Positions 1 through 33,689 of a DNA stretch of 33,689 nt are shown here, piece after piece (within the stretch, counting starts at the first letter, position 1; each line of letters starts with the position of its first letter). This stretch comes from a virus: positions 1 through 33,689 of IMG/VR virus record IMGVR_UViG_3300043570_000563; one strand, written 5' to 3'. The notes under the pieces were generated by a model that did not search any database, was not told the DNA's origin, and saw only the letters and a program-made list of their open reading frames with translations. Made by a program: the position numbers and the translations under genes.

Positions 1-127
1 ATTGCTGACCGCCTTGCCGCCATGAATCCGCTGGCGCAGATTGACGAGAAATCTGATGTGCCGCCCCAAGTGCAGATGGAACTGGCGCAGGCTAAGAAGG
101 CTGTGCAAGATATGCAAAACCAGATGT
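1..127. repeat. Left copy of terminal identity (assembly circle overlap)
   Basis: These 127 bases are identical to the last 127 bases of the window and lie inside the portal reading frame. Joining the two copies gives one continuous portal gene, so the molecule was circular in the assembly. The length of 127 equals a common maximum assembler k-mer, so this is more likely an assembly overlap of a circularly permuted genome than a biological terminal repeat. Confidence 0.95.
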
Positions 128-501
128 CGGCTATGCAATTGGCTATGACGCAACGTGCCGATATTGAGCAAGTCAAGCAAGATTCTGAAACAAGGCGTGA
201 ACTGATGCGTCAAACCGCCAAGGCGCATAACAGCGAGTTGATGGCAGAAGTCAGGGTCAACGACCAAAACACCCGTTCCATCACAAGCCAAAACAAGACC
301 GAAATTGAGGCTATTGTTCAGCTTATGTTGCACCGCATGGACACCAGCCGTTTGCTTGAGGAAATTGAGCGTAGGAATGCCGACCAAGCGGCATATGCAC
401 AGATTGCCGCCCAAGACATTGATTTGGGCCAAAGCCCATTACTTGAGCCAGCGCCGCCACAAGGTCAAATGCCGCAGGGCGCACCGCCTATGGCGCAGTG
501 A
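1..501 (+). CDS. Portal protein, C-terminal part (continues from 31883 across the circle junction)
   Basis: The frame is open from base 1 and is the same frame as the gene beginning at 31883; joined through the 127-base overlap it makes a protein of about 726 residues, matching the P22 portal length (725). This part holds the end of the clip/wing-crown region and a long polar helical stretch, consistent with the C-terminal barrel of P22-type portals, then a Pro/Gln-rich tail. The ATG at 22 is an internal methionine and not a real start. The portal dodecamer is the DNA channel at the head vertex. It is followed after 81 bases by the scaffold-like gene. Confidence 0.9.
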   Translation: MADRLAAMNPLAQIDEKSDVPPQVQMELAQAKKAVQDMQNQMSAMQLAMTQRADIEQVKQDSETRRELMRQTAKAHNSELMAEVRVNDQNTRSITSQNKTEIEAIVQLMLHRMDTSRLLEEIERRNADQAAYAQIAAQDIDLGQSPLLEPAPPQGQMPQGAPPMAQ

Positions 502-543
502 TTGACGATTTGATGATTTCGGGCTATATTGCCCAAAACCTTA

Positions 544-560
544 CCCGTCAGGTAGACGGG
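544..560 (+). other. Small hairpin between portal and scaffold genes
   Basis: CCCGTC (544-549) and GACGGG (555-560) can pair around a 5-base loop. No run of T follows, so it is not a convincing terminator; it may adjust expression of the scaffold gene or mean nothing. The scaffold ribosome-binding site (AGGA at 571-574) lies just downstream. Confidence 0.35.
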
Positions 561-582
561 GCAAATTCTTAGGATTAAACCT

Positions 583-1506
583 ATGTCAGAAGTACAGGAT
601 GCGCCACAAGCGCCGCCAAGAGTAGCCGCTAACGTGGTTACTAATGAGAACATGGCTGAATTCGTTGCCAATAAACTTGGTTTAGCTGATCCAGCGCCCA
701 GCGAGGCTACAAGAAAAGTAGAGCCGCAAGAGAGCGCCCAAGGACAGAGTGAATCTAGCGAGAGCGACAAGGATGCGACATCGGTAGAGGATCGAAAACA
801 GAATCCGAAGTTGGAGAAAAGGTTTTCAGAAATTACCAAGCAACGGGAGGCGGCACGGGCAGAAGCCCAAGCCGAGCGCCAAGCGAGGGAAGCACTGGAA
901 GCAAAGTTGCGGGATTACGAATCAAAGGCAAAGCCCCAAGCCGAGCCAGTTGGTGAGCAAGAGCCGCAGCCTGATCAGTTTTCCGATATGTATGAATATG
1001 CGAAAGCATTGACTGACTATCGGGTAGATCAGCGATTGAATGAGGAAAAGCAAAAAGAAGTGCAGGCAAAGGTTCAAGCCGAGCGTGACCAATTGGTAAA
1101 CACTTGGGCAAAGCGGGTTGAATCAGCAAAAGGCGAGATGCCCGATTTTGAGGCGATGGTTGGTTCTGCTGACGTTGTTGTGAGCAACGAAGTGCGGGAT
1201 GCAATCTTTGAATCAGAAGTTGGCCCTAGAATCCTGTATCACTTGGCTGAGAATCCTGAGATTGCTGAACAACTGCAAGGCATGACTTTGACAAGAGCCT
1301 TGGCGACAATTGGGAAGCTGGAGGCACGGTTTGAAAAGCCCGAGCCTCAGACAAAGACTACCGTTGGAAAAAGTAAAGCGCCAACGCCGATCAACCCGAT
1401 CAAAGCGTCTGCTAACGGGCCAGTTACAGAACTTGACTCAAACCGTCAATTTCATGGTAACTATCAGGCTTGGAAAGCGGCACGACTTGCAGGGCGAATC
1501 CGCTGA
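583..1506 (+). CDS. Scaffolding-like protein
   Basis: A 307-residue, strongly charged protein with low-complexity N-terminus, a long Glu/Lys/Arg/Gln coiled-coil stretch (about residues 80-165) and a short basic C-terminus ending in KAARLAGRIR. Size and position between portal and coat match the P22 scaffolding protein (303 residues), whose basic C-terminal helix-turn-helix binds coat. Its role would be to guide procapsid assembly and then leave. The assignment rests on position, size and composition, since scaffolds diverge quickly in sequence. Start chosen at ATG 583, nine bases after AGGA at 571-574. Confidence 0.75.
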   Translation: MSEVQDAPQAPPRVAANVVTNENMAEFVANKLGLADPAPSEATRKVEPQESAQGQSESSESDKDATSVEDRKQNPKLEKRFSEITKQREAARAEAQAERQAREALEAKLRDYESKAKPQAEPVGEQEPQPDQFSDMYEYAKALTDYRVDQRLNEEKQKEVQAKVQAERDQLVNTWAKRVESAKGEMPDFEAMVGSADVVVSNEVRDAIFESEVGPRILYHLAENPEIAEQLQGMTLTRALATIGKLEARFEKPEPQTKTTVGKSKAPTPINPIKASANGPVTELDSNRQFHGNYQAWKAARLAGRIR

Positions 1507-1536
1507 CAAACCAATCTTTTTTTTTAAGGAAATGAA

Positions 1537-2757
1537 ATGAGCAACAATCTGCTTACCATCTCCATGATCACCAACGAAGCGTTGATGGTTTTGGAAAACG
1601 AGTTGACTTTCTCCTCTGAAGTCGAGCGCAACTATGATGACCAATTCGCCGTTACTGGCGCAAAAATCGGTGCAACTTTAAACGTTCGCCGCCCTGGTCG
1701 TTTCATCGGTACAACTGGCCCAGCACTGAACGTTGAAGATTTCAACGAAACCAGCGTTCCAGTCACGTTGTCCACACAGTTCCACGTTGATACCCAGTTC
1801 ACCACACAGGACTTGGCTTTGTCGTTGGATATGTTCTCTGACCGTGTGTTGAAGCCTGCTGTCGCAGCCGTTGCCAACAAGATCGACTTTGATGGCACTT
1901 CTATGGCGAAGTTCAATACAGCCAACATTGTTGGTACGCCTGGCACTCCCCCAACATCACTGTTGACCTACCTGACCGCCCAAGCCTACTTGGACAGTGA
2001 AGGTGCGCCCCGTGATGGTCGCCGTTCATGCATTATTGAGCCATTTACTGGCGCAACCATCGTGGACAGCTTGAAGGGCTTGTTTGTTCCCAATGACCGT
2101 ATTGGTATGCAATACAGCAAGGGCATGATGGGTCGTGACTCTGCTGGTATGAACTGGAAGATGGATCAGAATATTGCCGCACAAACTTTCGGCACTTACA
2201 CTGGCACAGCAACCATCAACACCAGCACCGATGGCGGCATCCTGACCTCTGGTTGGGCGCAAACCTCCACCTTGACCTTGAGCAAGACTGGCACTTTCAC
2301 GCCTAACGTTGGTGACACTTTCACCATCGCTAACGTGTTTGCGGTCAACCCACAAAACCGTCAAGCCTACGGTAGCAACAAGCTGCGTAATTTCGTTGTG
2401 ACCGCTATCAGCGGCAACAGCGTTACCGTGTCGCCTGCTGTTATCTCTGCTGGTCAGTTCCAAAACGTGTCTATCGTTAGCCCTGGCGCTTCCGCTGTGA
2501 CCCCGTTCAACCAGTCTGGCGCTGTGTCACCACAAAACATCGTGATGCACAAAAATGCTTTCACTTTGGCTACCGCCGATTTGGAACTGCCTGATGGCGT
2601 TCATTTCGCTGGTCGTGCAAGCGACAAAGACTTGGGCTTGTCACTGCGTGTGGTTCGTCAATACACAATCAACAACGATTCAATTCCGACCCGTGTTGAT
2701 GTGCTGTATGGTTGGGCGCCGCTGTACCCCGAATTGGCTTGCCGAGTGGCTTCCTAA
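1537..2757 (+). CDS. Major capsid (coat) protein, P22 gp5 type
   Basis: A 406-residue protein resembling the P22 coat family (Pfam P22_CoatProtein). The N-terminal third (NEALMVLENELTFSSEV, then the NVRRPGRF region and the THVDTQF-like FHVDTQFTTQDLAL stretch) is characteristic of the family; the middle, about residues 210-330, is a Thr/Gly/Ser-rich beta segment. It forms the T=7 icosahedral shell on the scaffold. Ribosome-binding site AAGGA lies at 1526-1530. A nine-T run (1517-1525) just upstream is unusual and may act as a U-rich translational enhancer. Family placement is confident; domain limits are approximate. Confidence 0.93.
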   Translation: MSNNLLTISMITNEALMVLENELTFSSEVERNYDDQFAVTGAKIGATLNVRRPGRFIGTTGPALNVEDFNETSVPVTLSTQFHVDTQFTTQDLALSLDMFSDRVLKPAVAAVANKIDFDGTSMAKFNTANIVGTPGTPPTSLLTYLTAQAYLDSEGAPRDGRRSCIIEPFTGATIVDSLKGLFVPNDRIGMQYSKGMMGRDSAGMNWKMDQNIAAQTFGTYTGTATINTSTDGGILTSGWAQTSTLTLSKTGTFTPNVGDTFTIANVFAVNPQNRQAYGSNKLRNFVVTAISGNSVTVSPAVISAGQFQNVSIVSPGASAVTPFNQSGAVSPQNIVMHKNAFTLATADLELPDGVHFAGRASDKDLGLSLRVVRQYTINNDSIPTRVDVLYGWAPLYPELACRVAS

Positions 2758-2785
2758 CCAAACCCATTAAGAAAGGAAACTAATC

Positions 2786-3214
2786 ATGGCTACTATCAAT
2801 CCAGGCGCAGCACAAACGACCTCCAACCACCCGATTAATCTGTCCACCAACCAAGCAATTCGCTTGATTGGATCAGCCCAATCGGTCAACCTTAACAGCG
2901 TAGGCGACACACTTGCAAAAATTCTTGTTGCAGGCCGTGTTAGCGTGGCGTATGTTTTGGTCACCAACGCAAGCGTTGACTTGACCACAGCACAGGTTGC
3001 GGTTTATACCCTGCCTGCGGCTGGCGGCACTGCTGTGTTGTCTGCAACTGCCCTGACAGGCGCAACCACTGCGGCTAAAGTTGTGAACACTGCGGCAACA
3101 TCAACCGATGCAATTACAGGCTTAAACCTGTATATCCGCAACACCACAGCCCAAGGCGCTGCCGCAACCGCTGATGTTTTCATCTACGGTTACGACCTGA
3201 CTTTCCTGCCTTAA
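2786..3214 (+). CDS. Putative head-associated structural protein
   Basis: A 142-residue Ala/Thr/Val-rich protein with few charged residues and alternating polar and hydrophobic positions, the style of a beta-rich virion protein. It follows the coat gene with its own AAAGGAAA ribosome-binding site and is the last gene before a strong terminator, so it would be made at the same high level as coat. A decoration or head-tail role is plausible. I do not recognise a named family, so function is inferred from context and composition only. Confidence 0.7.
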   Translation: MATINPGAAQTTSNHPINLSTNQAIRLIGSAQSVNLNSVGDTLAKILVAGRVSVAYVLVTNASVDLTTAQVAVYTLPAAGGTAVLSATALTGATTAAKVVNTAATSTDAITGLNLYIRNTTAQGAAATADVFIYGYDLTFLP

Positions 3215-3235
3215 TATTGGCATGAAGTAACTGAG

Positions 3236-3270
3236 AAGGCCACTCCCAAAAGGGGTGGCTTTTTCTCTTT
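3236..3270 (+). terminator. Rho-independent terminator after head genes
   Basis: GCCACTCC (3239-3246) pairs with GGGGTGGC (3252-3259) through eight pairs, one of them T-G, around a CAAAA loop, followed by TTTTTCTCTTTT. The preceding AGAAG can extend pairing into the T-rich tail. It separates the head genes from the tail-gene run. Confidence 0.88.
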
Positions 3271-3277
3271 TGAAGCA

Positions 3278-3283
3278 TATAAT
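3278..3283 (+). promoter_or_regulatory. Candidate promoter (-10) for the tail/lysis gene run
   Basis: A perfect TATAAT occurs 24 bases upstream of the next start codon, directly after the terminator. No good -35 element is visible at 16-18 bases upstream, where the terminator stem lies, so the promoter may be weak or need an activator. It is the only good promoter-like sequence noted between the terminator and the long downstream run. Confidence 0.4.
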
Positions 3284-3306
3284 TTGATAAACTGAAAGGG
3301 ATTGTC

Positions 3307-3570
3307 ATGTCCAATATTGCCTATCTTGACGCAACCGCCTTGGTCAAAAGCGCACCAGCAAAATTAAAAGGCATTTTTGTTAGTGCCGCATCCAACAACC
3401 CCACAATCACTGTGTACGATACCCAAACATCGGGCACATCGGTCAAAGTTTTGGACACATTTACGCCTGTGGCGGCAACGAATTACAACTTTTACGATGG
3501 TTTAAACACCGCCAATGGCATTTATGTTGTCATTGCTGGCACTGTTAAATGCACCGTTTACTTTGAGTAA
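3307..3570 (+). CDS. Small probable structural protein
   Basis: An 87-residue protein with a Val/Thr/Ala-rich beta pattern and a single Cys near its C-terminus. It begins a long plus-strand run of tail genes, with AAAGGG about 8 bases ahead of the ATG. Small proteins of this kind often precede fibre genes in podoviruses of environmental origin. I do not recognise a specific family; a virion role is inferred from position and composition. Confidence 0.65.
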   Translation: MSNIAYLDATALVKSAPAKLKGIFVSAASNNPTITVYDTQTSGTSVKVLDTFTPVAATNYNFYDGLNTANGIYVVIAGTVKCTVYFE

Positions 3571-3573
3571 ACT

Positions 3574-5703
3574 ATGACCACAGCGGTCACGCAGACCACT
3601 AATTTTGTCCCAGTTCAAGGGGTATTTGCCCCCGAGCCGACCTTTGCCCTGCAATATTTTGTTGGGCCTGCTGGAACGCCGTTCTACGGCCCTGAGAATG
3701 CTTCATTCACAAACATAAGCACAGTCACAGGCACGATTGCAACAACCCCCGTGGGTGACACCGACATTGCCAATAAAGGCTATGTTGATTCGGTTGCCCA
3801 AGGTCTTGATGTAAAGGCATCATGCTCTTACTCGACTACCGCCAACATTAATTTGTCAGGCTTGGCGGTGCAAGCGGGTGGTGATTGGACTGCAACTTTG
3901 ACTGTTGGCGACAGGATTTTGGTCAAAAACCAAAGTTCAAGCCAATTCAACGGCATTTATGTTGCGGCGGCTGGCGCTTGGGCACGATCTGCTGACATGA
4001 ATACATGGGCAGAAGTTCCATCGGCGTTCACGTTTATTGAATCAGGCACAACCCTAGCGGACACGGGCTGGGTTTGCACATCCAACCAAGGCGGCACAAT
4101 TGATGTAACCCCAATCACTTGGTCACAGTTTTCGGGCGCTGGTTCTTATCTTGCGGGAACAGGGTTGACCCTTACGGGCAACACATTCAGCATTACCAAC
4201 ACAGCGGTTACTGCGGCGGCTTATGGTTCGGCATCGCAAGTGGCTACTTTTACGGTAAATCAACAGGGACAAATTACCCTGGCGGCAAACGCCAGCATTG
4301 CTATTGCGGCATCGCAGATAACCAGTGGAACGATTGACAGCGCCCGATTGTCGGGTAGTTACTCAGGCATCACAGGGCTTGGCACATTGCTTGATTTGAC
4401 CGTTACCAATACCATCACAGGGTCGGTATCGGGCAATGCAGGCACAGCAACCACGGCAGGCAAAGCTACTAATATTGCGGGTGGTGCGGTTGGTTCTGTG
4501 CCATATCAATCAGCAACAGATGTAACAGCATTTTTGGCGGCTGGGTCTAATGGGCAAGTTTTGACCTTGGCTGGTGGCATTCCATCTTGGGCAACGCCTA
4601 CCACGGGCACGGTTACATCGGTTGGCGGTACAGGCACGGTCTCAGGCATTAGTTTGTCGGGAACTGTTACCACTACGGGAACTTTAACTTTGGGCGGCAC
4701 GTTGGATTTGTCAGCGCCCCCAGCGATTGGCAACACAACTGCCAACACGGTCAGAGGCACGACCATCACCGCAACAACAAAGTTTGTCGGGCCATTTTTT
4801 GACGCTGCGACAAGTGCTGGCGGGGCTTTGCGTAATGCTGGCGGCACGGCACAACTGCAATGGGGTGCTGGCGGTGGCGATAACCTTACCTTGAATGTTT
4901 CCACCAATATCAATGGTGCAAATGCTCAAATTGACATCAGCCCATCAGGGACAGGCCATGTTCACATAAAGCCAGCGGGGTCAGGATCAATTGAGATTGC
5001 CCCGACAAACCTTGGCACGATTAACAATATGTCGATTGGTGCAACCACAGCATCAACGGGTAAATTCACCACAATAGATTTCAGCAGCACTTTGGCTGTG
5101 TCGGGTGCAACTGGTTCAGCGGGTCAAGTCCTGACTTCCAACGGTGCAAGTGCACCCACTTGGACAACTCCTGTGGCTTATGCGACTGTGACCGATGACA
5201 CCACCACCAATGCGGTGCGGTATCCGCTATTTGCCGACCAAACCACAGGCAACTTAGCCACTACTTTGGTCAGTTCTACAAAGTACAACTTCAATCCAAG
5301 TTCGGGATTGTTGACCGCCACAGGGTTCAGCGGGTCAGGGGCAAGCCTTACAAACTTGCCTGCGGGTCAGTTATCGGGAACGATTCCAAGCGGTGTATTG
5401 GGAAATTCAAGCCTTTACATTGGCACGACTTCAATTGCTTTGAATCGGGCAAGTAGCGCCCAATCATTGACGGGCGTAAACATTGACGGGTCGGCGGGGT
5501 CGGCAACCACAGCTGGAACAGCCACAAACGCAAACAATGTGGCAATTACTGATGACACCAGCACAGCGGCAGAAATGTACTTGTCTTGGGTGACCACAAG
5601 CACAGGAGATTTGCCAATGAAGGTATCATCAACTAAACTCAAATTTAATCCATCCACGGGCGTTTTAACCGCCACTGGCGGGGTAACAGGGGGCACATTC
5701 TGA
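3574..5703 (+). CDS. Large tail-fibre protein
   Basis: A 709-residue Gly/Thr/Ser/Ala-rich protein. The first 60 residues are likely an attachment region. Residues of about 70-205 form a module common in phage fibres, with the motifs GYVDSVAQGLDVK and VGDRILVKNQ. The rest is repetitive beta-structured shaft, including GTVTSVGGTGTVSGISLSG. Two copies of a roughly 49-residue repeat lie near the C-terminus (bases 5191-5337 and 5548-5694), both carrying TDDT and a VSSTK..FNPS..LTATG pattern. No chaperone or enzymatic domain was seen. It starts 3 bases after the previous stop and its stop overlaps the next ATG. Confidence 0.85.
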   Translation: MTTAVTQTTNFVPVQGVFAPEPTFALQYFVGPAGTPFYGPENASFTNISTVTGTIATTPVGDTDIANKGYVDSVAQGLDVKASCSYSTTANINLSGLAVQAGGDWTATLTVGDRILVKNQSSSQFNGIYVAAAGAWARSADMNTWAEVPSAFTFIESGTTLADTGWVCTSNQGGTIDVTPITWSQFSGAGSYLAGTGLTLTGNTFSITNTAVTAAAYGSASQVATFTVNQQGQITLAANASIAIAASQITSGTIDSARLSGSYSGITGLGTLLDLTVTNTITGSVSGNAGTATTAGKATNIAGGAVGSVPYQSATDVTAFLAAGSNGQVLTLAGGIPSWATPTTGTVTSVGGTGTVSGISLSGTVTTTGTLTLGGTLDLSAPPAIGNTTANTVRGTTITATTKFVGPFFDAATSAGGALRNAGGTAQLQWGAGGGDNLTLNVSTNINGANAQIDISPSGTGHVHIKPAGSGSIEIAPTNLGTINNMSIGATTASTGKFTTIDFSSTLAVSGATGSAGQVLTSNGASAPTWTTPVAYATVTDDTTTNAVRYPLFADQTTGNLATTLVSSTKYNFNPSSGLLTATGFSGSGASLTNLPAGQLSGTIPSGVLGNSSLYIGTTSIALNRASSAQSLTGVNIDGSAGSATTAGTATNANNVAITDDTSTAAEMYLSWVTTSTGDLPMKVSSTKLKFNPSTGVLTATGGVTGGTF
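5191..5694 (+). repeat. Pair of protein-level repeats in the fibre gene (5191-5337 and 5548-5694)
   Basis: Both units encode about 49 residues beginning TDDT and ending with NPS-(S/T)-G-(L/V)-LTATG. The units start 357 bases apart. Divergence at the DNA level shows the duplication is old, as expected for trimeric fibre shaft modules. Confidence 0.65.
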
Positions 5704-5978
5704 TGTGGAAAATTATAGAAATCCAAGCTGATGGCGATTTGATCACAGGCGCACGGTATTTCTGTTCCAAAAACGGGGTGGAAACCGAAGGCTGGTGGAA
5801 ATTTGCCGAGCCTGCATTGAATATCCCATTTGCTGATGTGACCGAGGAAATGGTAGTTGGTTGGGTGACCGCTGACATTGGCGCACAAGTTGAAGCCCGA
5901 CTAGATGAACAGGCTTCGGCTATGCAACGGGTGGTTGTCGCCCCTTGGTTGCCGCAAGTCTTTACACCGAGCATTTAA
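5703..5978 (+). CDS. Small conserved fibre-adjacent protein
   Basis: A 91-residue protein beginning MWKIIEIQADGDLI with a Trp-rich middle (EGWWKF) and the motif VTEEMVVGWV. The pattern resembles small proteins encoded beside tail-fibre genes in T4-like cyanophages and other aquatic phages (a domain of unknown function, from memory DUF7936). The ATG overlaps the stop of the fibre gene by one base (TGATG), implying coupled translation, so it may be a fibre accessory or assembly factor. The biochemical role is unknown. Confidence 0.7.
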   Translation: MWKIIEIQADGDLITGARYFCSKNGVETEGWWKFAEPALNIPFADVTEEMVVGWVTADIGAQVEARLDEQASAMQRVVVAPWLPQVFTPSI

Positions 5979-5987
5979 GGAAAAAAT

Positions 5988-6485
5988 ATGGCTGTATTTT
6001 TATCACCAATAGGCGGGGCAGGGTGGCAGTTTTTTGATAATGACGGCACAGTTTTGTCGGGCGGCTTGTTGGAAACTTACATTGCAGGGACAAACACCCC
6101 CCAAGTTACATACACCACATCAGCGGGAAATATTCAACACACAAATCCAATTCAGCTAAATTCTGCGGGTCGTGTACCTACTGGAGAAATATGGCTAGTT
6201 GCTCAACCTTACAAATTTGTATTGCGTAACTCGGCAAATGCATTAATTGCAACTTACGACAATATTTCTGGTATTGGTGCGGCTGAATATCAAGTTCAAA
6301 ACTTTACTGGAACAGGGTCGCAAACAATATTTACATTAAGTTCCGCATCTTTAGGCGAAAACTTTACGTTGGTGTATATCAATGGTGTATATCAACAAAA
6401 AAACACATATACCGTGTCAGGCACAACGTTGACGTTTTCAGAAGCGCCGCCAATTACTTCATCTATTGAAGTCATGTTTAACTAA
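5988..6485 (+). CDS. Tail protein with spike/fibre adaptor-like N-terminus
   Basis: A 165-residue protein. Residues 10-85 show a pattern seen at the N-terminus of many podovirus tail proteins: FDNDGTVLSGGLLETYIAGT, TTSAGNIQHTNPI, and LNSAGRVPTGEIWL. Residues 95-165 form a small beta domain with FTLVYINGVYQQ, common as a fibre segment. It probably attaches to the tail machine and may provide a docking base for the next fibre. The ribosome-binding site is AAGGAAAA before ATG 5988. Confidence 0.75.
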   Translation: MAVFLSPIGGAGWQFFDNDGTVLSGGLLETYIAGTNTPQVTYTTSAGNIQHTNPIQLNSAGRVPTGEIWLVAQPYKFVLRNSANALIATYDNISGIGAAEYQVQNFTGTGSQTIFTLSSASLGENFTLVYINGVYQQKNTYTVSGTTLTFSEAPPITSSIEVMFN

Positions 6486-6493
6486 GGCAAAAC

Positions 6494-7519
6494 ATGGCAC
6501 AAACAGGCTTTACCCCAATTCAACTATATTTCAGCAGCACAACCACAAATGTGCCGTTGGCCGCTAATCTTGCCAATGGTGAATTGGCTATAAATATTAC
6601 TGATGGCAAATTGTTTTATAAAGACAATACGGCGGCGGTGCAAGTCATTGGGTGGAAAGTTGTCCCAGCTACGGCTGGCGGCACGGGGCAAACATCGTAT
6701 GCGGTGGGTGATTTGCTTTATGCCAACACCACTACAACCCTTGCAAAACTGCCTGATGTAGCCACGGGTAATGCTCTTATTTCGGGCGGCGTTAATGTAG
6801 CGCCAAGCTGGGGAAAGATTGGCCTTACAACGCACATATCAGGTGTTTTGCCTGTGGCAAATGGTGGAACAAACGCATCAAGCGCCAGCATCACGGCGTT
6901 TAACAACATTACGGGTTATTCAGCCTCTGGCGCAACTGGTACGACCAGCACAAACTTGGTGTTTTCTACAAGCCCCTCAATTACTACACCAACATTGGTG
7001 GGTGATGTAACAGTTAGCACAGGCAACGTAATCATTGGTACATCTGGCAAAGGCATTGACTTTTCTGCCACGCCTGGAACGGGTACTAGCGAATTGTTGG
7101 CCGACTATGAAGAAGGCACATGGACACCAGCGTTCACGTTTGCAACCGCTGGCGATGTTGCAATTACATACGGCGTTCAAGTTGGAACCTATACCAAAGT
7201 TGGTCGAATGGTGATGGTTGCTTTTCGTATCACAACCTCCGCATTTACATGGACAACTGCTAGTGGCGCTTTGCAAATTACTGGGATTCCGTTTACAGCT
7301 AAAACGGTCACGAATATGCGCTGGCAAAATCCTTGTTCATTTAGCGGAATTACTAAAGCCAACTATACGCAATTTCAATTGCAAATAAATTCTGCATCAT
7401 CAACAATTGTTGCAAATATGAGTGGTTCTGGCCAAGCTCAAACAAGTATAAACGCCGCTGATTTGCCAACAGGCGGAACCCCGTTTTTTTCGGGAATTTT
7501 GATTTATGAAACAGATTGA
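6494..7519 (+). CDS. Tail-fibre protein with C-terminal domain shared with the tailspike
   Basis: A 341-residue fibre-like protein. The N-terminus (LANGELAINITDGKLFYKD) is a typical phage fibre start; two GGTG/GGTN collars (TAGGTGQTSY and VANGGTNASS) follow. The C-terminal 130 residues begin with DYEEGTWTP and VGTYTKVGRMV, a beta-domain also found at the end of the pectate-lyase-fold protein encoded next. It probably forms a trimeric receptor-binding or side fibre. It starts 8 bases after the previous stop. Confidence 0.83.
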   Translation: MAQTGFTPIQLYFSSTTTNVPLAANLANGELAINITDGKLFYKDNTAAVQVIGWKVVPATAGGTGQTSYAVGDLLYANTTTTLAKLPDVATGNALISGGVNVAPSWGKIGLTTHISGVLPVANGGTNASSASITAFNNITGYSASGATGTTSTNLVFSTSPSITTPTLVGDVTVSTGNVIIGTSGKGIDFSATPGTGTSELLADYEEGTWTPAFTFATAGDVAITYGVQVGTYTKVGRMVMVAFRITTSAFTWTTASGALQITGIPFTAKTVTNMRWQNPCSFSGITKANYTQFQLQINSASSTIVANMSGSGQAQTSINAADLPTGGTPFFSGILIYETD

Positions 7520-7528
7520 GGAAAGTCC

Positions 7529-9127
7529 ATGTCTTTAACCAAAGTATCTTACTCAATGATAGACAGCGCACCAATAAGTGTGCTTGATTATGGCGCTGAT
7601 CCAACTGGAAATGCTAATAGTACAGTTGCAATTCAAAACGCCTTAAATCAATTACGGGATATTGGCGGTACATTAATTTTTCCAAAAGGAACCTATGTTG
7701 TTAACGCTCAATTAACGTTGCAACGTTCAAATAACAGTCATGCAAAAAGGTGGATTATTGATGGTAACGACTCTTTAATTCAATCATCATACAACGGTGA
7801 AATTTTTAAGGTTGGCGCAACTGATTTTTCTTATTTTGTTGAAGATGGCGGCACAGTTATCAAAAATTTATTTATCAACGGCTCGGAAACGGTTTCAGGT
7901 AGTAGTGGCGCAGCACCAACGTATGACCAAACAGGATTGTATTTGTACATTGCTGGCAATGTATTGTTGGAAAACGTACAGGTCTTAAAATGCAAAACTG
8001 GAATTCGTACTCACGCTTGTTTTCCGTTAAAAGCCATAGATTGTAGTGGGCGTGGATGTTGGGTCGGCGTTCATCTGGACGAAACATCTAATTTGCAAGA
8101 TTGGGATGTTCTTTGCACCACTAGTACTCGCTATGGTGTGTTAATTAAATCTACGACCACTTCTTTTGACTCTGGCAAGTCCAACAATATTACGTTTACA
8201 AAATGGTGGCCTGAAGGGTCTCAAGTCGGAATGGTGATTGATCCAGGTTCACTTGGCGGTGGTCAACCATTGCTACGCAGTATTGCAGTTGTAGAACCTT
8301 ACATTGCAGGAATTACTTACGACATTATTCGTTTGGGAACTGTTTATACCTTTGCTACGCCTGGCACTAGAGGCGCTGCTGCCGCAGATTATGTGTTGGA
8401 TGTAACGTTTCGTGATGGCCTTTGGAACAACTCTTATTCCGCAACATCATCTGCCTTAGCATTTGACAACAACAATCGTGTTCGTCAGGTTTACGCCAAC
8501 ATTCCAATTCCATCGCTTGATGAAGAAACTTATGCGTGGGTGAATAGCCCCGCTGGTGGTTGGCTGACTGTACGGGCTATTCCAAACACTGCTTACACAG
8601 GTGAAACACGAATCTATGTTTACAACAAATCAGGCACTTTGGTTCAGAAAAACGAAGCCAGTGGTGACATTGAGTTCTTTGGCAGTACTGGCTTAAAGTT
8701 TCCAACTGCTGCTGGTTCGTACAGCACTTTATTTAATGACTACGAAGAAGGCACATTTACGCCAACAATCAAAGGCACTACTTCTGCTGGCACTGGCACT
8801 TACACTTCGCAAATTGGTCGGTACACCAAAATCGGTGACAGAGTGTTGTTTGACATTGTGATTGCATGGTCAGCACACACTGGATCAGGCAATATGAGAA
8901 TTGCTGGTTTGCCTTATACACCAAACTCATCAGGTTTTAAATCATGTGCCATCGGTCAATTTGCAGATATTGCCTTAACTGTTAGTACATACGCTTCAGC
9001 GTTTGTGCGTGATGACGCAGCGGAAATTCAATTAAATGAATTGCTAGTTGGCGGCGGCGCATCTGGTGTTGTTGCAATGGATGGCAGTGGTGGTATTTAT
9101 GTCAGCGGAAGTTACGAAGTGGCATAG
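7529..9127 (+). CDS. Tailspike with pectate-lyase-like beta-helix
   Basis: A 532-residue protein. Residues about 17-60 (VLDYGADPTGN, then a TVAIQNAL helix and FPKGTYVV) are the signature start of the pectate-lyase superfamily beta-helix used by phage tailspikes. Coils run to about residue 390. The final 130 residues start DYEEGTFTP and YTSQIGRYTKIGD, homologous to the end of the preceding fibre. The likely role is binding and possibly cleaving host surface polysaccharide. Catalytic residues cannot be assigned from sequence alone. Confidence 0.85.
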   Translation: MSLTKVSYSMIDSAPISVLDYGADPTGNANSTVAIQNALNQLRDIGGTLIFPKGTYVVNAQLTLQRSNNSHAKRWIIDGNDSLIQSSYNGEIFKVGATDFSYFVEDGGTVIKNLFINGSETVSGSSGAAPTYDQTGLYLYIAGNVLLENVQVLKCKTGIRTHACFPLKAIDCSGRGCWVGVHLDETSNLQDWDVLCTTSTRYGVLIKSTTTSFDSGKSNNITFTKWWPEGSQVGMVIDPGSLGGGQPLLRSIAVVEPYIAGITYDIIRLGTVYTFATPGTRGAAAADYVLDVTFRDGLWNNSYSATSSALAFDNNNRVRQVYANIPIPSLDEETYAWVNSPAGGWLTVRAIPNTAYTGETRIYVYNKSGTLVQKNEASGDIEFFGSTGLKFPTAAGSYSTLFNDYEEGTFTPTIKGTTSAGTGTYTSQIGRYTKIGDRVLFDIVIAWSAHTGSGNMRIAGLPYTPNSSGFKSCAIGQFADIALTVSTYASAFVRDDAAEIQLNELLVGGGASGVVAMDGSGGIYVSGSYEVA

Positions 9128-9132
9128 CCGTG

Positions 9133-9177
9133 TCGGTGCGGAACACCGAAAATGCAGATTAGATTGGATGATCTAAT
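9133..9177 (+). other. Tandem hairpins between tailspike and next gene
   Basis: TCGGTG (9133-9138) pairs with CACCGA (9144-9149) around CGGAA; ATTAGAT (9158-9164) pairs with ATCTAAT (9171-9177) around TGGATG. Both stems are perfect. No T run follows either, so they look more like RNA-processing or stability elements than a terminator. Confidence 0.55.
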
Positions 9178-9195
9178 TGGAAACAGGAGAAAAAA

Positions 9196-9447
9196 ATGTT
9201 GGAAAAAGTAAATAAAGTTGATTTGATTGAAGTAATCAATGGCGAAATTGTGCAAGTTAGAACTGCAACCATTATTTTGGAAGATGGTGAAGAAATCAAC
9301 CGAAAATTTCATCGCCATGTAATTGCCCCTGGCGATGATTACAAAAAAGAAGATGCGAGAGTACAGACTATTTGTGCGGCTGTTCATACGCCTAAAGTAA
9401 TTGCAGACTACCAAGCCATGCAAGAAGCCGCTAGACTTCCCTCATAA
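9196..9447 (+). CDS. Small hypothetical protein in the tail region
   Basis: An 83-residue acidic protein with the start EKVNKVDLIEVINGEIVQV and a C-terminal helical half (VIADYQAMQEAA). A strong AGGAG ribosome-binding site lies at 9186-9190. Comparable small proteins occur among tail genes of aquatic podoviruses, but I cannot name a family or function. It is placed after the tailspike and before the gp4-like gene. Confidence 0.7.
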   Translation: MLEKVNKVDLIEVINGEIVQVRTATIILEDGEEINRKFHRHVIAPGDDYKKEDARVQTICAAVHTPKVIADYQAMQEAARLPS

Positions 9448-9456
9448 GGATTTTTT

Positions 9457-10425
9457 ATGACTCAGCCAATTGACATTATCACCAGAGCCATGAAGGACAT
9501 TGGCGCTGTCGCCGCTGGTGAAGTGCCAACGGCTGATGAGGCGCAAGATGGGCTAGATATGCTCAACGATATGTGCGCCCAATGGTCGAATGAAAACATG
9601 ATGGTTTTCTATCGCACAGAATTGATTTTTCCCACTGTGCAAAATACCGTGCAATACACACTTGGGCCAGGCGGTTCGGTGGGCGCAAACTTCACGGGAT
9701 CAATTGCTGGCACTACCTTGACCGTCACCGCCATCACAAGTGGCGGCATCACAATGGGCATGACCTTATCGGGCACAGGCATCACTGCTGGCACGACCAT
9801 TGTGGGCTTTGGAACGGGCGCTGGCGGCAACGTCAACGAAGCGGGTACATATACCGTTAGCAAGTCTCAAACAGCCGCAAGCACAACCATTAATGCCTAC
9901 TATGAGCGCCCCCTAACTATTGAATCTGCGTTTGTGCGGGTTGCCACAATGCAAGGCGGTTCTAGTGTTGCTGGCGGGTATTTGGACTACCCTGTGGCAA
10001 TTTTGAGCCTTGAAGAATACGAATCTTTGGGCATCAAGCAATTGAACGGCCCCTGGGCAAAGATGATCTACTATATGCCTGCCGAGACCCTTGGCACGTT
10101 GTATGTCTTTCCTAACCCGTCACAGGGCGAATTGCACTTATTTACGCAAACCATTTTTAGGCAATTCCAAACCCTTAATGACACGATAACCTTGCCCCAA
10201 GGCTACAACATGGCGTTGCGGTGGTGTTTGGCAGAACGTTTGTTGCCGATGTTTGGCAAAGTAAATCAAACTCAGATTGGCATGATCAACGCCTACGCAG
10301 CGCAAGCTAAAGCTACGATCAAGCGCACCAATATGCGCCCACCACAAGTTTCCCGCTATCCTGATGCCCTGATGATGGGCAAAGCCAAGGATGCTGGCTT
10401 CATTCTTGATGGGGGTTTTAGATAA
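9457..10425 (+). CDS. Tail accessory factor, P22 gp4-like, with inserted beta domain
   Basis: A 322-residue protein. Residues 1-65 ([16 protein letters not shown], then [18 protein letters not shown]) match the N-terminal helical part of P22 gp4, the first protein to add below the portal. Residues about 68-145 are a Gly/Thr-rich beta insertion absent from P22 gp4 (166 residues). The rest ([19 protein letters not shown]) returns to the helical family pattern. The stop overlaps the ATG of the gp10-like gene (TAATG). Confidence 0.85.
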
Positions 10426-11903
10426 TGCCTGATTTTGGATTTGTTGGCACATCTTACGTTGCGCCCTCCATATATCAGGGCGATCAAGAATGCATTAATT
10501 TTTTTGCAGAGATTGACACATCTAAACAAGCTGGTGACCGTGGAATTGTGGCGTTATACCCAACGCCTGGCTTGGTTGAAGAAGCCCAACTTTTGGCAGC
10601 AGAGGTTCGGGGTTTGCATACCATGTCGGGTTCTGTTATTTTGATTGCAGTGGCAGGGAATCGGGTCTATCAGGTCAATACTTCATTTGTTGCCACGCAG
10701 ATTGGAACGTTGACCACCAGTTCGGGGCAAGTATCTATTTCGGACAACATTGACAATGCAATTGGCTTGACCGCATACATTGTGGATGGGCCAAATCGGT
10801 ATACATGGGTGGTGGCTACCAACACATTTACTACATTGCCAAACACAGATGGGCCTTGGCAGGGTGCAACTGTTGTTGATGTGATTGACAATTACAACAT
10901 TTATAACGAGCCAAACACACAAAATTGGGCGTGTACTGACCTTGGTTCTAGGCTATCCACCCAAGCCCTGTATGGCACGGCTGATGGTTCATCTGACTTG
11001 TTGGTAACGCTGATTGTTAACCAACGTCAAGTCTATTTGATTGGGGAAGTAACCACAGAGGTTTGGACTGATGTGGGCAACGTAATCGCAGGGATTACTA
11101 GTTTCCCATTTCAACGAGTGCCAGGCACTTCAAGCCAATCGGGTATTGTTGCCAAGTATTCTTTGGCCCGATTAGGTGAAACGTTTGCTTGTGTTGCAAA
11201 AGACAATCGGGGGGCGGCAACCATTGAAAAGATGGAAGGCTACACTTGGATCAGAATTAGCACCCATGCTGTTGAGCAGTCTTTGCTTAATGAGGTGGTT
11301 TCTGATGCCATTGCCTACACTTACCAAATTGAAGGCCATGAAATGTATGTGGTCACATTCCCTAGCGTTGGTGAATATGGCCTGACTTGGGTATACGACC
11401 TAACCACAAAAAGCTGGCATAAATGGCTTTCATGGGATTCTGACCTTGCTGTGTACAAGCGCCATCGGTCAAACTGTGCGGCATTTTTTGCCAATAAAAA
11501 TCTTGTTGGTGATTACGAAAACGGCAAAATTTACAGCTTAGACAATGCTGTTTATACCGATGACGGGGCAACGATTCGCAGATTGCGCCGAGCCATTCAC
11601 TTGACCCAAGACTTGCAACGCCAATATTTTGATTCGTTTCAGATTCAATTTCAGCCAGGCGTGGGACTAAACACAGGCCAAGGCGATAACCCGCAAGCCA
11701 TGTTGCGTTGGTCAAATGATGGCGGTTCTACTTGGTCAAACGAACATTGGGTCAGCATTGGCAAGATCGGCAATTATGTCAATCGTGCTTTATGGCGGCG
11801 GTTGGGTTGGTCACGGGACAGGATTTTTGAAGTCGTTGTTAGCGACCCTGTGAAAACAGTCATTGTTTCTGCTGAACTAAAAATGTCTGCTGGGGATAAC
11901 TGA
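10425..11903 (+). CDS. Packaged-DNA stabilization protein, P22 gp10-like
   Basis: A 492-residue protein, close to P22 gp10 (472). Features typical of the family include GTSYVAPSIYQGDQECINFF near the N-terminus, a propeller-like series of beta repeats, and YPTPGL at about residues 46-51. In P22 this protein forms the tail hub that plugs the channel after packaging, bound to gp4. The ATG overlaps the previous stop by one base; its stop likewise overlaps the next ATG, indicating coupled expression of tail-neck genes. Confidence 0.88.
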   Translation: MPDFGFVGTSYVAPSIYQGDQECINFFAEIDTSKQAGDRGIVALYPTPGLVEEAQLLAAEVRGLHTMSGSVILIAVAGNRVYQVNTSFVATQIGTLTTSSGQVSISDNIDNAIGLTAYIVDGPNRYTWVVATNTFTTLPNTDGPWQGATVVDVIDNYNIYNEPNTQNWACTDLGSRLSTQALYGTADGSSDLLVTLIVNQRQVYLIGEVTTEVWTDVGNVIAGITSFPFQRVPGTSSQSGIVAKYSLARLGETFACVAKDNRGAATIEKMEGYTWIRISTHAVEQSLLNEVVSDAIAYTYQIEGHEMYVVTFPSVGEYGLTWVYDLTTKSWHKWLSWDSDLAVYKRHRSNCAAFFANKNLVGDYENGKIYSLDNAVYTDDGATIRRLRRAIHLTQDLQRQYFDSFQIQFQPGVGLNTGQGDNPQAMLRWSNDGGSTWSNEHWVSIGKIGNYVNRALWRRLGWSRDRIFEVVVSDPVKTVIVSAELKMSAGDN

Positions 11904-12166
11904 TGGCAACCGCAGTACCAAACAGCAACATCAATATCCCTTATTCGGCGTTTCTTGACCCAACTACGGGCAGGCCAAGCGTTCCTTGGTTGCAATGGTT
12001 GATGAATCCCAACATCATCACGCTGAATGTGGCAAACACCGTCATTACGGGCGGGTCAATCAGCAACGTAACAATCAACAATTCCACCATTGGATTGACT
12101 ACGCCAGCAGCAGGCAAATTTACTGATTTCACAGCTTTAAACGGCGTTAAAGGGGGTACGTTTTGA
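11903..12166 (+). CDS. Small tail-associated protein
   Basis: An 87-residue protein with RPSVPWLQWL near residue 30 and a fibre-like C-terminus (TTPAAGKFTDFTALNGVKGG) ending in GGTF, the same ending as the 709-residue fibre. Its position after the gp10-like gene suggests a tail-tip or fibre-attachment part. The start overlaps the previous stop by one base. Function is inferred from context only. Confidence 0.7.
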   Translation: MATAVPNSNINIPYSAFLDPTTGRPSVPWLQWLMNPNIITLNVANTVITGGSISNVTINNSTIGLTTPAAGKFTDFTALNGVKGGTF

Positions 12167-12600
12167 ACGATTTAGACCTACCCAATTATGTTTCACGGGA
12201 ACAAGTAGAGCGCCTCCAAGAGCAAATGGCGGTTATGCCCCAAGCTGAATTGGTGACAGAGCATCAGTTCAGCCCTGGTATGTATATGCGAAAGCTGTAC
12301 CGCCCTGCTGGAACGCTGATTGTGGGCAAAGTTCATAAAGAACCCCACTTCTTTTTATGCGCTAAAGGCGAGATAATTGCGTGGACAGAAAACGGGATGA
12401 AACGCCTCCAAGCGGGGGATGTTGTGGAATCAAAGCCTGGAACAAAGCGGGTAACGCTGGCTGTGACAGATGCCATTGGTATTACGATTCACAGAACTGA
12501 TAAAACCGATCTTGATGAAATTGAGGCTGAATTGATAGAGCCTGATACAACAGCGCTTTTTGATGCCAACAATGACATTAAAAAGTTAACAGGGGAATAA
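12163..12600 (+). CDS. Cupin-like phage protein (TTG start)
   Basis: A 145-residue protein. Residues about 45-105 have the cupin-like order of turns and strands: GTLIVGKVHKEPHFF, KGEIIAW, LQAGDVVESKPGTKR. A single His pair region (KVHKEPHF) could bind metal, though a full cupin metal triad is not evident. The start is TTG at 12163, overlapping the previous TGA (TTGA); the next in-frame ATG would remove the N-terminal helix. Proteins like this sit among tail genes in many phages; the role is unknown. Confidence 0.75.
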   Translation: MNDLDLPNYVSREQVERLQEQMAVMPQAELVTEHQFSPGMYMRKLYRPAGTLIVGKVHKEPHFFLCAKGEIIAWTENGMKRLQAGDVVESKPGTKRVTLAVTDAIGITIHRTDKTDLDEIEAELIEPDTTALFDANNDIKKLTGE

Positions 12601-12601
12601 T

Positions 12602-13372
12602 ATGACTTGGGTAGCAGTAGCAATTGGTGGATCAGCCATCTTAGGGTATGCAGGGGCTAAGCAACAAGCTGGCGCTGCTGAAAATGCAGCCAACTTGCAA
12701 TATCAAGCAACAATGGAAGCCGCTAAACAACAGCGGGAAATGTTTGATATTCTCAATGCCCAGCAAGCCCCATACCGCACGGCTGGTGGCGGTGCGCTGA
12801 CAAAAATCAGCGAAATGATGCCGCAATTGACCCAAATGCCAGAAGGCTACAAACCATTTACTGCCGCCGATCTCAAAACTAACCTTGCGCCAAATTATGA
12901 ATTCATGTTGGGCCAAGGACTAGGCGCAACTAGACAAGCCCTAAATGTAGGCGGTGGCGGTTCTAATGTGGAACGTGGTGGGGTGAAGTTTGCACAAGAT
13001 TACGCAAGCAATGCTTATCAAAACGCCCTTGATAATTACATGAGGCAAGAAGCCCAAAAGTTTAATCAACAGCAGACTGGTCTTGGTAACGTGTACAACC
13101 GTTTGGCGGGTATTGCTGGAATCGGACAAACCGCTGTTGGTCAAACTGCAAACCTTGGAACAGGCACTGCGGCAAACATTGGTCAGTTGGGTATTGGTGG
13201 TGCATCAGCCCTTGGCGCTGGTCAGATTGGTGCGGCAAATGCTATGGCTGGCGGTTATCAAGGAATTGGTAACGCCGCAACCTTGGCATCATTGTTAAGA
13301 CCGCAGACACCCGCTGTGCCGCAAGGCTATGGCACACAAGTCCCACTTCCTTACACATCAAACATTGGGTAA
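12602..13372 (+). CDS. DNA ejection/transfer protein, P22 gp7 type by position
   Basis: A 256-residue Ala/Gly/Gln-rich protein with a hydrophobic N-terminus (WVAVAIGGSAILGYAGA), a helical QREMFDILNAQQAPYRTAG region and a long Gly/Ala-rich C-terminal half. The same layout is often annotated as DNA transfer or internal virion protein in podoviruses. It would leave the capsid with the DNA and form part of the trans-envelope channel. It is followed by two larger proteins of the same class. Confidence 0.75.
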   Translation: MTWVAVAIGGSAILGYAGAKQQAGAAENAANLQYQATMEAAKQQREMFDILNAQQAPYRTAGGGALTKISEMMPQLTQMPEGYKPFTAADLKTNLAPNYEFMLGQGLGATRQALNVGGGGSNVERGGVKFAQDYASNAYQNALDNYMRQEAQKFNQQQTGLGNVYNRLAGIAGIGQTAVGQTANLGTGTAANIGQLGIGGASALGAGQIGAANAMAGGYQGIGNAATLASLLRPQTPAVPQGYGTQVPLPYTSNIG

Positions 13373-13381
13373 GGATAAAAT

Positions 13382-14887
13382 ATGGCAACTTTTAATGTCC
13401 CAACAATAGGCACAGATGTCAAACCTGTGCAGCAAAGTTCTCTTGCCGATATGCTTGGCGTTGCAAGAGGGGCGCAAGCCTATCAGCAATCCCAGCAAGT
13501 AAATCCTTTGTTGTTGCAACAACAGCAACAGGCTACCCGCACGGGTGAAATTGCTTTAACTGTTGAAGAACAAAAAGACAAAGAACGCCGCAATATGCAA
13601 ACGTTTTTTGCTGATCCAAATAACTTCCAAACCAATGGTCGAGTTGACATTGACAAGATCAATAAGGTCGTGCCAACCATTGCCCCATTGACGGGTTCAG
13701 AATACATCAATAAATACACCACTTTGGGCAACGCACAAACCGATGCCATCAAAGCCAAACAAGGTTTGACGCAAGACCAACGTTCAATGGTTGCCCAGCG
13801 GTTTTCTATTCTTGGTCGCCTTGGTGTAAAAGACAAAAACGCCTATATAGCAGAAATGGATTTGTTGAAAAAAGAAAATCCTGACAATCCCGATTTGTCC
13901 AGATTGATTGATTCATACAAAACTATTTGGGAAAACACAATGCAATCTGGCGATGATTTGCCAGGCAAGGCTATCGCTGGCGCACAAACTTTGTTGACCC
14001 CAACGCAACAACAAGCCCAACTTGCGCCATCAATAGAAATCACGCCTCAAGGTCAAACTGTTACTGTTCAACCAAGCGTTGGCGCAAAACAACCCACTGC
14101 CACAATTGCAATTGCTGGTGGTATGCAAGGCAATGTGCCAACCGCAGGCGGTGCGCCGCAAATTGGGGCGGGTACTGAGGTTGCGCCTGGTATGCGTGTG
14201 CCTTACCCTGTACGCAGAGCAGATCAGCCTTATATTAAAGAGCCAACCGAGGAAAAAGACCAAGCCGCTGGCTCTGACTATCGAAACAACTTGGTGAATG
14301 CTCAAATGGGTTTGGCGCAAGGTCGCCGCAACGTTGAAGAAGTAATCCAACAAGCCAACAAAATTGGTCAGCAATTAATCTTTGAAAAGGGCGGCATCCC
14401 TGGCCAGATTGAACAAAAGATTCGTTCAGCAATTGGAAGTGAGCAATACGATATGCTTGCCAAAGACTTGGCAAACATGGCTATCACCAATTCAAAGGCT
14501 ATGGGTTCTGTTGGCGGTACTGTGGCTGGTTTGGACATGGCTGCGGTGGCTAATGGCACAGTTAAAGTGCCGCCCGATGTGTTGGTCAAAATTGCCCGTA
14601 GGGTGCAAGCCGATCAAACCAACCTTGATATGCAAGCCAATGGCGCACAAAAGTTTTATGAAAAATTTGGCGACAACAATATGAAGGCATATCAGCAAGT
14701 TTGGAATAAAAACGCTGACAGCAAGATTTTTGAGGCCATGAACATCGTCAAAGATGTAACTGACTCCAATGTGTTGGACAAAGAATTAAACCGCCTTTTT
14801 CCCAAGCCAGCAGAACGCAAAGAATTTTTAGAAAAATATCGTAACCTTAAACAACTTTCAGAAACTGGTGTTGTGGGGAACAAATAA
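13382..14887 (+). CDS. Putative internal virion/ejection protein
   Basis: A 501-residue Gln/Ala-rich, mainly helical protein with a poly-Gln tract (LLQQQQQ, about residues 43-50) and a disordered Pro/Gln/Thr segment around residues 205-265. It lies between the gp7-like gene and an 858-residue partner, where P22 keeps gp20 and gp16. No enzymatic motif was seen. The stop overlaps the next ATG (TAATG). Assignment is positional and compositional. Confidence 0.68.
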   Translation: MATFNVPTIGTDVKPVQQSSLADMLGVARGAQAYQQSQQVNPLLLQQQQQATRTGEIALTVEEQKDKERRNMQTFFADPNNFQTNGRVDIDKINKVVPTIAPLTGSEYINKYTTLGNAQTDAIKAKQGLTQDQRSMVAQRFSILGRLGVKDKNAYIAEMDLLKKENPDNPDLSRLIDSYKTIWENTMQSGDDLPGKAIAGAQTLLTPTQQQAQLAPSIEITPQGQTVTVQPSVGAKQPTATIAIAGGMQGNVPTAGGAPQIGAGTEVAPGMRVPYPVRRADQPYIKEPTEEKDQAAGSDYRNNLVNAQMGLAQGRRNVEEVIQQANKIGQQLIFEKGGIPGQIEQKIRSAIGSEQYDMLAKDLANMAITNSKAMGSVGGTVAGLDMAAVANGTVKVPPDVLVKIARRVQADQTNLDMQANGAQKFYEKFGDNNMKAYQQVWNKNADSKIFEAMNIVKDVTDSNVLDKELNRLFPKPAERKEFLEKYRNLKQLSETGVVGNK

Positions 14888-17463
14888 TGGCTGATGTTTT
14901 AGAACAATTCCTTGGCGGTGGTGGTTCGGTAGCCGCACCACCCAAGCCTACTGGTGGTTCACGCATTGCGCCCGATGTTCAAGCCAAGCGTGATAAAGAT
15001 GCATTGGCTATTTTGCAAAGCGAGTTAAAAGCCTCGCAAGATCGTCTTACGTCTGCCACTGATCCTAAATCTAAGGCACGTTATCAAGCTGACATTGGTG
15101 CATTGCAACGTGAAATTGGCCGCATGAGCAAGACCGCAGCGCCAACGACTAGCGTTCCATCTACCGCCCCGTCTGCTGTGCCCACCCCTGCGCCAATTGA
15201 AACATCAGGCGACCCGCTAGAAGCGTTTTTGTCGGGCAAGCCTGCAACTGCCGCCCAACCAGTCGCAGTTCAGCTAAGCCAACCAACTGCCGAAAGTGTT
15301 ACAGGCACACAAGAAGGCACGATGGGCGCTTATGTACCAAGGCGGCAACCCGTCAGCAATGTGCGTCAGATTTTGGGCAAGGTATTGCAAAAAGGGTTTG
15401 AAGCCAAGCAAGCACTTGGCCCAGAGTTAGGCGCTAGAGTTGCTGGCGCTATTGACACCGTTTATGGGGTTGTGCCTGCTGTGTATGGCGCTGGCGTACA
15501 GGCTTTGGCAAGAACTGTCAGAACGCCAGAGGAAGCGGAACAAACAGGCCAAGCCGCCGCCGCAACCATTGACAAGCCACTAGGTAAAGCCTTGGGCATT
15601 ACGGGCAAAGAAGCATATCAACAGCCATTGGGCGGCATTACCGAGCCTATTGCCGAGCAAGTTAACAAGATGTTTAACGTGTTGGGCATGACCCCCGAGC
15701 AAATTTCAGAAAAAACTGGAATCCCTGCGGCTGATATTAGAAACATGGTTGTTATCGGTGGTGTTGCATTGCCGCAAGCTATCAAAGAAATTAAGCCTGT
15801 TGTAGCGCAAGTAACAAAGCCAATCAGAGAAGCCGCCGCAGAACTGCAAGTGGTCAAGCCTGGGCAACTTTCGCAAGCGGAAGCCCAAGCCCAATTTGAG
15901 GCACGACAAGCGCCAGCGGGTAGCGTTGGGGCGGCTGGTGTACAGAACAACCCTTTTGCAGGCAAGATTACTGGCGAAGAAACCGTTCGTGGTCAATTCC
16001 CGCAAGTTAAGTTATCCAAGACCCCAGCGGATGTGCCTGTTAACGAGCAAATAGTGCGTTCTCAATTGGTGCAAGAGGTGATGCCAGGCGGTGCGGTTCG
16101 GCCAGGCGTGGTGACGGGCAATGAAAATTTATTGCGTAATGAGTACACAAAAGCCAAGATGGATACGCCCGAGGGTCGAGTATTCAAAGAGCAAATTGCA
16201 AATGAACAAGCGGCGTTGTCAAAGTTTGCCGAAGATCGTGTAAATGCCACTGGCGCATCCCGCAGCCTGATTAATGATGAACAGCGTGGTGGTCGCATCA
16301 ATGATGTGATGTATGGCACTTCACAAGATGATTTGGCATCATCAAGCCTTACGGGGTACTTGAATCAAGCCAAAAAAGAAATCTACGATTCAGCTTATAA
16401 ACAAGTCGGTGACAACAAAATCAACAGTTCATTTGCTGACAAACTATTTGTTGACCCACAAATTCGAGCAACCTTTAGAGCCGATGGCACATTGGATGTT
16501 TTGAAGGGCGCAAAGGATTTAATTGAACTGGCAAAGACCGTGGGCTTTAAATTGCCTGATGGCACGATTGCCCCGCCTGGTTCTGTGGCGGCTTTTGATG
16601 CTGTACGCAAAAGCATGAACAAGCTGTGGAAGCCCGAAAAAGCCAATGCTATTCGTGAAATTAACCAAGCCATTGACAGAGACATTGCTGCGGTGGCTGA
16701 CCCTGCGTTGTACAAACTTGGCGACAAAGTGCATCAAGTTGAAAAAACCATTTTTGGCTCAAAAGGCATTAAGAATTTGTTTGGCGAAGTGGATGCCAAT
16801 GGCGTTGTTACATCAGCCACACCGTTGGAGAAAATTCCAAGCAAGTTGAACAATCTGCCCAAAGACCAATGGCGACACATTCGGGATACTTTGGATGAAT
16901 TGGCAAATGGCAGGGTCAGGGGTGCGCCCGATGGCCTGCCACCAGTACCACCTGAGTTGCAACAAGCCGCCGCCGCCGCTAGAGCCGAAATTGATGGTGC
17001 ATTAGCCCGTGAAGTGCAAAAAGCTGGCGCAAGCAAGATGGGCGAATGGAATCAAAACTCTGCCAACAATGTGATGAATTCTGTTGTTGGTCAAAAGATT
17101 TTGGAAACATTCCCTGCTGATGAAATTCGCAGATTCCATGCGCTTAACTATGCGGGGCATTTAATGCCAGGCGTTCATGGCTACGAGGGTGCGGCATTGC
17201 AAGCACGGCGTGTTGGCATGATCGAGGGCAACTTACCCAAGATAGGCGCTGGTGCTGGTGCGGCAATTGGTGGGTTTGTTGGCGAAGTGCCTGGCGCTGC
17301 CGCTGGCACATACCTTGGCCAACAAGCTGGCGCAAAGTACGCCGCAAAAATGGAACAGCAAGCCTTAGAAAAGGCGGCTAAAAAAGCCCAAAAAGAAATG
17401 GAAAAAGCCAAGGCGCTTGGCAAGCAAACTGGTCAAAACAAAATTCAAGACTTGAGCAAATGA
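14887..17463 (+). CDS. Large internal virion/ejection protein
   Basis: An 858-residue protein, the largest in the genome. The N-terminal 120 residues are helical then Pro/Thr-rich. Around residues 780-810 it carries a Gly/Ala zipper (GAGAAIGGFVGEVPGAAAG) able to insert in membrane, followed by a Lys/Ala-rich helix. This fits a channel-forming ejection protein such as P22 gp16. No transglycosylase motif was seen. Its stop overlaps the next gene's ATG (ATGA). Confidence 0.7.
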   Translation: MADVLEQFLGGGGSVAAPPKPTGGSRIAPDVQAKRDKDALAILQSELKASQDRLTSATDPKSKARYQADIGALQREIGRMSKTAAPTTSVPSTAPSAVPTPAPIETSGDPLEAFLSGKPATAAQPVAVQLSQPTAESVTGTQEGTMGAYVPRRQPVSNVRQILGKVLQKGFEAKQALGPELGARVAGAIDTVYGVVPAVYGAGVQALARTVRTPEEAEQTGQAAAATIDKPLGKALGITGKEAYQQPLGGITEPIAEQVNKMFNVLGMTPEQISEKTGIPAADIRNMVVIGGVALPQAIKEIKPVVAQVTKPIREAAAELQVVKPGQLSQAEAQAQFEARQAPAGSVGAAGVQNNPFAGKITGEETVRGQFPQVKLSKTPADVPVNEQIVRSQLVQEVMPGGAVRPGVVTGNENLLRNEYTKAKMDTPEGRVFKEQIANEQAALSKFAEDRVNATGASRSLINDEQRGGRINDVMYGTSQDDLASSSLTGYLNQAKKEIYDSAYKQVGDNKINSSFADKLFVDPQIRATFRADGTLDVLKGAKDLIELAKTVGFKLPDGTIAPPGSVAAFDAVRKSMNKLWKPEKANAIREINQAIDRDIAAVADPALYKLGDKVHQVEKTIFGSKGIKNLFGEVDANGVVTSATPLEKIPSKLNNLPKDQWRHIRDTLDELANGRVRGAPDGLPPVPPELQQAAAAARAEIDGALAREVQKAGASKMGEWNQNSANNVMNSVVGQKILETFPADEIRRFHALNYAGHLMPGVHGYEGAALQARRVGMIEGNLPKIGAGAGAAIGGFVGEVPGAAAGTYLGQQAGAKYAAKMEQQALEKAAKKAQKEMEKAKALGKQTGQNKIQDLSK

Positions 17464-17699
17464 TGGCAACACCCGAAATTGACTTGGTTAAGTACGGTGT
17501 TCTTTGGCAAAAAGTCCAAGACTATGAGCGCCGATTTGACGATATGGACAAGAAGATGGACAAGATGGAAAACCAGCTTGCCCAATTGGTAGCCCTTGCC
17601 AATCAGGGTCGTGGTGGCTTTTGGGCTGGCATGGCTTTGGTCTCTGCTTTGTCCAGTGCTATCGGCTATGTATCTCATTGGGTAGGCAAATCAAATTGA
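17460..17699 (+). CDS. Small coiled-coil membrane protein, holin-like
   Basis: A 79-residue protein with an amphipathic coiled coil (about residues 20-50, with repeated DKKMDKMEN) and one C-terminal membrane segment (FWAGMALVSALSSAIGYVS). This is the layout of XhlA-like or class III holin-associated proteins. The ATG at 17460 overlaps the previous TGA; a second ATG lies at 17463. It opens a series of five membrane proteins ending in an endolysin, so a lysis role is plausible but unproven. Confidence 0.72.
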   Translation: MMATPEIDLVKYGVLWQKVQDYERRFDDMDKKMDKMENQLAQLVALANQGRGGFWAGMALVSALSSAIGYVSHWVGKSN

Positions 17700-18234
17700 T
17701 CCATTTACCGCCGCCCTTGCCGCAATAGCTGCAATAAAGCAGGGCGTAGCCCTTTATAAAGACATAAAGCAAACTGGCGGTGAAGTCGCCAAGATAACCA
17801 AGGAAATATCGGGTTTCATTGGGCAATTCTTTGAAGCGCACGAAGAAGTCAAAAAAGATGCGGCAGAACAAAAGCGCAACCCACCAAAGAATAAATCCTT
17901 AAAGGCGCAAGCACTTGAAAACGTCTTTAACCAAATTGAGTTAGAGCGCCAAGCGGTTGAATTGCGTGAATTCCTTATCTATCATGTTGACCCTGCTTTG
18001 GGTGCGGTGTGGACAAGGTTTGAAGAAGAATATGCAAGATTGCGTGAGCAAGAAGAACAGGCTAGATTAGAACAAGAAGCCAAAGACAGGAAGGCGTTAT
18101 GGCAACGAAAGCAAATGCTAAACAACCTCCAAGACAAAGCACTAATAATCGGGGCGGTAATGATAGTTACTATATACCTCCACCTCCTGTTCCTCGCCCT
18201 GCGCCAAATGAGGATAGCCAAATGGGGTTTGTAA
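17695..18234 (+). CDS. Coiled-coil protein with C-terminal membrane segment; apparent ATT start
   Basis: The frame is open from just after a TAG at 17683 to TAA at 18232. No ATG, GTG or TTG occurs before the TTG at 17962, which would cut off half the protein. The upstream half codes for a convincing helical protein (DPFTAALAAIAAIKQGVALY then charged coil). The best start is ATT at 17695, overlapping the previous TGA (ATTGA), with TAGG at 17683-17686 as ribosome-binding site. That gives 179 residues with a membrane segment near residue 155. A +1 frameshift at the TGA of the preceding gene is an alternative. Confidence 0.7.
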   Translation: MDPFTAALAAIAAIKQGVALYKDIKQTGGEVAKITKEISGFIGQFFEAHEEVKKDAAEQKRNPPKNKSLKAQALENVFNQIELERQAVELREFLIYHVDPALGAVWTRFEEEYARLREQEEQARLEQEAKDRKALWQRKQMLNNLQDKALIIGAVMIVTIYLHLLFLALRQMRIAKWGL

Positions 18235-18389
18235 TAGCGCTAATTAGCATGACGGCTGTGTTTGCGTTAATCCTGCCTTTAATTTCATTCATGTATATTG
18301 ACATTCTTGAAGCCAAAAAGGAAACTAAGCGCCAGCAGGAACAAGTGCAGCGCCTAATAAATCAGATCAAAAAGGAAAAAGAGCAATGA
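18099..18389 (+). CDS. Small membrane protein with Pro-rich N-terminus
   Basis: A 96-residue protein. Residues 26-38 are Pro-rich (PPPPVPRPAPN), residues about 43-67 form a membrane segment, and the tail is a Lys/Glu/Gln coil. A good AGGAAGG ribosome-binding site precedes ATG 18099. Its first 136 bases overlap the end of the previous gene in another frame, where that gene encodes its own membrane segment. Spanin-like or holin-accessory roles are possible; no lipobox was seen. Confidence 0.72.
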   Translation: MATKANAKQPPRQSTNNRGGNDSYYIPPPPVPRPAPNEDSQMGFVIALISMTAVFALILPLISFMYIDILEAKKETKRQQEQVQRLINQIKKEKEQ

Positions 18390-18733
18390 GCGAGGAAAAA
18401 ATTCAAGCAATGGAAAGCAAAGGCGCTTTGGTTGAAAAAATCACGTTTGCTTTGTTGCCCTTATTGTTTTCGTGTGTGGTTTATCTTATGTCGGCGCTGT
18501 CTAATCTTTCACATGAGGTGACCATCCTTAACAGCAAAATCAGTTTGGTGGTGACCTCTGACAATAAGCAAGCCAGCAACACAGGCGCAGAATTGGCAAG
18601 GGAAAAACTGCGGCAAGATTTAGAAAAAGAAATCCAAAAAAACAGGGATGACATTCAAATCAATCGTTTGCACATTGCCATATTAGAAGATAGAGCAGGC
18701 ATGAAATCCACATTTAAAAAGGAAGATAAATGA
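18386..18733 (+). CDS. Small membrane protein, possible inner-membrane spanin-like
   Basis: A 115-residue protein with one N-terminal membrane segment (about residues 18-42) and a long charged coiled coil at the C-terminus (REKLRQDLEKEIQKNRDDIQ). The layout matches an Rz-type i-spanin, but no paired outer-membrane lipoprotein is encoded nearby, so the call is tentative. The start overlaps the previous stop (ATGA) and its own stop overlaps the next start, making a coupled set. Confidence 0.68.
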   Translation: MSEEKIQAMESKGALVEKITFALLPLLFSCVVYLMSALSNLSHEVTILNSKISLVVTSDNKQASNTGAELAREKLRQDLEKEIQKNRDDIQINRLHIAILEDRAGMKSTFKKEDK

Positions 18734-19242
18734 TTCCAATAGTTGCTTCCCTTTTGGGGACACTTGCCGAAAACGGTTTGGGGTTGCTGTCTAGCGCCAT
18801 CCAAGCCAAAGGCAAACAAGTTGTGGAAAACACTTTGGGCGTAAAAATCCCTGACGCACCAACCCCCGAGGATGTTAGCAAGCTGCGCCAACTGCAATTT
18901 GAACACGAAGAGCGTTTGCTTGAGTTGGGCATTGAAAAAGCCAAAATGGAATTGGCAGAACTTCAATTGTTTGCCGATGCTGCCAAGAACGAGGATAACA
19001 ACGTCACAGATCGTTGGGATGCTGATATGGCATCTGACTCTTGGCTATCCAAAAACATACGCCCTATGTCGTTAATTGCCATTTTTTTGGGCTATTTCTT
19101 GTTTGCCATGATGTCAGCTTTTGGGTACAACGCCAATGAATCCTACGTTACCCTTTTGGGCAATTGGGGGATGTTGATTATGGGCGCTTACTTTGGCGGT
19201 AGGACTATTGAAAAGTTGGCAGATATGAAAGGCAAAAAATGA
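18730..19242 (+). CDS. Holin of the 3TM / gene-transfer-agent type
   Basis: A 170-residue protein. An N-terminal hydrophobic helix (IVASLLGTLAENGLGLL) is followed by a charged helical region, the characteristic WDADMASDSWLSKNIRPMSL motif at about residues 96-115, and two membrane segments to residue 160. This motif order is typical of the Holin_3TMs family. It would permeabilise the inner membrane just before the endolysin acts; the endolysin gene overlaps its stop by four bases. Confidence 0.83.
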   Translation: MIPIVASLLGTLAENGLGLLSSAIQAKGKQVVENTLGVKIPDAPTPEDVSKLRQLQFEHEERLLELGIEKAKMELAELQLFADAAKNEDNNVTDRWDADMASDSWLSKNIRPMSLIAIFLGYFLFAMMSAFGYNANESYVTLLGNWGMLIMGAYFGGRTIEKLADMKGKK

Positions 19243-19577
19243 GCCTTAACAAAGAACAAGCCGCATTTCTGTTGGATATGTGCAAGCTGATCCAGTACGC
19301 CACCGACCAAGGCTTTTTAGTGACTGGCGGTGAACTGGCTAGAACGCCAGAGCAACAAGCTATTTACTTCAAGACGGGTCGATCCAAGACCATGAACAGC
19401 ATTCACTTAAAGCGGTGCGCTATTGACCTAAACTTTTTCAAAGATGGAAAGATCATTTGGGACAAGGAAATATTAGCCCCGTTGGGTGCGTATTGGGAAA
19501 GCCTGTATCCAAAGAATCGGTGGGGCGGCAATTTCAAAAGCCTTGTTGATTGCCCCCACTTTGAGCGCAACGTTTAA
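19239..19577 (+). CDS. Endolysin, M15-family D-Ala-D-Ala-type peptidase
   Basis: A 112-residue single-domain enzyme. The zinc ligands are visible as His56 and Asp63 in NSIHLKRCAIDLNF and His107 in DCPHFE, the classic M15 pattern SxHxxxxAxD and PHFE. It would cut peptide cross-links of peptidoglycan. It has no signal peptide, so it needs the holin to reach the wall. The start overlaps the holin stop. Its TAA (19575-19577) overlaps the stop of a convergent minus-strand gene. Confidence 0.9.
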   Translation: MSLNKEQAAFLLDMCKLIQYATDQGFLVTGGELARTPEQQAIYFKTGRSKTMNSIHLKRCAIDLNFFKDGKIIWDKEILAPLGAYWESLYPKNRWGGNFKSLVDCPHFERNV

Positions 19578-19675
19578 TCTTGTATCCAACACGCATAGAG
19601 AATGGCAAATATTGAGCCAATCCCTATGCAAACGCCCAAAAACAGCACAAAAATGAGCATCAGGATGTTTTCCAT
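19574..19675 (-). CDS. 33-residue single-pass membrane protein, last gene of leftward operon
   Basis: Translating the gap on the minus strand gives MENILMLIFVLFLGVCIGIG and on to a stop, 33 residues, almost all one membrane segment. The ATG overlaps the stop of the upstream gene (TAATG), as at many other junctions in this operon. That junction plus the hydrophobic content make it likely real. Its stop and the endolysin stop share bases. Function unknown; small phage membrane proteins sometimes act in exclusion or lysis control. Confidence 0.6.
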   Translation of the reverse strand: MENILMLIFVLFLGVCIGIGSIFAILYACWIQD

Positions 19676-19863
19676 TATTTCATTCCTTTGATCCAAATAA
19701 CAAAGCTGTCAATGGTGTCCCGCCCAAACCCCTGCAATTTTTCTATGCGCTGCACCACTTCCTCAATGGCCTCATTCCTTACAAGCGTTTTGTAAGGGTT
19801 AAGGTCTCGGGCTGGGCACGTTCTGCCCTCATCACAGTCACGATTGCAGGGTGGGCAAGTCAT
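19675..19863 (-). CDS. Small Cys-rich protein
   Basis: A 62-residue protein opening MTCPPCNRDCDEGRTCPAR, with four Cys in 15 residues that could bind a metal, then a helix and a C-terminal hydrophobic stretch (DSFVIWIKGM). I chose ATG 19863 over the longer start at 19875, because it overlaps the upstream TGA (ATGA) like its neighbours. Similar small Cys-rich proteins are common in phage early operons; no function is known to me. Confidence 0.72.
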   Translation of the reverse strand: MTCPPCNRDCDEGRTCPARDLNPYKTLVRNEAIEEVVQRIEKLQGFGRDTIDSFVIWIKGMK

Positions 19864-20198
19864 AGTGCTATCCAAACAGTTTTAGGGGCGCAGTGAGCGT
19901 TTACGGCCTTTTGTGGGGCATATCCATTGCCACGAATTGCCCCCCGTCTTTTTGCCATCATTGCAATTGCACCCCATGCCCGTTTGTCGGGTGGTTCGGG
20001 CAGGCCAAGAGCCTCGGCATACCAACGCACATCCTCGGTCATAAAGGTTGCCCCCTTGTTTTCTTGGCAGTAAGCCAAAAACAATTCAACCGCCCGATCA
20101 GACCAACTTGGGGTTACCTTGTCGGCATGATCGACCGCCCGTTGAATTCCTATGTCACGGGCTTTTTCAGCCTCGAAATTCAATTGAAATTGGTTCAT
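19860..20198 (-). CDS. Conserved early phage protein of unknown function
   Basis: A 112-residue mainly helical protein. The patterns RAVDHADKVTPSWSDRA, TEDVRWYAEALGLPEPPDKRAWG and NGYAPQKAVNAHCAPKTVW recur in proteins encoded beside recombination genes of other phages. A winged-helix-like fold is possible, but I cannot assign a function. It starts one base after the upstream stop, so it is translated from the same message as the SSB-like gene. Confidence 0.75.
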   Translation of the reverse strand: MNQFQLNFEAEKARDIGIQRAVDHADKVTPSWSDRAVELFLAYCQENKGATFMTEDVRWYAEALGLPEPPDKRAWGAIAMMAKRRGAIRGNGYAPQKAVNAHCAPKTVWIAL

Positions 20199-20199
20199 T

Positions 20200-20442
20200 T
20201 TAGAACGTCAAATCATCATCATCAGCGGGAAAACCCTTGCGGGGTTCTACTGGCTTGGGGTCGTTTAGGTACGCCCAACCATCCCAACCGTTTTCCTTTA
20301 AGGGGATCACATCCAGCTTCATCATGTCGCCGTTTTTGGTGTCAATGATGCTGCCAATGCGTTGGTAGCGGTTTTTGGTTTGCCCCTCTTTGTTGGTGTA
20401 CTGGCCCACAATGGCGGTGATTTCTTTTCTGACTTTTGACAT
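20200..20442 (-). CDS. Small single-stranded-DNA-binding-like protein
   Basis: An 80-residue protein with a beta-rich body (KEITAIVGQYTN, RYQRIGSIID, KLDVIPLK) and the acidic end DDDDLTF, which mimics the DDDIPF tip of bacterial SSB proteins. It lies right after an Exo-type nuclease and in the same operon as an Erf annealing protein. The role is probably to coat single strands and recruit partners. It is much shorter than standard SSB (about 170), so OB-fold membership is inferred. Its ATG overlaps the nuclease stop (TAATG). Confidence 0.68.
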   Translation of the reverse strand: MSKVRKEITAIVGQYTNKEGQTKNRYQRIGSIIDTKNGDMMKLDVIPLKENGWDGWAYLNDPKPVEPRKGFPADDDDLTF

Positions 20443-21062
20443 TATTTGCTTTCAATGATTTGGTTAAGTTGTTTAACTTGGGATTCGACCTCGGCTAAAA
20501 ATTTGACAATTTCAGCTTCAATCTCTGCAATAAAGGCATCATCCCGATCCACACGGGTGACAAACAATTGCGCCTTGGCTGGCATTCGGGGGTCGAATAC
20601 GGCGTAATCGCAAAACTTCTTGCCAGTACAAGCCATTTGGAATTGCATTTGGGTGAAGTACTTGCCAGGCACTTTCTTGGTCAGTAGCGCCTCAATCATG
20701 CCCTTGGTTTCGGGGCATTTGATTTCGACCAAGCCATCATCCCCCACCAAGCCATCAGGCGAAGCGCCAGCCATTTCAATTGTGGGATGGGGTACAAACC
20801 CCACTTCCTCAACCATTACGCCCTGTAATGCCTCATAAGCGGCACGGGCAAAGGGTTCTTGATCTGTCCCCCACTGCATGGCGGCATTGGTGTATGACTC
20901 TGCTTTGCTTTGGGTTAGGCGTTCCACCACCAATTGGGCCATGTAGTTTTCACGGCTGGCGCTGTAACCCGTCTTGGTTTTGGCGATTACATCTGCCACC
21001 CTACTGGCGGTGACCTTGCCCAATCGTGCGGCAAACCAATCATCTGTGCGTTGTTCATCCAT
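20442..21062 (-). CDS. Lambda-Exo/YqaJ-type 5'-3' exonuclease
   Basis: A 206-residue protein. The N-terminus (DDWFAARLGKVTASRVADVI) and the catalytic motif Asp103 in GASPDGL, Glu113 and Lys115 in VEIKCP match the YqaJ/lambda exonuclease family of PD-(D/E)XK nucleases. It would resect double-stranded ends to give 3' tails for the Erf partner encoded upstream. The ATG overlaps the upstream stop by 8 bases. The length is close to lambda Exo (226). Confidence 0.9.
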   Translation of the reverse strand: MDEQRTDDWFAARLGKVTASRVADVIAKTKTGYSASRENYMAQLVVERLTQSKAESYTNAAMQWGTDQEPFARAAYEALQGVMVEEVGFVPHPTIEMAGASPDGLVGDDGLVEIKCPETKGMIEALLTKKVPGKYFTQMQFQMACTGKKFCDYAVFDPRMPAKAQLFVTRVDRDDAFIAEIEAEIVKFLAEVESQVKQLNQIIESK

Positions 21063-21219
21063 TGCGAGCCTCCATCATTTCATCAGCTTGTTTGTAAGCC
21101 AATTGTGCGTTTTCCCAAAAATATTCGGGGTCGATTACACCGCCTGCCGACAAGATGGTTTGCAGTGCTTTGGCTGCAAAGTAATCCCGCAGGGTCATTT
21201 TGTCCAACATATCAGGCAT
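21055..21219 (-). CDS. Small helical protein between Erf and exonuclease genes
   Basis: A 54-residue protein containing MTLRDYFAAKALQTIL and YFWENAQLAYKQADEMM, a pattern recalled in many phage early operons. I chose ATG 21219, which has AAGGAG about 8 bases upstream, over a longer start inside the Erf gene whose N-terminal extension would be Pro/Arg-rich shadow sequence. It overlaps the Erf gene by 8 bases and the exonuclease gene by 8. Function unknown. Confidence 0.75.
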   Translation of the reverse strand: MPDMLDKMTLRDYFAAKALQTILSAGGVIDPEYFWENAQLAYKQADEMMEARNG

Positions 21220-21841
21220 TTGATTTCTCCTTTTTAGCTTTGGCGATACGGTCTGCTTTGGCCTTGATGACCTTGGCCTGCCATGCCTGATCACCATCAC
21301 AAGCGGCATAAGCGGCGGCATAAGCGGTTTGCAATTCCTCTTTGGTGGCGCTGGCATCAATGGCGGCAATGTGGTCGGTCATTTGACCCGCATTAACTTT
21401 GCTTTCTACTGGCGCACGGCGGCTGGCGCTGTTGCCATCATCATCCTCTGGCGCAAGGCCAGTGGCGGCTAAAAGGCTATACCTACGGGCATAAGTCAAA
21501 GCCGAGCCATAACCTTGCGGGTCTTGTTTGCTGGCAGGCACATGAAGCACACCGCATTCCAAGGTTTCGCCTGATTCATGGATAAAAATGGTCTCAACCA
21601 TCACACCATCTTTGGATTCATAGGTGCGTTGCATCAAGCCAATCCCGTTGTCGTTTAAAGCGCCTATGACCGCCTCAATGCAATTTGATAGGTCAGCATA
21701 CTTAGACCGAAAATGCGGGTTTGTGCTGGTCTTTAAAGCAGGGCCAAACGCCCGTTGTGCTTTAACAAACGCTGCGGCAATGTGCTTGCCGATGGGCGGT
21801 TCTTTTTGGAATGCACGTTCAATAATGTCTTTGGTTTCCAT
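21212..21841 (-). CDS. erf: Erf-type single-strand annealing protein
   Basis: A 209-residue protein with the ERF-family core: NPHFRSKYADLSNCIEAVI (about residues 41-59), and QDPQGYGSALTYARRYSLL then GLAPEDDDGN. These are the conserved patches of P22 Erf-like recombinases. The C-terminal third is a Lys/Ala-rich helix. It anneals complementary single strands during recombination or genome circularisation. With the exonuclease and the SSB-like protein it makes a full recombination module. Confidence 0.9.
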   Translation of the reverse strand: METKDIIERAFQKEPPIGKHIAAAFVKAQRAFGPALKTSTNPHFRSKYADLSNCIEAVIGALNDNGIGLMQRTYESKDGVMVETIFIHESGETLECGVLHVPASKQDPQGYGSALTYARRYSLLAATGLAPEDDDGNSASRRAPVESKVNAGQMTDHIAAIDASATKEELQTAYAAAYAACDGDQAWQAKVIKAKADRIAKAKKEKSNA

Positions 21842-21850
21842 GATGTTTCC

Positions 21851-22123
21851 TTAGTAAGCGTATTTAGGGCCGCAAGTGACTTCAATTACGGTTTCGGTTG
21901 TGTAGCCACCAACTTTGCGTTTGGCGTACAAGGGGATGGCACGAAGCCCTGAGGTTTCGCACTGGCGAACAGCGTCAATGACTTCATTGCGCCCCATTGG
22001 TTGCACCAGCTTGTCAACAATCAATTCTTGGTTGGGGGCTTGTGGCGTTGCGCCTGGCAGACTAGAACAACCTGCGGTGATTAGTGCCAGCCAGCACAGA
22101 AGGGGGTAAGTGATCATTTTCAT
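21851..22123 (-). CDS. Small lipoprotein
   Basis: A 90-residue protein with a signal peptide (MKMITYPLLCWLALITAGC) and likely lipidation Cys19; the -3 residue is Thr, slightly off the consensus. The mature part has two Cys (RQCETSG and EVTCGPKY) that may form a disulfide. Start ATG 22123 overlaps the upstream TGA (ATGA) and has AAGGA in front. An early-expressed lipoprotein suggests superinfection exclusion, or an outer-membrane spanin; neither can be shown here. Confidence 0.75.
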   Translation of the reverse strand: MKMITYPLLCWLALITAGCSSLPGATPQAPNQELIVDKLVQPMGRNEVIDAVRQCETSGLRAIPLYAKRKVGGYTTETVIEVTCGPKYAY

Positions 22124-22317
22124 TCCGATTCCTTTGCAATTAATTCGATTTGGCATTGCTTCAATTCGTCTTGGATGTTTTCAAGTTGAAAAATGTACTC
22201 CCGCAGGCGGGATTCCAAAAGCCCAACGTGGTAGGCAAGGCGGTGTTGGGCGGGTTCGTTTTCGTATTGCTTGGCGGCAACTTCACGCATGGCCTCAATG
22301 ATTTGATTTGCTTTCAT
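22120..22317 (-). CDS. Small coiled-coil protein
   Basis: A 65-residue charged, helical protein ending in a heptad-like coil (LLESRLREYIFQLENIQDEL). The ATG at 22317 overlaps the stop of the preceding 29-residue gene in an ATGA junction, and a GGAG lies upstream; a longer start at 22332 lacks a ribosome-binding site. Its own stop overlaps the lipoprotein ATG. Function unknown. Confidence 0.68.
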   Translation of the reverse strand: MKANQIIEAMREVAAKQYENEPAQHRLAYHVGLLESRLREYIFQLENIQDELKQCQIELIAKESE

Positions 22318-22403
22318 TTGCTTTTTCTCCATGCCGATTTAACGGCGTTGATGAATGAATAACCTTGGTTGCGGTAAAAAAGAAATAGTCGAATGAATGT
22401 CAT
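22314..22403 (-). CDS. 29-residue basic peptide
   Basis: The minus strand encodes MTFIRLFLFYRNQGYSFINA and nine more residues, joined to both neighbours by ATGA overlaps (start with the 35-residue gene, stop with the coiled-coil gene). The chain of three exact coupling junctions is the main evidence it is translated. It has a short hydrophobic start and a basic end. Function unknown. Confidence 0.55.
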   Translation of the reverse strand: MTFIRLFLFYRNQGYSFINAVKSAWRKSK

Positions 22404-22507
22404 GATGACCACCATGCGACCAGTAGCAATGCAAGACCAATACCGATTGCAATGGCAACCACAAAATCTAATGCGGCATCAGCACGGTCATGTAATTTGT
22501 TTTTCAT
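22400..22507 (-). CDS. 35-residue single-pass membrane protein
   Basis: The minus strand encodes MKNKLHDRADAALDFVVAI followed by a hydrophobic segment (GIGLALLLVAWW), giving a basic N-terminus and one membrane span. AAAGGAAAA precedes ATG 22507 and the stop overlaps the next ATG. Its leader carries the hairpin/ribosome-binding cassette that also precedes the next gene upstream. Function unknown. Confidence 0.65.
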   Translation of the reverse strand: MKNKLHDRADAALDFVVAIAIGIGLALLLVAWWSS

Positions 22508-22511
22508 GGGT

Positions 22512-22536
22512 TTTCCTTTGATGGGGCTTTCGCCCC
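22512..22536 (-). other. Leader hairpin cassette, copy A (GNRA loop)
   Basis: On the minus strand GGGGC-GAAA-GCCCC forms a perfect 5-pair stem with a GAAA tetraloop, then CATCAAAGGAAA supplies the ribosome-binding site. Eighteen bases (22512-22529) are identical to copy B at 22701-22718. It sits between the stop of the 49-residue gene and the start of the 35-residue gene. Confidence 0.65.
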
Positions 22537-22545
22537 GTTGGTTGA

Positions 22546-22695
22546 TTAGGCTGCATTCCTAGCTGAGACTGGTATGTATCCATACTTTTTCCACTCCATC
22601 CGAATCAGCGGGCTAAATGTGGCTTTGCTATTGTTCGCAAATGCCATTGCACTGTGAACTTGATCGCGAACTTTATAAATTTCACTTTTGGTCAT
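22546..22695 (-). CDS. 49-residue hypothetical protein
   Basis: Minus-strand translation from ATG 22695 gives MTKSEIYKVRDQVHSAMAFA and on to a stop at 22546. AAAGGAAA lies about 6 bases ahead of the start. The protein is soluble-looking and basic, with a Trp/Tyr-rich segment (MEWKKYGYIPV). It fills what would otherwise be a gap. Function unknown. Confidence 0.65.
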   Translation of the reverse strand: MTKSEIYKVRDQVHSAMAFANNSKATFSPLIRMEWKKYGYIPVSARNAA

Positions 22696-22700
22696 GAAGG

Positions 22701-22727
22701 TTTCCTTTGATGGGGCTTGCGCCTCAT
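22701..22727 (-). other. Leader hairpin cassette, copy B (GNRA loop)
   Basis: On the minus strand ATGAGGC-GCAA-GCCCCAT forms a 7-pair stem with one G-T pair and a GCAA tetraloop, followed by CAAAGGAAA as ribosome-binding site. The loop and one stem arm differ from copy A, yet pairing and the GNRA loop type are kept. Confidence 0.65.
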
Positions 22728-22731
22728 AAAA

Positions 22732-22902
22732 TTATTTGTTTTTAAATGGGGAGTTGGTTTTAAAGTTGTAACCAAGCGCTTTTAACGCATCGGTTGTTTC
22801 AGCTAAACTCATTGCGCTGACTTGTTGGCTTGGGTAACCAAAGTTAAGCAAAGCCTTGCGCTGGGCATTTGCCAAAGTGACCATCCAGTTGCAGTTCATC
22901 AT
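22732..22902 (-). CDS. 56-residue hypothetical protein, first gene of leftward operon
   Basis: Minus-strand translation from ATG 22902 gives MMNCNWMVTLANAQRKALLN and on to a stop at 22732. It is the first gene after the leftward promoter, with AGGAAAA upstream; a second ATG at 22899 is equally possible. The residues suggest a small helical protein. Early, promoter-proximal small proteins of this kind often act on the host, but nothing here shows function. Confidence 0.65.
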   Translation of the reverse strand: MMNCNWMVTLANAQRKALLNFGYPSQQVSAMSLAETTDALKALGYNFKTNSPFKNK

Positions 22903-22951
22903 TTTGATTTTCCTAAAAAGACCCTGTGCGAATTGCTAGGGCATGGGTAGA

Positions 22952-22981
22952 AGTATAAGCCAACTTATATGCTTGTGGCAA
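22952..22981 (-). promoter_or_regulatory. Leftward early promoter
   Basis: On the minus strand -35 TTGCCA (22976-22981) and -10 TATACT (22952-22957) are separated by 18 bases. Transcription would start near 22945, some 43 bases before the first ATG. The operator palindrome at 22954-22969 covers the -10 and part of the spacer. Confidence 0.75.
22954..22969. promoter_or_regulatory. Operator-like palindrome, copy 1
   Basis: TATAAG-CCAA-CTTATA is a perfect 6-4-6 inverted repeat lying over the leftward -10. Fifteen of its bases recur exactly at 30166-30180, again over a leftward promoter. A bound repressor here would block the recombination operon. Confidence 0.72.
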
Positions 22982-22989
22982 CTATTTTG

Positions 22990-23021
22990 TAGGGAGTTTC
23001 CCTAATGTTGCATTTTTGCAA
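22990..23021. promoter_or_regulatory. Two further operator-like palindromes upstream of the Cro-like gene
   Basis: TAGGGA-GTT-TCCCTA (22990-23004) and TTGCA-TTTT-TGCAA (23008-23021) are perfect inverted repeats just upstream of the rightward -10. They differ in sequence from the 22954 palindrome, so they may be bound by different proteins or act with different affinity. Confidence 0.6.
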
Positions 23022-23026
23022 TAACG

Positions 23027-23032
23027 TATAAT
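23027..23032 (+). promoter_or_regulatory. Rightward early promoter (-10), near-leaderless
   Basis: A perfect TATAAT ends 7 bases before the ATG at 23040, so transcription would begin at or next to the start codon. The best -35 candidates (TTGCAT at 23008, spacer 13; TGTTGC at 23006, spacer 15) are poorly spaced. No Shine-Dalgarno sequence is present, which fits a leaderless message. Confidence 0.6.
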
Positions 23033-23039
23033 CTAGCTT

Positions 23040-23195
23040 ATGAACAAGAATAAGTTTATTGCACTGGCAGGGTCACAGCGTGAGCTAGCCAAAATGTTGG
23101 GCATCAGCCAAGCGGCTGTGTCTCAATGGAAAACTGTCCCGCAGCAAAGGATTTGGCAATTAAAGGTCTTGCGACCTGATTGGTTTTTGGATTAA
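23040..23195 (+). CDS. Cro-like helix-turn-helix regulator (51 residues)
   Basis: The plus strand encodes 51 residues with a clear helix-turn-helix: SQRELAKMLGISQAAVSQWK at residues 12-31. The rest (VPQQRIWQLKVLRPDWF) resembles the tail of Cro/YdaS-type proteins. It is divergent from the recombination operon with palindromic sites between, the classic arrangement of a small phage repressor. It lacks any dimerisation or cleavage domain. No CI-type partner was found, so it may be the only phage-coded transcription regulator. Confidence 0.82.
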   Translation: MNKNKFIALAGSQRELAKMLGISQAAVSQWKTVPQQRIWQLKVLRPDWFLD

Positions 23196-23215
23196 CATTG
23201 TTTGAAACACGGCTA

Positions 23216-23302
23216 GATGCGAAGTCATGAGCGCATCGAAAAGAGACCCCACCCCTCCTGCCGCCGTTTCTTTTTTTGGGTGGCTTTTTTGGGGTGTGGG
23301 GA
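23216..23302 (+). other. Structured leader with alternative hairpins before the replication gene
   Basis: GATGCG (23216-23221) pairs with CGCATC (23232-23237). Then CCACCC (23249-23254) can pair with GGGTGG (23278-23283) directly before CTTTTTT, a terminator-like shape. The same C-rich arm (23247-23255) can instead pair with GGGGTGTGGGG (23291-23301), which would bury the ribosome-binding site of the next gene. The two pairings exclude each other. Confidence 0.5.
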
Positions 23303-24043
23303 ATGCACTATTACCAGTTCAATATTGGTGACTATCAAAGTCACACAAATCATTTAGACCCTCTTGAGGATTTGGTTTACCGCCGAATGCTTGATTGGTG
23401 TTATTTACACGAAAAACCATTGCCTTTTGAGGCTAACGAAATTGCACGAATTATTCGTATGCGTGACCATGCTTCCATTGTTAGGGATGTTTTGGTTGAG
23501 TTTTTTAGCCGACATGGTGAGGGATGGGTTTGTGATCGAGTGCTTGAAGAAATCCAGCATTACAGGCAAAAAATTGAACAAGCGTCTAGGGCTGGCAAAG
23601 CATCCGCTGAACGTAGGTCTAACGGCGGTTCAACGGGCGTTCAACTAACCAATAACCATAAACCAATAACCAATAACCATATTAAAGAATCTAAAGATTC
23701 TTTGTCGGCAGGATTGCCGACTTGCCCCCATCAGGACATTTTGAATCTTTACAAAAAGCATTTGCCGCAACTTGCCCAGCCAAGGGTATGGGATGGGGTC
23801 AGGCAGACCAACCTACGGCAAAGGTGGTTACAAGCCGCCAAACCGTCATTATTTAGCCCACAGGGGTATGCAAATCAAGCCGATGGACTGGCATGGTGGG
23901 ATTCCTTTTTTGCCTACATTGCTAACGATACCAAGCTGGCGCAGGGGTTTGAAACAAAGGATAGGACATGGCGACCTGATCTTGTGTGGATTGTGAATGC
24001 AACCAATTTCGCCAAAATAATTGATGGGAAATATCAAAAATGA
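23303..24043 (+). CDS. DUF1376/YdaU-like replication protein
   Basis: A 246-residue protein. Residues 1-90 (MHYYQFNIGDYQSHTNHL, LEDLVYRRMLDW, EKPLPF, GWVCDRVLEE) are the DUF1376 pattern found in phage replication-initiator-like proteins. A linker at about residues 105-140 separates it from a Trp-rich C-terminal domain (LRQRWLQA, WWDSFFAYI, TWRPDLVWI). I chose ATG 23303 with a GGGGA site over an upstream start coded by G-rich leader. The linker DNA contains tandem iterons and two hairpins, so the gene probably carries the origin, as lambda O does. The biochemical role is inferred. Confidence 0.8.
   Translation: MHYYQFNIGDYQSHTNHLDPLEDLVYRRMLDWCYLHEKPLPFEANEIARIIRMRDHASIVRDVLVEFFSRHGEGWVCDRVLEEIQHYRQKIEQASRAGKASAERRSNGGSTGVQLTNNHKPITNNHIKESKDSLSAGLPTCPHQDILNLYKKHLPQLAQPRVWDGVRQTNLRQRWLQAAKPSLFSPQGYANQADGLAWWDSFFAYIANDTKLAQGFETKDRTWRPDLVWIVNATNFAKIIDGKYQK
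23647..23721. other. Candidate replication origin: five 7-base iterons and two perfect hairpins
   Basis: Five tandem heptamers of AACCAAT or AACCATA fill 23647-23681. They are followed by AAAGAATC-TAAA-GATTCTTT (23684-23703) and GTCGGCA-GGAT-TGCCGAC (23704-23721), both perfect. The cluster sits in the linker-coding part of the DUF1376 gene, like the iterons inside lambda O. Confidence 0.65.
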
Positions 24044-24270
24044 GTTTTGCAAAACCAAATGTGCCAAAAGAAAATACTTTTGATGATGTGCAGCGACTGA
24101 TGTGCAGTGTGCCTAGCTGTCCTAAACGCTGGTCAGTTCACATGGAAGGCCAGCGCCCAATGTGTAGCGAACACCAGTGGGGCGACAAGAAGCCAGCAAC
24201 CAAGCGAGACATTGCTGTTCTGCTGCCCCACCCGCCTGTCAAGCATTGGCAAGATGACGAGGCGTTTTGA
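24040..24270 (+). CDS. Small zinc-finger-like protein
   Basis: A 76-residue protein. Cys22 and Cys27 (MCSVPSCPKRW) with Cys42 and His45 (MCSEHQW) form a probable zinc ribbon. The rest is polar. The ATG overlaps the preceding TGA (ATGA), so it is coupled to the replication protein. A role in replication or transcription is possible but unsupported. Confidence 0.72.
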   Translation: MSFAKPNVPKENTFDDVQRLMCSVPSCPKRWSVHMEGQRPMCSEHQWGDKKPATKRDIAVLLPHPPVKHWQDDEAF

Positions 24271-24530
24271 TGACCTACGAACACGCCAAAATCATATTGG
24301 ATCGGGTGCGGGATGGCATTGCCTACCCAAATCACACAATTCAAAAAGCATTAGAAATGACGGGTGACATTGATGGACACATCAAAGGAATGGATGAGGG
24401 AATGCGAAGCGAGGGAGTGGATCAAGCGTTACCGCACCAAAGTTTTGGAGGAGGGGAGGTTGGAAGCCTTGGAATGGTGGCAAAAGACCTTATCCAGCAT
24501 AGCAAAAAGGCGTGGACAAGCCGCCGCTGA
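24270..24530 (+). CDS. Small early protein; C-terminal half overlaps next gene
   Basis: An 86-residue protein beginning MTYEHAKIILDRVRDGIAYP with the motif HTIQKALEMTGDID, a pattern I recall from many phages as a product of about 40-50 residues. I chose ATG 24270, which overlaps the previous TGA, over a TTG one codon earlier. The last 45 residues are read from the same bases as the following gene in another frame and look low in information, so they may be a run-on past a lost stop. Confidence 0.65.
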   Translation: MTYEHAKIILDRVRDGIAYPNHTIQKALEMTGDIDGHIKGMDEGMRSEGVDQALPHQSFGGGEVGSLGMVAKDLIQHSKKAWTSRR

Positions 24531-24567
24531 CCGACTACGAAACGACATGAACAGGCTAAAAAAATGA
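24394..24567 (+). CDS. Small helical basic protein
   Basis: A 57-residue protein beginning MRECEAREWIKRYRTKVLEE with RRGQAAADRLRNDMNRL at the end, a pattern common in phage early regions near replication genes. AAAGGA lies just upstream of ATG 24394; an in-frame GTG at 24364 is possible but has no such site. Its stop overlaps the next ATG. Function unknown. Confidence 0.68.
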   Translation: MRECEAREWIKRYRTKVLEEGRLEALEWWQKTLSSIAKRRGQAAADRLRNDMNRLKK

Positions 24568-24830
24568 GATATGCCGCCCGAGTGGATGCAAACCAAGATG
24601 CCATAGTGACCACCTTACGAGCCGCTGGCGCTTATGTTTGGATCATTGGGTTGCCAGTTGACCTTTTGGTTGGCTACAAGAATCACACGTTCTTGGTGGA
24701 AATCAAAAGCACATCTAAAAAGCGTTTAACAGCCCTACAAACCGACTTTTTCCAAAATTGGTGCGGAGGTACGTTGGCAAGGATTGACAGCCCTGATGGG
24801 GCTTTAAGAATGATTGGAGTATTGAAATGA
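24564..24830 (+). CDS. VRR-NUC-like PD-(D/E)XK nuclease
   Basis: An 88-residue protein. Gln11, Asp33 (GLPVDLLVG), Glu46 and Lys48 (FLVEIKS) give the compact D-(E)xK signature of VRR-NUC and Holliday-junction-resolvase-like enzymes, at the usual short domain length. It may cleave branched DNA made by recombination and replication before packaging. It is coupled on both sides by ATGA overlaps. Confidence 0.78.
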   Translation: MRYAARVDANQDAIVTTLRAAGAYVWIIGLPVDLLVGYKNHTFLVEIKSTSKKRLTALQTDFFQNWCGGTLARIDSPDGALRMIGVLK

Positions 24831-25078
24831 TACATAAAGCCTTGATAAAACAACTTGAAGATACCTGCCTTGGGCTTGATCCTGTTGACCCATTGCGCTT
24901 GCTGGTTGACGATGTGATTGCGGCCTTGGCACAAACAGAGCGCACATGGGTGGGGCTGACGAACGATGAGTTAACAGATTTGTTCTACAACACAAATTTA
25001 GGTCAACAGAGTGCTGTTGCTCAAGCCATTGCCTTGCTCAAGCAAAAGAACGGCTTTGCCGAGGAAAAAAACACATGA
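24827..25078 (+). CDS. Small hypothetical protein
   Basis: An 83-residue acidic, helical protein with RTWVGLTNDELTDLFYN in the middle, a phrase seen in hypothetical proteins of many phages. Start and stop both lie in ATGA overlaps. No catalytic or binding motif is visible, and I do not assign a role. Confidence 0.7.
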   Translation: MIHKALIKQLEDTCLGLDPVDPLRLLVDDVIAALAQTERTWVGLTNDELTDLFYNTNLGQQSAVAQAIALLKQKNGFAEEKNT

Positions 25079-25404
25079 AGCCCGAAGAAGCCGCCCAAGC
25101 CATACGAGACAAAGCATCTGCTTATGGCGAAGCCAAAGCCCAACGGGTTTATCTTGATGAATTCCGCAAGTCTAAAAAAGCCCTTTTGATGAAAGATGCC
25201 TTGTCGATGGGGTTTGAAGCCGCAAACGCCCAAGAACGGGAAGCCTATGCCGACCCCGAATATCATCAATTGCTTAAAGGGCTGGCAGAAGCCATCCACC
25301 AAGAGGAAACCCTTAAATGGCAAATTGAGGCGGCAAGGCTTGATATTGAGATTTGGCGCACAAGGGAAGCCACAAACAGGGTGCAAGACAAGGCGCACCA
25401 ATGA
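25075..25404 (+). CDS. Small helical hypothetical protein
   Basis: A 109-residue protein, mostly charged helix, with an N-terminal EEAAQAIRDKASAYGEAKA and the C-terminal LKWQIEAARLDIEIWRT coil, typical of recurrent small phage proteins of unknown role. It overlaps the genes before and after by four bases each. Confidence 0.72.
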   Translation: MKPEEAAQAIRDKASAYGEAKAQRVYLDEFRKSKKALLMKDALSMGFEAANAQEREAYADPEYHQLLKGLAEAIHQEETLKWQIEAARLDIEIWRTREATNRVQDKAHQ

Positions 25405-25586
25405 AATGCCCCGAATGCGGAACATGGACAATTGTCAAAGAAACGAGAATATCCACAGGCAACACACGCAGAAGGCGCTTGGAATGTGCCAATATGCACA
25501 GATTTTCCACATTGGAGACCATAGTTGATCGAAAAACATTCATACGTCAGAAGCAAAAAGCTGTTGAAACTGGTGGCGGGGCTTGA
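25401..25586 (+). CDS. NrdR-like zinc-ribbon protein
   Basis: A 61-residue protein: MKCPECGTWTIVKETR, then RRRRLECANMHRFSTLE. This matches the zinc ribbon of the nucleotide-reductase repressor NrdR (CPxCG, RRRxC, RFxTxE), with Cys3, Cys6, Cys29 and His33 where NrdR has a fourth Cys. The ATP-cone domain of NrdR is absent. It might bind DNA or compete with host NrdR. ATG 25401 overlaps the previous stop (ATGA), which is why I prefer it to a longer start. Confidence 0.72.
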   Translation: MKCPECGTWTIVKETRISTGNTRRRRLECANMHRFSTLETIVDRKTFIRQKQKAVETGGGA

Positions 25587-25860
25587 TTGCCAAGCCTGCG
25601 GGTCAGGGCATATGGTGCAGGCAGCGCACACCAATTGGGGCGGCGGCAAGGGGCGGGGCATCAAAGCTGATGACAACCTAGTGGCGGCGCTGTGCCTCAA
25701 ATGCCATTATGAGATTGACCAAGGCAATACCTTGTCCAAAGAGGAACGACAGGAAAAGTGGCGGCTGGCGCATTTGCGGACTGTGAATGCTTTGGCTGAG
25801 TGTTGGCCTGCTGATGTGCCTGTGCCTACAATGGACAGCACGGGTGCAGTTGCCAATTAA
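25525..25860 (+). CDS. HNH-type nuclease-like protein (DUF1364/YbcO-like)
   Basis: A 111-residue protein. Cys22 and Cys25 (CQACG), His35 (QAAHTNW), the GKGRGIKADDNLVAALC stretch and Cys57, Cys60, His61 (CLKCHYEID) match the zinc-bound DUF1364/YbcO nuclease pattern of lambda nin-region proteins. The start is TTG 25525 with GGAG seven bases ahead, so it overlaps the zinc-ribbon gene by 62 bases. It precedes a strong terminator. A role in recombination or DNA processing is likely. Confidence 0.78.
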   Translation: MIEKHSYVRSKKLLKLVAGLDCQACGSGHMVQAAHTNWGGGKGRGIKADDNLVAALCLKCHYEIDQGNTLSKEERQEKWRLAHLRTVNALAECWPADVPVPTMDSTGAVAN

Positions 25861-25866
25861 CCCGTT

Positions 25867-25893
25867 GGGGGGTTTAACAGCCCCCCTTTTTTT
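25867..25893 (+). terminator. Rho-independent terminator of the rightward early operon
   Basis: GGGGGG (25867-25872) pairs with CCCCCC (25881-25886) around an 8-base loop, followed by seven T (25887-25893). This ends the run from the Cro-like gene to the HNH gene. Confidence 0.9.
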
Positions 25894-25895
25894 GA

Positions 25896-25901
25896 TATAG
25901 T
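25896..25901 (+). promoter_or_regulatory. Candidate promoter (-10) for the next gene set, possibly leaderless
   Basis: TATAGT lies 6 bases before ATG 25908, directly after the terminator; TTTAAC at 25873-25878 is 17 bases upstream as a weak -35. No ribosome-binding site precedes this ATG, again consistent with a leaderless message as at the Cro-like gene. Confidence 0.45.
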
Positions 25902-25907
25902 GGGTTT

Positions 25908-26270
25908 ATGAACGAAGAAGTTTCAGAATTTGTTGCAACGCTATTCCATGCGGGAACGATCACGCATTTTCAGCATTTGCAGACCACTGAATACGCTACG
26001 CATAAGGCTTTGGGCAAGTTTTACCCCAAGATTGTTGACTTAGCTGACCAGTTGGCAGAGAGTTACCAAGGGCGGTACGACACACGCATGAAGCAATTTC
26101 CTGATGAATTGCATCAGCCAAAAGAAAAGCCGCATGAGTACTTGACGCAATTGAAAGAATTTGTGCAAGAAGCCCGAGCAGAAATCCCCCAAGACACAGA
26201 ACTGCAAAACATCGTGGATGAAATTGCTGATCTGATCAATTCAACCTTGTATCTTTTGACCCTCAAATAG
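25908..26270 (+). CDS. DUF5856-like helical protein
   Basis: A 120-residue all-helical protein. The stretches SEFVATLFHAGTITHFQHLQT, HKALGKFYPKIVDLADQLAES and NIVDEIADLINSTLYLL match a phage family I recall as DUF5856, with a ferritin- or Dps-like helix-bundle look and His/Glu residues placed along the helices. Metal binding is possible but not shown. It is the first gene after the terminator. Confidence 0.75.
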   Translation: MNEEVSEFVATLFHAGTITHFQHLQTTEYATHKALGKFYPKIVDLADQLAESYQGRYDTRMKQFPDELHQPKEKPHEYLTQLKEFVQEARAEIPQDTELQNIVDEIADLINSTLYLLTLK

Positions 26271-26279
26271 GAGTAAATC

Positions 26280-26486
26280 ATGGCAAATATGATGAAAAAC
26301 GAGCCCAAGGGCTACGGCACTAAAGTTTCTATGGCTGGCAACCCTGCCCCCGAAATGAAAACCAAAGGAAGCGTTAAAAACAACATTCCTAAAGCCATAA
26401 CCAACATGGTTGGCGCTGACAAAAAATTTGATGGTGGAAAAACCAGCGGTGTGGCGTATGTCCATGACCGCAAGTGCTATCAATAA
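26280..26486 (+). CDS. Small Lys-rich protein
   Basis: A 68-residue basic protein ending KFDGGKTSGVAYVHDRKCYQ, a conserved tail I recall in several phage proteins. It is rich in Lys, Gly and Asn and likely flexible. An AGGAG site precedes ATG 26280. It is one of four small Lys-rich proteins in this region. Function unknown. Confidence 0.68.
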   Translation: MANMMKNEPKGYGTKVSMAGNPAPEMKTKGSVKNNIPKAITNMVGADKKFDGGKTSGVAYVHDRKCYQ

Positions 26487-26498
26487 AGCGTAAACCCA

Positions 26499-26516
26499 TG
26501 CCGAGGCTAGTCGGCA
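26499..26516 (+). other. Hairpin between small genes
   Basis: TGCCGA (26499-26504) pairs perfectly with TCGGCA (26511-26516) around GGCTAG. No T run follows directly, so it is more likely an RNA-processing or stability element than a terminator. Confidence 0.45.
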
Positions 26517-26550
26517 GGGCTTACTGACCAAACAAAAAAAGGAGTTTTGA

Positions 26551-26775
26551 ATGGCTGATGAACATTCTAATTGCGGCGGCTGTCGGTATTTCCGCAATAT
26601 GCAGATCATGGGCGTTTGCCGCCTGTATCCACAACAGCAAAACAAGCACGAATCGGATTGGTGCGGTCAGCATGAGGCCAAGGCGGTCAAGATGCGGCCC
26701 GTGTATGACATAACCACCGACCAGACCACCGAAGCGCCCCAAAAGCGAAAATATGTGAGGAAAGCAAATGCTTAA
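26551..26775 (+). CDS. Small Cys-rich zinc-binding-like protein
   Basis: A 74-residue protein with four Cys in CGGCRYF, GVCRLYP and DWCGQH, a pattern seen in phage proteins resembling high-potential iron-sulfur or zinc sites. The C-terminus is basic (KRKYVRKANA). AAAGGAG precedes the ATG. It overlaps the GroES-like gene by 8 bases. Function unknown. Confidence 0.72.
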   Translation: MADEHSNCGGCRYFRNMQIMGVCRLYPQQQNKHESDWCGQHEAKAVKMRPVYDITTDQTTEAPQKRKYVRKANA

Positions 26776-27025
26776 ACCTCTGCGTGACCGTGTGGTGGTC
26801 AAACCACTGACCCGCAATTTGTCGGACATCATCTACGTCAACAACAAAGAGCCTTTCAACGAAGGCACAATTGTGGCGATTGGGCCAATGGTTAGAGACT
26901 GCAAAGTTGGCGACTTCATCAAGTATGGGAATGGGGATTACCTTAACTGGCCCGTTCACCGTATTGATGACCAAGACTATCAAATCATTCAAGAAGCGGA
27001 CATTTGCGCCGTAGTGGAGGCTTAA
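26768..27025 (+). CDS. GroES-like co-chaperonin
   Basis: An 85-residue protein. The N-terminus LKPLRDRVVVKPL matches GroES (xRPLHDRVxVK), GTIVAIGP matches GEVLAVG, KVGDFIKYGNG matches KVGDxVIF, and the end QIIQEADICAVVEA matches the GroES ending xxMSESDILAIVEA. SDIIYV lies where the GroEL-binding mobile loop has IVL. The roof hairpin of bacterial GroES appears missing (VAIGP runs almost straight into KVGD). No GroEL is encoded, so it probably works with the host chaperonin on the coat or another virion protein, as T4 gp31 does. Confidence 0.85.
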   Translation: MLKPLRDRVVVKPLTRNLSDIIYVNNKEPFNEGTIVAIGPMVRDCKVGDFIKYGNGDYLNWPVHRIDDQDYQIIQEADICAVVEA

Positions 27026-27027
27026 AA

Positions 27028-27192
27028 ATGGCAAAACAAGGGCTTTACGCCAACATTCACGCTAAACAAGAACGTATTGAACGCCAAAAGGCTGCGGGTA
27101 AAACGCCCGAGCGCATGAGAACGCCTGGCACTAAGGGCGCACCTACTGCCGAGGCATTCAAACAATCAGCCAAGACAGCAAAGAAGAAATAA
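27028..27192 (+). CDS. Small basic protein
   Basis: A 54-residue Lys/Ala-rich protein beginning MAKQGLYANIHAKQERIERQ and ending AFKQSAKTAKKK. The pattern GTKGAPTAEAFKQSAKTAK is recurrent in small phage proteins. ATG 27028 follows the GroES stop by two bases; an alternative start at 27004 lies inside the GroES gene. Nucleic-acid binding is likely from charge, but this is inference. Confidence 0.72.
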   Translation: MAKQGLYANIHAKQERIERQKAAGKTPERMRTPGTKGAPTAEAFKQSAKTAKKK

Positions 27193-27194
27193 TC

Positions 27195-27473
27195 ATGGCA
27201 ACAAAAAAGCACGACAAGCCCATTCCCCACAAGACCACGGGCAAGGGAAAAACCTACAACCCCACCGAAAAAGGTGCGGGAATGACCGCCAAGGGTCGTG
27301 CCGAATACAACGCAAAGAACAATTCAAACCTAAAGCCGCCAGCGCCAAACCCCAAAACCAAAGCCGATGCTGGCAGAAAAGCATCGTTTTGCGCTAGGAT
27401 GGAGGGGGTGGTAAAACACTCGAAAGGCCCAGCGGAACGGGCAAAGGCCAGTCTAAAAAACTGGAATTGTTAA
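27195..27473 (+). CDS. Small basic protein, DUF6321-like
   Basis: A 92-residue Lys-rich protein. GAGMTAKGRAEYNAKNNSN, LKPPAP, RKASFCARMEGV and the final SLKNWNC match a family I recall as DUF6321, common in environmental phages. It starts two bases after the preceding stop. Highly charged and likely a DNA- or RNA-associated accessory protein; role unknown. Confidence 0.75.
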   Translation: MATKKHDKPIPHKTTGKGKTYNPTEKGAGMTAKGRAEYNAKNNSNLKPPAPNPKTKADAGRKASFCARMEGVVKHSKGPAERAKASLKNWNC

Positions 27474-27503
27474 ATCCCTTTTGGAAAAAATAAAGGAAAT
27501 ATC

Positions 27504-28085
27504 ATGGCAAATTCAATCGCAACAGGCGTAGCTTACGCAGACCCCGAGTTTGTATCAGTACAGGTAGGCAATTCAGCCGTTCCCGTAGCTGTTACATCAA
27601 GCGGCATCATCAACGGCGCTTATGCCACAACCAGCGCCACCAGTGGCGACACCCGACTGACATATCAGCGTCTGACATTTAGTAGCACTGGAAGCGGCGA
27701 AACCATCCGAGCATTCAGCGTGGTTACTGGCGCTGGCGCTGCTACTGGTGGAACAATCAATGGCGCACACGTTAGCTTGAGCGTAAATGGTGCTGGCACT
27801 ATTTCTGGTGCTGGTAATGCTTTGCGGGCTACATTGGGCGGTACATCGACAAACCCAGGCGGTACATTGGCGGCAATTCAAGCTGATTCAAACTTTGCTA
27901 CTGGCGGCACTTGGACAAACGCATCGTTTATCCGATTCACCAACAGCGGTTCGGGCACGGTTGCCAATCTGTTTAACATTCCCGCAGCTTTGTTTGTAAC
28001 AAGCACTGCCTCTATTGCTAAGACTTTAAGAGTTGTAGCTTCAGATGGCACACCTTACTACATCATGTGTTCAAGTGCGGCATAA
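27504..28085 (+). CDS. Structural-looking beta-rich protein outside the virion cluster
   Basis: A 193-residue Ala/Gly/Ser/Thr-rich protein with very few charged residues, a style like the head-associated and fibre proteins of this phage. Repeated short beta stretches (GTINGAHVSLSVNGAGTISG) suggest a virion surface or decoration role. AAAGGAAA precedes ATG 27504. It lies among small early or middle genes, far from the other virion genes. No family recognised. Confidence 0.68.
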   Translation: MANSIATGVAYADPEFVSVQVGNSAVPVAVTSSGIINGAYATTSATSGDTRLTYQRLTFSSTGSGETIRAFSVVTGAGAATGGTINGAHVSLSVNGAGTISGAGNALRATLGGTSTNPGGTLAAIQADSNFATGGTWTNASFIRFTNSGSGTVANLFNIPAALFVTSTASIAKTLRVVASDGTPYYIMCSSAA

Positions 28086-28247
28086 ATGTTAAAGCATCCC
28101 GACCCCGAAATACAACTTTTGGTTGAGATGCTGGAAAGCCAGCGGGACAATGCGATGGCGCAGGCCGCTGGTCTTTTTAGGGAAAACACCGAGTTAAAGC
28201 AAAAGTTAGCAGAATATGACAACAGAACAGATAACAGCGAGAATTGA
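28086..28247 (+). CDS. 53-residue coiled-coil protein
   Basis: Beginning at ATG 28086 the gap codes for MLKHPDPEIQLLVEMLESQR and a further helical, heptad-like stretch (FRENTELKQKLAEY). It starts right after the preceding stop and overlaps the next gene by 32 bases. No ribosome-binding site is obvious, so coupled translation is assumed. Function unknown. Confidence 0.55.
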   Translation: MLKHPDPEIQLLVEMLESQRDNAMAQAAGLFRENTELKQKLAEYDNRTDNSEN

Positions 28248-28395
28248 AGAATTGCGTAATACCGCTAAACAGCATGAAGCCGTGTTGTTACAGATTAGCG
28301 GTGCGATTCAAGAACTGCAAAACTGGTTGGCCCAAGAATCCAAGGAGAAGGCAAATGCCCCTGATCAAATCGATGACACCCAAGGCAATGAGTAA
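28216..28395 (+). CDS. 59-residue helical protein
   Basis: From ATG 28216 the frame codes for MTTEQITARIEELRNTAKQH, a Leu-zipper-like helix with Gln/Leu repeats, and an acidic end. Upstream and downstream genes overlap it in other frames by 32 and 41 bases. The sequence resembles short helical peptides commonly placed before a basic protein of about 50 residues in phages. Function unknown. Confidence 0.58.
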   Translation: MTTEQITARIEELRNTAKQHEAVLLQISGAIQELQNWLAQESKEKANAPDQIDDTQGNE

Positions 28396-28507
28396 GAACA
28401 TCGCCAAGGAAATGGAAGCAGGCAAGCCCCAAAAGCAAGCCGTAGCTATTGCATATTCGGTAAAGCGTGAAGCTGAGAAAAAAGCCAAACAAAAGCCTAA
28501 AAAGTGA
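28355..28507 (+). CDS. 50-residue basic protein (phage MPLIKS-type)
   Basis: From ATG 28355, with AAGGAG upstream, it codes for MPLIKSMTPKAMSKNIAKEM, GKPQKQAVAIAYSVKREAEK and a Lys tail. The pattern recurs in small phage proteins of about 40-60 residues (from memory DUF6496-like). I prefer this start over a longer upstream reading frame made of shadow sequence. Its stop overlaps the next GTG (GTGA). Confidence 0.75.
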   Translation: MPLIKSMTPKAMSKNIAKEMEAGKPQKQAVAIAYSVKREAEKKAKQKPKK

Positions 28508-29154
28508 AAATAACCCAAAAAAAGGTTACAGAACTAATTCCTTATGTAAATAACAGCCGCACCCACAGCGATGAGCAAGTGGCACAAATTGCGGCAAGCA
28601 TTAAGGAATTTGGCTGGACTAACCCGATACTGGTGGATGGGCAAAACGGCATTATTGCAGGCCACGGCAGGCTGCTTGCCGCCCGTAAGTTGGGACACAA
28701 AGAAGTGCCCACCATAGAATTAGCCGACCTTACTGAAACCCAAAAGAAAGCCTACATCATTGCCGACAACAGGCTGGCGCTTAACGCTGGCTGGGACAAT
28801 GAGATGCTGACCATAGAGTTGAACGACCTATTAGCCGATGGCTTTGCGCTGGAATTGCTGGGCTTTGACCCAAATGAAATAGATAGCCTGCTAACGCCTG
28901 AGGAAGAAGAAGTAAAAGAAGTTAAGGGCAATTTGTCTGATAAGTTTTTAATTCCCCCGTTTAGCGTCTTAAATGCAAGGGAGGGCTGGTGGCAAGACCG
29001 CAAGCGCTTTTGGCTTAGTTTGGGCATTAAAAGCGAATTAGGTAGGGGCGAAGATGGTGGCGCATCGCCTGGCGGCTCAATAATGGTTGCAGGCTATGAC
29101 AAAAGCGGCAAAAGGCTAGTTGGCTTGCAAAACATAGGTAAATCAAATGGCTAA
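28504..29154 (+). CDS. ParB-like N-terminal half of a ParB/DNA-methyltransferase pair
   Basis: A 216-residue protein starting with GTG at 28504 over the previous stop. Residues 1-110 are a ParB/Srx-like domain: LIPYVNNSRTHSDEQVAQIA, GWTNPILVD, IIAGHGRLLAARKLG, AYIIADNRLAL. The following IPPFSVLNAREGWWQDRKRF is typical of the linker in fused ParB-methyltransferases. The expected enzyme domain is encoded next in another frame, with an 8-base overlap. Arg AGG and Leu TTA/CTA codons are more common here than in the virion genes. Confidence 0.82.
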   Translation: MKITQKKVTELIPYVNNSRTHSDEQVAQIAASIKEFGWTNPILVDGQNGIIAGHGRLLAARKLGHKEVPTIELADLTETQKKAYIIADNRLALNAGWDNEMLTIELNDLLADGFALELLGFDPNEIDSLLTPEEEEVKEVKGNLSDKFLIPPFSVLNAREGWWQDRKRFWLSLGIKSELGRGEDGGASPGGSIMVAGYDKSGKRLVGLQNIGKSNG

Positions 29155-29938
29155 AGGATTGGCAACTTGCCTAGAAACTGGCATTGGCGAAAAATTTGGT
29201 CGCGAAGAAGTAACTGGCACAAGCATATTTGACCCAGTATTGTGTGAATTGGCTTATTCATGGTTTTCTGCGCCAGGCCAGTTAGTGCTAGACCCATTTG
29301 CAGGCGGTAGCGTCAGGGGCATAGTTGCCTCTAAATTGGGCAGGCAATATATTGGCCACGAATTGCGGCAAGAACAAGTTAATGCCAACCGCCAGCAGGC
29401 CAGCGACATTTGCGTAGACGATGCAACCCCGCCTGCTTGGATATGCGGGGACAGCCGCAACATAGATAGTACTTGCAAAGATGTGCAAGCAGACTTTTTG
29501 TTTAGTTGTCCGCCTTATGCTGACCTTGAGGTTTACAGCACAGACCCAAAAGATTTAAGCACCTTGGGCTACCCAGAATTTAAAGGGGCTTACTTTGAAA
29601 TTATCAAAAAAGCCTGCGCTTTGTTAAAGCAAGACCGCTTTGCCTGCTTTATTGTTGGCGAAGTAAGGGACAAAAAAGGCAATTATTACAACTTTGTTGG
29701 CGATACAGTCCAAGCATTTAAAAACGCTGGCCTAAACTATTACAACGAGGCTATTTTGATAACTGCCGTTGGTAGCCTGCCAATAAGGGCTGGTAAGCAA
29801 TTTAGCGCAAGCCGCAAATTAGGCAAAACGCACCAAAATGTATTAGTATTTGTTAAGGGCGATGGAAAAAAAGCCGCCCAAGCCTGCGGCAATGTTGAAG
29901 TCTATTTGCCAGAATCAGAACTTGTAGCGGAGAGCTAA
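29147..29938 (+). CDS. DNA methyltransferase (amino-methyltransferase type)
   Basis: A 263-residue enzyme. AdoMet-binding motif I is LDPFAGGSVRG (residues 48-58), and the catalytic motif IV is SCPPYADLE (from Ser120), which places it with N6-adenine or N4-cytosine methyltransferases. GTSIFDPVLCELAYSWF near the start and KLGKTHQNVLVFVKGD near the end match the C-terminal part of ParB-methyltransferase fusions. It may protect phage DNA from host restriction. Its end overlaps a convergent minus-strand gene by 24 bases. Confidence 0.85.
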   Translation: MAKGLATCLETGIGEKFGREEVTGTSIFDPVLCELAYSWFSAPGQLVLDPFAGGSVRGIVASKLGRQYIGHELRQEQVNANRQQASDICVDDATPPAWICGDSRNIDSTCKDVQADFLFSCPPYADLEVYSTDPKDLSTLGYPEFKGAYFEIIKKACALLKQDRFACFIVGEVRDKKGNYYNFVGDTVQAFKNAGLNYYNEAILITAVGSLPIRAGKQFSASRKLGKTHQNVLVFVKGDGKKAAQACGNVEVYLPESELVAES

Positions 29939-30136
29939 AGCCTGTATGCCTGCATCAATAGATTGCTCTATGTCTTTGCCAAGTCCAAGCATCCAGCGTG
30001 GGTTAGTAATGGCTAAATGCGCGTCAAGAATAGCGTTGCGCTGTGCGCCAAGGTCTGAAAATTTAGCGGCTATGCGTATAGCTTGTTCAAAGTTGCCTGC
30101 TTGGTATGCTGTTCTAATTTGTTCAAGTTTAGTCAT
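29915..30136 (-). CDS. Small conserved phage protein, operator-controlled
   Basis: A 73-residue helical protein: MTKLEQIRTAYQAGNFEQAI, RIAAKFSDLGAQRNAILDAH, ITNPRWMLGLGKD. The pattern is familiar from many phages but has no role known to me. ATG 30136 has AGGAG in front; a longer start at 30175 would lie inside the promoter. Its promoter has the same operator as the recombination operon, which suggests early or repressed expression. It is the only minus-strand gene in the right half. Confidence 0.78.
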   Translation of the reverse strand: MTKLEQIRTAYQAGNFEQAIRIAAKFSDLGAQRNAILDAHLAITNPRWMLGLGKDIEQSIDAGIQALALRYKF

Positions 30137-30159
30137 TAAGTTCTCCTGCTGCAATGTGG

Positions 30160-30190
30160 TAAGTATATAAGCCAACTTATGTCAATGCAA
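30160..30190 (-). promoter_or_regulatory. Leftward promoter for the 73-residue gene
   Basis: On the minus strand TATACT (30163-30168) lies 17 bases after TTGCAT (30186-30191, read in reverse). A perfect TTGACA occurs at 30181-30186 but is only 12 bases from TATACT. Operator copy 2 overlaps the spacer and the -10. Confidence 0.6.
30166..30180. promoter_or_regulatory. Operator-like palindrome, copy 2
   Basis: TATAAGCCAACTTAT is identical over 15 bases to 22954-22968 and keeps the ATAAG-CCAA-CTTAT palindrome. In both places it overlies the spacer/-10 region of a leftward promoter. Confidence 0.72.
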
Positions 30191-30208
30191 CAAATATTTA
30201 CATACCCA

Positions 30209-30214
30209 TATAAT
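30209..30214 (+). promoter_or_regulatory. Candidate rightward promoter (-10) for terminase genes
   Basis: A TATAAT with no strong -35 lies 38 bases before the small-terminase-like gene. Downstream, GTTAA-CTT-TTAAC (30223-30235) is a small perfect inverted repeat. The pairing with the leftward promoter gives a divergent arrangement. Confidence 0.42.
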
Positions 30215-30252
30215 TGACTCGGGTTAACTTTTAACATTTCCCCTTAATAAAG

Positions 30253-30588
30253 ATGCTAGAACACATTCCAACCGATGAGCAGCGCCGTTTAGTTGAATCA
30301 ACTAGCGGTTTGGGTTTGCCGCACGAACAAATAGCCATGCTTGTTGAGATTGATGACAAGACGCTTCGCAAGCATTACCGCAGGGAACTAGACATAGGCA
30401 AAGCCAAAGCCAACAGCCAGATTGCTAAAACGCTTTACCAAAAAGCCACCGCTGGTGATACAACAAGCCTAATCTGGTGGACTAAAGCGCAAATGCGCTG
30501 GTCCGAAACTGTAAAAAATGAAGTAACAGGCGCAGATGGTGAGCCTTTGCAGGGCATTCAAGTCACCTTTGTAAAGCCCAATGAGTGA
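30253..30588 (+). CDS. Small terminase subunit-like DNA-binding protein
   Basis: A 111-residue protein with a helix-turn-helix (LPHEQIAMLVEIDDKTLRKH, about residues 17-37) and a C-terminal TSLIWWTKAQMRWSET stretch, the pattern of small DNA-recognition proteins encoded directly before the large terminase. It would choose the packaging site. Its end overlaps the large terminase by 8 bases, supporting partnership. The subfamily is not certain. Confidence 0.75.
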   Translation: MLEHIPTDEQRRLVESTSGLGLPHEQIAMLVEIDDKTLRKHYRRELDIGKAKANSQIAKTLYQKATAGDTTSLIWWTKAQMRWSETVKNEVTGADGEPLQGIQVTFVKPNE

Positions 30589-31855
30589 AGTCCAAGACGC
30601 TATTGCAAGGGCAGAATTCCCTGTAAAGCTGGAAGGACTGTTTAAAAAAAGCCGTTACAAGGTTGCCTACGGTGGCAGGGGCGGGGCAAAGTCTTGGGGA
30701 ATTGCTAGGGCATTGCTAATTCTTGGCGCTAAAAGCCCGTTGCGTATCCTGTGCGCCCGTGAATTCATGACTTCCATGCGGGACTCAGTTCACAAGCTGT
30801 TGTGTGACCAAATTGAAAGCCTGGGCCTGCTTGGTTTCTACGACATAACCCAAGCCAGCATCCGAGGCAAGAACGGTACAGAGTTTGCTTTTGTTGGCCT
30901 TAAGAATAATATTGCCAACGTCAAATCCTATGAGGGCGTGAACATTTGCTGGGTGGAGGAAGCTCAAACGGTGAGCCGCCTGTCTTGGAATGTGCTGATA
31001 CCCACCATCCGAGCCGAGGGCAGCGAGATATGGGTTTCATTTAACCCCGAGCTAGAAACTGACGAAACCTACCAACGGTTTGTGGCTAAAGCCCCCGAGG
31101 ATTGCATCACCATGCGGGTGAACTGGTCAGATAACCCTTGGTTTCCCGAAACCCTACGGTTGGAAAAGGATTCCCTCAAAGAACGTGACGAGGAAGCCTA
31201 CAACCAAGTTTGGGAAGGGCTATGCCGTCAAACTGTTGATGGCGCTATCTTTGCCAAGGAAATGCAACAAGCTGAAAAGGAAGGGCGCATTACCCGAGTG
31301 CCCTACGATGCCACCAAGCCAGTCCATGCGGTATTCGATTTGGGTTGGTCGGACAGCACCGCCATTTGGTTCTTGCAGTTTGTTGGCATGGAAACAAGGC
31401 TAATCCGCTACATAGAGGACAGCCAAAAGACCATCAGCTATTACTTGGCGACCATGCAAACCTTTGGATATGTGTACGACACCATTTATTTGCCCCATGA
31501 TGCCGAGAACAAAACACTGGCGGCGGCGGGGCGGTCAATTGACGATATTGTTAGGGCGGCAGGCTACAAGACCAACATCTTGCCGAGAGTGCCAATCCTT
31601 GACTCAATCAACGCCGCAAGAACAATATTCCCCAATTGTTGGTTTGACCGTGAACACGCCGCCGATGGCTTGGCTTGCCTGCGGCATTACCGTTATGAGG
31701 TTGACCCCGAGACAGGGCAGTTCAGCCGCAACCCATTGCACGACCATTATTCCCACGGGGCTGACGCATTCCGCTACATAGCCCTTATGATTAAAGAGCC
31801 TGCCAAGCGCAAGAAGCAAGCGCAGATTGCCACAGTTGGCAGTTGGATGGGATAA
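30581..31855 (+). CDS. terL: Terminase large subunit
   Basis: A 424-residue enzyme. Walker A is GGRGGAKS (residues 31-38) and Walker B ICWVEEA (residues 122-128). The nuclease half shows Asp253 in FDLGWSD, PHDAENK, and HDHYSHGADAFRY with Asp395 as a likely metal ligand. This is the PBSX-type (Terminase_3-like) arrangement, usually linked with headful packaging. It pumps DNA through the portal encoded next and cuts the concatemer. Confidence 0.93.
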   Translation: MSEVQDAIARAEFPVKLEGLFKKSRYKVAYGGRGGAKSWGIARALLILGAKSPLRILCAREFMTSMRDSVHKLLCDQIESLGLLGFYDITQASIRGKNGTEFAFVGLKNNIANVKSYEGVNICWVEEAQTVSRLSWNVLIPTIRAEGSEIWVSFNPELETDETYQRFVAKAPEDCITMRVNWSDNPWFPETLRLEKDSLKERDEEAYNQVWEGLCRQTVDGAIFAKEMQQAEKEGRITRVPYDATKPVHAVFDLGWSDSTAIWFLQFVGMETRLIRYIEDSQKTISYYLATMQTFGYVYDTIYLPHDAENKTLAAAGRSIDDIVRAAGYKTNILPRVPILDSINAARTIFPNCWFDREHAADGLACLRHYRYEVDPETGQFSRNPLHDHYSHGADAFRYIALMIKEPAKRKKQAQIATVGSWMG

Positions 31856-31882
31856 TTTGGCAATGGATACAAAGGGCTAACT

Positions 31883-33689
31883 ATGGCTGACTACCAAGCA
31901 CAAACATCAAGCGCCGATTCACGCATCAACGAAGCCATCAAGTTTTGGCGTTTGGTCAATGAAGCGGACTCTAATAACAGAGCCGAGGCGCTTAACGATA
32001 TTAAATTTGCCGCAGGCGACCAATGGCCCGTTGAAATTCAGAACAGCCGCAACGTTGAAGCCCGACCATGCCTGACCATCAACAAAATTGATGCCTACAT
32101 TCGGCAAGTTACCAACCAACAGCGCCAGCAACGCCCCCGATTAAAGGTTCATGCGGTTAATAACTTGGCTGATTACAAGATTGCCCAAATTATTGAGGGC
32201 ATTTGCCGCCACATTGAGGTTAATTCCAACGCTGATACCGCCTACGACACCGCCTTTGATTACGCCGTGCGTATGGGTTGGGGCTACTGGCGCATCAATA
32301 CACGCTACACCAGCGAGGATTCATTTGACCAAGAAATCTACATTGACACAATTGACAACCCGTTTACCGTGTACTTTGACCCCAATTCTTTGTTGCCTGA
32401 TGGGTCAGATGCCGAGCGATGCCTGATTACCACGGTGTTGGATAAGAAGGTTTTTCGGGAAATGTATCCAGGCGCTGATGATGGCGCATCCTTTGTGCAG
32501 CGTTCCACAGGGGATGACACCGCAAGTTGGATTACCAAAGAGGATATTCGCCTTGCCGAGTTTTTCTACATCGAGCGTGAACGAGCCAAGTTGTATTTGC
32601 TGAGTGACGGGACACGCCACTTTGCCGATTCCAATACCTTTTTTGAGCGTGTGGATGCCGCAGGCTTGACCGTCATTGATGAGCGTGAATCGTTCCGCAA
32701 AGCTGTGAAATGGGTCAAGATGACCGCCTTGGAAGTCTTGGAGGAAAAGACTTGGGCGGGTAAATATATCCCTGTTGTGCCTTGCTATGGCGCACAAGTG
32801 ATTGTGGATGACAAGCGCAAGAAATATGGCTTGGTGCGGTTTGCCAAAGACCCACAGCGTATGTACAACTTTTGGCGCACCAGCATGACCGAAAGCATCG
32901 CCCTTGCGCCCAAGGCCAAATGGCTGTTGGCAGAGGGTCAAGACGAGGGCCATGAAAACGAATGGGCCTTGGCTAACATCAAGTCAAGCCCTGTGCTGCG
33001 CTACAAGCAAAAGGATATTGAGGGCGTTCCAGCCCCCGTGCCTACCCGACTGCAACCCGAGCCGCCGCCAGTTGGCATCATGGAAGCCGCCAACGCTATT
33101 TCTGCTGATTTGCAGATGGTGTTGGGCATCCTTGACCCCAATCAATTACCAAGCGGTAATATTTCGGGCAAAGCCTTGGCGGGTCAACAAAATCAGGTGG
33201 ATTTAAGCAATTTCCACTTTTACGACAACATGACCCGAAGCATTAGGCACACGGGCAAAATCATTTTGGACTTAATTCCAAAGATTTACGACACCCAACG
33301 GGTCATGCGTATTATTGGCACTGATGGGCAACCAAGTATGGAAACCATTAACGAGCAAAAAACCACCGATGGCGGCGTTGAAACTGTGCTGAATGATGTA
33401 ACAGTTGGCGAATATGACGTTGTGATGGATACAGGGCCAGGCTTTATGTCCAAGCGCCAACAGGCCGTGGATGCAATGATGCCGCTGATGGCAAAGCCCG
33501 AATTGTTCAACGTGGCGGGTGATTTGGTATTCCGAAACATGGACTTCCCAGGCGCTGATGTCATTGCTGACCGCCTTGCCGCCATGAATCCGCTGGCGCA
33601 GATTGACGAGAAATCTGATGTGCCGCCCCAAGTGCAGATGGAACTGGCGCAGGCTAAGAAGGCTGTGCAAGATATGCAAAACCAGATGT
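31883..33689 (+). CDS. Portal protein, N-terminal part (P22 gp1 type)
   Basis: Reading from ATG 31883 the frame is open to the window end and continues in frame at base 1 through the circle junction, about 726 residues in all. Family features include FWRLVNEADSNNRAEAL, FAAGDQWP, RPCLTINKIDAYIRQV and DNPFTVYFDPNS, all typical of P22-like portals. It forms the dodecameric DNA gate on which terminase, head and gp4-like neck assemble. It follows the large terminase after 27 bases. Confidence 0.92.
   Translation, partial: MADYQAQTSSADSRINEAIKFWRLVNEADSNNRAEALNDIKFAAGDQWPVEIQNSRNVEARPCLTINKIDAYIRQVTNQQRQQRPRLKVHAVNNLADYKIAQIIEGICRHIEVNSNADTAYDTAFDYAVRMGWGYWRINTRYTSEDSFDQEIYIDTIDNPFTVYFDPNSLLPDGSDAERCLITTVLDKKVFREMYPGADDGASFVQRSTGDDTASWITKEDIRLAEFFYIERERAKLYLLSDGTRHFADSNTFFERVDAAGLTVIDERESFRKAVKWVKMTALEVLEEKTWAGKYIPVVPCYGAQVIVDDKRKKYGLVRFAKDPQRMYNFWRTSMTESIALAPKAKWLLAEGQDEGHENEWALANIKSSPVLRYKQKDIEGVPAPVPTRLQPEPPPVGIMEAANAISADLQMVLGILDPNQLPSGNISGKALAGQQNQVDLSNFHFYDNMTRSIRHTGKIILDLIPKIYDTQRVMRIIGTDGQPSMETINEQKTTDGGVETVLNDVTVGEYDVVMDTGPGFMSKRQQAVDAMMPLMAKPELFNVAGDLVFRNMDFPGADVIADRLAAMNPLAQIDEKSDVPPQVQMELAQAKKAVQDMQNQM
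33563..33689. repeat. Right copy of terminal identity (assembly circle overlap)
   Basis: These bases equal 1-127 exactly and continue the portal gene. The overlap marks circular assembly rather than a gene boundary. Confidence 0.95.

Follow-up and report, generated by a model that had tools for sequence, protein, structure and literature searches.

The segment 23621-23721 of the DNA analysed here, an IMG/VR virus record of 33,689 bases (the window), is most likely the theta-type replication origin of the phage, embedded in a lambda-like manner in the part of the initiator gene that codes for the linker between two protein domains. Tandem iterons lie in the linker-coding part of a replication initiator gene, and the DNA of these iterons is conserved beyond what the encoded protein requires. 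Besides, the stem-loops that follow them are conserved as pairing and not as sequence, which is what is expected of ssi/PAS elements. An origin of the lambda ori type had been proposed for this place in a preliminary description, and codon conservation, the persistence of hairpins and the gene context support that proposal. The features involved are listed below.

23303-24043, plus strand: DUF1376 initiator-like gene with N-domain, linker and C-domain (Pfam PF07120, E 5e-20; PHROG; AF2 model).
23621-23645, plus strand: 11-nt direct repeats AACGGCGGTTC AACGGGCGTTC AAC (TRF; DNA match of 23620-23676 to Moraxella phages).
23647-23681, plus strand: five 7-nt iterons AACCAAT/AACCATA (sequence, TRF, synonymous shuffles, recurrence in DUF1376 genes of unrelated phages).
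23684-23703, no strand assigned: SL1, an 8-4-8 hairpin, AAAGAATC-TAAA-GATTCTTT (folding; compensatory changes in relatives; loop bias of first hairpins).
23704-23721, no strand assigned: SL2, a 7-4-7 hairpin, GTCGGCA-GGAT-TGCCGAC (folding; compensatory changes in relatives).
23726-24040, plus strand: C-terminal domain, common to initiators with other N-domains (alignment A1).

The DUF1376 gene starts at ATG 23303 or, alternatively, at TTG 23276, and the former is favoured since homologues begin with MHYYQF. Its PHROG matches are to primosomal protein and replication initiation (O-like) families. Structure searches with the protein returned only weak winged-helix-like matches that give no family, and a sequence search of solved structures gave no meaningful match to it. 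Predicted structures were drawn on for 13 proteins, from the window and from the loci compared. The modelled N-domain is helical with a beta-hairpin (winged-helix-like) and is followed by a long helix; residues 107-135 of the ATG-start protein are disordered (AlphaFold, pLDDT<50) and sit between this helical N-domain and the helical C-domain. The disordered residues are coded by 23621-23707, a stretch containing the 11-nt repeats, the iterons and SL1, with SL2 next to it where the C-domain side begins; the earlier placement of the repeats in a region coding for a flexible linker is borne out by this model. The window genes directly 3' of the DUF1376 gene (24040-25404) include no recognised helicase or loader; in relatives, the downstream genes are annotated as DnaB-type replicative helicase, IstB-like ATPase/helicase loader, protein P or primase/helicase. 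On the minus strand, an Erf-like annealing protein and a RecE-like exonuclease (20442-21841) adjoin the replication gene. Elsewhere in the window, a ParB-like protein is followed by an N6/N4 DNA methyltransferase-like gene (28504-29938), and 25525-25860 shows a weak DUF968/YbcO match together with a PHROG match to HNH endonuclease.

The iterons run in the order AACCAAT AACCATA AACCAAT AACCAAT AACCATA and are separated by two bases (TT) from SL1, which SL2 adjoins without any gap; the five tandem 7-base units and both inverted repeats, 8-4-8 and 7-4-7, are thus exactly as first described. This is the highest-scoring tandem array of the window (TRF 54), and three copies of AACCA at 7-nt spacing occur once in the window and are absent from all 300 Markov sequences. 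Synonymous codons were permuted inside each gene, with protein and codon usage held constant: the 7-nt periodicity of the window gene stands above such shuffles of the same protein (p=0.0005), and periodicity and hairpins do so in most of 29 representative relatives, the compared genes being kin by descent and swapping modules, so that the per-gene p-values, like the Fisher p-value given below, overstate independence. Directly 5' of the iterons lie the 11-nt repeats AACGNNCGTTC, which were absent from the preliminary description, are also present in the linkers of L173 and L176, match Moraxella phages at the DNA level and probably constitute the first part of the origin. The array and SL1 are visibly A+T-rich, and there is no separate A+T tract beside the iterons. 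GC skew has no turning point at 23.6 kb, which neither helps nor refutes an origin there, and AT skew at the site shifts with gene direction.

It had been anticipated that an origin would be refuted if relatives kept the linker protein and lost the DNA repeats, and the result went the opposite way, the DNA being kept more strictly. When nine GenBank phages were aligned to the window, 79 of the 92 codons for identical residues in the repeat segment were themselves identical, where the rates for the same residues in the N-domain predict 31.5. The window is 91% identical to Moraxella phages over 57 nt (23620-23676) and a Methylophilaceae phage shows 96% DNA identity over 49 nt of this segment, whereas the N-domain DNA of these relatives is only about 50% identical to that of the window. 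The conserved iterons looked for in related phages were encountered as AACCANN-type arrays in DUF1376 linkers of Moraxella, Vibrio, Acinetobacter, Pseudomonas, Thalassomonas, Chlorobi and Methylophilaceae phages. More generally, AACCANN or ACCCAAN arrays are frequent in DUF1376 linkers from GenBank phages and bacterial genomes, and 17 of 51 loci contained three copies of ACC[CA] at 7-nt spacing, in 16 cases within a DUF1376 linker. These DUF1376 genes were picked by protein or HMM match alone; the first scan of viral contigs partly used a linker peptide pattern, and the C-domain scans, N-domain scans and HMM survey were independent of the linker of the window.

In the Bordetella locus L181 the AACCAG cores are kept though the peptide shifts to NQNQNQ. 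Many GC-rich or distant DUF1376 genes carry other repeats instead of an AACCANN/ACCCAAN array, either 6-nt (AACCAG, CACCTT, GACAGT) or 11-nt (ATGCGAACGCA). Dyads of the form ATGCGAACGCAT were observed in DUF1376 loci with ACCCA/ACACA iterons or NANA-type linkers (L179:1361-1430, L185, L192 and L164), upstream of the array or replacing it, with an 11-nt period in L185 and L192 (p=0.002). In L178 (1376-1405) an annotated CRISPR spacer match falls within the DUF1376 gene, just 5' of the iteron array. The DUF1376 phages encountered in this analysis carry no annotated origin, and a search for literature on origins within DUF1376 genes found none.

Folded as DNA, 23682-23722 reaches about -13 kcal/mol (z about -7), equally on both strands; the two-hairpin total of the window stands above synonymous shuffles with p=0.0015, and the single best stem alone with p=0.07. 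An intrinsic terminator at the hairpins was considered and rejected, as there is no T-tract and the site is absent from the terminator-like matches; the segment has no match in Rfam. In 156 loci with the common C-domain (61 distinct regions), hairpins are found directly 3' of the array, but with changed sequence. SL1 takes the forms AAAGAATC/GATTCTTT, AGATGC/GCATCT, AAAGAAGG/CCTTCTTT, AGAAGC/GCTTCT and AAAGATAC/GTATCTTT, and in more distant relatives AAGAGAC/GTCTCTT and CCGTAGC/GCTACGG, and the peptide that it encodes varies along with the stem (ESKDS, DAYAS, EGKPS, EAKAS, DTKVS). Among 18 distinct SL1 sequences three pairs change on both sides, with 9 double-change cells and a covariation of 0.216 against 0.080+-0.021. 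The same is true of three pairs in 27 distinct SL2 sequences (28 double-change cells; 0.390 against 0.107+-0.021), an alignment outside which the shorter SL2 of the window's own group lies (18 vs 21 nt). Both covariation values are well above shuffles and slid structures alike. At the six covarying pairs, standard-to-standard changes from the common pair are all double, and no G-U types occur in the 18 SL1 and 27 SL2 sequences. DUF1376 phages in GenBank from Vibrio, Acinetobacter and Moraxella carry the iterons, mostly with no such hairpins close 3' of the array; the DUF1376 iteron class can therefore do without the hairpin module. Its absence from several gammaproteobacterial phages could be a matter of the host or of the C-domain.

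Three N-domain families other than DUF1376, which share the C-domain in some members, were each searched separately. A strong array was present in 78 of 80 members of the first family, mostly of GAGACA-type 6-mers; the second has AGATAC 6-mers or CAGAA 5-mers, and the third TGATTCC 7/8-mers mixed with 11-nt repeats. In the N_L153 family (L435, L447, L439) the iteron period passes from 6 to 5 nt (CAGAA), and the CAGA core is kept with an altered peptide. Short repeats and then a hairpin are a plan that recurs in many phages with start proteins of different families. Of 68 distinct hairpins that come first 3' of the arrays, 45 have a loop of 4 nt, and 26 of these 45 loops are of the form C-TNNC-G, compared with 8 of 377 elsewhere in the loci (Fisher 1.5e-22, a significance that relatedness inflates, but the stems differ). 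C-TNNC-G loops close 16 distinct stems and are present in all four initiator groups; hairpins 5' of the arrays have none (0/9), and the SL1 loop of the window, TAAA, lies outside the pattern. The opposite strand reads c-GNNA-g. This is reportedly an unusually stable DNA tetraloop, according to thermodynamic selection by Nakano, Bevilacqua and colleagues, and for this reason a single-stranded-DNA hairpin is favoured.

Trees of 67 genes indicate that array and hairpins follow different domains. The iteron type (AACCA, ACmCA or AAACA) changes three times on the N-domain tree vs nine times on the C-domain tree, whereas the SL1 type changes 14 times on the former and nine on the latter, and the SL2 type 17 and eight times, respectively. 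The comparison shows that the joints between swapped modules lie between the array and the hairpins. An iteron type that tracks the N-domain is consistent with recognition, although it is not proof of it, because physical linkage alone would yield the same pattern.

Related to this, the site might serve chiefly as a joint for recombination, where annealing proteins of the phage exchange N- and C-domains, as the clear reassortment of these domains and the Erf-like annealing protein and exonuclease encoded by the phage would allow. This is very unlikely, given that reassortment needs neither compensated hairpins nor a loop style common to unrelated sequences, and joints are expected at an origin anyway. 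Still less probable is that the repeats merely reflect a low-complexity peptide linker (TNNHKPI heptads) that expanded by slippage, and that they have no function as DNA. The codon identity is far above expectation, the periodicity exceeds synonymous shuffles in most genes, the DNA core is kept while the peptide alters (L181; the ACACA/ACCCA forms) and the hairpins covary, all of which outweighs the facts that repeats are tolerated in linkers, that any 7-nt array necessarily codes for a heptad repeat and that the linker peptide is alike in many relatives.

As for the hairpins, it is rather improbable that they work in the mRNA, by translation pausing or transcription attenuation, with an incidental array. 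Two stable hairpins between the parts coding for two domains would suit such a role, and an RNA hairpin is equally compatible with compensatory changes; nevertheless, the lack of G-U types at the covarying pairs, of a T-tract and of terminator-like or Rfam matches is against it, and the family-specific iterons upstream would be left unexplained. It is also unlikely, if somewhat less so, that the origin is real and its perfect hairpins are a mutational product without any role, arising by template-switch correction of quasi-palindromes. One-step correction fits covarying pairs that lack G-U or one-sided intermediates, but it does not account for a hairpin position that is constantly just 3' of the array, nor for a C-TNNC-G bias found in four initiator groups, absent 5' of the arrays and rare in the background.

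An origin within the initiator gene, with an added hairpin cassette, is proposed as the simplest account of these data. Judging from gene context and iteron type, DUF1376 is the putative DNA-binding domain of the initiator. The DUF1376 N-domain would bind the 11-nt and 7-nt repeats of its own gene, the A+T-rich array would open, the exposed single-stranded DNA would fold into SL1/SL2, and the C-domain, together with a phage or host helicase loader, DnaB and primase, would start the replisome at the origin. Protein binding, melting, origin activity and the hairpin role are all predictions from the sequence. For the hairpins, a strand-specific loading or priming site of the ssi kind is tentatively put forward; the next choice would be that the C-domain or a host factor recognises them. 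The ssiA/ssiB elements of RSF1010 and primosome assembly sites are single-strand initiation hairpins of plasmids; as in these, iterons here lie near stem-loops that may be able to act on single-stranded DNA, but the hairpins described here are located inside the initiator coding sequence and vary in sequence.

In lambda and Stx phages, ori lies inside gene O with the iterons in mid-gene, and each lambda iteron is an inverted repeat (PMC7466680). The window shares with them the iterons in the middle of an initiator gene and the plan of N-domain, linker and C-domain, and its relatives also share a helicase loader or helicase downstream. It differs from lambda in that its iterons are 7-nt and non-palindromic (neither AACCAAT nor AACCATA is self-complementary), have 11-nt repeats upstream and are accompanied by two separate covarying hairpins, and the N-domain is DUF1376 rather than that of O. 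According to the excerpt cited (PMC6316719), oriL of SPP1 lies inside gene 38, whose initiator binds direct repeats of its own gene, and SPP1 has a helicase loader and a DnaB-type helicase; direct repeats in an initiator gene are common to both systems, whereas initiator and repeats are different and that excerpt describes no covarying hairpin module (PMC6316719). YdaU of the Escherichia coli Rac prophage is a DUF1376 protein too. The ydaU linker (L082:8540-8660) contains AGATAC/AGATAA/AGATCT repeats, a TCCCCC-CC-GGGGGA palindrome and TGTTCAAAC/GTTTGAACA arms; unlike the window it has no AACCA array, and its best repeat has p=0.18. An active origin, oriJ, has been reported for Rac (PMC3945230); its map position there was not found in the literature searched, and the ydaU linker is a candidate for its seat.

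DUF1376 is still annotated as a domain of unknown function. If the origin reading is true, the origin could be read from the gene alone, as a repeat array in the linker, and DUF1376 would be an initiator domain that recognises a specific DNA sequence and whose binding site is predicted. The hairpin would be a new element of phage origins, and the tandem repeats in the linkers of unrelated phage initiators (TNNQEPI, ETETET, DTDTDT, NPDS) would be explained. It is conceivable, with the same reserve as for the hairpin role, that the C-TNNC-G cassette represents a strand-specific element for loading or priming that has not been described before, that the interchangeable iteron arrays beside it match interchangeable DNA-binding domains, and that the "low-complexity" linkers of many phage initiators are modular origins.
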